A DNA stretch of 64,000 nt from Candidatus Eremiobacterota bacterium (GTDB lineage: Bacteria > Vulcanimicrobiota > Vulcanimicrobiia > Vulcanimicrobiales > Vulcanimicrobiaceae), in contig JAFAKB010000071.1 in the NCBI GenBank assembly GCA_019235885.1, positions 62,001-126,000 of the forward strand, in the 5' to 3' direction. Both the position numbers and the translations under genes were made by a program. Shown piece after piece: positions 1 through 64,000 of this stretch (position 1 is its first letter; every line of letters begins with the position of its first letter). The notes beneath the pieces are model-generated. The model was not told the DNA's origin, searched no databases, and worked only from the letters and a program-made list of their open reading frames with translations.

Positions 1-692
1 GCGGGCCGCAGTCGCACCGCGTGCTGCTCGGCGCGCGCGCGCAGCGGCTGATCACCTTTCGCAACGAAGAGATCCCGGAGAGCGCGAGCGGTGCGGAGTA
101 CGACGCAGACGAGCACGAGGTGCGGCGCTGGTGCCGGATGCTCGAGCACGCCGGCATCGCGGCCGATCCGCGCGAGCTCGACCTTGCCGTTCCGCCGGTG
201 CTGGTGCCGCGGCGCATCCGCGGCGCGACGCTGATCCATCCCGGCGCGGCGAGCGAGGCGCGCCGCTGGCCGGTCGAGCGCTGGATCGAGGTGGCGCGTG
301 CCGAGCAGCGGCTCGGGCGCACCGTCATCGTCACCGGCGCGGCGAACGAGGTCGAGCGCGCGCGCACGGTCGCGGACGCGGCCGGCGTTGCGCCGACGCA
401 CGTGTACGCCGGCCGCACGAACCTGCGCGAGCTCGCCGCGCTGGTCGCCGCGGCAGGGCGCGTCGTCTGCGGCGACACGGGCGTCGCGCACCTCGCAAGC
501 GCCTACCGCACGCCGTCGGTCGTGCTGTTCGGCCCGATTCCGCCGGCTGCGTGGGGGCCGCCGCCGCGCCCGTTCCACCGCGTGCTGTGGAACGGCACGA
601 CCGGGGACCCGCACGCCGACCGCGTCGACCCCGGCCTGCTCGCGATCAAACCCGAACGCGTGATCGCGGCACTCGACGCGCTCCGCGCTTAG
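1..692 (+). CDS. Glycosyltransferase family 9 (heptosyltransferase-like), 5' truncated
   Basis: The open frame runs in from the window edge (first full codon at base 3) without a stop, so the N-terminal half is missing. What remains is the C-terminal Rossmann domain of family 9 glycosyltransferases, which transfer ADP-activated heptose or similar sugars during lipopolysaccharide core assembly. Seen directly: the donor-site signature IHPGAASEARRWP and the motif GDTGVAHLASAYRTPSVVLFGP split between the two ends of the domain. Its TAG overlaps the TAA of the convergent oxidoreductase gene by two bases. The exact sugar cannot be told. Confidence 0.85.
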   Translation, partial: GPQSHRVLLGARAQRLITFRNEEIPESASGAEYDADEHEVRRWCRMLEHAGIAADPRELDLAVPPVLVPRRIRGATLIHPGAASEARRWPVERWIEVARAEQRLGRTVIVTGAANEVERARTVADAAGVAPTHVYAGRTNLRELAALVAAAGRVVCGDTGVAHLASAYRTPSVVLFGPIPPAAWGPPPRPFHRVLWNGTTGDPHADRVDPGLLAIKPERVIAALDALRA

Positions 693-1648
693 GCGACCTC
701 TTCGAGCGCATCTTCGGTCGCGTCGACGACGACGACGATCGTGCCGTGGATGCGGCGGCGCTCGAGGCGGCGGTGCGCTTCGGCCGTGTCGTCGAGCGAG
801 TACATCGCGGCGATCGGCACCGCGAACGGCGCTTCGTCGATCGCCGCGCTGAGCCGCGCGAACGCGGCCGGGTTCGGCACGCCGTCGAACGCGATCGCGG
901 CAATCTCGCTCGGCCATTCGACGCCGTTCGGGCGCGCGATCGTGCCGCCGTCGCGCAGCGCTGCGGCGAGCCGCTCGACGCCGAGGCCGCCGGCGAGCGC
1001 GAGCACCGCGTCGACGCCGTGGGGCGCAAAAGTTCGCGCGACGGCCGCGACGTCGTCGTGATGCGTGTCGAGCGCCGCGTCGGCGCCGAGCGCGCGCAGC
1101 AGCTCGACTCCTTCGCGATCGCGCGCGGTGGCGATCACGCGCGCGCCGCGGCGCTTCGCAAGCTGGACCGCCATCACGCCGACGCTTCCCGTCGCGCCGT
1201 GAATCAGCACCGCCGTGCCGGCGCGCAGCCCGAGCGCGTCGTCGATCCCCGCGAGCGCGGTCAAGCCTGCGACCGGGATCGGGCCGGCTTCGCGAAACTC
1301 CAGCGTGCGCGGCATCGGAGCGACGTGCTCCGCGCGCAGCGCCACATAGTCGGCGTAGAAGCCGCCCTTTCGGTCACCGTAGGCGTAGCCGATCACCGCA
1401 TCGCCGACGCTCAGGCCCTGCACGTCGTCGCCGAGCGAGGCGATCGTACCGGAGCCCTCCGCCCCGAGCACGAGCGGAAACGCCTTCCCGCGCGAGAACG
1501 CGCCGCGCCGCATCTTGGCGTCCCAGATCCCGACCCCGGCCGTGTCGACCCGGATCAGGACCTCGTTCGCGTCGAGCTCGGGGACGCGCAGCTCGCGAGC
1601 GACCAGCCGCTCCGGCCCGCCGAACGCGTCGATCGCGACCGCCCGCAT
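689..1648 (-). CDS. Zinc-free quinone oxidoreductase-like (MDR superfamily) NADP oxidoreductase
   Basis: A 319-residue medium-chain dehydrogenase/reductase of the NADPH:quinone oxidoreductase branch. The N-terminal GroES-like fold (MRAVAIDAFGGPE, then VDTAGVGIWDAKMRRG) lacks the cysteine/histidine zinc ligands, and the cofactor domain carries GATGSVGVMAVQLAKRRGA, the usual nucleotide-binding loop. Substrate is probably a quinone or an activated alkene, by family. I chose the ATG at 1648 because it starts the conserved MRAVxIDxFGG beginning; an upstream GTG-type extension of ten residues is open. It converges on the glycosyltransferase with overlapping stop codons. Confidence 0.85.
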   Translation of the reverse strand: MRAVAIDAFGGPERLVARELRVPELDANEVLIRVDTAGVGIWDAKMRRGAFSRGKAFPLVLGAEGSGTIASLGDDVQGLSVGDAVIGYAYGDRKGGFYADYVALRAEHVAPMPRTLEFREAGPIPVAGLTALAGIDDALGLRAGTAVLIHGATGSVGVMAVQLAKRRGARVIATARDREGVELLRALGADAALDTHHDDVAAVARTFAPHGVDAVLALAGGLGVERLAAALRDGGTIARPNGVEWPSEIAAIAFDGVPNPAAFARLSAAIDEAPFAVPIAAMYSLDDTAEAHRRLERRRIHGTIVVVVDATEDALEEVA

Positions 1649-1756
1649 GAAACGCGGAACCGTCCCGTCGGTCCTCATGCGCGCCCTGACCGGCCCCGCC
1701 TCAGGCTAGGTTGCGTTGTGGTCCTTGGCGCGGCGCCGACGGCGCTGAATCCGCGG

Positions 1757-2533
1757 CTACTTCGCCGGGGCGTTCGTCGTCGTGGCGGGCGTCGGTTCGG
1801 CGGGGGTACCGGCGGTCAGGGCGGGGTTCGGGACGGACTCGACTGCGGCGGCGGTTGCGGGGAGGACTTCGTTGACGTTCGTCACCCACTGCTGCTCGTC
1901 GGGAAGCGGCGCGGGGCGAACGGCGATCGTCGCGCTGGCGGCGGGCGTGAAGGCACGGCCGACGCGCGCGTCGAGCTGCTTCCACACGTGCAGCACCCGC
2001 ACGACGTAGTGGCGCGTCTCGCTGTACGGCGGCACGCCGTGATAGCGCTCGACGGCCTTCGGGCCGGCGTTGTAGCCGGCGATCGCGAGCTTCACCGCGT
2101 TCGGCTTCCCGGCGAAGTGGTTCATCAGCGTCTTCAGGTACGAGGACGTTCCGCGCAGGTTGTCGGCGGGATTCCAGGCGTTCACGCCGAGGCGGCGCGC
2201 CGTGCCCGGCATCAGCTGGCCGAGGCCGCGCGCGCCGGTGCGGGAGACGGCGTTCGAGCGCCAAGCCGACTCGACCGTGACGATCGACATGATGAAGCGC
2301 GGATCGAGGTGCGTGCGCCACGCGTCGGCCATCACCGAGCGGGCGTACGCGCGCGCTTTCTGCAGCGAGAGCTTGGGGTTGATCGTGCGCACCAGCGCCG
2401 CGTAGGCCGACTCGGTCGGCGCGGCGGCGGCGGTGGCGGAGGCGTCCTGCGCCGCGGCGGGCACGGCGAGAACCCCGGAGAGGCTAAAAACGAACAGCGC
2501 CGCGGCAAGACGCGGCGAGGGAAGCCGGAACAT
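1757..2533 (-). CDS. Lytic transglycosylase, SLT domain, exported
   Basis: A 258-residue exported muramidase-like enzyme that cleaves peptidoglycan glycan strands to form anhydromuropeptides. A hydrophobic signal peptide (about residues 8-29, ending AAAQD) precedes an SLT domain (about 65-185) with the catalytic glutamate E88 in IVTVESAW, the GLGQLMPGTA motif (103-112) and IAGYNAGPKAVERYHGVPPY (151-170). The C-terminal 75 residues are Ala/Pro/Thr rich and look unstructured. Start at the ATG at 2533; an extra six residues upstream are possible. Stands alone. Confidence 0.9.
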   Translation of the reverse strand: MFRLPSPRLAAALFVFSLSGVLAVPAAAQDASATAAAAPTESAYAALVRTINPKLSLQKARAYARSVMADAWRTHLDPRFIMSIVTVESAWRSNAVSRTGARGLGQLMPGTARRLGVNAWNPADNLRGTSSYLKTLMNHFAGKPNAVKLAIAGYNAGPKAVERYHGVPPYSETRHYVVRVLHVWKQLDARVGRAFTPAASATIAVRPAPLPDEQQWVTNVNEVLPATAAAVESVPNPALTAGTPAEPTPATTTNAPAK

Positions 2534-2551
2534 CGCCGCCCACGTTCGCAC

Positions 2552-2733
2552 GCGGGTCCGGGGGGACCCTCCTCTTTTTGTCGGACCGAACGCCGATCTC
2601 GCCGAAATCTCACCCGGGGTTTACGCGGGGTGAACGCTGGCGCTCATTTTGGTACGTTTCGACACACAACTCGGCCACCCGCCTGGCACGGTGAGGCGCT
2701 ATCTTGGTCGTATGAACGCGGGAATGGTGATGC
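2552..2733. other. Divergent intergenic region
   Basis: A 180-base gap between the starts of the divergent transglycosylase and helicase genes. It must hold both promoters. A short TTGGTACG stretch near 2649 and GTATGAACG near 2710 are visible but I cannot assign convincing -35/-10 pairs, and I see no hairpin. Confidence 0.3.
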
Positions 2734-5700
2734 GTGCGCCTCGTTGACGGCCGGGTCGTTCATGCTGCGTCCGACCTGAACGACTACCTCGCGTGCCCGC
2801 ACCGTGTCGCGCTGAACCGCCGCGCGGTGCTGCGCGGGGCGCCGCCGCTCGACGAGGATCCGGCGCTCGCGATCGTCGCGCGCCGCGGCCGCGAGCACGA
2901 GCTGCGCGTGCTGCACGAGCTCGAGGCGAGCGGCGTCGCGGTCGTGCGCATTCCGGAAGGCGACGACTCGGCGAGCGACCTGCTGCGCGCGGTCGAGATG
3001 ACGCACGCGGCGATGCGCAGCGGCGCGGAAGCGATCTACCAAGCGGCGTTTCTCGACGGCGCGTGGGCCGGGCGCGCCGACTTCCTGTTCCGCACCGCCG
3101 AGCCGAGCGCGCTCGGCGCGTGGTCGTACGACGTCGCGGACTCGAAGCTCGCGATCCGCGAGAAGCCGCAGTTCTTGGTGCAGCTTTGCAGCTACGCGCT
3201 GCTCGTCGCCGCGGTGCAAGGCGTGCTGCCGCGCAGCGTGCGCGCGCTCTTCGGTGACGGAACGCAGACCGCGTACGACCCGCGGCGCTACGCCGCATAC
3301 GTGCGCGCCGCGCAGCGACGCTACGCGGCGGCCGCCGCCGCGCTCGATCCGGACGCCGTCCCCGAGCGGGTGCGCGCGTGCGAGGGCTGCATCTGGACCG
3401 CGCACTGCGAGGGCGTGCGACGGCGGGTCGATCATCTCTCGCTGGTCGCGGGAATGCGGCGCGATCAGACGAAGCGGCTCGTCGCCGCGGGGATCGCGAC
3501 GCTCGAGCGGCTGGCGACCGCGAGCGAAGCGGCGCGCCCGCCGCGGATGGCGGAGAAAACGTTCGCGACGCTGCGCCGCCAGGCGAAGCTGCAATTGCAC
3601 CAGCGCGTCTCGGGCGACCACCGCTACGAGCTGCTGCCGCCGCGCGAGCGGCACGGGTTCGGCGCGCTCCCGCCGCCGGCGGCCGGCGACGTGTACTTCG
3701 ACATGGAAGGCGATCCGCTCTACGAAGCGGGCAAAGGGCTCGAGTACCTCTTCGGCGCGTTCGTCCCCGACGCTGCGCGCCAGCCGTACCGCGAGTTCTG
3801 GGGCGAGACGCGATTGCAGGAGCGCGCCGCGTTCGAACGCTTCGTCGACTGGCTGGGCGCGCACCGCGCGCAACACCCGCACGCGCACGTCTACCACTAC
3901 GCGGCCTACGAGAAGACGGCGCTGCGCCGGCTCGCGATGCGCCACGGCACCCGCGAGGAAGAGATCGACGAGCTGCTGCGCGGCGAGGTGCTGGTCGATC
4001 TGTACGCGGTGGTGAAAGGCGCGCTCGCGCAGTCGCAGGACGGCTACTCGATCAAGAAGCTGGAAGCGTTCTATGGCTTCTTCCGCGACGCCGACGTGCG
4101 CCGCGGCGACCAGTCGATCGTCGCGTTCGAAGAATATCTCCTCGACCGCGATCTCTCGCGCCGGCTCGACATCGTGCGCTACAACGAAGAGGACTGCGTC
4201 TCGACGCGCCGTCTGCACGAGTGGCTGCTGCGGTTGCGCGAGGAGGCGCGCACGCTCTACGCGCTGGAGGTCGCGTTCCGCCCCGAGCGCGATCCGAAGC
4301 TTCCGAGCGAGGAGAGGCTGCGCGAGCTCAAAGAGCTGACGGAGATCCAGCGCGCGCTGCTCGCCGGCGCGGCGCCCGGTTCGCCGCGCGAGCTGCTCGC
4401 GCACCTCGCCGGCTACCACCGCCGCGAGGAGAAGCCGGTGTGGTGGGCGCTGTTCGACCGCTACGAGCGCGCGCCCGACGCGACGTTCGTCGACGACGAC
4501 GCGGAAGCGCTCGGCGGCCTCGCGCTCGCCGAGGAGTTCGCGCCGCTCGAGCCGGCGCGGCGCGGAACGCGCTCGGTCTACACGTACCGCTTTCCGGTGC
4601 AGCAGCACAAGGTCGGGACCGGTTCGTTCGTCGATCCCGACCGGCGCGACGCGCCCGCGCTCGAGGTCGTCGCGCTCGACGAAGACGAGCGTCTGGTGCA
4701 GGTCAAGAAGTGGCCCGCCGATCCGCACCCGCGCGCGCTCGTCCCCGGCGGCCCGATCTACACCGGAGTGCAGCAAGCCGCGCTGCGCCGGCTCGCCGAA
4801 GCCGCGCTCGCCGGCACCGAGCGCGCGACGTATTCGGCGGCGTCGGACATCCTCTACCGCGTGCGCCCGCGCATCACCGGGCTGCACGAGGGCGACCGGG
4901 TGCAGCCCGCGATGCGCCCCGGCGCGGAAGCGATCGATCCCGCCGACGTCGCGGATCTGGCGCTGCGATTGAATCGCAGCGCGCTTGCGGTGCAAGGTCC
5001 GCCGGGAACCGGAAAGACGTACGCCGGCGCGCACGTGATCGCCGCGCTGCTGGCGGCGGGGAAGCGGATCGGCGTCACCTCGAACAGCCACAAAGCGATC
5101 AACAACCTGCTGCACGAGGTCGAGAGCGCCGTCGCCGCGCGCGGGGCGTCGTTCCGCGGGATCAAGAAGTGCGACAAGACGAACCCCGACTCACCGTTCG
5201 AGTCGAAGCGCGCGCACGCGTTCGTCGAGAACGCCGAGAAGAACGCGCCGTTCGCGGAGTACGCGCTCGTCGCCGGAACGTCGTGGCTGTTCGCGCGCGA
5301 CGATCTCGCGCCCGTCGATTATCTGGTCATCGACGAAGCGGGTCAGGTCGCGCTCGCCGACGCGCTCGCGATGGCGACGAACGCCGAGAACGTCATCCTG
5401 CTCGGCGACCCGCTGCAGCTCGCGCACGTCTCGGTGGGGACGCATCCCGACGGGGCCGGCGTCTCGGTCTTGGAGCACCTGCTGGCCGACGAAGGCGCGC
5501 CGGGCGGCGTGCACGGAACGCTCCCCGACGACCGCGGCGTTTTCCTCGACCGCACCTTCCGGATGCACCCCGCGCTGTGCGAGTTCGTCTCGGGGATGGT
5601 GTACGAGGGCCGGCTCTGCTCGGCCGCGTCGTGCGCGAGCCAGCGGATCGAGGCACCGTGGTTCACCGGGGCCGGGCTGCGCTACGTCCCGGTCGAGCAC

Positions 5701-6162
5701 GCGTCGAACGCGCAGTTTTCGGAGGAAGAAGCCGACGCGGTCGAGGCGATCCTGGCCGGGCTGGTCGGCGGCACGTTCACCGACCGCCACGGCGTCGCGC
5801 GGCCGCTCGGGCCGGCCGACGTGCTCGTCGTCTCGCCGTACAACGCCCAGGTGCGGCTGCTGAAACGCCGGCTGCGGGCCCGCTTCGGCGAGACCGTCCG
5901 GGTCGGGACGGTCGACAAGTTCCAGGGCCAGGAGGCGCCCGCGGTGGTCTACTCGCTGGCGACCTCGAGCGCCGAGGACGCCCCGCGCGGTGCCGACTTC
6001 CTGTTCGAGGCGAACCGCTTCAACGTCGCGCTCTCGCGCGGCCGGGCGCTGGCGGCGCTGGTTTGCTCGCCGCGGCTGCTCGAAACGCGCGCGGCGACGG
6101 TCGAGCAGCTCGGCGCCGTCGCCGCCTTCTGCGCCTTCGCGGAGGCTGCCGCGGCGTTCTAA
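2734..6162 (+). CDS. TM0106-type RecB-like nuclease + RNase H-like exonuclease + SF1 helicase fusion
   Basis: A 1142-residue nucleic-acid processing enzyme with three parts in one chain. The N-terminal part resembles the TM0106/Cas4-RecB nuclease family: C21 with C216, C219 and C225 is the spacing of a Cas4-type iron-sulfur cluster. A DnaQ/RNase H-like 3'-5' exonuclease follows with VYFDMEGDP (D323, E325) and a distal YNEEDC (D487). The C-terminal part is a Dna2/UPF1-like SF1 helicase: Walker A GPPGTGKT (755-762), Walker B LVIDEAGQ (D867, E868), GDPLQL, VGTVDKFQGQE and NVALSRGRA. It probably processes DNA ends during repair; no substrate can be inferred. GTG start at 2734. It is monocistronic, and no CRISPR array or cas gene is nearby. 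Confidence 0.9.
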   Translation: MRLVDGRVVHAASDLNDYLACPHRVALNRRAVLRGAPPLDEDPALAIVARRGREHELRVLHELEASGVAVVRIPEGDDSASDLLRAVEMTHAAMRSGAEAIYQAAFLDGAWAGRADFLFRTAEPSALGAWSYDVADSKLAIREKPQFLVQLCSYALLVAAVQGVLPRSVRALFGDGTQTAYDPRRYAAYVRAAQRRYAAAAAALDPDAVPERVRACEGCIWTAHCEGVRRRVDHLSLVAGMRRDQTKRLVAAGIATLERLATASEAARPPRMAEKTFATLRRQAKLQLHQRVSGDHRYELLPPRERHGFGALPPPAAGDVYFDMEGDPLYEAGKGLEYLFGAFVPDAARQPYREFWGETRLQERAAFERFVDWLGAHRAQHPHAHVYHYAAYEKTALRRLAMRHGTREEEIDELLRGEVLVDLYAVVKGALAQSQDGYSIKKLEAFYGFFRDADVRRGDQSIVAFEEYLLDRDLSRRLDIVRYNEEDCVSTRRLHEWLLRLREEARTLYALEVAFRPERDPKLPSEERLRELKELTEIQRALLAGAAPGSPRELLAHLAGYHRREEKPVWWALFDRYERAPDATFVDDDAEALGGLALAEEFAPLEPARRGTRSVYTYRFPVQQHKVGTGSFVDPDRRDAPALEVVALDEDERLVQVKKWPADPHPRALVPGGPIYTGVQQAALRRLAEAALAGTERATYSAASDILYRVRPRITGLHEGDRVQPAMRPGAEAIDPADVADLALRLNRSALAVQGPPGTGKTYAGAHVIAALLAAGKRIGVTSNSHKAINNLLHEVESAVAARGASFRGIKKCDKTNPDSPFESKRAHAFVENAEKNAPFAEYALVAGTSWLFARDDLAPVDYLVIDEAGQVALADALAMATNAENVILLGDPLQLAHVSVGTHPDGAGVSVLEHLLADEGAPGGVHGTLPDDRGVFLDRTFRMHPALCEFVSGMVYEGRLCSAASCASQRIEAPWFTGAGLRYVPVEHASNAQFSEEEADAVEAILAGLVGGTFTDRHGVARPLGPADVLVVSPYNAQVRLLKRRLRARFGETVRVGTVDKFQGQEAPAVVYSLATSSAEDAPRGADFLFEANRFNVALSRGRALAALVCSPRLLETRAATVEQLGAVAAFCAFAEAAAAF

Positions 6163-6171
6163 CTATCTTTT

Positions 6172-6203
6172 TAGTTGACATCCCGTGCGGGCGATGCTAC
6201 GCT
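6172..6203 (+). promoter_or_regulatory. Sigma-70-type promoter with possible operator
   Basis: TTGACA at 6175-6180 is followed after exactly 17 bases by TACGCT at 6198-6203, a consensus -35 with a weak -10. The -35 is covered by a small inverted repeat AACTA-N6-TAGTT (6161-6176), and the heptamer TAGTTGA occurs at 6172-6178 and again at 6228-6234 just before the ribosome binding site. This suggests a repressor site, but no regulator gene is adjacent. Confidence 0.5.
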
Positions 6204-6246
6204 CGGCGCACCGATCACCTAACAAAATAGTTGAGGAGAACCCGCC

Positions 6247-6372
6247 GTGATCCGCTCGCTTCTCGCCCTCGCCGTCATCAGCGCCGGCATCGTCGTCCTC
6301 GGCGCCGACCTCGTCCAGACCGCCTTCAGCGCGGTCCAGACCGCTCAGACGATCGTCCTGCCGCAAGCCTGA
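6247..6372 (+). CDS. Small 41-residue hydrophobic peptide
   Basis: A short frame starting GTG with an excellent ribosome binding site, GAGGAG at 6233-6238, eight bases before the start. The peptide begins MIRSLLALAVISAG and continues with a hydrophobic stretch and a tail rich in Q, T and A ending VLPQA. One membrane segment or a signal peptide covers about residues 3-22. It sits directly behind the TTGACA promoter and before a GC-rich hairpin and the subtilase gene. No homologue recognised. It could be a real small membrane protein or a leader peptide. Start and spacing are the main support. Confidence 0.45.
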   Translation: MIRSLLALAVISAGIVVLGADLVQTAFSAVQTAQTIVLPQA

Positions 6373-6386
6373 GCTCCGATTTCGCC

Positions 6387-6424
6387 GGCCGCGCGGGCAG
6401 GACCGAAAGGATGCCCGCCCGGCC
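6387..6424 (+). promoter_or_regulatory. GC-rich hairpin between small ORF and subtilase
   Basis: Arms 6387-6399 and 6412-6424 pair over 13 bases with one mismatch around a 12-base loop. No T-run follows, so it is not a standard intrinsic terminator. It ends 20 bases before the GTG of the protease gene and may modulate read-through or translation. Confidence 0.4.
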
Positions 6425-6444
6425 GCTGCGTAGCGAAGTGCAGC

Positions 6445-8694
6445 GTGGCGAAGAAACGGGTGACGCTGTTCTGGCTGCACGACGAGGAGCGCGACGCGGT
6501 GTTGCCGCTCCTCTCCTCCATCGTGGGCAAACCGACGCAGAGTTTTGCCGTCGGCGACATCGACGAGAACGACATCGCGAAGGCCGAAGCCGCCGGCGCG
6601 ATCGTGCAGGAACAGCAGCCGCCGCCGGTTCGGCGCGTCGCCCCGTCGCCGCGGCAGAGCATCAGCGCCTTCGGCTTCGCGATGGCTGCCGCGCCGGTTC
6701 CGGCGCCGGACGAAGGCGTTCCGGCAGAGCTCGACTACTATGCGCTCGATTTGAGCGTGCCGTTGATCGAGGACGTGCGCAACGCGCTCCAAACCGCGGG
6801 CGCGACGATCATGGAAGCGCTGCCGGAAGGCGGCTACAAGATTCGCGCGCACGCCGGCGCGATCGCCGCGATCCGCAGCGTGCCGGGCGTCGAAGCGGTC
6901 ACGTGGATCGCGCCGTCGTCCGCGGCACCGAAAGTCGCGGTGCTCGCCGCGGCTCCGGCCGGCGCCGAGCAGCAGCCGGTCAAGATGGTGGCGTGGGACG
7001 CGCGGCTGCACGACCCGACCGACGTGAGCACCATCGTCACCTGGCTCGGCCAGCAGCACCTCACGATCGCCGGCTCGGGTGTTCGCAAAGTGCGTTTCTA
7101 CGCGCCGCCCAATGCGCCGGTGCTCGACGATCTCGCGCGGCGAACCGAGGTCGAGACGATCGAGCAGTACGTTCCGCCGAAGCTCTTCGCGGACGTCGCG
7201 CGGCAGCTGCTCGGCGCCGACGCGGCGACGGCGGTCGGCCCGGCGCCGGGTGTCGCGCTCGACGGCAGCGGCCAGATCGTCGCGATCGCCGACACCGGGA
7301 TCGATCAAACGCATCCGGATTTCACCGGCCGGATCAAGCTCGCGATCGCGCGCGGCCGCGCGAACGACGCATCCGACCCGGAAGGCCACGGCACGCACGT
7401 CGCCGGCTGCGCGCTCGGCGACGGCACCGCCTCGGGCGGCAAGGTGAAAGGGATGGCGCCGAAAGCGACGCTCGTCTTTCAATCGCTGCTCGACGACGCG
7501 GGCGGGCTCGGCGGGCTGCCGGTCGATCTCAACCAGCTCTTCCAGGAATCGTACGACGCCGGCGCGCGCATTCAGAACGCGAGCTGGGGAAACTCCGGCA
7601 GCTCGGTCTACGCGATCAACAGCGAAGAGGTCGACGAGTTCGTCTACAACCATCCCGACATGCTGATCGTCGTCGCGGCGGGCAACGACGGCAGCGCCGC
7701 CGCGCCGCAGCGCAGCGCCGCGGGATTCGTCGACTGGTACTCGATCGCGTCGCCCGCGTCGTGCAAGAACGCGATCACGGTCGGCGCGAGCCGCAGCTCG
7801 CGCACCGACGGCGCGCTGAGCGCGAGCACCTGGGCGCAGTCGTTCCCCAGCGCGTTTCCGAACGATCCGATCGCGAGCCAGAACATCTCCGGCGATCCGA
7901 ACGCGCTGGCAGGCTTCTCCAGCCGCGGGCCGTGCGACGACCGCAGGATCAAGCCCGACGTGGTCGCGCCCGGCACGGACATCGCCGCCGCGCGCTCGTC
8001 GCTCGCGCCGGTCAGCAATTTCTGGGGACCGTACACGCCCGATCCGGCGCACTACGCATACGACGGCGGGACCAGCATGGCGTCGCCGCTCGTCGCCGGC
8101 GCGGCGGCGCTCGTGCGCCAGTACTACACCGACGTCGCAAAACACCAGCCCTCGGCCGCGCTGCTGAAAGCGACGCTGGTGAACAGCACGGCGTGGCTCA
8201 CCGGCGCCGACGCGACCGCCGCGCCCGGCGGGACGCCGAGCTATCATCAAGGGCACGGCCGCGTCGACGTGTCGCGCGCGGTGCCGAACGCGAGCCGGCC
8301 GAACTTCATGCTGTTCTTCGACGACAACTATGCGGCGGGCGCGGGCCTTGCGAAAACCGGCGACGCCGCGCGCTTTCAGGTCACCGTTCCGGCCGGCATC
8401 GACGAGCTGCGCATCTGTCTCGCGTACACCGATCTGCCGGCGCGCGGTCTCCAGAACAGCCTCGGCCTCATCGTCCAGCTCGGCGGCGACGTGAAGAAGT
8501 ACACCGGCAACCAGAACCTGCCCGACGCGCCGCCCCCGCCCGACCGCGACAACAACCTGCAGTCGGTGCGCATCCCAACTCCCGGCGCCGGCGTCTACTA
8601 CATCCAAGTGATGGCCAACAACTTGCTCAAAGGCCCGCAAGCCTTCGCGCTTGTCGTCACCGGTGACAGCTTGACGAATTTCGCGCCGTACTGA
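6445..8694 (+). CDS. S8 family subtilisin-like serine protease
   Basis: A 749-residue protease with a complete catalytic triad: D283 in IADTGID, H315 in GHGTHVAG, S544 in GGTSMASP, and oxyanion N414 in AAGNDG. The first 270 residues look like a prodomain region, and residues about 610-749 form a beta-rich domain (RFQVTVPAGIDELRICLAY) like the jelly-roll domains C-terminal to many S8 proteases. No clear signal peptide follows the GTG start (MAKKRVTLFWLHDEER), so export, if any, is not by an obvious Sec signal. It probably shares the promoter at 6175 with the 41-residue ORF. Confidence 0.9.
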   Translation: MAKKRVTLFWLHDEERDAVLPLLSSIVGKPTQSFAVGDIDENDIAKAEAAGAIVQEQQPPPVRRVAPSPRQSISAFGFAMAAAPVPAPDEGVPAELDYYALDLSVPLIEDVRNALQTAGATIMEALPEGGYKIRAHAGAIAAIRSVPGVEAVTWIAPSSAAPKVAVLAAAPAGAEQQPVKMVAWDARLHDPTDVSTIVTWLGQQHLTIAGSGVRKVRFYAPPNAPVLDDLARRTEVETIEQYVPPKLFADVARQLLGADAATAVGPAPGVALDGSGQIVAIADTGIDQTHPDFTGRIKLAIARGRANDASDPEGHGTHVAGCALGDGTASGGKVKGMAPKATLVFQSLLDDAGGLGGLPVDLNQLFQESYDAGARIQNASWGNSGSSVYAINSEEVDEFVYNHPDMLIVVAAGNDGSAAAPQRSAAGFVDWYSIASPASCKNAITVGASRSSRTDGALSASTWAQSFPSAFPNDPIASQNISGDPNALAGFSSRGPCDDRRIKPDVVAPGTDIAAARSSLAPVSNFWGPYTPDPAHYAYDGGTSMASPLVAGAAALVRQYYTDVAKHQPSAALLKATLVNSTAWLTGADATAAPGGTPSYHQGHGRVDVSRAVPNASRPNFMLFFDDNYAAGAGLAKTGDAARFQVTVPAGIDELRICLAYTDLPARGLQNSLGLIVQLGGDVKKYTGNQNLPDAPPPPDRDNNLQSVRIPTPGAGVYYIQVMANNLLKGPQAFALVVTGDSLTNFAPY

Positions 8695-8737
8695 GAAAGC
8701 CGCTCCGTCCCCAACTCTGAGGCGAGGTCGAGGCAAC

Positions 8738-8776
8738 TTGCTTTCGCTTGGCCCCTATGGTATAACTGTTATACCA
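8738..8776 (+). promoter_or_regulatory. Promoter and palindromic operator of the BrnT-like operon
   Basis: TTGCTT (8738-8743), 17 bases, then TATAAC (8761-8766) preceded by an extended -10 TGG. The -10 lies inside a perfect 19-base palindrome, TGGTATAACTGTTATACCA (8758-8776), which ends one base before the start codon. This fits autorepression by the ribbon-helix-helix antitoxin. Transcription would start near 8773, leaving almost no leader. Confidence 0.75.
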
Positions 8777-8777
8777 A

Positions 8778-9056
8778 ATGCGGGTGAGGTTCGACCCCCA
8801 GAAGAGCAAGCGGCTGCGCGCTGAACCCAAAAGGGGTGTCGGTTTCGAAGAAGCGAGAGCTATCTTCGATCGACCGTACTATCTTGACCAACGGCGCGAC
8901 ATTCCCGAGCAATACCGTGCAATCGGCTGGGTCGGTGCGCGGCTCTATTCGCTCATCTTCGAGCCTCGTGAAGACGAGGAAGGGGAATACTACCACCTCG
9001 TTACGCTTTGGAAAGCAACGAAACAGGAACGACAGCTCTATGAAGACTACTCGTAA
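8778..9056 (+). CDS. brnT: BrnT family type II toxin
   Basis: A 92-residue protein with the BrnT layout: MRVRFDPQKSKR, then GVGFEEARAIFDRPYY, GARLYSLIFEPRED and a final HLVTLWKATKQERQLYEDY. BrnT toxins are RelE-like ribonucleases that block translation and are neutralised by BrnA. The ATG lies two bases after the palindromic operator, so the mRNA is probably nearly leaderless with no Shine-Dalgarno sequence. The gene overlaps the next one by 17 bases. Base composition is clearly less GC-rich than the flanking genes, consistent with transfer. Confidence 0.85.
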   Translation: MRVRFDPQKSKRLRAEPKRGVGFEEARAIFDRPYYLDQRRDIPEQYRAIGWVGARLYSLIFEPREDEEGEYYHLVTLWKATKQERQLYEDYS

Positions 9057-9366
9057 AAGCGCAGCGCCGACTTCTGCTGACGAAATTGCGCGCCTTGCGG
9101 ATCAAGGCGAAGACGTATCGCAATTTTTCACGAACCGCGGCCGAATGGTCACGCCAATCCAAAGAGTTAACGTCGATTTCACCGGCCAGATGCTCGATGA
9201 ACTCGATTCCGCCGCCGCAGATCTGAACGTCAGTCGTCAGGCGATAATTAAGACATTGCTGCGGCAGGCGCTCGATCAGCGCCACCTTGCGATGGCGGCA
9301 ATCAATTCGAAACAATACGACCGCAAAAAGGCAAGAGCGCCCGTAGCGTCAAGGCGCGGCAGTTAG
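9040..9366 (+). CDS. BrnA-like ribbon-helix-helix antitoxin
   Basis: A 108-residue protein starting at the ATG at 9040, inside the toxin gene. The middle (QRVNVDFTGQMLDELDSAAA, then NVSRQAIIKTLLRQALDQ) has the strand-helix-helix pattern of CopG/MetJ-type DNA-binding proteins; the N-terminal part would bind the toxin, by analogy with BrnA. AGGA at 9025-9028 is the only visible ribosome binding site. Expected to repress the palindrome at 8758. Assignment rests on the fold pattern and the BrnT neighbour. Confidence 0.75.
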   Translation: MKTTRKSAAPTSADEIARLADQGEDVSQFFTNRGRMVTPIQRVNVDFTGQMLDELDSAAADLNVSRQAIIKTLLRQALDQRHLAMAAINSKQYDRKKARAPVASRRGS

Positions 9367-9453
9367 CATGAGCGGCCGCTTTTCGGTGCTTCGGCCTTTG
9401 AAATCAACTCTTTCCACGCCGGAAAACCGAGGCGATAATTCAAAGGGCGTATA

Positions 9454-10227
9454 ATGTTTCATCGCATAACCGCAACAGAGGATTTAGGCGCCATTTCTGC
9501 GGGCTCGCAGCCGAAGCGATTTGTCAAGGGGGACGATTGTAGGAAGTACGTCGCTAAATGGCCTTACGACGCCGCCGGGGCGAGCCACGGTGGCATCTGT
9601 AGCAAAGAGTTGTTTAACGAGCTTTGTGCGAGCATACTAGCTGAACGGGTAGGCGTCCCCGTACCAGAATTCGCGCTGCTCACTGTACCCGAGGGTCTTG
9701 TAGCAAGCATCGCTGGGCTATGCTTTGGATCACTATACATGGACAATTACGAAGCGCTTCCTGATGGATCTCACATTGCGTCAGCAATCGAAGAATACGA
9801 CGGGGCGACAGTGTATTTGCTTTTCGCGTTCGACGAACTATTGCGAAACCCCGATCGCAAACCGGGCGACATATTGACTATGGCACGAGGAGGACGGCCG
9901 AGACGGTTTCTCGCGATCGACCATGGGAACGCCTTTACCGGAAGCCACTGGGACAGCGCCCATCTTTTAAGGAGCAGTCAGGGAAATGCTACCGATGATT
10001 CTCGGTGGGTGTTCCGGGGTCTCAATGACAAGTCACTCGCCGCAGTAGCTGCGGACCGCATAGTACACGCAGCTGCTGACGTGCGGGAAGCTGTGAATGA
10101 GGCCGCTGCCGCATCGGGCCTCGCCGATGTTGATCGCGCTTCCGCACATGCGTTTTTGGAAATTCGTAGGGACGCCATGGTAAGCCTGACCCTGGCCGCT
10201 GTGGCGAAAGCGGCTGAGACGATTTGA
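9454..10227 (+). CDS. HipA-like kinase (HipA_2-type, stand-alone)
   Basis: A 257-residue protein resembling the compact HipA-like kinases (Pfam HipA_2). Visible kinase landmarks are the lysine in KYVAKWP (K35), FDELLRNPDRKPGD with the N-x-D pattern (N132, D134) and the metal-binding AIDHGNAF (D156). HipA proteins phosphorylate translation factors and induce growth arrest; this short family lacks the N-terminal HipA domain and its target is unknown. AAAGGG at 9442-9447 gives a well-placed ribosome binding site. No HipB-like HTH partner is present; the nearest DNA-binding gene is the BrnA-like one upstream. AT-richer than its surroundings. Confidence 0.7.
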   Translation: MFHRITATEDLGAISAGSQPKRFVKGDDCRKYVAKWPYDAAGASHGGICSKELFNELCASILAERVGVPVPEFALLTVPEGLVASIAGLCFGSLYMDNYEALPDGSHIASAIEEYDGATVYLLFAFDELLRNPDRKPGDILTMARGGRPRRFLAIDHGNAFTGSHWDSAHLLRSSQGNATDDSRWVFRGLNDKSLAAVAADRIVHAAADVREAVNEAAAASGLADVDRASAHAFLEIRRDAMVSLTLAAVAKAAETI

Positions 10228-10384
10228 ATTGGCGGCACACCTGCGCCGCTTCGAAAGCGCCGTGAGTTCGGCTCGCAACGCGGTCATCCCGAACGAGGTC
10301 GGACTTGATTTCCTCCGTTTAAGCCGACCGGCGGCGTTTCAGGTCGCGTGAGAAGCATTTCGCCCCGGCACAAACTGCAGCGAG
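10228..10384. other. Gap between HipA-like kinase and tRNA terminator
   Basis: About 160 bases of intermediate composition. I see no coding frame with a start signal and no convincing structure beyond the terminator that follows. Confidence 0.3.
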
Positions 10385-10417
10385 CAAAAAAGCCCGCCGG
10401 ATCGATCGGCGGGCTTT
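10385..10417 (-). terminator. Intrinsic terminator of the tRNA gene
   Basis: On the minus strand a perfect nine-pair stem AGCCCGCCG/CGGCGGGCT (arms 10407-10415 and 10391-10399) with a seven-base loop is followed by six T (complement of 10386-10391). It lies 10 bases past the tRNA CCA end. Confidence 0.85.
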
Positions 10418-10425
10418 GGAACTCG

Positions 10426-10501
10426 TGGTGGAGGTGAGCGGACTCGAACCGCTGACCCCTTACATGCGAAGCAAGTGCTCTACCAGCTGAGCTACACCCC
10501 C
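10426..10501 (-). tRNA. tRNA-Ala (CGC anticodon), CCA encoded
   Basis: Read on the minus strand, GGGGGTG (from 10501) pairs with CACCTCC in the acceptor stem, including the G3-U70 wobble that identifies alanine tRNAs. The anticodon arm is CTTGC-TTCGCAT-GTAAG, giving anticodon CGC, and the T arm AGCGG-TTCGAGT-CCGCT is standard. Discriminator A (10429) is followed by genome-encoded CCA (10428-10426). Confidence 0.95.
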
Positions 10502-10546
10502 ACGGGCCGACTCGGGATTCTAGCAGGGGTCGGCGCTCCCTGTCAA

Positions 10547-10564
10547 AGGGACGCGTCGGCGTTC
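10547..10564 (+). repeat. Left 18-bp target duplication
   Basis: AGGGACGCGTCGGCGTTC occurs here and again identically at 10766-10783, directly flanking the insertion-sequence remnant. Confidence 0.8.
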
Positions 10565-10765
10565 TATTGGCGCCAAATAGAAATGTCCGGGTGTTCGCCC
10601 AAGTAGAAATGTCCGGTCGGCTGGGTCGAGGGGCTCATGGAGCTCTTCCCGATGAGCCGACCGGAACTACACCGCCTGGAAGTGTTGACCCGGATCCCCG
10701 CCCCAGTCCTGACCGACCGGACATTTCTACTTGGGGCAAACCGGACACGTTCACGCGGGTGCTAC
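10565..10765 (+). mobile_element. Internally deleted IS (ISNCY/IS1202-like), MITE-sized remnant
   Basis: About 200 bases between the two 18-bp duplications. Each end has two copies of a subterminal motif: AATAGAAATGTCCGG-like at 10575-10590 and AAGTAGAAATGTCCGG at 10601-10616 on the left, and the exact inverted copy CCGGACATTTCTACTT at 10717-10732 plus a decayed copy at 10741 on the right. Inverted repeats extend to about 28 bases (10593-10620 with 10713-10741). Inside, an ATG at 10637 opens a frame reading MELFPMSRPELHRLEVLTRI, which resembles the N-terminus of ISNCY-type transposases; the rest of the gene is gone. Confidence 0.7.
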
Positions 10766-10783
10766 AGGGACGCGTCGGCGTTC
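10766..10783 (+). repeat. Right 18-bp target duplication
   Basis: Identical to 10547-10564. It ends 17 bases before the start of the metal-binding lipoprotein gene. Confidence 0.8.
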
Positions 10784-10800
10784 CGGCGAGAGAGAGGGCG

Positions 10801-11679
10801 ATGCCTTCTCCTCGCTCGGCGGTTGCGGCCCTCGGGCTGCTTCTCTTAGCCGGGTGCTCTCAGCACGGGCCGCAGGCTCGGGCGGACGGACCGCTGCGCA
10901 TCGTCGCGACCACCACGACGCTGGCCTCGATCGCGCGCGGAGCCGCCGGGCAGAAGGCCGACGTTCGCTCGCTCGTGCCCGTCGGCGTCTCGCCGGAAGA
11001 CTTTCAGCCGGCGCCCGACGCGATCGAAGCGCTGCGCAACGCCGACGTCCTCGTCGAGAACGGTGCGGGCCTGGAGGGCTGGCTCGAGGCGACGATCCGC
11101 AATGCCGGCAATCCCCGTTTGCGCATCGTCGTCTGCACCGCCGGGCTGCCCGTCGTCGGCGGCAACCCGCATCTCTGGATGGACCCCGTCTTTGCGCGTG
11201 CCTATGCCGGAAAGATCCGCGACGCGCTGATTGCCGCCGACGGTGCGCACGCCGTCGCGTACCGCGCCGCCGCGGCGGCGTACGACACGGCGCTCGTCGC
11301 GCTGGAGTCGCGCACGCGAGCGAAGATCAACACGATTCCGCCGGCGCGCCGCACGATGATCGTCTTTCACAACGCGTTCGACTACTACGCGAAGCGCTTC
11401 GGATTGAAGGTCGTCGGCGCGATCGAGCCGATCGCGGGCGCCGAGCCGAACCCCGCGCACGTCGCGGACCTCGTGCGGCTGGCGCGCGCCGAACGCGTCC
11501 CGGCGGTCTTCGCCGAGCACGAGTACAGCGACAAGCTCGCGCGCGCGCTGGCCCAAAGTGCCGGCGGCTTGAAGGTCGCGTTTCTCTACGACGACTCGCT
11601 CGGCACCGATCCGGCCACCTCGACCTACGTCGGCATGATCGACACCGACACCGACACGATCGTCGCGGCGCTCCGATGA
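10801..11679 (+). CDS. Zn/Mn ABC transporter substrate-binding lipoprotein (ZnuA/TroA family)
   Basis: A 292-residue cluster A-I binding protein. The signal peptide ends in the lipobox LLAGC (C19), so it is anchored to a membrane. Expected metal ligands: H124 in NPHLWMDP, H190 in VFHNAFDYY, E239/H240 in FAEHEY and D264/D265 near the C-terminus. At the first ligand position the family usually has histidine (DPHxYE), while here the motif reads SPEDFQ with E66. There is no His-rich loop. ATG at 10801 with GAGAGGG upstream. First gene of the importer operon. Metal (Zn or Mn) is undecided. Confidence 0.85.
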   Translation: MPSPRSAVAALGLLLLAGCSQHGPQARADGPLRIVATTTTLASIARGAAGQKADVRSLVPVGVSPEDFQPAPDAIEALRNADVLVENGAGLEGWLEATIRNAGNPRLRIVVCTAGLPVVGGNPHLWMDPVFARAYAGKIRDALIAADGAHAVAYRAAAAAYDTALVALESRTRAKINTIPPARRTMIVFHNAFDYYAKRFGLKVVGAIEPIAGAEPNPAHVADLVRLARAERVPAVFAEHEYSDKLARALAQSAGGLKVAFLYDDSLGTDPATSTYVGMIDTDTDTIVAALR

Positions 11680-11701
11680 CCACGATCGGCTGCACACTGC
11701 G

Positions 11702-12484
11702 ATGACGACGACCGCCGCGCCCGCGCAGAATCAAACCTATGCCGTCGAGGTGCACGACCTGCACGTGCGGTACGACCGCGTCGAAGCGCTGCAAGGCGTC
11801 GACTTCGCCTTGCCGCGCGGGACCGCACTCGGAATCGTCGGCCCGAACGGCTCCGGAAAGTCGACGCTGCTGAAAACCGTCGCCGGGTTGGTGCAGCCCT
11901 CGCAAGGGACGGTGCGAGTGCAAGGTCGCCCGCCGCGTGAGCTGCCGGCGGGGACGATCGGGTACGTGCCGCAGATCGAGGACGTCGACTGGCAGTTTCC
12001 GGTGACGGTGCGCGACGTCGTGGGGATGGGGCGCTATCCGCGGCTGGCGCCGTTCCGCCCGTTCTCCGCGCACGACCGGTGCGCCGTCGCGCGCGCGCTC
12101 GACGCGCTCGATCTGGGCAGCCTTGCAGACCGCCACATCAGCGAGCTCTCGGGCGGACAGCAGCAGCGCACGTTCGTCGCGCGCGCGATCGCGCAGGAGC
12201 CGCTGCTGCTGCTGCTCGACGAGCCGACGACCGGCGTCGATGCGGCGACAGAAAATGCGCTGCTCCGGCTCGTGCGCGGGCTCGTCGCCGACGGGTTGCC
12301 GGTCCTGATGACGACCCACGACCTCGACCGCGCGAACGAGTGGTTTGACCGCCTGATCGTCGTCGACCGCAAGATCCTCGCCGACGGCGTGCCGGACGAC
12401 GTCCTGCAATCCGGCGCGTACGCCGCGATCCGCGAGCACACGCACGTCCACGGCCACCACCGCGCCGACCAGCACACACATTAG
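11702..12484 (+). CDS. Metal ABC transporter ATP-binding protein (ZnuC/TroB-like)
   Basis: A 260-residue ATPase that powers import with the preceding binding protein and following permease. Walker A GPNGSGKST, signature LSGGQQQR, Walker B LLLLDEPTTGVD and the switch histidine in TTHDL are all present. The C-terminus is histidine-rich (HTHVHGHHRADQHTH), as often seen in zinc transport components and possibly metal-sensing. The gene starts 22 bases after the binding protein and is separated from the permease by one base. Confidence 0.92.
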   Translation: MTTTAAPAQNQTYAVEVHDLHVRYDRVEALQGVDFALPRGTALGIVGPNGSGKSTLLKTVAGLVQPSQGTVRVQGRPPRELPAGTIGYVPQIEDVDWQFPVTVRDVVGMGRYPRLAPFRPFSAHDRCAVARALDALDLGSLADRHISELSGGQQQRTFVARAIAQEPLLLLLDEPTTGVDAATENALLRLVRGLVADGLPVLMTTHDLDRANEWFDRLIVVDRKILADGVPDDVLQSGAYAAIREHTHVHGHHRADQHTH

Positions 12485-12485
12485 C

Positions 12486-13313
12486 ATGGACTCGGTACTG
12501 GCGCCGTTTCAGTACGACTTCATGCAGCGCGCGTTCGTGGTCGCGTTGTTCGTCGGCGCGCTGTGCTCGGCGATGGGGACGTACGTCGTGCTGCGCAAGC
12601 TTTCGTTCATCGGCGACGGGCTCGCGCACGCCTCGTTCGCCGGGATCGCCATCGCGTACCTGCGCGGCGCGAACTTCTACGCCGGCGCGGCGGCGGCGAC
12701 GATCGTCACCGCGCTGCTGATCGGCTTCGTCCACCGGCGCGGGCGCGTCTCGCTCGACACCGCGATCGGCGTGCTCTTCACCGGCGCCTTCGCGCTGGGC
12801 GTGTTCCTTATGTCGCGCTCGCCGCGCGCGACCGTCGACTTGCAGAGCTTCTTGTTCGGCAGCATCCTCGGCGTCTCACCGTTCGACGTCGCGATGGTGG
12901 TCGGGCTCGGGCTGTTCGTCGCGCTCGTCGTCGGGGCGCTGTGGCGGCCGCTGCTGTATACCTCGTTCGACCCGATCGTCGCCGAAGCGGCCGGAATTCG
13001 GGCCGGCTTCGTCGACTACGCGCTGCTGGTAATCCTCGCGCTGACGATCATCGTCGCATTGCAGGCGGTCGGGATCGTGCTAGTCGCGGCGCTGCTCGTC
13101 ACGCCCGCGGCCGCCGCCGCGCAGCTCACGAAGCGCTTTATCCCCATGATGCTGCTCTCGTGCCTGTTCGGCGTCTTCTCGACCGTCGGCGGGCTCTACG
13201 CGTCGTACGAGCTGCACGCGTCGTCGGGTGCGACGATCGTGCTGCTCGCGACGCTTCTCTTCTTTGTGACGCTCGCGATTAGCGCAGCGCGTCGACCGCG
13301 GCGCGCTCTTTGA
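12486..13313 (+). CDS. Metal ABC transporter permease (ZnuB/TroC-like)
   Basis: A 275-residue integral membrane protein of the ABC-3 family with about eight hydrophobic segments, starting MDSVLAPFQYDFMQRAFVVAL. The conserved cytoplasmic motif GDGLAHASFAGIAIAYL and the coupling region FDPIVAEAAGIRAGFVDY are typical. It completes the three-gene metal importer. The 3' end overlaps the convergent S53 protease gene by 35 bases. Confidence 0.92.
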   Translation: MDSVLAPFQYDFMQRAFVVALFVGALCSAMGTYVVLRKLSFIGDGLAHASFAGIAIAYLRGANFYAGAAAATIVTALLIGFVHRRGRVSLDTAIGVLFTGAFALGVFLMSRSPRATVDLQSFLFGSILGVSPFDVAMVVGLGLFVALVVGALWRPLLYTSFDPIVAEAAGIRAGFVDYALLVILALTIIVALQAVGIVLVAALLVTPAAAAAQLTKRFIPMMLLSCLFGVFSTVGGLYASYELHASSGATIVLLATLLFFVTLAISAARRPRRAL

Positions 13314-15024
13314 TCGAGCCGATCCCCGTCACCGCGTCGTAGCCTTCCGTCACCGCGCAGCCGTCCGGCTGCTGCTCGACGCAGCCCTTCACCAGCGGCG
13401 GCGCCGGCGGAACGAGCCCGCGGAAGTTCTTCGGCAGCGGGTTGCGGCGCGGGCGCAGCGTGTTGTCTTTCCAACCGCGGTCGTTCTCGCGCGAGACGTC
13501 GCGAAACGCCTGCGGAGAATTTTTCGCCAGCACGTAGAGGTCGGCGGTCGTCAGCAGACGCTTCGGCGTCGGCACGAGGCTGTTGATCGCCGCCAGCTGG
13601 CCGGCGACCAGCGAGGCCGATTCGCTCGTCCCGCCGACGCCGCCGATCCCGTAGCCGTGCCAGAAGACGCGCAGGTGTCCCGCCGCGTCCGCCGCGACGT
13701 CGGGAACGATCCGGTTCTTCACGTACGCGGGCGAGAAGAGAAAGTCGCCCGGCGCGTTCTGCCAGCTCGGGCGCGGCTCGACCGAGATGCCGCCGCCGCC
13801 GGCGTGCTCGAGATCGTTCCACGGGCCTTCGTCGGCGACGCCGTCGCGGTCGCCCAGCTGCGTCCCGCCGGCGCAGATGACGTACGGCGAGACACAGGGC
13901 CACGCGACGCGGGCGCGCTCGACGCCGGGCTCTTTGTAGCCGTACGCGCCGTCGTCGCCGGCCGGGACGACGAGCGGGATCCCGCGCACCAGCGCTTCGA
14001 GGATGGGGAGCGGCGTCTGGCCCCAGCGCGAGGCGATTGGGCCGTCGGCGGGGCCGGCGACGACCGGCAGCACCAGCACCGTCGGGTCGAGGTCGAGCGC
14101 GCGCGCGAGCGCCGCGGTCGAGTCGTTCCCGCGGCCGCACACGTCGTCGTAGTCGGCGATCACCTCGGCGAGCGGCGCGGTGGTGATCGCAGCGCTGACG
14201 TCGAGCCCGGCTTCCTGACCGCGGTCGTCGCGGCCGCACTCCGAGGAGCTGTTCTTGAAGACGAAGCTGCGTTCGCTCACCCGGCTCATCGACGCGCCGG
14301 GCGGCGCGCCTTCGGCGGCGAGGAACTTGCGCAGGTCGTTGACGTCGAAGCGGTCCGAGGCGTCCTCGACCAGCACGATGCGCTGGTTGCCGCCGCCGTT
14401 CTCGATCGCGTCGGTCATCGAGCGGAATCGCGCCGGCTCGTACCAGTCGCCGCGGAAGTACGTGAACGAGGGGCGCGTGTCGGCCAGCCGCGGCGCGTCG
14501 GCGACGACCGCACCGCGCACGTCGCGGACGCCGCCCAGCGCGAGGCTCAGCGGCCCGCTCGGCGCGAGGACGGTTCGCGTCCCGTCCGTCCACTTCTGCC
14601 AGCGCACGTTGAAAAGTTTCTCGGCCTCGGAGATGCGCATCAGCGCGCCCACGACGAGCCCGTCGCCCGCGACCAGAACGTCGGTCCCGCCGGCGGCCCG
14701 CAGCAGCGCCCCGGCGGCGCGCGCGTCGGCGGCGCGGCCGAAGCGGTCGACGAACGCCTCGCGGGTGACGACGCGGTCGTGGCTCGGGTTCGCCGGGTCG
14801 CTCATCTGCGCGGCGAGGCCGTCGAGGTCGCCCCGCGGCTGCAGCTCGACCGCGAGGTGGAGCGTGATCCGCCCGTCGGCGGGGCCGGCTTGCTTGAGCC
14901 CGGCGAGCGCGCCGAGCGGGACCGGGACCCGCGAGCCGGCCGCGCCGGCCAGCTCAGAAGAGGCCGAGAGGGAGACCGCGAGCGCCACGCAACCGATCAG
15001 CGAGCGGGAGAGTTTCCTAGTCAA
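13279..15024 (-). CDS. S53 family (sedolisin/kumamolisin) serine-carboxyl protease, exported
   Basis: A 581-residue pro-enzyme. Following the start comes a signal peptide (KLSRSLIGCVALAVSL), a pro-kumamolisin activation domain (about residues 45-190, PLGALAGLKQAG through VRWQKW), then the catalytic domain with E and D in QEAGLDVSA, the oxyanion Asp in VPAGDDGAY and nucleophile Ser in GGTSESASLVAG. Sedolisins act at acid pH. I chose the TTG at 15024 because GGAAAGGA lies just upstream and a signal peptide follows; an ATG 93 bases further upstream would overlap the divergent M48 gene. Confidence 0.85.
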   Translation of the reverse strand: MTRKLSRSLIGCVALAVSLSASSELAGAAGSRVPVPLGALAGLKQAGPADGRITLHLAVELQPRGDLDGLAAQMSDPANPSHDRVVTREAFVDRFGRAADARAAGALLRAAGGTDVLVAGDGLVVGALMRISEAEKLFNVRWQKWTDGTRTVLAPSGPLSLALGGVRDVRGAVVADAPRLADTRPSFTYFRGDWYEPARFRSMTDAIENGGGNQRIVLVEDASDRFDVNDLRKFLAAEGAPPGASMSRVSERSFVFKNSSSECGRDDRGQEAGLDVSAAITTAPLAEVIADYDDVCGRGNDSTAALARALDLDPTVLVLPVVAGPADGPIASRWGQTPLPILEALVRGIPLVVPAGDDGAYGYKEPGVERARVAWPCVSPYVICAGGTQLGDRDGVADEGPWNDLEHAGGGGISVEPRPSWQNAPGDFLFSPAYVKNRIVPDVAADAAGHLRVFWHGYGIGGVGGTSESASLVAGQLAAINSLVPTPKRLLTTADLYVLAKNSPQAFRDVSRENDRGWKDNTLRPRRNPLPKNFRGLVPPAPPLVKGCVEQQPDGCAVTEGYDAVTGIGSIKERAAVDALR

Positions 15025-15052
15025 CCGCGTCCTTTCCGAGGGAATACGTACG

Positions 15053-15835
15053 ATGCAACGCACGGCGTTCATCCGCAGTCTCATCGCCACCGCCGGCGTC
15101 GCCGAGCTGGCGAACATCGCGCCCGCCTCGGCGCTCGACGAACCGTCCGTCGGGCGTGAGGTCTTCGCCCAGCTTCGCGACGACGGCGAGCTCCTCTTCG
15201 ACTCGCCGTACTACGAGCACTTGAACGAGGTCGGTTCGGTGATCGCGCAGGCCGTCGTTTCGCGTTATCCGTATCCGATCCGGTACTACATCGTGCGCGG
15301 CGACTCCGCCAACGCGTTTTCCGTCCCGGGCGGCAACATCTACGTCAACGAGCCGCTGCTGCGGCTGGCGAAGAACCGCGACGAGCTCGCCGGCGTGCTG
15401 GCGCACGAGACCGGCCACATGGTGCTGCACCACGTCGCGCAGCGCATGGCCTCGCTGCAAAAGAAGAGCACCGCGGCGTCGGTCGTCTCCGTGCTCTCGC
15501 AAATCGTGCTCGGGCCGCTCGCCGGCGCGGCGGTCGACTACGGTTCGCAGGCCGCCGTCGCGAGCAGCGACGCCAAAGCGTCGATGCACATCGAAGCGCA
15601 GGCCGACGAAGAAGGCGCGCGGATCATGGCCGCGACCGGGCAGTTCAACCCGTGGGGGATGGTCTGGTTCTTCCAGATCATGACCGAGACGTACGGCGCC
15701 GGCCAAGCGTCGTGGCTGCGCGACCACCCGCTGGACGACGCGCGAATCGCGGACCTCGAGCGCGAGTTCCGCGCCAATCCCGACGTGTTCGGGAAGTACA
15801 AGAACACGCAGCAGAAAGACGTCGCGTACTGGTAG
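15053..15835 (+). CDS. M48 family metalloprotease, exported
   Basis: A 260-residue zinc endopeptidase of the BepA/LoiP/YfgC type. HETGH at 118-122 supplies two zinc ligands and the catalytic Glu, and E181 in EAQADEEGA is the likely third ligand. A short N-terminal hydrophobic segment (FIRSLIATAGVAELANIAPASAL) looks like a signal peptide, so it probably acts in the envelope in quality control. The ATG at 15053 has GAGGGA upstream. Only 28 bases separate it from the divergent S53 protease start, so each promoter must reach into the other gene. Confidence 0.9.
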   Translation: MQRTAFIRSLIATAGVAELANIAPASALDEPSVGREVFAQLRDDGELLFDSPYYEHLNEVGSVIAQAVVSRYPYPIRYYIVRGDSANAFSVPGGNIYVNEPLLRLAKNRDELAGVLAHETGHMVLHHVAQRMASLQKKSTAASVVSVLSQIVLGPLAGAAVDYGSQAAVASSDAKASMHIEAQADEEGARIMAATGQFNPWGMVWFFQIMTETYGAGQASWLRDHPLDDARIADLEREFRANPDVFGKYKNTQQKDVAYW

Positions 15836-15856
15836 AACCGCGCGGGGCGAGCGGCG

Positions 15857-16867
15857 TCACGTAAGCGGCGGGACGACGACCGCCGCGCCGTCGACGGCGT
15901 CGCTCCGCACCGCCGCGAGCGCGTCGGCGATCCGCTCAAGCGAAAACGCGGTGGCGTGCGGGCGCAGGCCGATCCGCGCGGCGAGCGCGAGAAAGTCGTG
16001 CGCGTCTTGGCGGGTCATGTTCGCGACGGAGCGCAGCTGCCGTTCGCCCCACAAGAGCGTGTCGTAGTCGAACTGGGGGATGCGGTCGAGGTGGATGGCG
16101 TTGATCGCGACGACGCCGCCTTTGCGCAGCGCGCGCAGCGCCGCGACGACGACGTCGCCGGAGGGCGCGAACGTTATGGCGCGGTCGAGCGCGACCGGCG
16201 GCGTCTCGGTGGCATCGCCTACCCACGCCGCGCCGAGCGAGCGCGCGAACGCGCGGTGCGACTCGCCGCGCGTCGCGACGAACGCTTCGCAGCCCCAGGA
16301 TTGCAGCACGGGCAGCATGAGGTGCGCCGAGGCGCCGAAGCCGTACAGCCCGACGCGCTCGCCGCGCTCGACCCCTGCGACGCGCAGCGCGCGAAAGCCG
16401 ATGATCCCCGCGCACAGCAGCGGCGCAACGTGGACGTCGTCGAGCGACTCGTGCAGCGGGTAGGTGAAGTCCGCGCGCGCGACGGCGTACTCGGCGTAGC
16501 CGCCGTCGCTGTCGTAGCCGGTGAAGCGCAGGGCGTCACACAAGTTCTCGGTGTGGCGGCGGCAGAACGGACACGTGCCGTCGGTCGAGGCGATCCACGA
16601 GACGCCCACGCGCGAACCGAGCGGGCGCTCCGGCGTCGCGCCGGCGACCACCTCGCCGACGATCTGGTGTCCCGGGACGACGGGATGCCGGTGCGCGGGA
16701 AGCTCGCCGTCGACAATGTGCAGGTCGGTGCGGCAGACGCCGCACGCGCGCACGCGCAACAGCACCTCGCCGTCGCGCGGGACCGGGAGCGGGCGCTCCA
16801 CGACGCGCAGCCCGCCGGCGGTGCGGTCGAGCACCGCGGCGCGCATCGACGCCGGCAGCGCAGGCAT
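15857..16867 (-). CDS. Zinc-dependent alcohol dehydrogenase (AdhP-like)
   Basis: A 336-residue zinc MDR enzyme oxidising alcohols or reducing aldehydes. RACGVCRTDLHIVDG and PGHQIVGEV contribute catalytic zinc ligands, and CPFCRRHTENLC is the structural-zinc loop. The cofactor domain has LYGFGASAHLMLPVLQ, a slightly altered GxGxxG. The start ATG overlaps the stop of the short-chain dehydrogenase gene (ATGA-type), and it is the last of a four-gene coupled unit running from the GH5-like glycosidase. Confidence 0.9.
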   Translation of the reverse strand: MPALPASMRAAVLDRTAGGLRVVERPLPVPRDGEVLLRVRACGVCRTDLHIVDGELPAHRHPVVPGHQIVGEVVAGATPERPLGSRVGVSWIASTDGTCPFCRRHTENLCDALRFTGYDSDGGYAEYAVARADFTYPLHESLDDVHVAPLLCAGIIGFRALRVAGVERGERVGLYGFGASAHLMLPVLQSWGCEAFVATRGESHRAFARSLGAAWVGDATETPPVALDRAITFAPSGDVVVAALRALRKGGVVAINAIHLDRIPQFDYDTLLWGERQLRSVANMTRQDAHDFLALAARIGLRPHATAFSLERIADALAAVRSDAVDGAAVVVPPLT

Positions 16868-17991
16868 CAGTCCGGACCGCGCAGCACGCGGTAGTTAGCG
16901 CCTTCGCGCGCGAGAAAGCGCGCGTCCGCGAGCGCGTCGAGCACCTCGATCGTCGCCGCGCGCTCGTTCTTGTTCGGCATCCCGGCCCAGCGCAGCGCGA
17001 CCTCGTTCGGATCGAGCGACTCGCCTTCGTGCAGCAGATCGCGCACGAACTGCTCGCGCAGCTTCACGCGCTCCATGCGCCGGCGCACCGGTTCGATCGC
17101 CGTTTCGAACGCGTCGGGTTCGGACGCCGGCGAAACCGGCGCGGCGTCGTGTGCCGGCGCTTGCGGTGCTTCAGCCGGAGCTCCGTCGTCGGGCGCGCTT
17201 TCGATCGCGCGCGGTGTGGCGGCGTCGTTCGCGCCGACGAGTGCCGGGTTGCGTTCGAGCACGAAGTCGGTGACGCGCGGAAACAGCTCCGCGAGCGCGA
17301 CGAACGCCGTCTGCCACGGGACGGCGTTGAGCACGCGCGGGCGTGTCGGAATGGCGAGCAGGATCTTGCGCGCGACCTCTTCGGGGGTGACGAGGAGGCG
17401 CGCGGGCGCGCCCGGCATTCCGGCGCGCGTCATGAAGGCGGTGTCGACCACGCCCGGATCGACGTAGGTGACCGCGATCCCGAGCGGCTTGAGCTCGCGG
17501 CGCAGCAGCGACGCCGCCGAGCGCGTCGCCGCTTTCGAGGGCGGATAGGCGCCGAGCCCGCCGACCGGGACGCGCGCGACGCCGCTGCCCACGAGAAAGA
17601 CGTGCCCGCGCGACTCGCGCAGCAGCGGCAGCGCCTCGCGGACGAGCGCGATCGGGCCGATCGCGTGCGTGCCGAACTGCGCGCGCAGCGCCTCGTCGCT
17701 CTGCGCCGAGAGCGGTCCGACGGCGACCTGTCCGGCGTTGTTGACCAGCACGTCGATCCGGCCGAACGTGCGCCGCGCCAACTCGACGATCGCGCGCGCG
17801 TTCGCCGGGTCGGCGATATCGTGCGCTGCGGTGACGATGCGCCCGCCTTCGCGGCCCGCGCGCTCGGCGAGCGCGGCGAGCGCGGCCGCGTTGCGCCCGA
17901 TCGCGACGACGTCGTACCCGGCGCGCGCGGCGCGCAGCGCGAGCGCGCGCCCGATTCCGCTCGACGCGCCGGTGACGACGACGACGCTCAT
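16867..17991 (-). CDS. Short-chain dehydrogenase/reductase with C-terminal extension
   Basis: A 374-residue protein. The first 250 residues are a classical SDR: TGASSGIG (7-14) for the nucleotide, NNAGQ, a catalytic Ser in LVGSG and YPPSK. The remaining 120 residues are unusual: an Ala/Pro-rich linker followed by a charged helical segment (VRRRMERVKLREQFVRDLL) and a C-terminal module ending NYRVLRGPD. I do not recognise that module. Start at 17991 overlaps the aldolase stop by four bases. Substrate unknown. Confidence 0.85.
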   Translation of the reverse strand: MSVVVVTGASSGIGRALALRAARAGYDVVAIGRNAAALAALAERAGREGGRIVTAAHDIADPANARAIVELARRTFGRIDVLVNNAGQVAVGPLSAQSDEALRAQFGTHAIGPIALVREALPLLRESRGHVFLVGSGVARVPVGGLGAYPPSKAATRSAASLLRRELKPLGIAVTYVDPGVVDTAFMTRAGMPGAPARLLVTPEEVARKILLAIPTRPRVLNAVPWQTAFVALAELFPRVTDFVLERNPALVGANDAATPRAIESAPDDGAPAEAPQAPAHDAAPVSPASEPDAFETAIEPVRRRMERVKLREQFVRDLLHEGESLDPNEVALRWAGMPNKNERAATIEVLDALADARFLAREGANYRVLRGPD

Positions 17992-18773
17992 ACCGTCTTC
18001 TGCGCCGCGCGTACCACGTCGAGGGCGTTCTTCGAGCCGGCCGTAAGAAATGCCGCGTCGCCGCCGACGCCGACGAACCGGTAGCCGCGCGCGATCATTT
18101 GCGTTGCCTGCACCGCGTCGCGCGCTAGGATGCCGGCGAACTTTCCGGACGACTTCGCGGCGTTCGCAACCGCGTCGATCAGCGCCATGTACGCGTCGTC
18201 CTTCTGCCACACGTCGGGCCACGGCTTGCCGCCGGAGAACGCCAAGTCGTTCGGTCCCACGAACACGCCGTCGATGCCGTCGACGGCGAGGATCTCGGCG
18301 ACGTTGGAAACCGACTCCTCGGTCTCGACTTGCACCAGCAGCAAGATCTCCTCGTTCGCGCGGCGGCTGTACGTGCCGGGATCGGTATCCCAGGTCAGAT
18401 TCGCACGGACGCCGCCGCGGCTGCGTTCTCCGAGTGGAGGAAAGCGCGCGTCGCGCACGGCGCGGCGGGCATCCTCCGCGGTGTTGATCACCGGCACCAT
18501 GACGCCCCACGCGCCTAGATCGAGCACGCGCTGGATCTGCGCGCTTTCGTTCCACGCCGCGCGCACGACGGGGACGCAATTCTGCGCCCGCACCGCCGTC
18601 ACCATCGCGGCCGCGTCGGCGAGCGGGATCGGTCCATGCTCCATGTCGATGAGGATCCAGTCCCAACCGTGGCTCGCGAGCAGCCCTGCGGCGAGCGGCT
18701 CGGCGAGGTTCATCCAAGTCCCGACCACGGTCTCGCCGGCCTGCAGCCGGCGCTTCACGGTATTTTCGCGCAC
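17988..18773 (-). CDS. HpcH/HpaI family aldolase
   Basis: A 261-residue class II pyruvate aldolase, which cleaves 2-keto-3-deoxy or 4-hydroxy-2-oxo acids into pyruvate and an aldehyde. Family marks: GTWMNLAEP, DWILIDMEHGPIPLADAA, VMVPVINTAEDARRAV, metal ligand Glu in VQVETEESV and VGPNDLAFS. GTG at 18773 is the chosen start; a second GTG at 18758 is possible. The gene overlaps the SDR and lies 8 bases after the glycosidase, pointing to sugar-acid breakdown. Confidence 0.88.
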   Translation of the reverse strand: MRENTVKRRLQAGETVVGTWMNLAEPLAAGLLASHGWDWILIDMEHGPIPLADAAAMVTAVRAQNCVPVVRAAWNESAQIQRVLDLGAWGVMVPVINTAEDARRAVRDARFPPLGERSRGGVRANLTWDTDPGTYSRRANEEILLLVQVETEESVSNVAEILAVDGIDGVFVGPNDLAFSGGKPWPDVWQKDDAYMALIDAVANAAKSSGKFAGILARDAVQATQMIARGYRFVGVGGDAAFLTAGSKNALDVVRAAQKTV

Positions 18774-18781
18774 GAGCCCGC

Positions 18782-20038
18782 TTACCGCGCGCCGCGGCGC
18801 CGTTCCTCGACCGCGGCCGAGAATGCGTCGTAGAGCGTCTGCGTGCTGCGCGGCAGGGTGCGATAGTAGTAGACTTCCGCGATCAGCGGCATGTCGTGCG
18901 GCTCTAGCACGGTCCGCCGCTGGCGCGCGAACGCGGCGAGCGCTGCCGCGACGGGCTTCTCGCTGCCGTCGCTGCGGATGATCCCGAAGGAGAGCTCGTG
19001 CGGCGCGCGGTCGAACGGCGGCTCGCCGCGCAGCTCGTCCGCGTAGTCGGCCCAGCACCACCAGTACGCGCCGAGCCGGCCGTCGGCGTGCAGCCGCTCG
19101 AGCACGTTCGTGCAGTATTCCGCCATCTCGTCCTCGCTCAAGCACGCGTACGGCGCGACGACGGGATCGTCGGGCGAGATCGTCGGGTTCGGCGGCTCGT
19201 CGGGCATCGCGACGCGCTCGAACGGGGAGAGCTTTCCCGGCGGGCACGTCGGGTTCCCGAACTCGCTGAAGAGCACGGGCTTGTGCGCGAACGACGCCGC
19301 GAGCAGCGCGAGGAACGGGACGACCTCCGGGTCGAGGCGGCTGCGCGAGAACGCGCTGTAGACCGGATACCCGTGCATCGTCGCGAACGCGAACGGCTGG
19401 CACAGCGACGAGAGCCGCAGGTTGCGATTGCGGGTGAGATCTTCGCCGTGCGTCCCGGCGGTAACCGGAATGCCTGATGTTTCGTGCAGCGCCGCGGTGA
19501 GCCGGCGGCTCCATTCGGCAGCGTCGTGTTCGGTCGCCGGCTCGCGCAGGTTGCTGAACTCGTTCCCGAGGTCCCATGCGAAGACAGCCGGATGCGCGTG
19601 CAAGCGTTCTCCCACGGCGCGCGCGAAGACGAGCTGTGCGTCGAGCAGCGGCCCGTTCTTGTAGAAGTCGCCGATGCCGTACGGCGATTCGGCGCCGCCG
19701 GAAAGCGTGCGAAAGCGACCGTGCGGCGTTGCCGGATCGAGCGCCCACGGCGGCAGCCAGTTGACCCCGCTCATGTGCCCGCAGAACAGCGCCGGCATCG
19801 TCTGCAGCCCGGCCTCGGCGGCGAGGTCGGCGACCGCTTCGAGCCGCGCCAGCATCGCGCCGTCGACCACATCGGCGCTCGGCTGAAAGTCGTCCCAGCG
19901 CAGAAAGAACCGCACGGCGTCCAGCCCTAATCCGGCGATGCGTCCGAAGTCCTCGCGAATCTCGCCCGCATCGAACCGCCGCCACATCGCCATCGCGCTG
20001 CGCCGCGGCCAGTAGTTTACGCCAACCGAGAACCGCAT
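18782..20038 (-). CDS. GH5-like glycoside hydrolase
   Basis: A 418-residue cytoplasmic TIM-barrel glycosidase. It starts MRFSVGVNYWPRRSAM without a signal peptide. Clan GH-A catalytic pair: acid/base E160 in AWDLGNEFSN and nucleophile E259 in VLFSEFGNP. WWCWADYADEL near the end is typical of beta-mannanase/cellulase-like members. It heads the four-gene unit with aldolase, SDR and ADH, so it may release a glycoside that the others oxidise and cleave. The exact linkage is unknown. Confidence 0.8.
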   Translation of the reverse strand: MRFSVGVNYWPRRSAMAMWRRFDAGEIREDFGRIAGLGLDAVRFFLRWDDFQPSADVVDGAMLARLEAVADLAAEAGLQTMPALFCGHMSGVNWLPPWALDPATPHGRFRTLSGGAESPYGIGDFYKNGPLLDAQLVFARAVGERLHAHPAVFAWDLGNEFSNLREPATEHDAAEWSRRLTAALHETSGIPVTAGTHGEDLTRNRNLRLSSLCQPFAFATMHGYPVYSAFSRSRLDPEVVPFLALLAASFAHKPVLFSEFGNPTCPPGKLSPFERVAMPDEPPNPTISPDDPVVAPYACLSEDEMAEYCTNVLERLHADGRLGAYWWCWADYADELRGEPPFDRAPHELSFGIIRSDGSEKPVAAALAAFARQRRTVLEPHDMPLIAEVYYYRTLPRSTQTLYDAFSAAVEERRRGAR

Positions 20039-20068
20039 CCGGGCGTCCTTACCCGGCCGCAGTGCGAG

Positions 20069-20239
20069 TCACTTCAACTGCTTGAACAAGTCTCGCCAGC
20101 CGGAGCCCCAAACCATGCTGTAGCCAACGCTTTCGTTCCATACCGGATCATCGGGGCCGGCCGGGCCGAGGTCTCCAACCGCTTCCTCCGGATGAAGGAA
20201 GAGGTAGATGAGACGGCCGACGCGTTGCAGGAGCTTCAT
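20069..20239 (-). CDS. Small hypothetical protein (56 aa)
   Basis: Starts MKLLQRVGRLIYLFLHPEEA at an ATG with AAAGGA six bases upstream, a good translation signal. The N-terminal 16 residues form a short amphipathic or hydrophobic helix, and the rest is acidic and Trp-rich (VWNESVGYSMVWGSGWRDLF). No family recognised. Composition is lower in GC than the glycosidase next to it. Confidence 0.5.
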   Translation of the reverse strand: MKLLQRVGRLIYLFLHPEEAVGDLGPAGPDDPVWNESVGYSMVWGSGWRDLFKQLK

Positions 20240-20385
20240 GGCTGTCCTTTCAGTGTAGCATCGTTCCGACGCTTGCGGCAAGAGCGGCGGTGAGGAGAAC
20301 CAGCAATGCAAATGTGAATATCGACATTTTTGCGGCGCGAATCCAACCGTTTCGCCGCGAAAATATGACGAATTGTTGTGCTTGA
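20240..20385. other. Gap with possible 25-residue membrane peptide
   Basis: A minus-strand frame from ATG at 20327 to TGA at 20250 reads MSIFTFALLVLLTAALAAS and is hydrophobic throughout, but there is no ribosome binding site before it. Otherwise nothing visible. Confidence 0.25.
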
Positions 20386-20805
20386 TCAGAAACGTGCTCG
20401 GCGAACGTCCGAGATAGCCTCGCGCAGGAACGTCTTTGGGTCGGGCGCTTCGAAGACGAACACCGACAGCAGCAGGGCAGCCGATACGATTCCCGCAATT
20501 GCTGCGGTCCCGGCAAGTAAATAGTTGCGGTACACCGTTGTCTTCTCTACGACGAGCACGATCAACGCAACGTCGCTGGCGAGGATCCCGAGAAGCAGCG
20601 CGTCGAGATAGCGGTTGGCGTCAACCGTTCTCGCCAGAACACGTTCGAGCACTTCAAAGATAAATACGTCGTCGGCGGCGCTCTCCTGGGCGCGCGTCTG
20701 AGGTGTTCTTGCGGCCGCAGATGGTCGTACCTCACGCCTCATCGCCAATGCAAGAACGCAGAGTATCGCGGAGCTTGCCAGTACGACCACGAGCGCGACG
20801 GGCAT
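20386..20805 (-). CDS. Hypothetical membrane protein, three TM segments
   Basis: A 139-residue protein from the ATG at 20805. TM1 covers about residues 2-22 (ALVVVLASSAILCVLALAM), TM2 lies near 75-95 (LDALLLGILASDVALIVLVV) and TM3 near 103-123. Between TM1 and TM2 is an acidic stretch FIFEVLERVLARTVDANR, and after TM3 a short tail EAPDPKTFLREAISDVRRARF. I recognise no family; the layout is reminiscent of small 2-3 TM effector-like proteins, but no partner supports that. Confidence 0.5.
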   Translation of the reverse strand: MPVALVVVLASSAILCVLALAMRREVRPSAAARTPQTRAQESAADDVFIFEVLERVLARTVDANRYLDALLLGILASDVALIVLVVEKTTVYRNYLLAGTAAIAGIVSAALLLSVFVFEAPDPKTFLREAISDVRRARF

Positions 20806-20920
20806 GCGATAATTGTGCCGGACCCCCGTGTCCGCTGCGTGACGAATATGCAACCGCAGAATGGCCGAGCGAGCAAGCTAGACGAGGGCGGCTTGGACGG
20901 TGGCCCGAACCGCGGGTGCG

Positions 20921-21400
20921 ATGAGCGCTGCACCCAGGGTCGGGATCCTGATGGGATCGAGGTCGGATTTGGAGACGATGCGCGCGGCCGCGACGGCGCT
21001 GCAAGAGCTGGGGATTCCGTTCGAGCTGAAGGTCGTCTCGGCGCACCGCACACCCGATCTCATGTTTCGCTACGCGAGCGAGGCCAAGGGGCGCGGGATC
21101 GAGGTGATTATCGCGGGAGCGGGTGGGGCGGCGCACCTGCCCGGGATGGTGGCGACGAAGACGAACCTGCCGGTGATCGGCGTCCCGGTCGAGTCGAAGG
21201 CGCTCAAGGGGCTCGACTCGCTGCTCTCGATCGCGCAGATGCCGGCCGGCGTCCCGGTCGCGACGATGGCGATCGGCGGCGCGGCGAACGCGGCGCTCTT
21301 CGCGGCGCGCATCCTCGCGCTGCACGACGCCGACGTCGCGCGCAAGCTGGAAGAGCGCGCCGCCCGGATCGCGGCCGAGGTCGAGGCGATTCAGCTGTGA
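20921..21400 (+). CDS. purE: N5-carboxyaminoimidazole ribonucleotide mutase
   Basis: A 159-residue class I PurE, converting N5-CAIR to CAIR in purine synthesis. The signature [13 protein letters not shown] opens the protein, followed by [27 protein letters not shown] and the region [22 protein letters not shown] (split in two here for length). Start at the ATG at 20921; a GTG 21 bases upstream is also open. It overlaps purK by four bases. Confidence 0.95.
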
Positions 21401-22542
21401 TTCGCACGATCGGGATCCTCGGCGGCGGACAGCTCGGACGGATGCTGACGCTCGAGGCGAAGCGGATGGGGTTCCACGTCGTCACGCTCGAGCCGCTTCC
21501 GAACTCGCCGACCGGACAGGTCGCCGACGAGCAGATCGTTGCCGCGTACGACGACCTGCGCGCGATCGGCGAGCTCGGCGCGCGCAGCGACGTCGTCACG
21601 TACGAGTTCGAGAACATCCCGCTGGACTCGGTGCTGGCGCTGGAAGCCGACCGGCGCATCGTCCATCCCGGCTCCACCGCGCTGCGCATCACCCAGGAGC
21701 GCATCCTCGAGAAGACGTTTCTGCGTGAGGCCGGTATCCCGGTCGCCGACTTCACACCGGTCCGCTCGCGCGCGGAGCTCGACGCGGCGGAGAACGCGAT
21801 CGGCTATCCGGGCGTGCTGAAGACGACGCTCGGCGGATACGACGGCAAAGGCCAGTGGGTCGTGCGCTCACGTGAGGACGCCGAACGCGCGTGGACCGAG
21901 GCAAAGGGTCGCGCGCTGATCTGGGAGCGGCTGATTCCGTTCGACCGAGAGCTCTCGATCATCGCCGCGCGCAACGCGCAGGGGCAGATCGTCGCGTTTC
22001 CGGTCTCCGAGAACCAGCACGACCACGGCGTGCTCGCGACGACGATCGTACCGGGCCGCGTCGAGCCGGCCGTCGCCGAGCGCGCGCGGCGCTACGCGAC
22101 GACGGTCGCCGAGCGGCTCGAGATCATCGGCACGTTCTGCGTCGAGTTTTTTCAGCGCGGCGACGAGCTGCTCGCCAACGAGATCGCGCCGCGCGTGCAC
22201 AACAGCGGGCACTACTCGCTCGACGCCACGCAAATCAGCCAGTACGAGCTGCACGTTCGCGCCGTCTGCGGTTTGCCGCTGGTCGAGCCGCGCCAGTTCG
22301 CGCCGGCGGTGATGGAGAACATCCTCGGCGCCGGCGCCGGCGACACGCTCGGCGGGGTCGACGACTTACTCCGTGAGCGTGATCTCAAACTGCACTTGTA
22401 CGGCAAAGCGCACGCGTCCCTGCGGCGGAAGATGGGTCACTTCACGGTGCTCGCGCCGAGCATCGACGAGGCGTTGCGGAAGGCCGAGCACGGTCGCGCC
22501 AGGTTGCATTGGGTCGAAGACCGCGCGGCGGCCGCGCGATGA
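21397..22542 (+). CDS. purK: N5-carboxyaminoimidazole ribonucleotide synthase
   Basis: A 381-residue ATP-grasp enzyme making N5-CAIR from AIR, bicarbonate and ATP. It starts at a GTG overlapping the purE stop ([16 protein letters not shown]). Further marks are [32 protein letters not shown], and the metal-site region [16 protein letters not shown]. PurE-PurK adjacency shows the two-step bacterial route is used. The next gene starts in its stop codon. Confidence 0.95.
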
Positions 22543-23126
22543 GCGAAGCCGGCGCGCCGCAGCGCGAAGACAGCGCGAACGGTTTCCGGCTCGACGTGCT
22601 GATCGCGGTCTGCGCGCTCTTGATCAGCAGCTTGGCAGCCGCAGCGTCATGGTGGCAGTCGCGGATCGTGGCGACCCAGCTTTCGTCGCAGGTGTGGCCG
22701 TATGTTTCGATCTCGCAGACCATTGGTCCGAAAGCGCTGGAGGTCGACGTCAGCAACGACGGAGTCGGGCCGGCCATCATGCGATCGGTCGTGTTGACCG
22801 TCGACGGGAAGCCGCACGCGACGTTCGTCGAGGCGATGCATAGCCTGCTACCGGCCGGACCGCCGGCGCACGGCTCCTTCAGCTCGATCGGCATCGGCTC
22901 GGTGATCAAAGTCGGTGGATCGGTCACCCTGCTGCGGGTCGAGAACCTGCCGTTCATTCGAGCGCTGATCCCGCAATCGAACCGGATCGATCTCCGGCTG
23001 TGCTACTGTTCGATCCTCGGCGACTGCTGGTCGCGCGGCATGCGCGGCGACACCGAACCGGTTCGGACGCGGGCTTGCCCGGTCGACGGATCGTGGCACT
23101 ATCTCGGGTACGGCAGGTCGTTATAG
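22539..23126 (+). CDS. Hypothetical membrane-anchored protein
   Basis: A 195-residue protein coupled to purK by ATGA. After a hydrophilic start, one TM helix spans about residues 18-38 (VLIAVCALLISSLAAAASWW). The remainder is beta-rich: WPYVSISQTIGPKALEVDVS, NDGVGPAIMRSVVLTVDG and a cysteine-containing tail RLCYCSILGDCWSRGM. The VxNDGVGPA pattern resembles Ig-like domains of single-pass proteins of unknown function. No role in purine synthesis is implied by sequence. Confidence 0.65.
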   Translation: MSEAGAPQREDSANGFRLDVLIAVCALLISSLAAAASWWQSRIVATQLSSQVWPYVSISQTIGPKALEVDVSNDGVGPAIMRSVVLTVDGKPHATFVEAMHSLLPAGPPAHGSFSSIGIGSVIKVGGSVTLLRVENLPFIRALIPQSNRIDLRLCYCSILGDCWSRGMRGDTEPVRTRACPVDGSWHYLGYGRSL

Positions 23127-23144
23127 TCGCCGCCGCGCGGCGCG

Positions 23145-24326
23145 CTACGGAAGCTCGATGCGTTCGAGCGCGGAGAGCGGCTTCGTCGGGAGCTCGGTGA
23201 AGGCCATCGGGCGGTCCCACCAGTCGTGCGAGCGCCAGCGGCGCTGCTCGTCGGTCGGCGGGGGCGGGACTTTGAGGTGAAGCGCTTCGCCGTACGCGCG
23301 GGCATAGCGCTCCACCATCCGTTCGACGGTGAACGTCGTCTCGACGTGGGCCCGGCACGCGGCGCGCGATAGCGACGCGAGCCGCATCACCTTGCCGGCC
23401 GCGTCGGCGACGTCATCGCACAAGAACCCGGTCACGCCGTCGACCACGATCTCGGGGATCGAACCCATCCGCGCGCCGAGCACCGGCGTGCCGCACGCCA
23501 TCGCTTCGATCAGCGTAAGCCCGAAGCGCTCGGGGCGCGTCGTCATGTGGACGAGCGCGAGCGCGCCGCCGACGAGCTCGTCGCGCGCCTTGCCGGCGAC
23601 GTGGCCGAGAAACTGCACGGCGTCGCCGTCGACGTGCGGTTTTACCAGCTCGTCGAAGTATGCGCGGTCGTGCGGGATCCCGGCCATCTTCAGCCGCACG
23701 CCCGCGCGGCGCGCGACCTCGATCGCCAGATGCGCGCCCTTCTCGGGGTGGAACCGCGCGAAGAACAGCAGATAGTCGCCCGGATCGGCGCGGAACGTCC
23801 ACCGACTCGGATCGATGCCGTTGTAGGTGGTGGCGAGGTACGACAAGCCGGGATCGCGGTCGGCGTCGCTGATCGAGCAGTAGAACGAGCGCGCCGCGCC
23901 GGCGTAATATGCGCCGAGGATCGGCGGTGAGGAGAAGCCGTGCACGGTCGTGAGCATCGGCGGTGTCTTGGTCGACAGCGCGTACAGCAGCGGCTTCCAG
24001 TCGAGGCTGTTGTGGATCAGGTCGAACTCGTGCGCGCGCGCGAAGCACGAGGCGACGTGCAGCTCGGTGAGCAGCTCGCCGTTCAGCGCCGGGTCCTCGT
24101 TCAATCCGACCGGCACGACCGCCGCGAGCTTTCCCGGGCTCGTCGAGTTCGCCGTCGCGAACAGCGTTACGTCGGCGCCGCGCGCGACCAAGCCCTGTGC
24201 GATGTTGTACGCGACTTGCTCCCACGGTCCGTAGCCTCGCGGCGGCGTCGGCCAGGAGATCGCGCCGAGCAGCGCGACCTTGAGCCCGCGCAGATCGAAA
24301 TTCGCCGCTTCAACGCTCGTCGTCAC
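23145..24326 (-). CDS. Glycosyltransferase family 4
   Basis: A 393-residue GT-B retaining glycosyltransferase. N-terminal acceptor domain: PTPPRGYGPWEQVAYNIA with the glycine loop and the DLIHNSLDW region. C-terminal donor domain: YLLFFARFHPEKGAHLAIEV, KMAGIPHD, VQFLGHVAGKARDEL and RPERFGLTLIEAMACGTPVL, containing the E-x7-E motif. It probably builds a surface or soluble glycoside. GTG start at 24326 overlaps the stop of the amidohydrolase gene. Confidence 0.88.
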   Translation of the reverse strand: MTTSVEAANFDLRGLKVALLGAISWPTPPRGYGPWEQVAYNIAQGLVARGADVTLFATANSTSPGKLAAVVPVGLNEDPALNGELLTELHVASCFARAHEFDLIHNSLDWKPLLYALSTKTPPMLTTVHGFSSPPILGAYYAGAARSFYCSISDADRDPGLSYLATTYNGIDPSRWTFRADPGDYLLFFARFHPEKGAHLAIEVARRAGVRLKMAGIPHDRAYFDELVKPHVDGDAVQFLGHVAGKARDELVGGALALVHMTTRPERFGLTLIEAMACGTPVLGARMGSIPEIVVDGVTGFLCDDVADAAGKVMRLASLSRAACRAHVETTFTVERMVERYARAYGEALHLKVPPPPTDEQRRWRSHDWWDRPMAFTELPTKPLSALERIELP

Positions 24327-25501
24327 GCGCGCTCGTGCGCGACGGCGCCGCCTTTGATCACGACGCGCGGCTCGCGCAGCGCGCGCACGTCGCTCCCGGC
24401 GTCGCGGTCGAGCAGGAGCAGGTCCGCGGGACGCCCTTCGGCGAGCACGCCGGCGTCGACGCCGATCAACTCCGCGGCGGTGGAGGTCGCAGCGGTCAGC
24501 GCCTGCTGCGGCTTCATCCCGAGCACGGTCGACATCAGCTCGACCTCGTAGGCATAGTCCTGATGGCGGTTGTACGGCGTGCCCGCATCGGAGCCGCCCG
24601 CGATCGTGACGCCGTTCTGCCAGGCCTTGCGGATGTTCTCACCCGCGCGCTGGTAGATCTCGCTCGCCTTGCGCACGACGTAGTCCGGCTGCGCGCCGCC
24701 GGAGATGTTCTCGTAGATGCACCACACCGCAGCGAGCGTCGGCACGAGGTACGCGCCGCGCTCTTTGAACAGCGCGATCGCCTCGTCGTCGAGCAGGTGT
24801 CCGTGCTCGATCGAGTTGACGCCGGCGCGCAGCGCGTTCTTGATCCCGTTCGTCCCGATCGCGTGCGCGGCGACGCGCAGCCCGTGCGTGTGCGCCTCCA
24901 CGATCGCCGCGCGCATCTCCTCTTCGGTGAGCTGATCGTTCCCCGGCACCGCACCTTTGGTGAGCACGCCGCCGGTCGCGATCAGCTTGATGCAGCCGGC
25001 GCCGGCTTTGAGCTGCTCGCGCACGCCTTTGCGCGCGTCCCACGGTCCGTCGGTTTCGCGGCCGATGAACGAGCCGTGGCCGCCCGTCATGCAGAGCGCG
25101 CGACCCGCCGGCACGATCGTCGGACCGGCATGGTCGCCGCGCGCGATCGCGTCGCGCAGCGCGATCGCGTTCGACTCGGCGCCGCCGAGATCGCGCACCG
25201 TCGTCACCCCGGCTTCGAGCGCCAGCCGCGCGTTGCGCGCCGCGTCGAGCGTGCGCTCCGTCCGCGTGCGCAGGATGAAGAACGTCTGCGTGTCCGGCTC
25301 GCCGTTCGCTTCGAGATGGGCGTGGCAGTTGATCAGCCCCGGTACCACCGAGGCGGCCTCATAGCTGCGATCGGCCTCGCCGCTCGCGTCGCCGGACGTG
25401 ATGCGCGCAATCCGTCCGTCTTCGATCAGAAGGGTGACGTTCTCACGCGGCGGCGCGGTTGTGCCGTCGTACAACTTCCCGGTCCGGATCGCAATGCGCA
25501 T
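24323..25501 (-). CDS. Amidohydrolase family protein (imidazolonepropionase/prolidase-like)
   Basis: A 392-residue metal-dependent amidohydrolase. Metal ligands are visible: H60 and H62 in INCHAHLE, the bridging Lys in CIKLIATGG, His in VAAHAIG and SIEHGH, and Asp in GGSDAGTPYNRH. The lysine-bridged type includes Xaa-Pro dipeptidases and related enzymes, so a dipeptide or cyclic amide is a likely substrate, by inference. Composite beta-sandwich residues flank the barrel. Overlaps the glycosyltransferase by four bases. Confidence 0.88.
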   Translation of the reverse strand: MRIAIRTGKLYDGTTAPPRENVTLLIEDGRIARITSGDASGEADRSYEAASVVPGLINCHAHLEANGEPDTQTFFILRTRTERTLDAARNARLALEAGVTTVRDLGGAESNAIALRDAIARGDHAGPTIVPAGRALCMTGGHGSFIGRETDGPWDARKGVREQLKAGAGCIKLIATGGVLTKGAVPGNDQLTEEEMRAAIVEAHTHGLRVAAHAIGTNGIKNALRAGVNSIEHGHLLDDEAIALFKERGAYLVPTLAAVWCIYENISGGAQPDYVVRKASEIYQRAGENIRKAWQNGVTIAGGSDAGTPYNRHQDYAYEVELMSTVLGMKPQQALTAATSTAAELIGVDAGVLAEGRPADLLLLDRDAGSDVRALREPRVVIKGGAVAHERA

Positions 25502-25612
25502 CGCCCGGTTCTACGCAGCAGAGCTTCAGAGCGCCTCCTACAGAGACTGATGAAGTCACGCGCACGACCGGAACGGTCGTCCAGCTCGCAGCTCGCCCGC
25601 CTAGCGTTCGCG

Positions 25613-25882
25613 CTACGACGCGATCTTGCGACTAAGCTCCTCGGATAGGCGCTTCACGCGCGCTGCCGAGATTGCGTTTGGATCGAAGTACCTTGAATGT
25701 GATACCTTAAGATCGTCGATGGAACTTGCGTTCAGCAAGACCACCTCAACGGCGCCTTGATTACGGTATGCGCGTTCAAGTTCGAGCCGCTTCTCGAACG
25801 CCGCCGTCGAATTTTCAACGAAATCCATCCGCTCTACGACTGTAGCGGAGGGGCGGTCGTAAACGACGACGACATCGATCAT
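25613..25882 (-). CDS. 89-residue partner of the RelA/SpoT-domain protein
   Basis: Starts MIDVVVVYDRPSATVVERMD and continues ERAYRNQGAVEVVLLNASSI and DDLKVSHSRYFDPNAISAAR. The predicted pattern is strand-helix-strand-helix. Its ATG overlaps the stop of the RelA/SpoT-domain gene, so both are translated together. The KVSHSRYF segment is familiar to me from small proteins next to RelA/SpoT-domain genes, but I cannot name a Pfam family. Candidate antitoxin or cofactor. Composition is lower in GC than neighbours. Confidence 0.65.
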   Translation of the reverse strand: MIDVVVVYDRPSATVVERMDFVENSTAAFEKRLELERAYRNQGAVEVVLLNASSIDDLKVSHSRYFDPNAISAARVKRLSEELSRKIAS

Positions 25883-26544
25883 TGAATCTCCAAGGTTTCT
25901 ATGCTCGCCGAAAGGCGATCTAGGTAGTCCGTTGTGGTCTTCACCACCCGCTCCCCTTTTCGTACGGCGGCCGCAAGGTCTTCGATCGCATGAATGACGT
26001 CGGCAAGCTCCAGAAGAGCCAGTCGCACCGTTTGAGGGCCACCGCCGTATTTCAACTCAAATCCGTATCGGTCGGCGAGACGCTCGGAGAGTTGAGCCCA
26101 GGCATGCTGGATCTCCGTCCGCACCTGAACTTCGAAAGGCAGCGGAGCTGAGACGATTACGTGGACGGCCCGGTAACCGAATGACGGCTGGGTTCGCTTG
26201 TCATCCACCGACACCCTGCTGAAACGGGCGCAAATTCGCTCCACCAAGCGTTCCTGCTCCTCTCCGTCGCCAACGACAATTCGCGCGCCTGCGATATCCT
26301 GGATTGCCGACAAACGCGCCGGCCGCCGTCGCCGAAGTTTCGCGACGATGGAGGGGATCGACTTATGAGGGCGCGATTCCACCGGGTAGGCGGAGAGTTC
26401 GCGCAAAGCGGCCGAAACCGAGGCGGTCACCTCGATGAAGCGCTCACGATAGCGATTCAGTAGCACGATGTCTTCGTCGGCCGGGTACTCACTGTTTCTC
26501 AGCCGCGACCCGAGCCGGTCCAACTCGGACTTGGAAGGATTCAC
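25879..26544 (-). CDS. RelA/SpoT synthetase-domain protein (toxSAS-like)
   Basis: A 221-residue single-domain pyrophosphokinase homologue without HD, TGS or ACT parts. Synthetase landmarks: RPHKSIPSIVAKL (K61), IQDIAGARIVV (D83), FGYRAVHV (Y124) and FEVQVRTEIQHAW (E138, R142), so the (p)ppGpp-synthetase-type active site looks intact. The N-terminus SKSELDRLGSRLRNSEYP matches short RelA/SpoT proteins. GTG start at 26544 overlaps the HMG-CoA lyase stop. Possible roles are alarmone synthesis or toxic pyrophosphorylation of adenine nucleotides or tRNA, as in toxSAS systems. Confidence 0.8.
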   Translation of the reverse strand: MNPSKSELDRLGSRLRNSEYPADEDIVLLNRYRERFIEVTASVSAALRELSAYPVESRPHKSIPSIVAKLRRRRPARLSAIQDIAGARIVVGDGEEQERLVERICARFSRVSVDDKRTQPSFGYRAVHVIVSAPLPFEVQVRTEIQHAWAQLSERLADRYGFELKYGGGPQTVRLALLELADVIHAIEDLAAAVRKGERVVKTTTDYLDRLSASIETLEIQ

Positions 26545-27491
26545 GCGTTGGCAGCGGCGAGGCGGGCGGTGCGGGCCTCGGCGGCTTCGAGGGCGGTGTA
26601 GGCGCGGGAGGCGTGGGGGCGGCCCAGCTTCGTTGCGATGAAACGCGAGGCGGCGCGCAGCTTCGAGAGATCGATGCCGGTTTCGATGCCCATGCCGTGC
26701 AGCATGTAGACGAGGTCTTCGGTCGCGCAGTTGCCGGTCGCGCCGGGAGCGAACGGGCAGCCGCCGAGGCCGCCGGCCGAGGTGTCGTAGATGCGCACCC
26801 CGCAGGCCAGCGCGGCCAGCGTGTTGGCGAGCGCGGTGCCGCGCGTGTCGTGGAAGTGCAGGCCCAGCCGGTCGAGCGGCACGACGTCGCGCAGCGCGCC
26901 GACGACGTCGAAGACCTGGTTCGGCGTGCCGACGCCGATCGTGTCGGCGACGCTCAGCTCGTCGACGCCGAGCGCGAGCAGCTTTTCGCACACGCGTACG
27001 ACGCCGGCGACCGGAACCTCGCCCTGGAACGGGCAGCCGAACGCGGTCGAGATCGCCGCGCGCACCCACATCCCCCCAGCCTTCGCGCGCTTCACGACGC
27101 CGGCGAAGCGGCTCACCGACTCGTCGATCGTCATGTTGATGTTCGCTTTCGCGAACGCTTCCGACGCCGCGGTGAACACCGCGATCGCGCGCACGCCGGC
27201 CTCGACCGCGCGCTCGAGGCCGCGCTCGTTCGGAACCAGCACCAGATACGTGCGGCCTTCGTCCTTGCGGATGCGGCGGAAGACCTCACCGGCGTCGGCC
27301 ATCTGCGGGACGTGCTTGGGGCTCACGAACGAGGTCGCCTCGAGGATCGGGACGCCGGCCTCGGAAAGCAGGTCGCAGAAGCGGATCTTGTCCTCGGTCG
27401 AGATCGGCGTCGCCTCGTTCTGCAGCCCGTCCCGCGGGCCGACCTCGCAGATCGTCACGCGCCGTGGCATCGCGCCGAGCGTCGTCGTCAT
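26541..27491 (-). CDS. Hydroxymethylglutaryl-CoA lyase
   Basis: A 316-residue HMGL-like TIM barrel splitting HMG-CoA into acetyl-CoA and acetoacetate, the last step of leucine breakdown. ICEVGPRDGLQNE carries the catalytic Arg/Asp, LGLHFHDTRGTALAN the metal histidines, and GGLGGCPFAPGATGN the active-site Cys loop. Start at the ATG at 27491; a second ATG seven codons in is closer to the usual N-terminus. Four-base overlaps link it to the lipase-like gene before and the RelA/SpoT gene after. Confidence 0.93.
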   Translation of the reverse strand: MTTTLGAMPRRVTICEVGPRDGLQNEATPISTEDKIRFCDLLSEAGVPILEATSFVSPKHVPQMADAGEVFRRIRKDEGRTYLVLVPNERGLERAVEAGVRAIAVFTAASEAFAKANINMTIDESVSRFAGVVKRAKAGGMWVRAAISTAFGCPFQGEVPVAGVVRVCEKLLALGVDELSVADTIGVGTPNQVFDVVGALRDVVPLDRLGLHFHDTRGTALANTLAALACGVRIYDTSAGGLGGCPFAPGATGNCATEDLVYMLHGMGIETGIDLSKLRAASRFIATKLGRPHASRAYTALEAAEARTARLAAANA

Positions 27492-28261
27492 GGCAGCTGC
27501 TCCCCTCGCAGAAAACGGGCCGTCAGGTCGACGACCTGCGGCCACACGGCGTCGTCGTGCTTGAAGCGGCGAAAGATCGTCGCGAAGATGTTCTGCACCG
27601 CGCCGAGATTCAGATGGTTCGCTTCGTCGCCGTCGATGGTCGCGACCGGCATCGCGCCGTCGAGGTTCGCCGACTCGATCATCACCACGCCGTCGCTCTG
27701 AAAGTGGTACTTCGGCATCCGCCCGGCGACGTGGAGAAAGCGATGGCCGTCGGGCATCACCCACGGTTTCTTGTCGAGCTTCCAGCGCTGCTTCTTCGGG
27801 TTGTCGGGATCGGGGACCCAGTGCCCCGCCGTGTCGTTGAGCCAGATCATGAACGGCGCCATGACGTCCATGTCGCGCAGCACGTGGATCGGCATCCGCG
27901 CCAGCCGCAGCGTCCCAGCCGCGTAGTTCGTGATCAGCCCGCCGTTCGGGGCGCCGACCTGCACCGAGGCGGCGATCTCCTCGGCGCGCTCCGGATACGC
28001 GCGCAGGAAGCCGCGGTTGACCAAACCGCCCGCGCTGTAGCCCAGCGTCACGACGGGAAAGGCGTTCGGCTCGCGCGCGTGCAGCCGGTCGAGGAAGGCG
28101 CGGAAGCGGTCGATCCGCTCGCGCAGCGGCTCGTCGTCCATCGGGAAGATCGTGCAGTCAAAACCGAACGCCGCCAGCCCGTCGAATCCGTTGCGCCCGT
28201 CGATGAACGTGCGCATCATCTTCGCCTGCTCGTTCCAGCCGGGGATCAGAATTACTCGCAT
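27488..28261 (-). CDS. Alpha/beta hydrolase, lipase/esterase-like
   Basis: A 257-residue hydrolase starting MRVILIPGWNEQAKMM. The nucleophile elbow is LGYSAGGLV and the oxyanion region VILIPGW, typical of the lipase alpha/beta fold. A late GDEANHLNLG supplies the probable catalytic His. No signal peptide, so it is cytoplasmic. It sits between the biotin carboxylase and HMG-CoA lyase genes; its role there could be thioesterase-like hydrolysis, but that is inference. Confidence 0.75.
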   Translation of the reverse strand: MRVILIPGWNEQAKMMRTFIDGRNGFDGLAAFGFDCTIFPMDDEPLRERIDRFRAFLDRLHAREPNAFPVVTLGYSAGGLVNRGFLRAYPERAEEIAASVQVGAPNGGLITNYAAGTLRLARMPIHVLRDMDVMAPFMIWLNDTAGHWVPDPDNPKKQRWKLDKKPWVMPDGHRFLHVAGRMPKYHFQSDGVVMIESANLDGAMPVATIDGDEANHLNLGAVQNIFATIFRRFKHDDAVWPQVVDLTARFLRGEQLP

Positions 28262-28265
28262 GCGG

Positions 28266-30152
28266 TCAGGCGGGGCCGATCGTCACCAGGGTGGCGCCGC
28301 TGGTCACCAGCTCGCCGGGCTTGACGCGCACCTCGTTGACGACGCCGGCGAGCGGCGCTTCGATGCGGTGCTCCATCTTCATCGCTTCCAGCACCACCAG
28401 CAGCGCGCGCTGCTCGACCACCGCTCCGGGCTGCACCTCCACGCTCACGATCTTTCCCGGCATCGGCGCGGTCACGTCGCCCGACGCGGCGGCGTGCGCG
28501 GAGTGCTCGGCGTCGGCGCTCGGCGGCTCCGGCAGCGTCCAGCGCACCACCCGGCCCTCAACGGTAACCGTCCCGCCGCGCGCGTCGTACGTCGCGCCGC
28601 GCGCGTCCGCGACGAGCTCGCCGCTCACGTCGCCCGAAAGCGACCAGCGCGAGCCGTCGCAGCTCGCGTGCGCGCGCACCGTGGTGCCGTCGACCGCGAA
28701 CGCGAGCGGAACGCCGACGCCGCCCAGCCGCCAGGCACCCTCGCGCGCCAGCAGCGCCGCGGCGACGCGCCGCTTCGTTGCGTCGTCGACCCGCGCCGCG
28801 CCGAGCGTGAAGTGCGGCATCCGCTCGTCGAGGAACGCCGTCGTCGTCTCGCCGGCACGGTACGCTTCGTCGTCCGCGATCGCGCGGAGCAGCGGCAGGT
28901 TCGTCGCGACGCCGGCGACGGTCGTCTCGCGCAGCGTTTCGCTCATGCGCGCGACCGCCGCCCCGCGGTCCGCGGCCCACACGATGATCTTCGCGAGCAA
29001 CGAGTCGTAATAGACCGGCACCTCGCTGCCCGCGCGAAACCCCGCGTCGACGCGCACTCCGGGCGCGCGCGGCACGTCGAACGCGGTGAGCGTCCCCGAC
29101 TGCGGGAGAAAGTCGTGCGCCGGATCTTCGGCGTTCAGCCGCACCTCGATCGCCCACCCGCGCGGGCTCAGATCGCCTTGCGCGAAGCGCAGCCGCTCGC
29201 CGCTCGCGACGCGCAGCTGCTCGTGCACCAGATCGACGCCGTAGACGAGCTCGGTCACCGGGTGCTCGACCTGCAAGCGCGCGTTCATCTCCAGGAAGTA
29301 GAACGAGCCGTCGTGCTCCAGCATGAACTCCGCCGTCCCGGCGTTCGTGTACCCGACGCTGCGCGCCGCGCTCACCGCCGCCTCGCCCATCCGCGCGCGC
29401 AGCGCCGGATCGAGCGCGACGCTCGGCGCCTCTTCGACGACCTTCTGGTGACGGCGCTGGATCGAGCACTCGCGCTCGCCGAGGTGCACGACGTTCCCGT
29501 GCGCGTCGGAGAGAATTTGGAACTCGACGTGCCGCGGGCGGCGCAGATACCGCTCGAGCAGTACGCTCTCGTCGACGAACGCCGCCTTCGCCTCGCGGCG
29601 CGCGCTCGCCAGCGCTTCACCGAAGGTCGTCAAGTCGGTGACGACGCGCATCCCGCGCCCGCCGCCGCCGGCGCTCGCTTTGATCAGCAGCGGCGTGCCG
29701 ATCGCCGTCGCCTCCGCGCGCAAGCGCGCGTCGCTTTGATCGTCACCGTCGTAGCCGGGGACGACCGGGACGCCGAACGCGCGCACGCGCCGCTTCGCGT
29801 CGATCTTCGAGCCCATCGCGGCGATCGCGTCCGGCGTCGGGCCGACGAACGTCAAACCGGCGTCGACCACCAGCTGCGCGAACGGCGCGCGCTCGCTCAA
29901 GAAGCCGTAGCCGGGATGGATCGCGTCGGCGCCGAGCGTCTTCGCCGCGGCGACGATCTTCTCGCCGTCGAGATACGACTCGCTCGCCGGCCCGGGACCG
30001 ATCCGCAGCGAGGCGTCCAGCGCTTCACGAAAGAGCGCGCGCTCGTCGGCGTCCGAGTAGACGCCGACCGGCGAGATGCCCAGCTCGCGCGCGCCGCGCG
30101 CGACGCGGATCGCGATCTCGCCGCGATTGGCGATCAGCAGCCTGCGAATCAC
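28266..30152 (-). CDS. Acyl-CoA carboxylase biotin subunit, probably methylcrotonyl-CoA carboxylase alpha
   Basis: A 628-residue fused biotin carboxylase and biotin carrier. Biotin carboxylase: IRRLLIANRGEIAIRVARGA, ATP-grasp loop SAGGGGRGMRVV, ERECSIQRRHQK, EMNARLQVEHPVTE. The carrier domain at the C-terminus has LEAMKMEH, where the lysine takes biotin. Neighbours (enoyl-CoA hydratase, HMG-CoA lyase) point to 3-methylcrotonyl-CoA as substrate. GTG start overlaps the hydratase stop. The carboxyltransferase subunit is not here but at 45945-47555. Confidence 0.93.
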   Translation of the reverse strand: MIRRLLIANRGEIAIRVARGARELGISPVGVYSDADERALFREALDASLRIGPGPASESYLDGEKIVAAAKTLGADAIHPGYGFLSERAPFAQLVVDAGLTFVGPTPDAIAAMGSKIDAKRRVRAFGVPVVPGYDGDDQSDARLRAEATAIGTPLLIKASAGGGGRGMRVVTDLTTFGEALASARREAKAAFVDESVLLERYLRRPRHVEFQILSDAHGNVVHLGERECSIQRRHQKVVEEAPSVALDPALRARMGEAAVSAARSVGYTNAGTAEFMLEHDGSFYFLEMNARLQVEHPVTELVYGVDLVHEQLRVASGERLRFAQGDLSPRGWAIEVRLNAEDPAHDFLPQSGTLTAFDVPRAPGVRVDAGFRAGSEVPVYYDSLLAKIIVWAADRGAAVARMSETLRETTVAGVATNLPLLRAIADDEAYRAGETTTAFLDERMPHFTLGAARVDDATKRRVAAALLAREGAWRLGGVGVPLAFAVDGTTVRAHASCDGSRWSLSGDVSGELVADARGATYDARGGTVTVEGRVVRWTLPEPPSADAEHSAHAAASGDVTAPMPGKIVSVEVQPGAVVEQRALLVVLEAMKMEHRIEAPLAGVVNEVRVKPGELVTSGATLVTIGPA

Positions 30153-30934
30153 CGCGCGGTCCAGCCGGCCCGGCGCCGCTCGAGGAACGCGCGCAGTCCT
30201 TCCTGCCCTTCCTCGCTCGTGCGCCGGCGCGCGATCGCCTGTGCGGTGATCGCGCGCGACTCCTCGTACGACGCCGCCGCGACGGTGACGATCAGCCGCT
30301 TCGCGGCCGCGACCGCCTGCGGTCCCGCGCTTTCGAGCTCGCCGGCGATCGCATCGACGGTGCCCTCGAGCGCGCCGGCGTCGACGACCTCGTGCACGAG
30401 CCCGATCGCCGCCGCGCGCCGGGCGTCGAACCGCTCGCCGCTCAGAAAGAGCCGGCGCGCGTGCGAAGCGCCGATCTTCGCCAGCACGAACGGTGAGATC
30501 ACCGCGGGGATGATCCCGAGCTTCGTCTCGGTGAAGCCGAAGACGGTCTCGCGCTCGGCGACGACCGCGTCGGCGACCGCGCACAAGCCTGCCCCGCCGC
30601 CGAGCGCCGCGCCGTGCACCTTCGCGATCACCGGCTTGGGGCAGCGGTCGATCGCACGGTACATGTCGGACATCGCCTCGGCGTCGCGCACGTTCTCCTC
30701 TTCCGAGAGCGCGAGCGAACCGCGCATCCAGTTCACGTCGGCGCCGCCGCAAAACGCCTTCCCCTCGCCTTCGAGCACGACGACGCGCAGTGCCGCGTCG
30801 GTGCCCAGCGCGACGAACGCGTCGCGCAGCCGCGCGATCAGCTCGGCGTTGAAAGCGTTGCGCACCGCGGGGCGAGCGAGCACGACGCGAGCGCGCGCTC
30901 CCTCGCGTTCGACGCGCAGAACGGAGTCCGGCAC
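30149..30934 (-). CDS. Enoyl-CoA hydratase, probably methylglutaconyl-CoA hydratase
   Basis: A 261-residue crotonase. LARPAVRNAFN and GKAFCGGADVNWM form the acyl-CoA and first oxyanion parts; HGAALGGGAGLCAVADAVVA is the second, followed by FTETKLGIIPAVISPFVLAK. In the leucine pathway this would hydrate 3-methylglutaconyl-CoA to HMG-CoA. I chose the GTG at 30934 because the following residues match the usual N-terminus; a GTG at 30976 would add 14 residues. Confidence 0.9.
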   Translation of the reverse strand: MPDSVLRVEREGARARVVLARPAVRNAFNAELIARLRDAFVALGTDAALRVVVLEGEGKAFCGGADVNWMRGSLALSEEENVRDAEAMSDMYRAIDRCPKPVIAKVHGAALGGGAGLCAVADAVVAERETVFGFTETKLGIIPAVISPFVLAKIGASHARRLFLSGERFDARRAAAIGLVHEVVDAGALEGTVDAIAGELESAGPQAVAAAKRLIVTVAAASYEESRAITAQAIARRRTSEEGQEGLRAFLERRRAGWTAR

Positions 30935-31029
30935 GGGCTCGGTCGTTCCACGGTGCGCTCGAGGCTTCCCCGGCACGGTCTGGTCGCGCGCGAGGTGGCG
31001 GCCGAGAATCCTGGGAACTGACCGGGATC

Positions 31030-33717
31030 ATGCGCCGTTTTTCCGTCGATATGGGTCATTTTCACCGTCTCGCTTGCTTCGCGTTGGCCGCTGCGCTGCT
31101 GTTCGGGCCGCTCTCGCCGGCCGCCGCGCAGGCCCCCGCCGCTCACTCCGTCGACGTCACGCGCGCGACGCTCTCAAACGGAATGCAGGTCGTCGTCCTG
31201 CGCGACACGCTCGCGCCGGTCGTGTCGACCTGGATGAACTACTTGACCGGCTCCGACGAAGAGCCGATCACCGGGGTCGCCCACGCGCAGGAGCACATGC
31301 TCTTCCGCGGCAGCAAGACGCTCACGGCCTCGCAGTTCGCCGACACGACCGCGATCACCGGCGGCACCTTCAACGCCGACACGCAGAACGAGCTCACGCA
31401 GTACTTCTTCGAGATGCCCTCGCAGTATCTCGACATCGCGCTGAACCTCGAGCGCTCGCGCGCCACCGGCGCGCTCGACGCGCAGAAGCTGTGGGACCAA
31501 GAGCGCGGCGCGATCACCCAAGAAGTTACGTCGGACAACTCCTCGGCGACGTTCCGGCTTTTTTCGAAAGCGGTCGAACACGTCTTCGCCGGCACGCCGT
31601 ACGCCGACTTCGGGCTCGGCACCGTCGAGAGCTTCAAGAAGATCCAGGCGCCCGATCTCAAGGCGTTCTACACCAAGTGGTACCACCCGAACAACGCGGT
31701 CTACGTGATCGCCGGCAACGTCGACCCGCAGCAGACGATCGCCAAGGTGAAGGCGCTCTTCGGGAACATCCCCGCCGCGAAGTTGCCGGCGCGCCGACCC
31801 GTGCACTTGCAGCCGCTCACGCCCCTGACGCTGCACGACAACAGCTCCGACCCGATTACCGTCGTGTTCCTCGCCTTCCGCGTCCCCGGCTACTCGGACA
31901 AGGACTACTTCGCCTCGCAGATCCTCAACGACGTGCTGAACAGCCAGCGCGGCGCGCTGTACGACTTGCAAGCGTCGGGGAAAGCGCTCGGCACGTTCGC
32001 GCAGTCCGTCACCCATCCGGCGGCCGGGATGACCCTGGTCGGCTCGGCGGTTCCCGTGACGACGACCGGCGACAAAGCAGTGGCCGACATCAAAGCGGTG
32101 ATCGACGGCTACAAGAAGACAGGATTGCCCGCCGATTTGGTCGAGGTCGCCAAGCAGCGCGAGGTCGCGCAGGCGCAGTTCGCGCGGAACTCGGTCTCGG
32201 GGCTGGCGTCCGCGTGGAGCGACTCGCTCGCCAACGAGCACCGCACGCCCGACGAGGACCTCGCCGGTTTGGAAGCCGTCACGCTCGACGACGTCAACCG
32301 CGTGCTGCGCACGTATTACGACGAGAACACCGCGACCGTCGCGATCTCGACGCCGAAGGAAGCCGCGGGCTCCGCGTTCGGCGGCCGCGTCGGCGAGGAC
32401 AACACCGTCATTCCGACCGAGCACACCGGCTTGCCGGCGTTCGCGAAGCGCGTGCTGGCCGAGCTGCGCGTCCCCGAGGAGACGGTGAAGCCCGTCACCC
32501 AGACGCTCCCGAACGGCGTCAAGCTGATCGTCGTTCCCTCGACGATCTCGCCGACGACGGTCGTGCGCGGCGAGATTCTCGGCAACGCCGGCCTCCAAGA
32601 CCCGCCCGGCAAGGAGGGAATCGACGGGATCGTCGACGGCCTCTTCCAGTACGGCACGCAGACCTACGACCGCATCGCGTATCAGACCGAGCTCGACAAG
32701 ATCGCGGCGAACGTCAGCGCGGGGCGCAGCTTCAGCCTCGACGTGCTCTCGAAAGACTTCGACCGCGGCGTCGCGCTGCTCGCCGACGACGAGCTGCACC
32801 CGGCGTTTCCGCAACAAGCGTTCGAGATCGTCAAGCAGCAGACCGTCGGCGCGCTCACCGGCGAGATGAAGAGCCCGGATTTCAAGGCCGGTCGCGCGTT
32901 CGCCGACGCGATCTACCCGGCGGGCGATCCGGCGCGCCGCTACGCGACCCCGCAGACCGCCGGTGCCGTCACGCTCGACGACGTGAAGTCGTACTACGGC
33001 TCCACGTACCGCCCCGACCTCACGACGATCGTCGTCGTCGGCGACGTCACGCCGGAGCACGCGCGCGCCGCGATCGAGAAGTCGTTCGGCGCGTGGAAAG
33101 CGAACGGCCCGACGCCGAACGTGTTCTCGCCGCCCGTGCCGCCGAACAAGACGGCGCAGGCAGTGATCCCGGCGACGGGACGGATCCAGTCGGAGGTGCG
33201 GCTCGGCGAGACGATTCCGATCTCGTACAACGATCCCGACTATCCCGTGCTGCACCTCGCCAACACGGTGCTGAGCGGCGGATTCTACGCTTCGCTCCTC
33301 TTCCACGACCTGCGCGAGCTGCACGGCTACGCGTACAGCGTCAACTCGAGCTTCAGCGGCGGCCGGAACCGCACGACGTTCAGCGTCACCTACGGCGCCG
33401 ACCCGAAGAACGTCGCGCGCGCCGCCCGGCTGGTCGTCGACGATCTGACCTCGCTGCAGAAGAAGCCGCTCGCGGCCGACCGGCTCACGCGCGCCAAGGC
33501 GCTGGTCGTCGGCGAGCTGCCGGTGGCGAAGGAGTCGTACGACGGTCTGGCCGGCCAGCTGCTCTCGTACGCCTCGACCGGCCGCCCGCTCGACGAGGAC
33601 AACCGCGAAGCGCAGGCCGCGCTGGCCGCGACGCCCGAGCGCGTTCGCGCGGCGATGGCGAAGTGGCTGCGGCCGAAGGATCTGGTTCGGGTCATCGTCG
33701 GCCCGGCGGGGAAGTAA
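31030..33717 (+). CDS. M16 family (insulinase-like) zinc peptidase, exported
   Basis: An 895-residue protein with two M16 halves. A signal peptide covers about residues 12-34 (ACFALAAALLFGPLSPAAAQ). The inverted zinc motif HAQEH (H85, E88, H89) is in the first half with a distal Glu in LWDQERGAITQEV. The second half (from about 490) has the inactive domain with the ending LRELHGYAYSVNSSFSGGRN, which carries the R/Y pair. It degrades short exported peptides, by family. Divergent from the leucine operon; likely periplasmic. Confidence 0.92.
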   Translation: MRRFSVDMGHFHRLACFALAAALLFGPLSPAAAQAPAAHSVDVTRATLSNGMQVVVLRDTLAPVVSTWMNYLTGSDEEPITGVAHAQEHMLFRGSKTLTASQFADTTAITGGTFNADTQNELTQYFFEMPSQYLDIALNLERSRATGALDAQKLWDQERGAITQEVTSDNSSATFRLFSKAVEHVFAGTPYADFGLGTVESFKKIQAPDLKAFYTKWYHPNNAVYVIAGNVDPQQTIAKVKALFGNIPAAKLPARRPVHLQPLTPLTLHDNSSDPITVVFLAFRVPGYSDKDYFASQILNDVLNSQRGALYDLQASGKALGTFAQSVTHPAAGMTLVGSAVPVTTTGDKAVADIKAVIDGYKKTGLPADLVEVAKQREVAQAQFARNSVSGLASAWSDSLANEHRTPDEDLAGLEAVTLDDVNRVLRTYYDENTATVAISTPKEAAGSAFGGRVGEDNTVIPTEHTGLPAFAKRVLAELRVPEETVKPVTQTLPNGVKLIVVPSTISPTTVVRGEILGNAGLQDPPGKEGIDGIVDGLFQYGTQTYDRIAYQTELDKIAANVSAGRSFSLDVLSKDFDRGVALLADDELHPAFPQQAFEIVKQQTVGALTGEMKSPDFKAGRAFADAIYPAGDPARRYATPQTAGAVTLDDVKSYYGSTYRPDLTTIVVVGDVTPEHARAAIEKSFGAWKANGPTPNVFSPPVPPNKTAQAVIPATGRIQSEVRLGETIPISYNDPDYPVLHLANTVLSGGFYASLLFHDLRELHGYAYSVNSSFSGGRNRTTFSVTYGADPKNVARAARLVVDDLTSLQKKPLAADRLTRAKALVVGELPVAKESYDGLAGQLLSYASTGRPLDEDNREAQAALAATPERVRAAMAKWLRPKDLVRVIVGPAGK

Positions 33718-33762
33718 GGGGGCTTACGCCCGCCGGCGGCGGCGGCGTGGTAGCATCGCGGC

Positions 33763-34506
33763 ATGGACGGACTGGGGACGGCCCTGGAACAACTAGCCTC
33801 GATGCGACCGCCACCGCCGCCGCCGAGCGGGGCCGACGACGCCAACAAGGTCTGGTACTTGCGCCAGAACCGGCTCTTCGGCGAGGCCGCGGAAGCCGGG
33901 ATCGTCTCGACCGAGCACCTCTTCACGATGTGCGAGATGCCGCGCGGAACGCGCGTGTTCGACCAAGGCGACACGACGCGAATCGTCTACATGGTCAAGC
34001 GCGGCGCGGTGCGGATCGCGCGCGAGACGCGTGACGGCAAGGACGTCACCGTCGCGCTGCTCGGCGCGGGCGACTTCTTCGGCGAGGAGACGCTCTTCGA
34101 CGACCAACCGCGCACGACGGTCGCGATCGTCGTCGAGGACGCGCTGCTGTGCACCGTGCGCGCGGACGACCTGTTCGCGGTGCTCGCGCGCGACCCGCAG
34201 CTCGCGATGAACGTCGCCAAGGTGCTGAGCGGAAAGCTCGGCGACGCGCGCGAGACGATGGAAGATCTCGCCTACGCGCGGGTCGGCGACCGCATCGTCC
34301 ACCTCTACCGCAAGCTCGCCGCCGAGCACGGCGTGCGCGTCCCGGGTGGAACGCGCGTCGACCTGCGGCTCACCCACGCCGACGTCGCCTCGTTGGTCGG
34401 CAGCACGCGCGAGACGGTCAGCGCCGAGCTCGCCAAGCTGGTCGACGCCGGGCGGCTGCGCGCCGACGGCCGCGCGATCGTCGTTCCGCCGGAGGACCCG
34501 TCATGA
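33763..34506 (+). CDS. Crp/Fnr family transcriptional regulator
   Basis: A 247-residue regulator. After a Pro-rich N-terminal tail comes a cNMP-binding-type beta roll (about 50-150, FDQGDTTRIVYMVKRGAVRI, GAGDFFGEETLF) and a winged helix, with HTH at about 203-225 (LTHADVASLVGSTRETVSAE). No cysteine cluster, so not oxygen-sensing like FNR; the FGEETLF loop resembles the phosphate-binding cassette with changes. First gene of a coupled operon with three redox proteins, likely their own regulator. Confidence 0.88.
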   Translation: MDGLGTALEQLASMRPPPPPPSGADDANKVWYLRQNRLFGEAAEAGIVSTEHLFTMCEMPRGTRVFDQGDTTRIVYMVKRGAVRIARETRDGKDVTVALLGAGDFFGEETLFDDQPRTTVAIVVEDALLCTVRADDLFAVLARDPQLAMNVAKVLSGKLGDARETMEDLAYARVGDRIVHLYRKLAAEHGVRVPGGTRVDLRLTHADVASLVGSTRETVSAELAKLVDAGRLRADGRAIVVPPEDPS

Positions 34507-34964
34507 TCGCAGCGCTGTTCCTCGCCGCCGCCACGTCGCTCGCGCCGGTGCTCGCCGCGGCGCCGTGGGCGAACGCGGCCGGGCCGCCGCACCTCGCCGG
34601 GCGGGTCACCGTCGTCGACGTCTTCACCTTCAGCTGCATCAACTGCAAGCACGTCACGCCCGAGCTGCGCAAGCTGCGAGACTCGATCGGCTCGAACGAC
34701 CTCGCGATCGTCGGCGTCCACGCGCCCGAGCTGCCGGAGGAGCGCGTGCACAAGAACGTCGTGCAGGCGCTCAAGGACCAGGACATCACGTGGCCGGTCG
34801 TCTACGACGACAACTTCTCGGTCTGGAACGCGTACGGCGTCAGCGCGTGGCCGACGCAGCTCGTCTTCGACCGCCGCGGCAAGCTGCGCGCGACCTACGT
34901 CGGCGAAGGCTACGACGCGCAGCTCGAGCGCACCGTGCGCGCGCTGATCGCCGAGAAGACGTGA
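34503..34964 (+). CDS. Thioredoxin-fold protein, exported (CxxC)
   Basis: A 153-residue TlpA/redoxin-like protein coupled to the regulator by ATGA. A signal peptide (about 1-26, FLAAATSLAPVLAAAPWANA) precedes the thioredoxin fold with the redox motif SCINCKH (C45, C48) in VDVFTFSCINC. The cis-Pro region reads VSAWPTQLVFD. It probably reduces or exchanges disulfides outside the cytoplasm. It lies in a tightly packed unit with cytochrome b and a molybdopterin protein. Confidence 0.88.
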   Translation: MIAALFLAAATSLAPVLAAAPWANAAGPPHLAGRVTVVDVFTFSCINCKHVTPELRKLRDSIGSNDLAIVGVHAPELPEERVHKNVVQALKDQDITWPVVYDDNFSVWNAYGVSAWPTQLVFDRRGKLRATYVGEGYDAQLERTVRALIAEKT

Positions 34965-35770
34965 GCCCTGCACGCGTCTACCGGCACGGCGTGATTGCGC
35001 GCACCGCGCACTGGACCTGGGCGCTCGCGATCCTGGTGCTGGTGATGAGCGGGCTGCAGATCTTCAACGCGGCGCCGTACCTTGACGCCTCCGACAAGAG
35101 CAATCCCGCCCGGCGGCTGCTTGCGTTCGACGCGCAAGACACGCCGCGCGGTCCGGCCGGCTACACGATCCTCTTCGGACACCGCTTCACGACGACGCAC
35201 GTTTTTGGCTACACCGACGACGGGATGGGCGCCGAAACGCAGCGCGCGTTTCCCGGCTGGTTCACGCTGCCCGGACCGCAAGACCTCGCCGACGGCCGCC
35301 GCTGGCACCTGTTCTTCGCCTGGGCGCTGTTCGTCGGGTGGGCCGCGTACTTGATCTCCGCCGCATTGAGCGGGAAGCTGCGCGAGCTCGTTATGCGGCC
35401 CGAGGACTTTCGCAAGGTCTGGCCGATGCAGCTGTACTATCTGCGGCTGCGCAAGGAGCCGCCGCCGCACGGCACCTACAACCCGCTGCAGAAGCTGACC
35501 TACAACGTCGTCGTGTTCGTATTCTTTCCGCTGCTGATCCTGACCGGGCTGACGCTTTCGCCGGCGGTCGATGCGGCGCTGCCATGGCTGACGGCGCTCT
35601 TCGGCGGGCGGCAGTTCGCGCGGCTGTGGCACTTCACGCTGATGGTGCTGCTGCTCGGCTACTTCACGACGCATCTCGTGCTGGTGCTGACGACCGGGTT
35701 CTGGAACAACATGCGCTCGATGATCACCGGTTGGTTCGTCCTGGGCGCGCACGACGGGGTCGGACCGTGA
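34961..35770 (+). CDS. Cytochrome b561-type membrane subunit
   Basis: A 269-residue integral membrane cytochrome b, related to the b-type subunits of hydrogenases, formate dehydrogenase and thiosulfate reductase. About five TM segments, with candidate haem histidines in GVIARTAHWTWALAIL, RWHLFFAWALF, and FARLWHFTLMV/YFTTHLVLVL. It would pass electrons between the quinone pool and the coupled molybdopterin protein. GTG start overlaps the thioredoxin-like stop; its own stop overlaps the next start. Confidence 0.88.
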   Translation: MSPARVYRHGVIARTAHWTWALAILVLVMSGLQIFNAAPYLDASDKSNPARRLLAFDAQDTPRGPAGYTILFGHRFTTTHVFGYTDDGMGAETQRAFPGWFTLPGPQDLADGRRWHLFFAWALFVGWAAYLISAALSGKLRELVMRPEDFRKVWPMQLYYLRLRKEPPPHGTYNPLQKLTYNVVVFVFFPLLILTGLTLSPAVDAALPWLTALFGGRQFARLWHFTLMVLLLGYFTTHLVLVLTTGFWNNMRSMITGWFVLGAHDGVGP

Positions 35771-36507
35771 AGCGCCGGTTGTTCATCGCCTCGTCGCTCT
35801 CGGCGCTCGGCCTGGCCGGCTGCGGTCAGGTGAAAGAGTCGCTGACCGAGGGCCCGTTTCACAACGTCCTGTACTCGGCGGAGAATCTGAACCAAGCGGT
35901 GCTCGGCACGCACGGGCTGGCGCGCGAGTACTCCGAGCGCGACGTCGACGCGCAGTTCCGCGTGAACGGTTTCGACACGCCGAGCGACGCCACGTACGCG
36001 CGCCTGGCCCGCGGCGGTTTCCGCGATTACCGGCTCGCGGTCGACGGGCTGGTGGAACGGCCGCAGAAGCTCTCGCTCGCGGAGCTGCGCGCGGCCGGCG
36101 CGCGCAGCCAGATCACCCGCCACGACTGCGTCGAAGGCTGGAGCGCGATCGGGAAATGGAACGGCCCGCAGCTCGCGACCGTGCTGGCGATGGCGCAACC
36201 GAAACAGACCGCGCGCTACTGTGTCTTCCACTGCTTCGACGTCGACCAGTCGGGGCAGCCGTACTACGAGTCGCTCGACCTGCACCAGGCGGCACACCCG
36301 CAGACCGTGCTCGCGCTCGACCTCAACGACAAGCCGCTCGACCTCGACCACGGCGCACCGGTGCGCCTGAAGATTCCCACGCAGCTCGGCTACAAGAGCG
36401 CGAAGTGGGTCTCGCGGATCGAAGTCGTCGCCGACCTGAAGCCGTTCTTCGGCGGTTCCGGCGGCTATTGGGAGGATCAGGGATACGAATGGTATGCCGG
36501 CATCTAA
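35767..36507 (+). CDS. Molybdopterin-dependent oxidoreductase (sulfite-oxidase fold), lipoprotein or exported
   Basis: A 246-residue oxidoreductase of the sulfite oxidase/MsrP fold. The N-terminus carries a lipobox LGLAGC (C19), so it may be a lipoprotein. ITRHDCVEGWSAIGKW provides the molybdenum-coordinating cysteine, and DHGAPVRLKIPTQLGYKSAKW is the cofactor-domain end. Electron partner is the cytochrome b encoded just upstream. GTG start overlaps the cytochrome stop. The substrate is unknown. Confidence 0.9.
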   Translation: MKRRLFIASSLSALGLAGCGQVKESLTEGPFHNVLYSAENLNQAVLGTHGLAREYSERDVDAQFRVNGFDTPSDATYARLARGGFRDYRLAVDGLVERPQKLSLAELRAAGARSQITRHDCVEGWSAIGKWNGPQLATVLAMAQPKQTARYCVFHCFDVDQSGQPYYESLDLHQAAHPQTVLALDLNDKPLDLDHGAPVRLKIPTQLGYKSAKWVSRIEVVADLKPFFGGSGGYWEDQGYEWYAGI

Positions 36508-36511
36508 CGCG

Positions 36512-38161
36512 CTAGCAGTTGGTGTATGCTACCCCGATCTGCCCGACTGCCGCGCCGTTCGCGTCCGCCGCGTAGACGAGCCACTGCGCGAGACTTCCGC
36601 GACACATCGTCGACGGAATCGTGAACGAGAGACGTCCGCCGGCATTTTGAACCTGGGCTACTATGGGCTGAACTTGCCCTGCGGCGCTTTGAAAGCGCAG
36701 TGCCGGCGGAACACGTTGACCAGGCGGGACGATGAACGCGTTCGGTTGGCCGGGTACCAGCATGCAGTTCGGGATCATCGGCGAACAGCCCGGCGGCGTC
36801 GGTGTCGGCACCGGTGCCTTGTTCCCCGGTGGCTTCGGCGTTAGCTTCGGTTTGGGCGTCGGTGTCGGGGTAGGCGTCGGTGTCGCCGTCGGTGTCGGCG
36901 GCGGCGGTCTGCCGCCGGCGAGACAGACGATGGTGAACGTGCCCACATCGCCAAGTCCGGTCCCCGTGCTGTCGAGCACCGAGACATGCCATTTCGGCCC
37001 GTATTTGCAGAGCTCGGCCGACGCGGTTGCGCTAAGCGATCCGCCGCCTCCGGTGATCGGCGCGCGAATCTCCGGCGCGCTCTTCGGCGCGAAGATTTTG
37101 AAGATCAGCAGCGCGGGTGTGGTCGCGAGCGTGCTGCTCTTCCAGACCTTGATCTTGGTCCCGGGCGGACCGGCGCAGGGATCGATCTTCACCAGCGTTG
37201 ACGTGCCGCCGCAGCCGGCCGGCGGTCCGGAGCTCGGCGTCGCGAGCGGCGTCTTCGTCTGCTCCGCGGTACACTTAATCTTATAGTGCCCGACTTCGCC
37301 GAGGTAACCCATCGGCTTGAGCGCCTCGTCGGTGGCGGTGACGTTCCAGTTGAATTCCGCTGTCGGCGGCATCGTTACCCCCGGCGGCAGCGGTGGCCCG
37401 AGACGGCAGAGCTCGACGGGTGCGTGAACGACGAAGCCGCCAGGATGCTCTTCGACGCTCGCGATCACCTTCGTCGGCCCCAGCACCGCGAACAGCGGCG
37501 TAAAGTTAAGCTTCCACGGCTTGTACGTCAGCATCACCTGCGGCAGTACCGCGATCACGTCCCCGGGGACGCCGATGCAGGGGCGAATGTAGATGTGCGC
37601 GCCGGTCGTCGACACGCAGTTTGGTGACGGCCCGGAGGGCGGCGCAGGAGTGATGTGCGGAGCCGGTGTTTTCTTCGTGCAGTCGATGGTGAAGTGTCCC
37701 GCCTCACCTTCGAAGCCCATCAGTTTCCCCTTCGTGTCGAGCGCGAGCACGTTCCACGCCGCGCCGTATGCACACAGCTCTTTGGGAGCCGGCACCGTGA
37801 AACCGGTCGGGCCCTTCGAGACGACCGCGATCACCTGCAGCGGCGCGCGGACCGGAAACAGCGGGCGAAAGACCAGCTTCGCTGGCCGGGCATCAAGGTC
37901 GTGTTGCGGCAAGACGTTGATTAGGATGCCCGCCGGGCCTATGCACGGACGGATCACGATCGGCGCACCGGTCGTCGACACGCAACCTGGCCCGGGCCCA
38001 GGGGCGGGCGCGGCAGTGATCTTTGCCGTCGAGACGCTGCCCGCAGCCGTCGACGCCGTAGCCTTCGGCTTCGGCTTCGCGTTGGCACGACCGTCATGAG
38101 CCGCGATCACAAACAACAACGCGATCCCGAAAGCAGCGCCGAGACGATACTGTGCGCGCAT
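36512..38161 (-). CDS. Exported protein with four tandem four-cysteine modules
   Basis: A 549-residue exported protein I do not recognise. A signal peptide (about 6-27) and Lys/Pro/Thr-rich linker precede modules at about 60-161, 182-297, 317-413 and 459-549. Each has four cysteines in the same spacing: C60/C73/C130/C161, C182/C195/C252/C297, C317/C329/C385/C413, C459/C466/C520/C549. The first two share CVSTTGA and RPCIG. A threonine/proline repeat linker (PTPTATPTPTPTP, 422-450) precedes the last. GAGAGGA before the ATG supports the start. Probably a disulfide-bonded surface or secreted beta-sandwich protein. It converges on the molybdopterin gene. Confidence 0.75.
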   Translation of the reverse strand: MRAQYRLGAAFGIALLFVIAAHDGRANAKPKPKATASTAAGSVSTAKITAAPAPGPGPGCVSTTGAPIVIRPCIGPAGILINVLPQHDLDARPAKLVFRPLFPVRAPLQVIAVVSKGPTGFTVPAPKELCAYGAAWNVLALDTKGKLMGFEGEAGHFTIDCTKKTPAPHITPAPPSGPSPNCVSTTGAHIYIRPCIGVPGDVIAVLPQVMLTYKPWKLNFTPLFAVLGPTKVIASVEEHPGGFVVHAPVELCRLGPPLPPGVTMPPTAEFNWNVTATDEALKPMGYLGEVGHYKIKCTAEQTKTPLATPSSGPPAGCGGTSTLVKIDPCAGPPGTKIKVWKSSTLATTPALLIFKIFAPKSAPEIRAPITGGGGSLSATASAELCKYGPKWHVSVLDSTGTGLGDVGTFTIVCLAGGRPPPPTPTATPTPTPTPTPKPKLTPKPPGNKAPVPTPTPPGCSPMIPNCMLVPGQPNAFIVPPGQRVPPALRFQSAAGQVQPIVAQVQNAGGRLSFTIPSTMCRGSLAQWLVYAADANGAAVGQIGVAYTNC

Positions 38162-38243
38162 CGTTCCTCTCCCAGCAGGCGGTGCACACAAAGCCCGGGG
38201 ATGCGCGCCGCCGTGCTCGTCTACGATAGCACCATACTGCCCA

Positions 38244-38412
38244 TTAGTCGATCAAGAGCACGTTATCGAGATCGGCGATCAGATCGTCGCTCTTCTCAAG
38301 CCGCAACAGATCGTCCGGGATCGGCGGAGTTCGTCCCCTCGACCGATGCACGATGTTCGATCGGCTGTCAGGACCGCCGATGCTTGTCGCGCGGCTGCGG
38401 CGAAGCGCGGGG
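38244..38412 (-). pseudogene. C-terminal fossil of a trans-sulfuration PLP enzyme
   Basis: The minus strand encodes ATSIGGPDSRSNIVHRSRG and DDLLRLEKSDDLIADLDNVL before a TAA at 38244. This matches the C-terminus of the intact enzyme at 42519-43670 (ATSFGGPDSLVEHRASVEG and GDLLRLAAGLEDAGDLIADL) in order and spacing; DNA alignment between 38269-38410 and 42542-42700 is also visible. No start or upstream part remains. It lies directly before the start of the debranching enzyme gene. Confidence 0.7.
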
Positions 38413-38415
38413 CTG

Positions 38416-40410
38416 ATGGAAGCAGTTTCGGCACCGCGGCTCGATCGCGCGTCGTGCGCCGATCTCGACGTGTCCGAACGGCGCGAATGGCTCGTTACGA
38501 ACGGGCTCGGCGGGTTCGCCTGCGGAACGATCGCCGGAACAATCACGCGGCGCTATCACGGTTTGCTTTTCGCCGCGCGAACGCCGCCCGTGGGCCGCAG
38601 GCTGCTGTGCCCGAAGATCGACGCCGAGGTGGCGTACGACGGCGTAACGTACGCGCTCGCGACCGACCGCTGGCGCCGAGGCGCGATCGCGCCGCGAGGC
38701 TATATGTTCTTGACGGGCTTTCGGCTCGACGGGACGATCCCGGTGTGGACGTTTACCTGCGGCGACGCGGTGATCGAGCGGCGCGTGTGGATGGAGCACG
38801 ATCTCAATCGCACCTACGTCCAGCACCGCGCCGTTCGCGCGCGCATGCCGCTGGGGCTGACGCTGCACGCGTTCGCGAACTACCGCGACCTTCACGGCGC
38901 GACCCACGCCGGCAACTGGACGATGGACGTGCACGCAACGCCGGACGGAATTCGCGTGGTGCCGTACGAGGGCGCGATGACGATCGAGTTCCGCGCCGAC
39001 CGTGGCACGTTCGTCCCCGAGCACATCTGGTACCGCGACTTCGAGTATCCCGTCGAGCGGGAGCGCGGGCTCGACGATTCCGAAGACCACCTGCGCGTCG
39101 GCACGTTCGACACGCCGCTCGAGGCGGGTGAATCGATGACCATCGCGGTCGGCGACCACGAGTTGCCCGCGATCGATTCATCTGGTGCGCTCGAGCGCGT
39201 TCGACGCCGCGAGTCCGACCTGCTTGCCGCGTGGCGCGCTGCGCACGATAAAGCCGATGAGGCACCCGATTGGGTCGCGCGGCTCGTGCTCGCAGCCGAC
39301 CAGTTCGTCGTGGGCCGCCCGCTCGCCGATGATCCGGACGCGCGCTCGGTCATTGCCGGATACCCGTGGTTCGGCGACTGGGGGCGCGACACCGCGATCG
39401 CGCTGCCGGGTCTGGCGCTCGCAACGGGGCGCTACGACGTCGCGCGGCGGATCCTGCGCACGTTTGCGCGGTTCGTCGAGGACGGGATGCTGCCGAACTT
39501 CTTCCCCGACGAGGGGCAGCCGGCGGCGTACAACTCGGTCGATGCGGCGCTGTGGTACGTCGAAGCGGTCCGCCGCGACGTCGATGCGAGCGGTGATGCC
39601 CGAACGCTAAAAGAGCTGTTCCCGGTGCTGCGCGCGATCGTCGAGGCGTACAAGGCGGGAACGCGCTTCGGGATTGCTGTCGATCCCGCCGACGGGCTAC
39701 TGCGCGCCGGAGTACCCGGCGTGCAGCTAACTTGGATGGACGCGAAGGTGGGCGACTGGGTTGTCACGCCCCGAATCGGCAAGCCGGTCGAAGTCAACGC
39801 GCTGTGGATCAACGCGCTGCGCGCGTGTGCCCGGTTCGCGAAAATGCTCGGCGATGATCCCTCACCGTTCGCGACCGCCGCGGCGCGCGCCGAAGCCGGC
39901 TTCGAACGGTTTTGGAGCGCCGCGCACGGCTGGTGCTTCGACGTCATCGACGGACCGAACGGCGACGATCCCTCACTGCGTCCGAACCAGCTCTTCGCGG
40001 TCGCCCTTCCCATCGACGTCCTCGACGATGCACGCCGCCGCGCGATCGTCGACGTGTGCTCCGCACGTCTTTGGACGCCGGCCGGATTGCGCAGCCTCGC
40101 GCCGGGCGAGCCCGGCTATGCCGGACGGTACGAAGGCGACCAGCGGGCGCGCGACGCCGCCTACCATCAGGGCACGGTATGGACGTGGCTTGCCGGGCCG
40201 TTCGCGCTCACGCACGCGCGCGTCTACGGCGACGCGGCCGCGAGCGCCGAACTGCTCGCGGCCTGCGCGCGCGACGGGCTGACCGGCGACGCGTTCGGCA
40301 CGCTCGGCGAGATCGCCGACGGCGATCCGCCGTTCGCTGCGCGCGGCGCGTTCGCGCAGGCATGGAGCGTTGCAATGGTGCTCGACGCGTGGTCGCAGCT
40401 CGCACGGTAA
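38416..40410 (+). CDS. Amylo-alpha-1,6-glucosidase (glycogen debranching enzyme, GDE family)
   Basis: A 664-residue bacterial/archaeal-type debranching enzyme, removing the alpha-1,6 branch glucose from glycogen. N-terminal beta domain starts REWLVTNGLGGFACGTIAGT, TRRYHGLLFAA. The (alpha/alpha)6 barrel has YPWFGDWGRDTAIALPGL with the acid region, DAALWYVEAV, LTWMDAK, and LGEIADGDPPFAARGAFAQA near the end. I start at the ATG at 38416 because frames upstream lie antisense in the pseudogene. No other glycogen gene is near. Confidence 0.9.
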   Translation: MEAVSAPRLDRASCADLDVSERREWLVTNGLGGFACGTIAGTITRRYHGLLFAARTPPVGRRLLCPKIDAEVAYDGVTYALATDRWRRGAIAPRGYMFLTGFRLDGTIPVWTFTCGDAVIERRVWMEHDLNRTYVQHRAVRARMPLGLTLHAFANYRDLHGATHAGNWTMDVHATPDGIRVVPYEGAMTIEFRADRGTFVPEHIWYRDFEYPVERERGLDDSEDHLRVGTFDTPLEAGESMTIAVGDHELPAIDSSGALERVRRRESDLLAAWRAAHDKADEAPDWVARLVLAADQFVVGRPLADDPDARSVIAGYPWFGDWGRDTAIALPGLALATGRYDVARRILRTFARFVEDGMLPNFFPDEGQPAAYNSVDAALWYVEAVRRDVDASGDARTLKELFPVLRAIVEAYKAGTRFGIAVDPADGLLRAGVPGVQLTWMDAKVGDWVVTPRIGKPVEVNALWINALRACARFAKMLGDDPSPFATAAARAEAGFERFWSAAHGWCFDVIDGPNGDDPSLRPNQLFAVALPIDVLDDARRRAIVDVCSARLWTPAGLRSLAPGEPGYAGRYEGDQRARDAAYHQGTVWTWLAGPFALTHARVYGDAAASAELLAACARDGLTGDAFGTLGEIADGDPPFAARGAFAQAWSVAMVLDAWSQLAR

Positions 40411-40460
40411 CACAAACGCGCGGCACGCATCTGTCAGTTTTCGTCGCGGAGGTCGCGCGG

Positions 40461-40488
40461 CCGGTGCGGAAAGCCGCCGCACCGGAGG
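40461..40488 (+). promoter_or_regulatory. Hairpin that overlaps the Shine-Dalgarno sequence
   Basis: CCGGTGCGG (40461-40469) and CCGCACCGG (40477-40485) form a perfect nine-pair stem with a seven-base loop. The GGAGG at 40484-40488 for the next gene starts inside the stem, so folding would partly hide it. Confidence 0.5.
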
Positions 40489-40496
40489 TTTACCAG

Positions 40497-41192
40497 ATGA
40501 ACCGCTTCACCGCACGGAGATGTCTTCACGCCGGCGTCTTCTTCGGCGTGCTGGCCCTGCTCGCGGCCCCGCCGTGCTGGGGCGCCGACGTCCGCCGGAT
40601 CGCGCTCACGCCGAACGCGCTCTCACCGCGCGGCGGCGCGCGAAGCATCGTCTACCGTGGCGTGCGCGCGATCCGCCTCGAAACGAGCGATCCCGATCGC
40701 ACCTTGGTATCGCTCGTCGCGGCGCCGCCGTTTCGAATCGGCACGATCGACGTCGACGTCGCGGCGCGGCCGAACTCCACCACTGATCCGACCGCGCGCG
40801 GGTTCGCCGGGGTCGTCTTCGGAGTGCGCAAGGACGGCGGCTTCGAGGGCGTCTACATTCGCGCCACCAACGGCCGCTCGAGCGACCAAGAGCGCCGCAA
40901 CCACTCGACGCAGTACGTCTCGGAGCCGGAGTGGAGCTGGCACCGGCTGCGCACCAAATTTCCGTCGAGGTACGAGTCCTATGCCGACGTCGTCCCCGGC
41001 GTCTGGACGCATCTGCGACTCAAGGTCGCACCGAAGTCGGTTCGCCTCTACGTCAACGGCGCGGCGCAGCCGGCGCTGATCGTTCAGCGGATCCTCGGCG
41101 GGGCGCCGTCCGCTCGCGGCGAGATCGGCTTCATGTACGGCCCGCTCACCGAGGCGAACTTCGCGCACCTGGTCGTCAGGCCGAACGCATAG
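40497..41192 (+). CDS. Exported LamG-like/DUF1080-like protein
   Basis: A 231-residue protein with a signal peptide (about 10-29, GVFFGVLALLAAPPCWG). The mature part resembles concanavalin-like beta sandwiches: FAGVVFGVRKDGGFEGVYIR, a Trp-containing strand EPEWSWHRLRTKFPSRYESY and the signature WTHLRLKVAPKSVRLYVNG, as found in DUF1080 or LamG proteins that bind glycans. GGAGG at 40484-40488 fits the ATG at 40497. Role unknown. Confidence 0.75.
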   Translation: MNRFTARRCLHAGVFFGVLALLAAPPCWGADVRRIALTPNALSPRGGARSIVYRGVRAIRLETSDPDRTLVSLVAAPPFRIGTIDVDVAARPNSTTDPTARGFAGVVFGVRKDGGFEGVYIRATNGRSSDQERRNHSTQYVSEPEWSWHRLRTKFPSRYESYADVVPGVWTHLRLKVAPKSVRLYVNGAAQPALIVQRILGGAPSARGEIGFMYGPLTEANFAHLVVRPNA

Positions 41193-41194
41193 CG

Positions 41195-41629
41195 TCAGCG
41201 CTTGCAGCCGGCGCGCTCGAAGGTGAGCCCGACGTCGCCGTAAAGCAGCTTCGAATAGCGCACCGCGGTGAGGGTGCAGCCTTTCAGCGCGAAGCCGATG
41301 ACTTTGTCTTCCTTGCGCGCCTTCCGCTTGCTGCCGACCAGTGCGATGCGGGTGAAGTGCACTTCCGCCGTCGCGCCGCGCTCGCGCCACGAGCCGGACT
41401 CGCGCACGGGAAGAACCCCGGGCCCGTATCGGCGTTCGAGGTCCGGGAAGCGCGTTGTCAGCATGACGCGATGCGCGCGGTCGAGGACCAGCGTGAGCGC
41501 CTGCGTGCTGTCGGCACCCGGCCGCGACATGGTGTAGGTTCCGACGTAGCGCGACGTCGCCGCGCCGGCGGGCCCGGACAGGAGCAGCATGGCGATCAAA
41601 CCTGCCGCGACGCGTGCGTGCGGTCGCAT
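41195..41629 (-). CDS. Exported NlpE-like hypothetical protein
   Basis: A 144-residue protein with a clear signal peptide (RVAAGLIAMLLLSGPAGAAT). The mature part begins SRYVGTYTMSRPGADSTQAL and TLVLDRAHRVMLTTRF, a beta-strand-rich pattern that recalls the N-terminal domain of NlpE-like lipoproteins, but the CxxC motif of NlpE is absent. Two cysteines (KGCTLTAV, RAGCKR) may pair. It converges with the LamG-like gene, two bases apart. Confidence 0.55.
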   Translation of the reverse strand: MRPHARVAAGLIAMLLLSGPAGAATSRYVGTYTMSRPGADSTQALTLVLDRAHRVMLTTRFPDLERRYGPGVLPVRESGSWRERGATAEVHFTRIALVGSKRKARKEDKVIGFALKGCTLTAVRYSKLLYGDVGLTFERAGCKR

Positions 41630-41670
41630 TGCGTGGCTATCCGCCTGCGCCGCTCGAGCGTCCTCCTGGT

Positions 41671-42417
41671 TCAGTGCGTCGATACGCGCGCACGCGGGGA
41701 GTGCTGCGCGCAGGGGGCCTGCGCGGCCTTGAGCTCCGCTGCCATGTTCTGTACGTAGTTGCGCTCGAGGAGGTACTGATCGCGGCGCTGTTCGAGGTGC
41801 GCCGGATCCTGCACGGGCAGCATGACGGGCCGGCCGTTGCGCACGGTCAGGATCGTGCCGTAGAGCTGTTTCTTGCCCCCCGCGACCAGGACCGTGTCTT
41901 GGATCCCGGCGACGGTCGGCCGGGGAATCGCGTCCCGCTTGGCGAGCCGTTGCAGCGCCGGCAGCAGCGCTGCTTCGAACGGCGTGTCCTCGCTCTCATT
42001 GAGGATCCCGAGCGCGGCGCTGGCAGCCGCGAGCCCGACCAGATGAACGGTCGGCCAACCGTGCTCGCGCACGATCTGTTTCAATTCTGCGTCGTTCGCG
42101 CGGTTGACGGCGAGCATGCGCTCAAGCTGCGGCGAATTGCCGCCGCCCTTCGCCGTACCGGGCCGGCCCATCGACTGCGCCACAGCGCGCTGCGCGCGGC
42201 TCGATGCGTCCGCCATGCGCAGCAACTCGCGGGCCAGCGGTTTGTTCGTGCCACTCCCGTTGAGCCGTTCGAGCCGCGCGGCGTAGCGGTTCCAGCGCGC
42301 GGTCGTCTGCGAGTCGACGGCGCTGCCTCCGACGCCGCAGTCCGCGCCGGCGCCGGGCCGAGGGTGCTGCAGAAGCAGCAAGGCGAGCGAGACGACGGTG
42401 AACAGCGCGACGCGCAC
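41671..42417 (-). CDS. DUF6624-like exported protein
   Basis: A 248-residue protein with a signal peptide (VALFTVVSLALLLLQHPRPG). The mature part has the DUF6624 hallmarks LKQIVREHGWPTVHLVGLAA and the final KKQLYGTILTVRNGRPVMLP, VQDPAHLEQRRDQYLL. Function of DUF6624 is unknown. It appears to be transcribed separately from the NlpE-like gene downstream. Confidence 0.7.
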   Translation of the reverse strand: MRVALFTVVSLALLLLQHPRPGAGADCGVGGSAVDSQTTARWNRYAARLERLNGSGTNKPLARELLRMADASSRAQRAVAQSMGRPGTAKGGGNSPQLERMLAVNRANDAELKQIVREHGWPTVHLVGLAAASAALGILNESEDTPFEAALLPALQRLAKRDAIPRPTVAGIQDTVLVAGGKKQLYGTILTVRNGRPVMLPVQDPAHLEQRRDQYLLERNYVQNMAAELKAAQAPCAQHSPRARVSTH

Positions 42418-42518
42418 TCCGGACCTCCTCGGCGAGGCGTGCTCGCACGCTGATGATTCCGCGATCCGCGCTCGGTGCCACGGTCAGGCACTCTTTCGGC
42501 AGCGCGGATTCGGCGCAC

Positions 42519-43670
42519 TCAGCCTGCGTCGAGCGCCTGCTGCAGATCGGCGATCAGGTCTCCGGCGTCTTCCAGTCCGGCCGCTAAGCGCAGCAGGTCG
42601 CCGGGCGTCTTCGACGCGGTGCCTTCGACCGAGGCGCGGTGCTCGACCAAGCTGTCCGGTCCGCCGAAGCTCGTGGCGCGCCGGAACAGCCGCAGGCGCG
42701 CGGCAACGCGGAGAGTGTCGTCGGCATCGCCGTTCACGCGGAACGAGAACAACCCGCCGCTCCCCGAGGACTGCTGAGCCGCGAGGGCGTGACCCGGATG
42801 GGTCGGAAGCCCGGGGTGCAGCACCTCGCGCACCGCGGGATGCGTGGCGAGAAATTCCGCGAGCGCGAGCGCGCTTTCATTCTGCCAGCGCACCCGCTGC
42901 ACGAGCGAGGTGATCCCGCGCAGCGTCAGCCACGATGCGAAGGGGGAGGGGATCGCACCGCACAGCTTTTGCTGCGCACGAACGCGCTTCCAAAAGTCGT
43001 CGGCGCGAGCGGTGACGAGCGCTCCGCCCATCACGTCGTGGTTGCCCGCAAGGTACTTCGTCGTCGCGTGAACGACCAAGTCGGCGCCGTGCGCGAGCGG
43101 CTGCTGCAGCACCGGCGTCGGCAGCGTGTTGTCGCAGGCGACGATCGCGCCGGCGGCGTGCGCGAGCGCGGCGACACCGGTGATGTCGGTGATCCGCAGC
43201 AGCGGGTTCGACGGCGTCTCGATAAAGACAAGCCGTGTCTCCGGCGCGAGCGCCGCCTCGACCGCATTCAAGTCAGCGCAGTCGGCGTACGTCACCGACA
43301 GCCCCCACGGCACGAAGACCTCGTCGAGCATCACGCGGATGCTGTAATACGAGTCCTCCGCGACGACGACGTGATCCCCCGGCCGCAGCGCCTGAAAGAG
43401 CGTCATCGCCGCGGCGCTGCCGCTGGCGAACGCCGCCGCGTCGGCGCCGTCTTCGAGGTCGGTCAGCGCGTGCTCGAGCTGCCGGCGGTTGGGGTTGTCC
43501 TCGCGCGAGTAGATGAAGCCGCCGGAGTACTCGCCTTCCGGATCGCGCTCGAACGTCGTCGACAGAAAAATCGGCGGCGCGATCGATCGTTCGTCGCCGT
43601 ATAGCGCCGAAGCGGCGCGCACTGCGCGCGTCGCGAGCGAAATCCTCTTGCGATGCGGCTTTATCGGCAT
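42519..43670 (-). CDS. Trans-sulfuration PLP enzyme (cystathionine gamma-synthase/lyase family)
   Basis: A 383-residue Cys/Met-metabolism PLP enzyme. The cofactor lysine is K205 in HATTKYLAGNHDVMGG, D180 in VACDNTLPTP binds the ring nitrogen, and YSREDNPNRRQLE is the phosphate/substrate region. FASGSAAAMT marks the PLP phosphate cup. Whether it is a synthase, gamma-lyase or beta-lyase cannot be decided from sequence alone. A decayed C-terminal copy lies 4 kb away. No riboswitch of the SAM type is evident upstream. Confidence 0.9.
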   Translation of the reverse strand: MPIKPHRKRISLATRAVRAASALYGDERSIAPPIFLSTTFERDPEGEYSGGFIYSREDNPNRRQLEHALTDLEDGADAAAFASGSAAAMTLFQALRPGDHVVVAEDSYYSIRVMLDEVFVPWGLSVTYADCADLNAVEAALAPETRLVFIETPSNPLLRITDITGVAALAHAAGAIVACDNTLPTPVLQQPLAHGADLVVHATTKYLAGNHDVMGGALVTARADDFWKRVRAQQKLCGAIPSPFASWLTLRGITSLVQRVRWQNESALALAEFLATHPAVREVLHPGLPTHPGHALAAQQSSGSGGLFSFRVNGDADDTLRVAARLRLFRRATSFGGPDSLVEHRASVEGTASKTPGDLLRLAAGLEDAGDLIADLQQALDAG

Positions 43671-43756
43671 GCCAGCCCGGTCATGGGCTCACAGCCGGAG
43701 CCGTCGACGATCTCGCAAGGTGTCGTCCACATACAAATGTCGGCCCGTAAAGCCAA

Positions 43757-44983
43757 TCATGATTGCGCTCGACGAAAAAAATTTCGGGAAAGGCGAATTA
43801 TGTAGTCCAGATCGGAAGGAGCTCCGAAGACTCGAGTCTCTGGTACACGCCCGCGGCTCTCAATGTCCCAATCTTCCTCTTCGGTAGTCATCATTACATC
43901 GTATCGCCTGCGATTTCTATCGCGCGTCAGCGTGACGCTGACACGCCGCCCGGTCAGTTCATCGTCAATGTCTAAACTCAGCGAGTCATCGTCATCAACT
44001 GAAACGCTAAAGTCCGTTGATAGTTGCCGTCCAAGTTCGTCCAAAAATAACTTTGCTTGCGCCGCATCTTCTATCGGCCCGTGCTGAATAGGCCGCGGCA
44101 GTTGATGATTAATTCGACCTTCAGCCATCAGTCTTGACTCATCCTCTTCGAATGAATGCATAACCGCTAAGGAATACCTTTTCTCCGAAGGTTTCGGCCG
44201 CGACACTTCAGCGCCAAGTACCCATCCGCGTCCGTCCGCTGCAGCATATCGCCGAAGCGCTATAATAGCTCGAAGTTTCCCGAGCACCATGTCCGAGTTA
44301 ATTGCAAACCGCGGAGGGCCCATCTGGGCAATGAAGGCGTCTAATCCGCGCTTCCCATCTGGCGCGTCAATAATCGTGTACACTCGTGCGTTTTCGGCAA
44401 GCCATAGGGCGGTATAGGGAGAGGCTTTGCCTGGTCCTATGGAGTCAATACCAATGACGTTTGCCCGCTGGATCTCTCGCCGGTGAATTTCGTCATCGAC
44501 GTCAAACTCAATAGTCGAGACCTTGGGATGAGATTCATTATTTGAGAATAGTATGACGTCATCGTGTTTTCTGTGTGACTCAAGGATCGCGTGCAGCACA
44601 GTAGTACGGCCACTCGTCGAGGATCCACTGATTAGAACCAGTCCCGGTTCGTTGGTGAGAATCTCGTCAAAACTGCTGGCGAGTCGAAGTTCACTTAGTG
44701 TCCGGGGACGTGTCGATACGCTGATATCCCCAACGCCAGCACGGACAACATCAATCGTGACATCCTGCTGCAATCGGGATAGAAGCCTGAGCAAGCGATC
44801 TACCGAAAATCGGCTCGCATCACGGTGCTTTAGCGCGGAAATTTCGGACTGCTTAATGCCTAGCCGCTTAACCCAGTCGCTTTGAGTGTAGTTCACATTC
44901 TCTATCGCCCGGGAAAGCTCGCGCATCAATTGCGCCTTGGCGCTGCCGTATCGATCGATAAGCCGAAAGTCCGCGTCCGACAT
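43757..44983 (-). CDS. HTH protein with PilT/T2SE-like P-loop domain
   Basis: A 408-residue protein of unusual design. Residues about 16-75 form an XRE-type HTH like those of HigA/MqsA-type antitoxins (TQSDWVKRLGIKQSEISALK, 33-52, then LLRLLSRLQQDV). From about 103, SSFDEILTNEPGLVLISG leads into GSSTSGRTT (120-128), a Walker A-like loop with Arg for the usual Lys, and ANVIGIDSIGPGKASPYTAL, WLAENARVYTIIDA, the order seen in PilT/GspE ATPases. The C-terminal 110 residues (SVSVDDDDSLSLDIDDEL) are unrecognised. It is divergent from the gene pair at 45142; AT-richer than neighbours. Confidence 0.65.
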   Translation of the reverse strand: MSDADFRLIDRYGSAKAQLMRELSRAIENVNYTQSDWVKRLGIKQSEISALKHRDASRFSVDRLLRLLSRLQQDVTIDVVRAGVGDISVSTRPRTLSELRLASSFDEILTNEPGLVLISGSSTSGRTTVLHAILESHRKHDDVILFSNNESHPKVSTIEFDVDDEIHRREIQRANVIGIDSIGPGKASPYTALWLAENARVYTIIDAPDGKRGLDAFIAQMGPPRFAINSDMVLGKLRAIIALRRYAAADGRGWVLGAEVSRPKPSEKRYSLAVMHSFEEDESRLMAEGRINHQLPRPIQHGPIEDAAQAKLFLDELGRQLSTDFSVSVDDDDSLSLDIDDELTGRRVSVTLTRDRNRRRYDVMMTTEEEDWDIESRGRVPETRVFGAPSDLDYIIRLSRNFFRRAQS

Positions 44984-44985
44984 GC

Positions 44986-45042
44986 TTGCATTTTAGCCCA
45001 AAGGTGTTATAATTTCAAGAGTAATATCGCAACACAGCGATA
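44986..45042 (+). promoter_or_regulatory. Promoter and palindromic operator candidate
   Basis: TTGCAT (44986-44991), 16 bases, then TATAAT at 45008-45013 with an extended TG two bases before. Downstream of the probable start, TATCGC-AACACA-GCGATA (45025-45042) is a palindrome with perfect six-base arms. It lies between the HTH gene and the pair, where an HTH autorepressor would bind. Leader to the next ATG is about 120 bases. Confidence 0.6.
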
Positions 45043-45141
45043 CTTATTGAGTCCGAGAAGGAATATCCTTGAAGCGGAAGGGCGGTATGAAGGCACGTAG
45101 GTTAGCCCTGTTCCTAAGGTCGGCGGGGGCGGCGCGCTCTA

Positions 45142-45471
45142 ATGCGCTTCACCGATTATAAAGGGCGCCGGGTATTCTGCGACAACCGCCGCTGGCGAGA
45201 GCACGTTGTCGCTCGGCGCCCTGAGTTTGCCGATCCGTACCTTTCGGCGGCTGTCTTCCAGGCGATTTCGAGCCCCGCCTGTGCTATGCAGAGTGCTCAA
45301 GATCCGAAATGCGAGTGTCTCTACGCCCCCGCACCCTTTCCAAAAGAGCGATTTTTGATTAGAATCGTTATCTGTTATAGTCGGCGGGGGCGTGGGGAAC
45401 TAAAGTCAACAGTTCTCGTCACCGCGATCCCGCCGAACGAAGGACTCTTGTGGGGACACAAACCGCTGTGA
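45142..45471 (+). CDS. BECR-fold nuclease-like small protein (possible toxin)
   Basis: A 109-residue protein from the ATG at 45142. WREHVVARRPEFADPYLSAA and STVLVTAIPPNEG resemble the start and end of the phage-encoded barnase-EndoU-colicin-RelE-like (PBECR) and DUF4258-type small nucleases, which carry a His in such an HxxxRRPE segment and end in a hydrophobic strand with TA. The middle (CECLYAPAPFPKERFLIRIV) provides a strand with cysteines. It overlaps a DUF2283-like gene by four bases. A toxin role is inference from fold pattern and partner. Weak ribosome binding site. Confidence 0.5.
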   Translation: MRFTDYKGRRVFCDNRRWREHVVARRPEFADPYLSAAVFQAISSPACAMQSAQDPKCECLYAPAPFPKERFLIRIVICYSRRGRGELKSTVLVTAIPPNEGLLWGHKPL

Positions 45472-45887
45472 ATCCGAGCGGCGAAGATAACTCTCGAATT
45501 ATGGCTCCTTCTGACAACGCTGAAGGTTTTCGACAAGGGCTCGAGCAGTTAAGAGCTAGCCTTTCGCTGCCCTGGCAGTGTTTCTATGATAGACGAGAAG
45601 ACACGCTCTTCTTACGGCGAAGAAATGGTTCCGCCGTCTCGTACTTTGGCCCCGGCGAACCCGCCATTCTCCTTCGACTTGACGCGGCCACGGTCGAGCT
45701 AATCGGGATTGATCTATTGCACTATCAATCGTACCTGCTAAAGAGATATCCTGAATTGCACTGCGTTCGGCCGCGAAAGTCTTTGTTTTCATTCCTATTG
45801 CCCATGTGGCAGCGAGGCTCGACCCGGGAGATGGGAGAATCTTTGAGCCGGCTTCTTTCACAGAGCGATTCGCGGCAGTTTGCGTAA
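45468..45887 (+). CDS. DUF2283-like protein (possible antitoxin)
   Basis: A 139-residue protein. CFYDRREDTLFLRRRNGSAV and LLRLDAATVELIGIDLLHYQ follow the DUF2283 pattern, a short beta domain found in antitoxins paired with small nucleases. The extended C-terminus (RKSLFSFLLPMWQRGS) is longer than the usual DUF2283 protein. I chose the GTG at 45468, which overlaps the toxin-like stop in a GTGA; a GTG at 45450 and an ATG at 45501 are alternatives. Pairing and overlap support a two-gene unit. Confidence 0.55.
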   Translation: MNPSGEDNSRIMAPSDNAEGFRQGLEQLRASLSLPWQCFYDRREDTLFLRRRNGSAVSYFGPGEPAILLRLDAATVELIGIDLLHYQSYLLKRYPELHCVRPRKSLFSFLLPMWQRGSTREMGESLSRLLSQSDSRQFA

Positions 45888-45944
45888 AGGCTCTTTTGTC
45901 ATACACATATTAAGAAACAAAGTGCCGTTTCAGCACTCAAACGA

Positions 45945-47555
45945 CTACATGCGGAATACACCGAACGTCGTCGGCTTCGGTTCTTTGTAGCGTGCCGCTC
46001 GCAGGCCGATCGCCAGCACGCGGCGCGTGTCGAGCGGGTCGATGATCCCGTCGTCCCAGATGCGCGCGGTCGAGTAGTAGGGGCTGCCTTCGTGCTCGTA
46101 CTTGTCGAGGATCGGCTTCTTGAAGGCGTCCTGCTCTTCGGGTGAGAGCGCGGGCTTGTGTTTCTCGGCGTCGGCGTTCATCCGCACGGTCAGCAGCGTC
46201 GAGGCGGCTTGCGCGCCGCCCATCACACTGATCCGCGCGTTCGGCCACATCCAGAGCATTCGCGGCGAGTAGGCGCGCCCGCTCATCCCGTAGTTGCCCG
46301 CGCCGAAGCTGCCGCCGATCACGACCGTGAACTTCGGCACCTCCGCGCAGGCCACCGCGGTCACCAGCTTCGCGCCGTCCTTGGCGATCCCGCGGTTCTC
46401 GTACTCCTTGCCGATCATGAAGCCGGTGATGTTCTGCAGGAACACCAGCGGGATGCCGCGCCGGCAGCACAGCTCGATGAAGTGCGCGCCCTTGAGCGCC
46501 GACTCGCTGAACAGGATCCCGTTGTTCGCCAGGATCCCGACCGGATGTCCTTCGACGTGCGCGAAGCCGCAGACCAGCGTCGTCCCGTAGCGCGCCTTGA
46601 ACTCGGCGAAGTCCGAGCCGTCGACGATGCGCGCAATTACCTCGTGCACATCGTACGACTGGCGCGAATCGCTCGGAATGATCCCGTACAGCTCGTGCGG
46701 GTCCCGCGCCGGCGGACGCGGCTCGCGTACCGGCCAGGCGTCGTACGGCCGGCGGTCGAGGTGCGCGACGACTTGCCGCACGATCCCGAGCGCGTGCTCG
46801 TCGTCGACGGCGTAGTGGTCGGCGACCCCGCTGATCCGCGTGTGCACGTCGGCCCCGCCGAGCTCTTCGGCGGTGACGATCTCGCCGGTCGCCGCCTGCA
46901 CCAGTGGCGGGCCGCCGAGGAAGATCGTGCCTTGGTCCTTCACGATGATCGACTCGTCGGCCATCGCGGGCACGTACGCCCCGCCGGCCGTGCACGAGCC
47001 CATCACCGCGGCGATCTGTGGAATCCCTTGCGCGCTCATCCGCGCCTGATTGTAGAAGATGCGCCCGAAGTGCTCGCGGTCGGGGAAGACGTCGGCCTGC
47101 AGCGGCAAGAACGCACCGCCCGAGTCGACCAAGTAGATGCACGCGAGCGCGTTCTGCTCGGCGATCTCCTGCGCGCGCAGGTGCTTCTTCACCGTGATCG
47201 GGTAGTACGTGCCGCCTTTGACGGTCGCGTCGTTGGCGACGATCACGCAGTCGGTTCCGGTGATGGTGCCGATGCCGGCGATCATCCCGGCCGCCGGCGC
47301 GTCGTCATGATACATGCCGGTCGCGGCCAGCGCCGAGAGCTCCAGGAACGCCGTTCCCGGATCGACGAGCCGGTCGACGCGGTCGCGCGCGGTCAGCTTC
47401 CCGCGCTTGCGGTGGCGGTCGACCGCTTGCGGTCCGCCGCCGCCGCGCACGCGCGCGAGGTGCGCGCGCAAGTCGTCGACCAGGGCTGCCATCGCGGCGG
47501 CGTTCCGCTCGAAATCGGCAGACCGGTTGTCGATGCGGGTCGCGAGAGTGCTCAC
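45945..47555 (-). CDS. Acyl-CoA carboxylase carboxyltransferase subunit, probably methylcrotonyl-CoA carboxylase beta
   Basis: A 536-residue carboxyltransferase made of two crotonase-like halves. [20 protein letters not shown] is the usual N-terminal signature; [19 protein letters not shown] and [20 protein letters not shown] form the acyl-CoA site, and [20 protein letters not shown] the biotin site. The order and NYGM motif fit methylcrotonyl-CoA or related carboxylase rather than acetyl-CoA. GTG start at 47555. Its biotin-carrying partner and other leucine genes are 15 kb away at 28266. Confidence 0.9.
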
Positions 47556-47632
47556 AACCGCTCGATTTAAGCCTGTGTGAGAATATTCTTCTCTGGCATT
47601 GCGCTGGGGCGGGCAAGCGTTATCATCGCATC
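47556..47632. other. Divergent promoter region between carboxyltransferase and DUF1800 genes
   Basis: About 75 bases, with TGTGAGAATATTCTTCTC (47575-47592). The inner GAGAATATTCTTC/GAATATTC is nearly palindromic (GAATATTC at 47581-47588), a possible regulator site for either gene. Confidence 0.35.
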
Positions 47633-49138
47633 GTGGCTGCACAGACGACCGCTCCCGCATCCTATCGCCCCGCCGGCGCCCTCGACGCGTCGAGCGCGCT
47701 CCGTCCCTATGCCGGGCCGTGGAATCGCCGCCTCGCCGCGCACCTGCTGCGCCGGGCCGGGTTCGGCGGCTCGCCGGCCGACGTCGACCGCTTCGCCGCG
47801 ATGTCGCCGGGCGCGGCGGTCGACTCGCTGATCCGCTTCGCCGACACCTCGGCGCTCCCGGCGCGCCCGCCGCTCGAAGACCCGCCGGCGCCGGTCCGCG
47901 GGCTGTTCCGCGGCTTGATGCAAGGCCAGGCGCCCGACGAAGCGACGGTCCAGGCCCGCAAGATGTTCCAGATGGCGAACAACATGAACCGCCGCCGGAA
48001 CCTGGTCGCGATGCAGACCTGGTGGCTGCAGCGGATGATCGCCACGCCCGCGCCGCTGCAAGAGAAGATGACGCTCTTCTGGCACGGCCACTTCACCAGC
48101 TCGCCGGAGAAGGGCACGACCGCCCAAGCGCTGCTGATGCAGAACCAGCTCTTCCGCGAGTACGCGCTGGGCAACATCCGCGAGCTGACGCTGCACGTCT
48201 CGCAAGACCCGGCGATGCTGCGCTACCTCGACAACAACGTCAACGAGAAGGCGCACCCCAACGAGAACTACGCGCGCGAGCTGATGGAGCTCTTCACGCT
48301 CGGGATCGGCAACTACACCGAGCAGGACATCCGCGAGTCGGCGCGCGCGTTCACCGGCTGGACGTTCCGCCGCAGCCCCGACGGCACGGGCCAGTTCTTC
48401 GACAACCGCGCGCAGCACGACGAGGGCACCAAGACGTTCCTCGGCCAGAGCGGGAACTTCAACGGCGCCGACATCGTCAACATCATCTTCCGCCAGCCGG
48501 CCGCCTCGCGCTGGTTCGCCACCAAGCTGCTGGCCTTCTTCGTCTACCAGGACCCGGAGCCGGTGCTCGTCGACCAAGTCGCCGCGCTGCTGACGAAGAA
48601 CGACTTCGAGCTGCGGCCGGTGATGTCGGCGCTGCTGCGCAGCAACGTGTTCTTCAGCGACCGCGCGTACCGCGCGCTGGTGAAGAGCCCGGTCGACTTC
48701 GTCGTCGGCACGCACCAGCTCTTCGGCATCACCGAGGTCGCGCCGGTCGAGCTGGCGACGCTGCGGGCGATGGGCCAGGTGCTGTTCTACCCGCCGAACG
48801 TGAAGGGCTGGGACGGCGGCGCGGCCTGGCTCAACAGCCAGACCGTGCTCACCCGCGAGAACTTCGCCAACGGCGTGGCGCAGAGCCCGAAGATGATGGA
48901 GAACGCGGGGTGGCTCACGCCGGTGATGCGCGCGATGGACCCGCACGCCGTCGCGACGACGCTCACGCAGTCGATGCTGCAGGGCGACGTCTCGCCGGCC
49001 GCCGTCGCGCAGCTCGTCGCCTACCTCGGGGGCCACGGCCAGTCCGAGCTCGCGCAGCTCTCACCGGAAAACGTGGACGAACGCGTCCGCAACGCCGCCT
49101 ACTTGACGATGGCGATGCCCGCCTACCAGCTCGCGTAA
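47633..49138 (+). CDS. DUF1800 family protein
   Basis: A 501-residue protein with the DUF1800 order: [36 protein letters not shown] (the conserved FWHxHF), [36 protein letters not shown] and [18 protein letters not shown]. These proteins are nearly always next to DUF1501 genes in many bacteria; the pair is thought to be exported but the function is unknown. No classical signal peptide follows the GTG. The pair is separated by 22 bases. Confidence 0.93.
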
Positions 49139-49160
49139 GGATAAATTCGGAAAGCACAGG

Positions 49161-50393
49161 ATGACACGGACAATGAAACGCAGCGGATTTCTTCTCGGAG
49201 CGGTCTCCGGGCTCGCGGTCGTCGCCAACAACGACACGATCTTCTCGCAGGCGCTCGCGCAGACGGCGCTTCCCGGTCTGCCGGGCGGCAACGACCGCGT
49301 GCTGGTGGTGATCAACTTCCAAGGCGGCAACGACGGGCTGAACACGGTCGTGCCGTACGGCATGCAGGACTACTATCGCTACCGCCCGTCGCTCGGGATC
49401 GCCCCGAACGACGTGCTGCGGATCGACGACGTCGTCGGGCTCAACCCGGTGCTCGCGCCGTTCAAGAAGATGTACGACGCCGGGAACGTAGCGATCGTGC
49501 AGGGCGTCGGCTATCCCGACCCCGACCACTCGCACTTCCGCTCGACCGAGATCTGGCAGACCGCGCAGCCGAAAGGCTACGAGTCGACCGGCTGGCTCGG
49601 GCGTTACCTCGACGAGGCGCAGCTCCCGAAGAGCAACCTGTTCAACGCGGTCGCGATCAGCAACGTCCTGCCCGAGCTGCTGATCTCGAAGACGACCGAC
49701 GTCCCGGCGGTCGACGCGCTGCGCGGCTACGGCCTCGCCAGCGACAAGCGCAGCGGCAACCGCGAGGCGTTCCACGAGTTCGTCAGCGACAAGACGGTCC
49801 CGTTCCGCTCGCCGTTCCTCGCGCAGGTCGCGGAGATCGAAGACCACGCGCAACGCGGCGCGGAAGAGCTGCCGAAGCTCGTCGCCGGCTACCAACCGCA
49901 GGCGACGTATCCGGCGACCCCGCTCGGCCGCAGCTTGGCGCTCGCGGCGCAGATCGTCGGCTCGAAGCTCGGCACGCGCGTGCTCTACCTGCAGCACGGC
50001 TCGTTCGACACCCACGTCACCCAGAAGCAGACGCAAGAGCGATTGCTCGCCGACTTCGCGAACGCGATCAGCGCGTTCTACCAAGACCTCGCGGCGCACG
50101 GCAACGACAAGCGCGTCCTCACCATGACGTTCAGCGAGTTCGGCCGCCGCGTCGGAGAGAACGCCAGCCGCGGCACCGACCACGGCGAAGCCGCACCCGT
50201 CTTCCTCATCGGCGGCGGCGTCAAAGGCGGCCTCTACGGCCAGCACCCCGATCTGGGCCGCCTCAACATGGGCAATCTCGCGTTCTCGACCGACTTCCGC
50301 AACGTCTACGCGACGGTGCTGGAGCGCTGGCTGGGTCGTCCGTCAGGCCCGATCGTCGGCTCGAACTTCACGATGCTCCCGCTGTTGACGTAA
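49161..50393 (+). CDS. DUF1501 family protein, exported
   Basis: A 410-residue protein of the sulfatase-like alkaline phosphatase superfamily branch DUF1501. The N-terminus MTRTMKRSGFLLGAVSGLAV has a signal peptide. Then VINFQGGNDGLNTVVPY, VGYPDPDHSHFRSTEIWQT, the C-terminal LTMTFSEFGRRVGENASRGT, DHGEAAPVFLIGGG are typical. Metal-ligand positions of the superfamily are partly preserved (DPDHSH, DHGEA). Partner of the DUF1800 gene. Confidence 0.93.
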   Translation: MTRTMKRSGFLLGAVSGLAVVANNDTIFSQALAQTALPGLPGGNDRVLVVINFQGGNDGLNTVVPYGMQDYYRYRPSLGIAPNDVLRIDDVVGLNPVLAPFKKMYDAGNVAIVQGVGYPDPDHSHFRSTEIWQTAQPKGYESTGWLGRYLDEAQLPKSNLFNAVAISNVLPELLISKTTDVPAVDALRGYGLASDKRSGNREAFHEFVSDKTVPFRSPFLAQVAEIEDHAQRGAEELPKLVAGYQPQATYPATPLGRSLALAAQIVGSKLGTRVLYLQHGSFDTHVTQKQTQERLLADFANAISAFYQDLAAHGNDKRVLTMTFSEFGRRVGENASRGTDHGEAAPVFLIGGGVKGGLYGQHPDLGRLNMGNLAFSTDFRNVYATVLERWLGRPSGPIVGSNFTMLPLLT

Positions 50394-50423
50394 CGCCCTC
50401 AGACGCCTGAGAATTTGGCCACG

Positions 50424-50663
50424 CTATGGCTGATCGAGGAAGGGATTCTCGCGCCAGATGCGAGCATCCGCGATTTCGATTTCGCCGATCCGAACAGTAT
50501 TCTTCTCCTTTAGGAAGCAAAAGTAAACGCGATAACCGATGTCGCCATCGAGCACGATGAGAGCGCGATCGCGGTATACCAGTGAGGGATCGTATGGATT
50601 GGGGTGTGGAATTTCTATGATAAGAAGTCCACGGGGCTCGCAGCGCTCACCAAGCTGCAACAC
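50424..50663 (-). CDS. Small RelE-like protein or C-terminal part of a frameshift fusion
   Basis: From GTG at 50663 the frame gives 79 residues including GDIGYRVYFCFLKEKNTVRI, GEIEIADARIWRENPFLDQP, a pattern like the last two strands of RelE/ParE toxins. The same frame continues upstream without a stop through VIARYRLEITDQARKILESA and DSEYLWAQV, which looks like the missing first half of that fold, but has no ATG/GTG/TTG start; only CTG at 50762 or a -1 slip from the upstream gene could enter it. Lower in GC than the surroundings. Confidence 0.5.
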   Translation of the reverse strand: MLQLGERCEPRGLLIIEIPHPNPYDPSLVYRDRALIVLDGDIGYRVYFCFLKEKNTVRIGEIEIADARIWRENPFLDQP

Positions 50664-50725
50664 CTGAGCCCAAAGGTACTCGGAATCGGCGCTTTCGAGA
50701 ATCTTGCGAGCTTGATCCGTAATCT

Positions 50726-51346
50726 CTAGCCGGTAGCGCGCGATGACTTTTTCTCTCGCCAGCGCCGGAGATCGTCCGGCGACAGCTCGCTCGTCTCGCC
50801 CGCGATCATTTGCAGATAGCCTTTCGATGAATGAACGACGTCAAGATCAATCGAGTCAATCAGGCGCCGCCGCACGGCGTCATCTTCCCGCTGCGCCTGA
50901 ACGCTCACGCTCAGCCACGTCATCTCACGATACCAATTGCGAAGCTCGTTGAAATATGCGTAGTTGTTGCGGACGACGTTGAAGGCGAGACGAGCGCCGG
51001 CCAGCGCTCGAGTGATCGGTGCCGGTGCGGCCTGCGGCGATGCGGCGTCCTCGAACTCGCTCGTGAATCGCATAATGAGCGCTTGGCGTTCGGGTGGCAT
51101 GTCGTTCCACGCCCGTTCGATGATTCGGCGAAGCTTTCTCAACAAGGCGATCTCTCGCCGGAGCTGAGAAAGCCCGATCGTCTCCGGAGCATACGCGATG
51201 GAGGGCATCTCGATGTGCTGGGCTTCCGCCGCACTCTCCAATTCGGCCACCTCCTCCCGTGATCGGCGCAGATTCGCGCCTTCTGAAGCTCCAAGAAAGC
51301 CGAAGTCTTCCGAATCGCTGCTTTTCCCCCTCCTCGCGGCTCCCAT
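50726..51346 (-). CDS. Hypothetical helical protein
   Basis: A 206-residue protein from the ATG at 51346 (MGAARRGKSSDSEDFGF). Mostly helical: EEVAELESAAEAQHIEMPSI, IGLSQLRREIALLRKLRRII, and later FNVVRNNYAYFNELRNWYRE. No family recognised. It ends RWREKKSSRATG with a TAG at 50726, within the overlapping frame of the RelE-like ORF. The two could be an antitoxin-toxin pair or two parts of one frameshift product. Confidence 0.5.
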   Translation of the reverse strand: MGAARRGKSSDSEDFGFLGASEGANLRRSREEVAELESAAEAQHIEMPSIAYAPETIGLSQLRREIALLRKLRRIIERAWNDMPPERQALIMRFTSEFEDAASPQAAPAPITRALAGARLAFNVVRNNYAYFNELRNWYREMTWLSVSVQAQREDDAVRRRLIDSIDLDVVHSSKGYLQMIAGETSELSPDDLRRWREKKSSRATG

Positions 51347-51865
51347 AGCGCTATGATAGTGAGGCCGATTCGGCCTGTACAGCACAGATTTCGGTGGACA
51401 AGCCCTCGGCCGCGTCGCACGCGGCAATACCTGGCAATGCGGCCGTGAGCCAAACCACTGCGGCAAGTCTCGTGCCAGTCCGGCGCCGTGTGCGCGCGAC
51501 GCAATGGGTGTGTCGCAGCGGCGTCATCGACTTGCGAGCTGGCATGCAGTGATCACCCTTCGTACCTCGGCCGCTCCTCGCGACGAGCGACGATCCACGG
51601 CGCCGCCGTTCCATCTGCCCCGCCGCGTAGCCGACGGCAGACACCTGCCGCTGGTACATGCGGGCGCACTTGATCCACAGCGTGCTGCATCTCATTCGGA
51701 ATCGCCGAGGCTGCCTTGCGTTGCTTTGAGTCGGAGAATTTCTACCTCCCGTATCACTTCGCATTAGAACGCGTCGAGGTTCCTAGCCGACCTCCGCTGG
51801 ACAAAGTCGTGGTGCCGCGTTTGGAGATCTTTCAGAGCGAAACCAATCATCCTTACTAACGCGCG
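51347..51865. other. Non-coding or degraded stretch
   Basis: About 520 bases with no supported gene. Short minus-strand pieces such as EVIREVEILRLKATQGS (about 51705-51765) look protein-like but are broken by stops and lack starts, suggesting a degraded gene downstream of the effector relic. No hairpin terminator seen. Confidence 0.3.
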
Positions 51866-52481
51866 TCAAGAATCGACTCGGCGCATTAGAGCCTCTCCTA
51901 TATACAGATTTCCACCGTCTTCACGAACGCAATCGTACCAAAAGTTCCGCATTCTTTTCGGTCTTCCCCGACCGATTTCGCCTACGTCATCCCATTCAAT
52001 CGTCACAAATAAGTCAAACCCATGTCCCTCACTGCGCATAGCTCTTATTTCGGAATCAAGGGTTTTTCCATTTCGTATAAGGCATCAATTCTCCGACCAT
52101 TATCGCTGAGGTTGGCTGACAGCCAGGTCCATCCACCTAAATTTTTCTCCGCCCTTTCGGTGGACTTCGTCATCAGTTTGCTGGAAGTGAGAGTAATCGC
52201 GAATGGCGTCTGTTCAATCAGTATTTCTCCCTGTTGGGGAGGAAGCTGCTCGTGTGGCAAGGCCTGAATGCGTGCAGCGAGCGGCCTTCGAACTTCCACC
52301 TTCCGGAAAAATCTAACTCGGGGTGGTATAGTTTCCATCCCGACCTTTCATACCGCGCAATCCGATGTCTTGCAACCAAAGCAACGCTAGGGATCGAGAA
52401 TAGCGTAAGAACTATTGCGAGCTGGCCAAGAGTTTGGCCAAAGTGTTCGCTGATATATAGAAACAGCGTGGCGGCTAACAC
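51866..52481 (-). pseudogene. Frameshifted two-TM beta-barrel effector, Cap15/S-2TMbeta-like
   Basis: Read in three successive minus-strand frames. Frame one (from GTG at 52481) has two TM segments (LAATLFLYISEHFGQTL, LAIVLTLFSIPSVALVARH) and LDFSGRWKFEGR. Frame two continues with PPQQGEILIEQTPFAITLTS, STERAEKNLGGWTWLSANLS and NGRRIDALYEM (to 52045). Frame three gives SEGHGFDLFVTIEWDDVGEI, NFWYDCVREDGGNLYIGEAL before TGA at 51866. Order and motifs fit the S-2TMbeta effectors of CBASS systems. Both breaks need -1 shifts; the second lies at an A5 run. No cyclase gene is near. Assignment is by pattern. Confidence 0.5.
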
Positions 52482-52535
52482 TGCAACAAACGACCTTTTG
52501 ATACTCTTCGATTTGACTCTTCATTTGTATACACC

Positions 52536-52555
52536 CTAACGTCCTCTAATGTCCT
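52536..52555 (+). repeat. Tandem decamer repeat upstream of the effector relic
   Basis: CTAACGTCCT and CTAATGTCCT follow each other directly (52536-52545, 52546-52555), differing by one base. Placed 55 bases upstream of the relic start, near TATACA on the minus strand, so an operator is possible. Confidence 0.4.
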
Positions 52556-52616
52556 AAGTTACGGAGACACGGTCGGTTGCATGCCCTTTGGGTTCCCGAG
52601 TCTTGTGGCAAAAGGA

Positions 52617-53594
52617 TTACTTCTGATGTATCCGCACGACCCCTTTGCCGACGACCCGCCGCTCCATGAGATCGGCGATCGCTTGCGGAGTGTCTTCGAA
52701 GGCGTAGGTCGCGGCGACGTGCGGGTGGAGCTTGCCTTCTCGGATCAACTCGAACATCGCGTTGAAGTTCGTGCGGTTGTGGGCGGGGTTGCGCGCGGCC
52801 CAGTCGCCCCAGTAGACGCCGAGCACGTTGAGCTCTTTCAGTAAAATGCGGTTCGCCGGGATCTGCGGGATCGTGCCGCCGGCGAATCCGACGACCAACA
52901 GGCGCGCGTCGCGGCGCGCCGCGCGCAGCGCGACGTCGAACTGCTCGCCGCCGACGTTGTCGATCGCCACGTGCACCCCGCCGCCGCTTGCCGCCTTCAC
53001 CGCGTCGACTAAATCCGACGCGCCGGCGTCGAGCACGACGTCGGCGCCGGCGCGCTTCGCCGCCTCGCGCTTCGCATCCGAGCTGGTACTCGCGACGACG
53101 TGGGCGCCGAACGCTTTGGCAAGATCGACCGCCGCCGTTCCGACGCCGCCGCCGGCGCCGCTCACGTACAGCCACTCGCCGGGCTTCAAGGCGGCGCGGT
53201 CGGCGAGCGCGTGGTATGCGGTTCCGTAGGTCAAAATCATGCCGGCGGCGGTGACGACATCGACCCGCTCCGGCAGCACGATCGTCGTTGCCGCCGACGC
53301 GACGGCGCGCTCCGCGAAACCGCCCATCACGCCGGCCGCGACGCGCTCGCCGACGTGCGGCTCGCTCACGCCCTCACCGACCGCTGCCACGACGCCGGCC
53401 ACCTCGACGCCGGGACTGAACGGCAGCGGCGGCTTCACCTGATAGAGCCCTTGTACCAGCAGCACGTCGGGAAAGTTCACGCCCGCCGCGTGTACGTCAA
53501 TGAGGACTTGTCCCGGGCCGGGCTTCGGCTCCGGCGCATCGGCGACGACGAGATCCTTCGGCGGACCGTACGCGCGGCACACGATCGCTCGCAT
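52617..53594 (-). CDS. NADPH:quinone reductase-like oxidoreductase
   Basis: A 325-residue zinc-free MDR enzyme: MRAIVCRAYGPPKDLVVADA, VNFPDVLLVQGLYQVKPPLP, SGAGGGVGTAAVDLAKAFGA as nucleotide loop, and GWRxxR-type region replaced by VGFAGGTIPQIPANRILLKE. Very close in architecture to YhdH/qor family reductases of quinones or enones. Start at the ATG at 53594. It is divergent from the MaoC gene; both could belong to acyl-CoA metabolism. Confidence 0.88.
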   Translation of the reverse strand: MRAIVCRAYGPPKDLVVADAPEPKPGPGQVLIDVHAAGVNFPDVLLVQGLYQVKPPLPFSPGVEVAGVVAAVGEGVSEPHVGERVAAGVMGGFAERAVASAATTIVLPERVDVVTAAGMILTYGTAYHALADRAALKPGEWLYVSGAGGGVGTAAVDLAKAFGAHVVASTSSDAKREAAKRAGADVVLDAGASDLVDAVKAASGGGVHVAIDNVGGEQFDVALRAARRDARLLVVGFAGGTIPQIPANRILLKELNVLGVYWGDWAARNPAHNRTNFNAMFELIREGKLHPHVAATYAFEDTPQAIADLMERRVVGKGVVRIHQK

Positions 53595-53646
53595 GTGCCT
53601 TCGTTGCGAAGCGGGGCGCACGGTTCCTCGTTCAGAAGAGCACGCG

Positions 53647-54162
53647 ATGCTCAGCGATGAGACCCGGCCGGTCGGGACCCCCTTCACCAGCCTCGGCGAT
53701 CTCGAGCACGCCGCCGGTGAATGGACCGGCGAGAGCGCGTGGCAAACGGTCACGCAGGCGCTGATCGACGAGTTCGCGCGCGTGACCGGCGATCATCAGT
53801 GGATTCACGTCGATCCGGAACGCGCTCGCCGCGACTCGCCGCTCGGAACGACGATCGCGCACGGGTTTCTCACCCTGAGCCTTCTGCCGAGCATGATCCA
53901 GCAGTGCATCAGCTTCCCGACCGCGCGGCTGAGCCTCAACTACGGCTTTGACCGCGTCCGCTTCGTCGCGCCGCTTCCCGTCGGCTCGGAGATTCGCGGC
54001 CTCTTCACGCTGGAGGACGTGCGCCCGGTCGAAGACGGCGCGCAGCTTACCTGGCGCGTGGAGATCGAAGTGCGCGGCGCCGCCAAACCCGCGCTCTCGG
54101 CACGTTGGCTCACGCGGATCGGCTTCGCCGAACCACCTGCGGCCGGCGCGGAGCGGTCATGA
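53647..54162 (+). CDS. MaoC-like (R)-enoyl-CoA hydratase
   Basis: A 171-residue hot-dog fold hydratase. FARVTGDHQWIHVDPERARR carries the catalytic Asp/His dyad and TTIAHGFLTLSLLPSM the second part of hydratase motif 2. It hydrates 2-enoyl-CoA to (R)-3-hydroxyacyl-CoA, by family. Start at the ATG at 53647; overlaps the following secreted protein gene by four bases, which is an odd partner. Confidence 0.9.
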   Translation: MLSDETRPVGTPFTSLGDLEHAAGEWTGESAWQTVTQALIDEFARVTGDHQWIHVDPERARRDSPLGTTIAHGFLTLSLLPSMIQQCISFPTARLSLNYGFDRVRFVAPLPVGSEIRGLFTLEDVRPVEDGAQLTWRVEIEVRGAAKPALSARWLTRIGFAEPPAAGAERS

Positions 54163-55103
54163 CGTTCGGGCGGACCGGCCTTCGCGTCGCGACGGTGCTC
54201 GCGTGCGCGGCCGCGCTGCAGGGATGCAGTGCGGCGCGCGGCGCGACGTGCACCGCCGTCCCTGGAACGGTCGTGTGGAAGACCGGCGCCGGCAATCTCG
54301 GACAGTACGATCTTCCGAGCGTCAATGACGGGCAGTGCTCGGTCGACCGTTCGAGGCCGGACTACGTCGTGCCGGTCATCACCGGCAGCGACGTGTCGTT
54401 CAGGCTCTTGCGGAACACCGCCAACACGTACACGTACGAAGGGAACCGCTACCGCGGCTCCAGCACGTGTTACCGCAATCAGATGAACCCCAGGGATCCG
54501 AACACCGGCACCAATTCGATGCTGAACCCTGGTTCCCGATACACGTTCACGTTCCAGACGGTCGTCACGCTCCACGGCAACACGCTGAACGAAGGTCTCG
54601 GCCCCGGCAGGGGTATCGCCGTCGACCTTCCGGGGATCGTGTGGCAGACGCACAGCTACGGCGAGGGACCCACCAACGGAAACGGACCGTGCGACATGCT
54701 GCTGATCAGCAACACGCAAGCCGATCGGTGGACGGGCCGCTACCCGGACAGCCCTCCCGGCGGCAAGCCGATCTGGTCGTTCAAGTCCTGCAGCGACTCC
54801 GACAACGCGGTCGGCCGCCGGTATTTCTCGCCGGACACGCTGCACGACGGCGAGCTGGACACTTGGCAGATCGACATCGCCGCGCAGCTCGACGGCCGGA
54901 GCGGGGGTTCGGTCGTCGTTCGGCGGAACGGAAGGGTCGTCTACGACGCGGCCGCCGGCGTGTGCGACTCGCACGCCTATCACGGCTGCTGGTGGAACTT
55001 CGGCCCCTACATGTACTATTGGGAGAACTCGAACGAGCCGCCCGGATGGAACGATGCGGGGATCACCGTGCAATTCAAAGACATGACGCTCTACAAGCTG
55101 TAG
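54159..55103 (+). CDS. Lipoprotein with polysaccharide-lyase-like fold
   Basis: A 314-residue exported protein, signal peptide ending in ALQGC (lipobox). The mature region resembles heparin lyase I/alginate lyase-like beta-jellyroll proteins: PGRGIAVDLPGIVWQTHSYG, then ELDTWQIDIAAQLDGRSGGS, VVVRRNGRVVYDAAAG and a Trp/Tyr-rich end GCWWNFGPYMYYWENSNEPP. Several Cys pairs are possible. It may bind or cleave acidic polysaccharides. Start overlaps the MaoC stop. Confidence 0.6.
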   Translation: MTFGRTGLRVATVLACAAALQGCSAARGATCTAVPGTVVWKTGAGNLGQYDLPSVNDGQCSVDRSRPDYVVPVITGSDVSFRLLRNTANTYTYEGNRYRGSSTCYRNQMNPRDPNTGTNSMLNPGSRYTFTFQTVVTLHGNTLNEGLGPGRGIAVDLPGIVWQTHSYGEGPTNGNGPCDMLLISNTQADRWTGRYPDSPPGGKPIWSFKSCSDSDNAVGRRYFSPDTLHDGELDTWQIDIAAQLDGRSGGSVVVRRNGRVVYDAAAGVCDSHAYHGCWWNFGPYMYYWENSNEPPGWNDAGITVQFKDMTLYKL

Positions 55104-55182
55104 GGTTTTGGTCGAAGCGGAGCGGGCCGGCCTGTCGGTAAGAATACGGAGGCGTCGGCCGGGCGGCTCCGAATGGCGCGAG

Positions 55183-57682
55183 ATGCTCGTTCGCCGCGTT
55201 CTCGCCGCCGCGTCGCTCTTCGTATGCTTCTCCTGGTCGATGCCGGCCTCGACGTCCGCCGCGGACGTCGCCGCGGCGCCGGTGCACGCGTTCGCCGAAC
55301 CTTCGGTCTCACCCGATCACGGCGAGATCGCGTTCGTCTCGGGCGGCGACGTCTGGAGCGTCCCCTCCGGCGGCGGCACGGCGCGGCTGCTCGCGGCGAC
55401 CGGCGGGACGGCGCATCGTCCGCTCTTCTCGCCCGACGGAAAGAAGCTCGCATACGTTTCGACGCAGCCCGGCGCGGTCGGCGTCTACGTCCTCACGCTC
55501 GACGGCGGCGCGCTGCGGCGCGTCACGCACGACGACAGCGTCGTCGACATCAGCGCGTGGTCGCCCGACGGGCGCTACGTCTATCTCACTTCCCCCTCGC
55601 ACAACATCGCGTACTTCACCGACGTCATGCGCGTCGCGGCCGACGGCGGGACGCCGATGCAGGTGCTGCACGAGAGCTACGTGATGGACGACGCCGGCGT
55701 GCCTTCGCCCGACGGCGCGTCGATCGCGTTCGTGCGAAACGGCTTCAACCAGTGGTGGCGGCGCGGCCACGCCCACATTCGGCGATCTGGGCGACGTCGC
55801 GTTCTCGCCGGCCGGCGACTGGATCGCGTACATCGACCAGGACCGGCTCGGTTTCTCGAACGCGTACGTCGTGCGCACCTCCGGCGGAACGCCGCACGCG
55901 GTGACGTTCCTGCCGAACGGCAACGGCGGACCGCTGGCCTGGGCGCCCGACGGCACGCGGCTGTTCGTCGTCACCTCGCAGCGCACCGAACAGGGCGAAG
56001 TCGCGCAGGTCGACCTCATCCCGCGCACGCCGCGCTTCCGCGAGGACGCGTTCCGCCGCTTGTTCCAGGAAGAGCCGCGCCCCGAGCTGCCCTCCCGCAC
56101 CGTGCCGACGCCGGCGCCGACCACCTCGCCGCGGCCCGCGGCACCGGCGAGCGCATCGCCGTCGCCCGCGCCGGCGCGCCGCACCGAGATCGACTTCAAC
56201 GGGATCCGCGAGCGCGTCGCGCTGCTGCCGACCGGACTCGACGTCAACCGCGTCGTCGTCACGCCCGACTCGAAGACGGTGGTATTGGTCGCGAGCGCCG
56301 CCGGCGAGAACAATCTGTACACGTTCTCCGTCGACGAGACCTCGAGCGAGCCGCAGGTCGCGAAACAGCTCACCACGACGCCCGGATTCAAGACCGACGT
56401 CGCGATCGCGCCGGACGGCAAGAGCGCCTTCTACCTCGACTCCGGCCGCGTGTGGTCCGTTCCGCTCGGCGGAGCGCCGGGCGCGCCGAAACCGCTCGCG
56501 CTCGCGGCCGAGCTCGACGCCGACTTCGCCGACGACAAGCGCGTCGTGTTCGCCCAGGCGTGGTCGCTGCTCGACCGCTGGTACGCCGATCCGAACTTTC
56601 ACGGCGCGAACTGGCCGGCGATGCGCGCGGAGTACGAGCCGTACGCGCTCGCCGCGCGTACGCCGCAAGAGTTCAGCCGCGTCGTCTCGCTGATGATCGG
56701 CGAGCTCAACTCCTCGCACAGCGGTTTCAGCGCGCCGCGCCCGCCGACGGCGCCGCGCTTCGTGACCGGCCGCATCGGCGTCGACTGGGACACCGCGACG
56801 TACGATCGGACGGGCCGGCTGCGAATCGCTTCGATCGTCCCGCTGGGACCGGTGGCGATCACGGGGCGCGTCGCCGCGGGCGACGAGGTGCTCGCCGTCG
56901 ACGGCACGCCGGTCGAACGCACGACCGACGTCGACGAACTGCTCGCGAACCGCATCGGCAAACGCACCGAGCTGCGCGTCGCGCCGCACGGCGACGCCGC
57001 CGCGGCGCACAACGTCGCGGTGCTGCCGGTCGACCGCAACACCGAAGAGCAGCTGCGCTACCGGGCATGGGTCGCCGGGCGGCGCGCGTACGTCGAACGC
57101 ATCAGCGGCGGGCGGCTCGGCTACGTGCATTTGTACGACATGGGCCAGGAATCGCTGACCAGGTTCTACACCGACCTCGACGTCCAGAACCGCACCAAAG
57201 CCGGCGTCGTCGTGGACGTGCGCAACAACACCGGCGGGTTCATCGACCCGTACGCGCTCGACGTGCTCACGCGGCGCGAGTACCTCACGTTCAAGTCGCG
57301 CTTCGGCTACGATTCGCCCGAGCGCACGTCGCTCGGCCAGCGCGTCCTCGACCATGCCTCGGTGCTGGTCACGAACGAGCACAGCCTCTCGGACGCCGAG
57401 AACTTCGCCGAAGGCTATCGCGTCCTGCACGCGGGCGCGATCGTCGGCGAGGCGACCGCCGGCTGGATCATCTTCACCAGCAACACGACGCTCGCCGACG
57501 GCTCGGCGCTGCGCTTGCCCTCGACGCGGGTGATCGCGCACGACGGCGTCGACATGGAGCTCCACCCGCGCCCGGTCGACGTGCGCGCCGACAACCCACC
57601 CGGCGCGTTCGAGCGCGGCGACGACCCGCAGCTCGACGCCGCCGTTCGCGAGCTGCTGCGCCGCACCGGAGCTCGCCGCTAG
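55183..57682 (+). pseudogene. Tricorn-like protease (beta-propeller + PDZ + S41), interrupted by one frameshift
   Basis: Frame one starts MLVRRVLAAASLFVCFSW (signal peptide) and encodes PD40/TolB-like propeller repeats (PSVSPDHGEIAFVSGGDVWS, LFSPDGKKLAYVS) as far as FVRNGFNQWWRRG near 55770. The same protein resumes one base later in another frame (PTFGDLGDVAFSPAGDWIAY) and runs to 57682: remaining propeller, Pro-rich linker, PDZ part (AAGDEVLAVDGTPVERTTDV) and S41 peptidase (VVVDVRNNTGGFIDPYALDV, nucleophile Ser in NEHSLSDAE). The break needs a +1 shift and could be a real mutation or a sequencing error; otherwise all parts are intact. Confidence 0.8.
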
Positions 57683-57931
57683 CTAACCGCCGCCGTCACC
57701 GGAGCGCGCCGGCATCAGCACGTGCAGTGCCTGCTGTTCCGCGAGCGCGTCGTCGTCCGCGGTCGGACCGCCTTGAACGACCATCCCGGCCGGCTCGGCG
57801 CGCTTGCGCCGCACCGTGGTCGACGTGCTCGCCTGCGCGACGAGCACGGGCCGCGGCGCGACCTCGGCGTTCACCGCCGTCGCGGGCGGCGTCGCGGTCA
57901 GCGCGAGCGCCGCGAGACTGATCAAGTGCAT
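57683..57931 (-). CDS. Small exported protein (82 aa)
   Basis: AGGAGA lies seven bases before the ATG at 57931, an excellent ribosome binding site. The protein starts MHLISLAALALTATPPATAV (signal peptide) and continues with VAPRPVLVAQASTSTTVRRK and a low-complexity tail ending ARSGDGGG. No family recognised. Compare the next small exported gene, which also ends in a glycine run. Confidence 0.65.
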   Translation of the reverse strand: MHLISLAALALTATPPATAVNAEVAPRPVLVAQASTSTTVRRKRAEPAGMVVQGGPTADDDALAEQQALHVLMPARSGDGGG

Positions 57932-58249
57932 CGGATTCTCCTGAAAAGAGTGAGATGCACGTGATACGCCGCCGCAAACATTCGCGGACCAACAATTTTC
58001 AAATGGCGCGCGAACTTTTTTTGGCTGCGAAGCAGCTACGTTGTCAGTATGCAAACAGCAACGTGGCCGAGAGGGAGTTGCGCGTGCGGTCGTCGCTGCG
58101 GTGCAGCGTGTCGAACGCGGTCAAGCGCGCGTTCCGCGCAATGCGATATCCCGCGCCGGCGATGAACGAGCGCGAGAACATCGTATCGTGCGTGCCGTCG
58201 TAGCGCGCGATCGCGAAACAGGCGCCGTACCGAGGCTGCGGATCGGCAA
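57932..58249. other. Intergenic region
   Basis: About 320 bases with no supported gene. The stretch 57995-58020 is T/A-richer (CAACAATTTTCAAATGG), compatible with a minus-strand promoter for the small exported gene. Confidence 0.3.
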
Positions 58250-58281
58250 AGGAGCCCCTAACAGTTCAGTTAGGCGCTCCT
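58250..58281 (-). terminator. Hairpin, probable terminator of the gene at 58306
   Basis: Arms AGGAGCCCCTAAC (58250-58262) and GTTAGGCGCTCCT (58269-58281) pair over 13 positions with one mismatch around a six-base loop. On the minus strand it is followed by only a short T-run (TTTGCC), so the call is moderate. Confidence 0.5.
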
Positions 58282-58305
58282 AAATCCCTGGTTTCGCGAT
58301 TCAGA

Positions 58306-58671
58306 CTAGCCGCCTCCGGTGAGGGGCGGCGGGAAGAGGCGGTCGATCTCGGCCTGCCACGCGGCCGACATCTGGCCCGGGGTCAGCGCCTTCGAGTAGT
58401 CAGGATGAAAGCTGCGGTCGCTCCGCGTGTCCGGCGCCGGCCCTGCGCTGCGCGGGGCGTTCGAGATGCCGATCACGCGCAGACGCGCGGGCGTCGCGCT
58501 CTCGCTCACCAGCTCGCCGACCACGTTGCCGTTCATGTCGACGAGCACGTAACGTGTCCCCGGCGTCGTGTCGGCGGCGGATGCGAACGCCGCCGGCGTT
58601 GCGACGATCGCCGCGGCGAGCGCAAGTGCGTAGATCGATTTCTTCACGACGGTCTTCTTCTCGGTGCTCAT
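58306..58671 (-). CDS. Small exported protein (121 aa)
   Basis: Starts MSTEKKTVVKKSIYALALAA with a signal peptide ending near FASAAD. The mature part is short: TRYVLVDMNGNVVGELVSES, then DRSFHPDYSKALTPGQMSAA, WQAEIDRLFPPPLTGGG. No family recognised. Start chosen at the ATG at 58671, preceded by a weak ribosome binding site; nine further residues upstream are open. Confidence 0.6.
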   Translation of the reverse strand: MSTEKKTVVKKSIYALALAAAIVATPAAFASAADTTPGTRYVLVDMNGNVVGELVSESATPARLRVIGISNAPRSAGPAPDTRSDRSFHPDYSKALTPGQMSAAWQAEIDRLFPPPLTGGG

Positions 58672-58751
58672 GCCGGCGATACGCCGCCGCACTGCCACGC
58701 GGATCGATACGTTCAGGCGGAACGCGCGCGCGGCGCTGCGAACCGCCGTTC

Positions 58752-59528
58752 GTGGTCTCGCTGCGTTTTCTCGGCACCGGCGGCGCGCGCTGGGTCGTCG
58801 CCAAGCAGATCCGCTCGTCGGGCGGCTTCTGGCTGCAGGCCGACGGCACGAACATTCACGTCGATCCCGGACCGGGCGCCCTGGTGCGCGCGCTCACCCA
58901 GCTGCCGCCCTGCGACCCCGCCTCGCTCGACGCGATCGTTCTCTCGCACAAGCACCTCGACCACTCCGGCGACGTGAACGCGATGATCGAAGCGATGTGC
59001 CAAGGCGGCTGGCGGCCGCGCGGTGCGCTGTGCGCGCCGCTCGACGCGCTCGATCCCGCGCAGCAGCCGGTCGTCCTTCCGTACGCGCGCCGCTTCGTGC
59101 CGCGCGAGTGGGTCGTCACGGCGAACGGTGGCCCGTTCGAAGTCGGCAGCGTCGAGCTGCGCGCCTCACTGAAGCTGCAGCATCCCGTCGAAGCGTACGG
59201 CCTGCACTTCCGCACCCCGAGCGCGCGCGTCTCCTACCTCCCGTGCACGCGCTACTTCGACGACATCATCGAGGACTACAAAGCACACGCGCCCGACGTG
59301 CTGGTGGTGAACGTGCTGCGCTACCGCGACTCGATGGACGTCGACCACTTGACGATCGACGATGCGCGCGCGCTGATCGAAGGGATTCGCCCGGGCGCGG
59401 CGATCATGACGCACTTCGGCACGCGGATGCTCGAGCGCGACCCCAAGCGGCTGGCGCACGAGCTCGAAGACGCGACCGGGATCAAGACGTTCGCGGCGTA
59501 CGACGGCTGGGTCTACGACGTTGCTTGA
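58752..59528 (+). CDS. Metallo-beta-lactamase fold hydrolase (RNase Z-like)
   Basis: A 258-residue MBL-fold protein. The zinc motif is SHKHLDHSGD (H66, H68, D70, H71), with GFWLQADGTNIHVDPGPGAL before it and later LQHPVEAYGLHF, SYLPCTRYFDDI and IMTHFGTRML as further ligands. The GTGGxxR start resembles RNase Z/PhnP-type phosphodiesterases. GTG at 58752 is the likely start. Overlaps the acetyltransferase gene by eight bases. Confidence 0.85.
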   Translation: MVSLRFLGTGGARWVVAKQIRSSGGFWLQADGTNIHVDPGPGALVRALTQLPPCDPASLDAIVLSHKHLDHSGDVNAMIEAMCQGGWRPRGALCAPLDALDPAQQPVVLPYARRFVPREWVVTANGGPFEVGSVELRASLKLQHPVEAYGLHFRTPSARVSYLPCTRYFDDIIEDYKAHAPDVLVVNVLRYRDSMDVDHLTIDDARALIEGIRPGAAIMTHFGTRMLERDPKRLAHELEDATGIKTFAAYDGWVYDVA

Positions 59529-59943
59529 GATCGAGTCGGCAAAGCCCGGCGCGACCGACGCGTTCTGGAAGGCGCACGACCGCGACCAACGCAGCGAGCT
59601 GTGGAGCTTTCGCGTCGTCTGGCACGAGCAGACGCACGACCTGATCGCGCGCGAGGCCGGCGAGACGCTCGGCGCGCTGCGGCTGCGCATCGCCGCCTCG
59701 CTCGGCCACCTCGACGCGCTCTACGTGCTGCCGGCGCAGCGCAAACGCGGGATCGGCCGGCTGCTGGTCGCGCGCGCCGAGGAGATTTCAAACTACTACA
59801 ACTGCCACAAGGTCACCGTTCCGGTCTTGCACGACGGCGCCGCGCATAAGTTCTTCCTCGCCTGCGGCTACGCCATCGAGGCGGTGATCCCGCAGCACAC
59901 CTTCAAGCTGGACGTCGCGCTGCTGCGCAAGTTTCTGCTGTAA
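59521..59943 (+). CDS. GNAT family acetyltransferase
   Basis: A 140-residue GNAT enzyme that transfers acetyl from acetyl-CoA to an amine. Motif A is visible in HLDALYVLPAQRKRGIGRLL (the Q/RxxGxG/A loop), followed by VARAEEISNYYNCHKVTV and HDGAAHKFFLACGYAIEAVI. TTG start inside the MBL gene. No clue to the acceptor. Confidence 0.85.
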   Translation: MLEIESAKPGATDAFWKAHDRDQRSELWSFRVVWHEQTHDLIAREAGETLGALRLRIAASLGHLDALYVLPAQRKRGIGRLLVARAEEISNYYNCHKVTVPVLHDGAAHKFFLACGYAIEAVIPQHTFKLDVALLRKFLL

Positions 59944-59948
59944 GCGCG

Positions 59949-61094
59949 CTATCCGCCGGTGCGCAGCCGGCCGACGGTGCGCGAGCGCCGCGGACCTTCG
60001 GGGCGCGGCGCGGCGGCGCGCCGGTGCTGGTTGAAGAGCTGGTGGAGCGGCCGCCATTCGGCGTTCGGCGCGCGGCGGCTGGCCAGCGAGCCGTCGTACA
60101 GAAAGACGTTGCCGCGGCCGGTGATCGCGTTGACGAGCGCGCCGCCGCCCCCGACGGTCGCCGTCGCGGTGCCGTCGCCGTGCTGATCGACGTTCGCGCG
60201 CTTGTCGAACGCGGTGTAGACGTGGCCTTCGTCGGAGTGCGCGGCGAGCTGCGCCGGCGAGACGACGCCGAGCGCGATGTTCCCGTTCTGCGACTCGAAG
60301 CGCGCCAGCCCCGGATCGAAGCTGCCGCCGTCGTAGAGGATCGAGCCGTTGATGCTGGTCGCCTCGATCTGCTTGCTGCGGCAGCGCTCGAAGAGGTCGT
60401 GCGCGGCGATGCCGCGCACGCGGATGCGGTCGAACGTCCCGTCTGCGGCGTAGAACACGCCGTAGTTCACCTGCACGAACGCCGAGGTGCTCGTCCCGGT
60501 GAGCTGCACGCGGCCTTGGTTCTGCGCGAGGAACAGGTTCGCGCCGCGATAGCCTTCGACGCTCGTCTGCCCGCCGCCGACGCGCAGCGCGAGGATGCCG
60601 AGTGCAGCCGGCACCGTCACCACCAAATGCGAGCCTTCGGGCGCGTCGATCCGCACGGTGTCGTGCGGACCCGGCCGGAACGAGGCGTACGGAAACTCTT
60701 CGGGCGGAAGCGCGCCGGCGCCGGTGATCGCGCCGTCGCGGTCGTGCAGCGTGAACAGCTGCGCGGGAATCTGCTGCGAGAGCGGAAAGCGCACCGTTCC
60801 GAAGGGGATGCTGAGCCGCGCGATGCTCGGGACCGCGTCCTCGGCGTAGTCGACCTGGACGGTCGGCCGGTCCCAGACGCGGACGGTCAGCTCGTTCCCT
60901 TTGCCGCGCACGACGACGTTCACCACCGCTTGGTCACCGACGTCGAGCGACGACGAAGCGGCCCGCACCGGCGCCGCCGGCAGGCTGAGAAGGACCACGA
61001 GCAGCGCGCCTAGCCCGGCGGCGATCCGCCGCAAGGCTCGGGTGTCGGGGACGTCCACGGTCCCATCGTACCGTCGCGCCCGCGCGGACGTCAT
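59949..61094 (-). CDS. Exported beta-rich protein (DUF4097-like)
   Basis: A 381-residue protein with a signal peptide (LRRIAAGLGALLVVLLSLPA). The mature part is a series of short strands (DQAVVNVVVRGKGNELTVRV, GNIALGVVSPAQLAAHSDEG) like the beta-helix-forming DUF4097 family, and ends with a basic Arg/Pro tail. Its ATG overlaps the histidine kinase stop in ATGA, so it may be a target or sensor input of the two-component system. A GTG at 61058 would shorten it by 12 residues. Confidence 0.7.
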   Translation of the reverse strand: MTSARARRYDGTVDVPDTRALRRIAAGLGALLVVLLSLPAAPVRAASSSLDVGDQAVVNVVVRGKGNELTVRVWDRPTVQVDYAEDAVPSIARLSIPFGTVRFPLSQQIPAQLFTLHDRDGAITGAGALPPEEFPYASFRPGPHDTVRIDAPEGSHLVVTVPAALGILALRVGGGQTSVEGYRGANLFLAQNQGRVQLTGTSTSAFVQVNYGVFYAADGTFDRIRVRGIAAHDLFERCRSKQIEATSINGSILYDGGSFDPGLARFESQNGNIALGVVSPAQLAAHSDEGHVYTAFDKRANVDQHGDGTATATVGGGGALVNAITGRGNVFLYDGSLASRRAPNAEWRPLHQLFNQHRRAAAPRPEGPRRSRTVGRLRTGG

Positions 61095-62521
61095 GAACCC
61101 GTGGTGAGGGATTCCGGCTCGGCCGGCAGGCTGACCGCGAACACCGAGCCGCCGCCCGGCCGCCGCCGCGCCGCCACCGTGCCGCCGTGGACGCGGGCGA
61201 TGCTGCGCACGATCGCCAGCCCGAGCCCGGTCCCTTCGGTCGTGCGCGCGTGGGCCGGGTCGCCGCGGAAGAAGCGGTCGAACAAGCGGTCTGCCGCGAG
61301 GTCGTCGATCCCCCGCCCGGTGTCGGCGACCTCGACGACGGCGCGGCCGTCGTCGTGCCGCAGGGTCACTTCGACGTTCCCGGCGTCGGTGAACTTGATC
61401 GCGTTGTCGACGAGGTTGCCGACGAGCTGCCGCAGCAGCCCGGCGTCGCCGATCACGATCGTGCGCGCGTCCGCCGGATGGTGCGAATCGAGCGCGAGCC
61501 CTTTGGCGGCGGCGCGCTCGCGCTCGTGCGCGACGACGTCGTCGACCAGCCGTTCCAGGACCAGCGGCTCTTTCGGGATCGCGTCGCCGGCCTCGGCTTT
61601 CGCGAGCGTGAGCATCCCGGAGACCATCCCCGCGAGCCGGCCGCTCTCGTCGGCGATCGCCGCGAGCGAATGCTTCAGCACCTCGGGATCGCGGTCGCCC
61701 CAGCGCTGCAGCATCTGCGCGTTCGAGTGGATGACGGTGAGCGGCGTGCGCAGCTCGTGCGAGGCGTCGCTGATGAACTGCCGCTCGCGCGCGAACGCCG
61801 ACTGCAGGCGGTCGAGCATCGCGTCGAACGCGTCGGCGAGCCGGCCGACCTCGTCGCGCCGCTGCCAGCGCAGGCGCCGGTCGAGCCGTTCGGAACCGAT
61901 CTCGGAGACCTCGCTGGTGAGCCGCTCGATCGGGTCGATCGCCGAGCGCGCGATGAAGTACGACGCGACGACGATGACGATCATCGCCAGCAACGTCGTC
62001 TCGACCAGGATCGTGCGCGCGCGCGCGATCAGCTCGTCGACGATGTCGAGCCGTTCGCCGGCGTGCGCGATGGCGATCGGGCGGCCCGTGACGTCGACCA
62101 GCACGCGGTTCAGCACCAGCATCGTCCCCGGCCGGTTGCCCCCGATTCGCAGCTCGTCGTACTCGTGATCGCTCCCCTGCGGGACGAACGGCGGAAACGC
62201 GAAGCCGCCGAGATTCGAGCTCTTGCCGAGGACCTGCCCGCGCACGGTGTCGATCTGCACGTACTGGTTCGCCGACGCCCAGCGGTCGAGCGTCGCGCGG
62301 TCGGCGAGCGTGGTGAGCGGCGCGGTCTCTTCGGCGAACGGAAACGTCGCGGCTTCGCGCGCGATGTTCTCGATCTGGTCGGCGGTCTGCGCGAGGTTCA
62401 GCCGGGCCTGGTCGATCAGCAGCGAGCGAAACGCGAAGTCGATCGCGACCGCGCCGAGCGCGACGACGAGCAGGATCAGCGCGGCGTAGAGCGCCGCGAT
62501 CCGCGTCCGCAGGCTGCTCAT
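61091..62521 (-). CDS. Sensor histidine kinase
   Basis: A 476-residue two-TM kinase. TM1 about 8-28 and TM2 about 173-191 flank an extracytoplasmic loop; a HAMP-like region follows (IDPIERLTSEVSEIG). H255 in FISDASHELRTPLTVIHS is the phosphorylated histidine. The ATPase domain has LVGNLVDNAIKFTDAGNV, VVEVADTGRGI and GTGLGLAIVRSIA. Acts with the response regulator encoded 22 bases upstream. Confidence 0.93.
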   Translation of the reverse strand: MSSLRTRIAALYAALILLVVALGAVAIDFAFRSLLIDQARLNLAQTADQIENIAREAATFPFAEETAPLTTLADRATLDRWASANQYVQIDTVRGQVLGKSSNLGGFAFPPFVPQGSDHEYDELRIGGNRPGTMLVLNRVLVDVTGRPIAIAHAGERLDIVDELIARARTILVETTLLAMIVIVVASYFIARSAIDPIERLTSEVSEIGSERLDRRLRWQRRDEVGRLADAFDAMLDRLQSAFARERQFISDASHELRTPLTVIHSNAQMLQRWGDRDPEVLKHSLAAIADESGRLAGMVSGMLTLAKAEAGDAIPKEPLVLERLVDDVVAHERERAAAKGLALDSHHPADARTIVIGDAGLLRQLVGNLVDNAIKFTDAGNVEVTLRHDDGRAVVEVADTGRGIDDLAADRLFDRFFRGDPAHARTTEGTGLGLAIVRSIARVHGGTVAARRRPGGGSVFAVSLPAEPESLTTGS

Positions 62522-62543
62522 GGTGCTCGCGCGCCGAAAACCG

Positions 62544-63248
62544 CTAATCTTTGAGCGCGTAGCCCACGCCGCGCACGGTCTGGATCAGCTTCTCCTCGAA
62601 CGGGTCGTCGATCTTGCCGCGCAGGTAGCGGATGTAGACGTCGATCAAGTTGGAGTCGCCCAGGAAATCGCTCCCCCACACGCCGTTGAAGAGCTCGTCG
62701 CGCGAGTGGACCTTGTTGCGGTGCAGCAGCAGGTACTCCAGCAGCGCGTACTCTTTGGCCGTCAGGTGGATCGCGGTGCCGCCGCGCGTCACCTCGTGCC
62801 GGTCGCGGTCCATCAGCAAGTCCTTGACCGTCAGCACGTTCTCGTGCGGGTCGCGGTCGCGCAGCCGCGCGCGGATCCGCGCCAGCAGCTCTTCGATCGA
62901 GAACGGCTTGACGACGTAGTCGTCGGCGCCTTTGTCGAGCCCGGCGACGCGGTCGGGGATGCGGTCCTTCGCGGTCAGCATGATGATCGGGACGCGGGAT
63001 TTCGCGCGCACGCGCGAGGCCACTTCGAGCCCGTCGAGCTTCGGCAGCATCAGGTCGAGCACGACCAGATCGGGTTCTTTGAGCGCCTTCTCGAGGCCCG
63101 AGAGGCCGTCGGCGGCGGTGTCGACCTCGTAGCCTTCGTGCTCGAGCTCGAGCTTGAGGACGCGCGTGATCTGCGCGTCGTCCTCGACCAGCAGAATCTT
63201 GTACTTGCGGCGTTCCTCCGGCGGGGCCGGGGCCGGCGTCGCGCTCAC
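62544..63248 (-). CDS. OmpR-type response regulator
   Basis: A 234-residue regulator. Receiver: KYKILLVEDDAQITRVLKLE, phosphorylated D65 in LVVLDLMLPKLDG and Lys in DDYVVKPFS. The winged-helix effector domain contains RDELFNGVWGSDFLGDSNLI, DVYIRYLRGKID. GTG start overlaps the stop of the membrane gene before it, so it is co-transcribed with sigma factor and kinase. Confidence 0.93.
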   Translation of the reverse strand: MSATPAPAPPEERRKYKILLVEDDAQITRVLKLELEHEGYEVDTAADGLSGLEKALKEPDLVVLDLMLPKLDGLEVASRVRAKSRVPIIMLTAKDRIPDRVAGLDKGADDYVVKPFSIEELLARIRARLRDRDPHENVLTVKDLLMDRDRHEVTRGGTAIHLTAKEYALLEYLLLHRNKVHSRDELFNGVWGSDFLGDSNLIDVYIRYLRGKIDDPFEEKLIQTVRGVGYALKD

Positions 63249-63604
63249 TTCGCCTCGACGCGGCCCGGTGAGGACGGAACGGTGATGGTCGAGAGCCACC
63301 AGGCGGCCGAGACGCCGATCGCCAGCCACAGCACGACGTAGTCGGAGCTCAGCCCGGCGGTCTGCACCGCGTCGGAGAGCGTCGCGACGATCCGCTCGCC
63401 GGCGTGCGGCGTCGCGGCGACGATCCAGGCTACCCAGGCGGCCAGCGCGACGAACGTTCCGAGCAGCCACACTTCCCACGGGCGAGCGGCGGGCTCGGGG
63501 CGGTAGACCGTCGCCGCCATCACGCGCGCGTGGAAATCGGCCGGCGGTTCCTCCAGCGGGAGGGCGGCTAGCGCGAGGTCGAGGGCGTCGTCGTCGTAGC
63601 TCAT
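63245..63604 (-). CDS. Small membrane protein, candidate anti-sigma factor
   Basis: A 119-residue protein starting MSYDDDALDLALAALPLEEP, a cytoplasmic acidic stretch (PADFHARVMAATVYRPEPAA) and two membrane segments (VWLLGTFVALAAWVAWIV, DYVVLWLAIGVSAAWWLSTI). Position directly after an ECF sigma factor, overlapping by four bases, is typical of anti-sigma factors. It lacks a zinc HxxxCxxC motif. Confidence 0.65.
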   Translation of the reverse strand: MSYDDDALDLALAALPLEEPPADFHARVMAATVYRPEPAARPWEVWLLGTFVALAAWVAWIVAATPHAGERIVATLSDAVQTAGLSSDYVVLWLAIGVSAAWWLSTITVPSSPGRVEAK

Positions 63605-64000
63605 GCGGTCAGGGCCTTCCGTAGTTGTTCTTTCGCCCGAAAGAGGTGTGTTTTCACCGTTCCCAGCGGAAGGTTTAACACGGTTGCAATCTCTTCGTAT
63701 TGCTTTCCTTGCAGGTGGTAGAGGGTGATGACGGTCCGGTACTTCTCGGGCAGGCCGTCGATCGCGGCCCGCAGCCGCTCCGCCTCGTCGCTGCGCTCGG
63801 CGAGCAGCTCCGGCCCGGCCGCCGAGTCGGCGCGGTCCGGCAGCTCCTCGCCGGAGAAGCGCTTGCGCTTGGCGAGCCGGTCGCAGCAGGCCCGGTAGCA
63901 GATGGTGAAGATCCAGGTCGAGAACTTGGCGCCGGGCCGGAACGTCGCGAGCGCCCGGTAGGCCTTCAGGAACGCCTCCTGCGCGGCGTCCTCCGCCTCG
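63601..64000 (-). CDS. ECF sigma factor, 5' truncated by window edge
   Basis: Frame runs from the edge to TGA at 63601. Region 2 end: EAEDAAQEAFLKAYRALATF, KFSTWIFTICYRACCDRLAK. Region 4: LPEKYRTVITLYHLQGKQYE, EIATVLNLPLGTVKTHLFRA. The N-terminal part lies beyond the window. Stop overlaps the membrane protein start in ATGA. Cysteines in the region 2 end (TICYRACC) are notable. Confidence 0.9.
   Translation of the reverse strand, partial: EAEDAAQEAFLKAYRALATFRPGAKFSTWIFTICYRACCDRLAKRKRFSGEELPDRADSAAGPELLAERSDEAERLRAAIDGLPEKYRTVITLYHLQGKQYEEIATVLNLPLGTVKTHLFRAKEQLRKALTA

Follow-up and report, generated by a model that had tools for sequence, protein, structure and literature searches.

A family of exported four-cysteine modules with a predicted immunoglobulin-like fold in Eremiobacterota

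An uncultured soil bacterium of the Eremiobacterota encodes an exported protein with four tandem copies of a four-cysteine module, within a contiguous 64,000-nucleotide stretch of its genome (the window, to which all unprefixed positions refer). As far as tested, the modules appear to constitute a new sequence family; their predicted fold is very common and their architecture is common. We propose that the protein is probably a Sec-exported string of four E-set immunoglobulin-like domains, each stapled by two putative disulfides, which would form a stable rod rather than an enzyme.

The open reading frame (36512..38161, minus strand) runs from an ATG at 38161 to a stop at 36512 and encodes 549 amino acids. 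A Shine–Dalgarno-like GGGAGAGGA lies upstream of the ATG, at approximately 38165–38173, and the GC content by codon position (0.62/0.58/0.79) matches the expectation for a coding frame. The N terminus, MRAQYRLGAAFGIALLFVIAAHDGRANA, reads by eye as a Sec-type signal peptide (residues 1–27, 38081..38161: MRAQYR, a hydrophobic core and RANA) that is likely cleaved after ANA, and no lipobox was seen in residues 1–27 of the translation; the export of the protein is predicted from this peptide. A Pro/Ala/Thr-rich linker follows (residues 28–56, 37994..38080). The remainder of the protein, on the same strand, alternates modules delimited by alignment and profile with linkers evident in the translation: module 1 (37676..37993; Cys 60, 73, 130 and 161), also supported by an AlphaFold2 model; a Pro/Thr linker (residues 163–178, 37628..37675); module 2 (37268..37627; Cys 182, 195, 252 and 297), with a 14-residue Pro-rich insertion ahead of the F strand; a second Pro/Thr linker (residues 299–313, 37223..37267); module 3 (36920..37222; Cys 317, 329, 385 and 413); a long (PT)n/(PK)n linker (residues 415–455, 36797..36919); and the divergent, shorter module 4 (36515..36796; Cys 459, 466, 520 and 549), the final cysteine of which is the C-terminal residue. 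Neither an anchor nor an enzyme was found within the gene itself.

The four modules described in the sequence-only reading are real repeats. All 16 cysteines of the protein fall inside modules, four in each, and local alignment scores between modules (257 for modules 1 and 2, 149 for 1 and 3, 90 for 2 and 3, and 72 for 3 and 4) were reached by none of 1,000 shuffles, the means of which were 26–30. Because these scores lie so far above the shuffled values, the similarity is not due to chance, and by this measure modules 1–3 are clearly homologous, as are modules 3 and 4. Scores for modules 1 and 4 and for modules 2 and 4 were reached by 3 and 23 of the 1,000 shuffles, respectively; a profile that had no module 4 among its rows still detected this module (E = 4 × 10−7, genome search). 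The spacing C-x12-C-x56-C-x30-C given in that reading is exact in module 1 and approximate in the others (x12-x56-x44 in module 2, x11-x55-x27 in module 3 and x6-x53-x28 in module 4, which is indeed the shorter one), and CVSTTGA and RPCIG are common to modules 1 and 2, as had been noted, along with the Pro/Thr linkers. Identity to module 1 declines from module 2 (57% protein, 59% DNA) through module 3 (38% and 53%) to module 4 (27% and 44%). On these values, modules 1–3 look like the products of non-recent tandem duplications, and module 4 looks either older or faster evolving than the others.

A match between a module and a known Pfam domain, named in advance as the result that would count against novelty, did not occur. 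Neither Pfam (hmmscan of the whole protein and 16 modules) nor NCBIfam (protein and modules) gave a significant match, DUF642 (PF04862) was not detected in the window protein by hmmscan, and the Pfam TIG model (PF01833) did not match the window protein at any E value up to 10 or reach its gathering score with the whole protein or any of the 16 modules. Weak NCBIfam matches to DedD, Erm(32) and SslE were set aside as largely due to low-complexity sequence or chance. Sequence searches of the PDB returned nothing useful: a match to internalin K (E = 0.026) covers residues 341–453 and thereby includes the long linker, and one to a viral polyprotein (E = 0.66) was discarded. Profile–profile comparison of the module with TIG sequences is only suggestive of similarity; the hhalign probabilities are 8.9% and 3.0%, 3 of 120 column-permuted controls score as high, and there is weak agreement at the strand-A/B motif (P.SGP.GT.vTI versus PC.GPPG..I.V). 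In the source genome, the TIG search matches another protein and not that of the window: G000:C5:35309-36049 (L104, L111) has two true TIG domains (PF01833, above the cut-off) and is separate from the module family. A DUF642 search of the source genome had no match, but its controls were unmatched too. In the literature searched, no paper joins ‘immunoglobulin-like’ and ‘Eremiobacterota’.

Profile searches recovered further copies of the module in predicted exported proteins from the bacterial family to which the source genome belongs. A first scan of genome contigs found nothing, and searches of relatives with a single sequence mostly matched Pro/Thr linkers; two genuine relatives, the single-module proteins L003 and L008, seeded a five-row profile that detected modules in 10 of 99 genomes of the family, with most members outside the profile at E = 10−11 to 10−17. 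A 16-row profile matched 11 of 149 genomes of the phylum, all within this family, the weakest of which is doubtful (G104; E = 0.002, with an internal stop). The window protein is the sole carrier found in its own genome by profile search. Scanning 84,980 species with one peptide pattern returned seven loci, titled Candidatus Eremiobacterota, candidate division WPS-2 or UBP12. The domain family is thus apparently lineage-restricted, a limit that is provisional because modules 1–4 themselves would fail to match the pattern used. One candidate (L020) was dropped because it overlaps a secretion-ATPase-like reading frame in another frame, and origins in phages or plasmids were not favoured, as no relative was found among IMG/VR viral contigs (one pattern) or in plasmids.

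Relatives carry the module in diverse architectures. It occurs alone (L081, 148 amino acids; L072, approximately 120 amino acids), with DUF642 N-terminal (L082, L083) or C-terminal (L076) to a single module, as one or two modules behind an unnamed N-terminal domain (L077, L078, L079), as two modules (L070, 13346-14593 and 7739-8815) and as one truncated module followed by a plastocyanin-like end (L071, 6828-7850; sub-threshold, E = 0.094), in addition to the four modules of the window protein. Fusion to DUF642 in either order marks the module as a mobile domain. A DUF642-type domain co-occurs with the module in four genomes (G001, G004, G008 and G053); PF04862 was confirmed in three of these proteins, with E values down to 10−23, and one DUF642-bearing stretch also has a sub-threshold CBM_4_9 match. 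The unnamed N-terminal domain (L077, 4882-6315; L078, 5296-6324; L079, 650-1570) contains ..HWNGGRGKPPGTLGLKSNATG..YGPYAA.GSSGQGGAPNVNW.., is conserved across three genomes and is matched by no Pfam family. One contig (G013:C45, approximately 157–181 kb) has five module genes within about 25 kb (L070, 7739-8815, 10956-11894 and 13346-14593; L071, 6828-7850 and 11288-12436), a local family expansion, and some of its modules are very divergent (CPGA..LLSSCSGAPGT). Two more predicted exported proteins lie beside these genes (L070, 4228-5127 and 11852-12517), the latter with two cysteines and an apparently Ig-like look.

Structure prediction gave a confident beta-sandwich for two distant modules. 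AlphaFold2 models of module 1 (12-row alignment; pLDDT 87.5, pTM 0.82) and of the L077 module (pLDDT 86.0, pTM 0.80) share the same strand order; the L077 module is 26% identical to module 1, and its alignment excluded all window sequences. In Foldseek, none of the PDB matches fell below E = 0.001; the best was to the galactose oxidase family (E = 0.0034). In VIA-align, the module 1 model matched the IPT/TIG domain of EBF1 (Z = 8.2; 83 residues aligned, 3.5 Å), galactose-oxidase-type and cyclodextrin glucanotransferase (CGTase) E-set domains (Z of approximately 7–8.4) and the Bacteroides glycan-binding protein SGBP-B (6e9b; Z = 8.2), and the L077 model matched plexin A2 (Z = 9.6; 89 residues aligned, 2.9 Å), the IPT/TIG domain of EBF3 (9.2), the TIG domain of CAMTA1 (8.8) and Met (8.8). 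Z scores of 8–9.6 are moderate and only somewhat exceed the values usual for models that lack a clear match, and identity in the IPT/E-set structural alignments is only 7–21%. For both models, most of the top PDB rows are IPT/TIG, Rel C-terminal, CGTase or galactose oxidase E-set domains. Because a single fold class fills most of the match list for two models with little shared sequence, we consider it very probable, on the strength of these models, that the modules adopt an E-set fold. The earlier suggestion of a new extracellular disulfide domain is therefore supported at the level of the sequence family, which is predicted to be exported, is probably disulfide-bonded, lacks a Pfam or NCBIfam match and recurs in other proteins; it does not extend to the fold, which is predicted to be a familiar IPT/TIG-like immunoglobulin sandwich.

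Four cysteines (C4, C17, C74 and C105) are invariant in all rows of alignment A3, which comprises 16 modules from 12 proteins and has a profile pattern of roughly C-x(6-14)-C-x-G-P-P-G ... L-C ... W-x-V ... G-x-I-G-x-F-T-I-x-C. The modules thus have a conserved even number of cysteines, a trait of extracellular disulfide domains. No continuous segment of A3 proved sufficiently conserved to serve as a scan pattern. The model of module 1 places the first cysteine (C1) in the N-terminal coil and the second (C2) between strands A and A′; a short helix preceding strand F holds C3, and C4 sits where strand G ends. Should F and G run in opposite directions, as they do in Ig-like folds, F would begin next to the end of G, so C3–C4 pairing is likely, leaving C1 and C2 as the other pair. 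A single truncated relative (L071, 6828-7850) keeps C1 and C2 and is missing the C-terminal half, which fits C1–C2 pairing. From conservation, export and topology, we deduce that each module likely contains two structural disulfides. One relative, a reading frame of 213 amino acids (L041; G124:C148), has a module with a long central insertion that bears two extra cysteines.

The genomic setting says little about function. Its flanking genes, named by eye from their sequences, are a convergent sulfite-oxidase-like gene and a divergent glucosidase-like (debranching-enzyme-like) gene of 685 amino acids (38353-40410), with thioredoxin-like and cytochrome b561-like genes nearby (approximately 34500–35770). 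The left flank is kept in one of four relatives fetched, G006 of the same genus, which is also the only one for which both flanks were recovered. There, the block M16–Crp–thioredoxin-like–cytochrome b–sulfite-oxidase-like ... glucosidase is syntenic, and the place of the four-module gene is taken by a GMC oxidoreductase-like gene of 519 amino acids (L097, 3443-5002). Because this genome has another gene in its place, the four-module gene looks accessory, and its neighbours accordingly tell little about its role; a functional link to them is not supported, as G006 keeps the block without it. No conserved partner gene was found beside the module genes of the family members inspected.

Exported strings of small Ig-like domains joined by Pro/Thr linkers usually serve as binding rods or spacers; outside the cell, disulfides would help to keep the sandwich stable. 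Plant DUF642 members are cell-wall proteins (PMC6651502), and the association of the module with DUF642 gives it a plausible, if unproven, link to polysaccharides. We infer an extracellular location and, with reasonable rather than high confidence, a spacer or binding role in general. Most likely, one putative disulfide in each domain (C1–C2) would join the N-terminal loop to strand A/A′ and the other (C3–C4) would tie the E–F helix to the tip of strand G; Pro/Thr linkers, flexible and possibly glycosylated, would string the domains together, and the resulting extracellular or envelope rod would probably space or present surfaces that bind matrix, polysaccharide or neighbouring proteins. More tentatively, this shuffled, disulfide-stapled family, if peculiar to Eremiobacterota, could be a general surface or matrix building block with ligand-binding loops that vary by module.

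Sugar contact rather than spacing could instead be the main function, with the modules as carbohydrate-binding domains of a polysaccharide-capture system. The DUF642-type co-occurrence, the CBM_4_9 match, the structural matches to CGTase, galactose oxidase and SGBP-B and the adjoining glucosidase-like gene point in this direction. The glucosidase-like neighbour is, however, conserved in the genus without the four-module gene, and modules 1–4 have no evident conserved exposed aromatic platform, with a conserved tryptophan in the F strand. In solved proteins of the CGTase, galactose oxidase and SGBP-B type, moreover, the principal sugar site usually lies outside the E-set domain, and we regard sugar binding as the chief function as unlikely.

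Slightly less likely again is that the protein serves as an adhesin or a receptor-like partner and attaches to a second envelope protein, in the manner of the IPT-containing receptors plexin and Met. Receptor IPT domains are among the closest folds, and loops differ among modules (the insertion in module 2 and the deletion in module 4), but fold similarity does not carry function, and no partner gene is conserved beside the family members inspected. That the cysteines bind metal or serve redox chemistry is very improbable: four cysteines per module, the plastocyanin-like segment of L071 and the nearby thioredoxin-like and cytochrome b561-like genes would agree with such a role, but the cysteines are spread across the domain without a CxxC motif and the redox genes are conserved in G006 without the four-module gene. 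A spacer or binding rod stapled by structural disulfides is the reading that we prefer.

With the module, a widespread and poorly cultured phylum gains a domain family that appears to be unrecorded, and the A3 profile can be used to annotate exported proteins of Eremiobacterota. The family further suggests that an IPT-like fold can acquire two putative disulfides as its sequence drifts beyond the reach of Pfam models. No new mechanism is indicated, as the bead-on-a-string design and the fold are already familiar. Among known domains, DUF642 (PF04862) shares polypeptides with the module in relatives but is distinct from it and does not occur in the window protein. The E-set domains of CGTase (domain D) and galactose oxidase (domain III) resemble the module in predicted fold (Z of approximately 7–9), but lie within large enzymes and are only 7–21% identical to it. 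IPT/TIG domains (PF01833; EBF1/EBF3, plexin A2, Met and CAMTA1) share the predicted Ig-like E-set sandwich over approximately 80–90 residues (Z of 8–9.6), a start motif of the P.SGP.GT.vTI kind and tandem use in exported proteins. Beyond the lack of a Pfam TIG match up to E = 10 and an hhalign probability of only 3–9%, the module differs from them in its length (approximately 105 residues versus 84), its four invariant cysteines and the E–F helix that holds C3.
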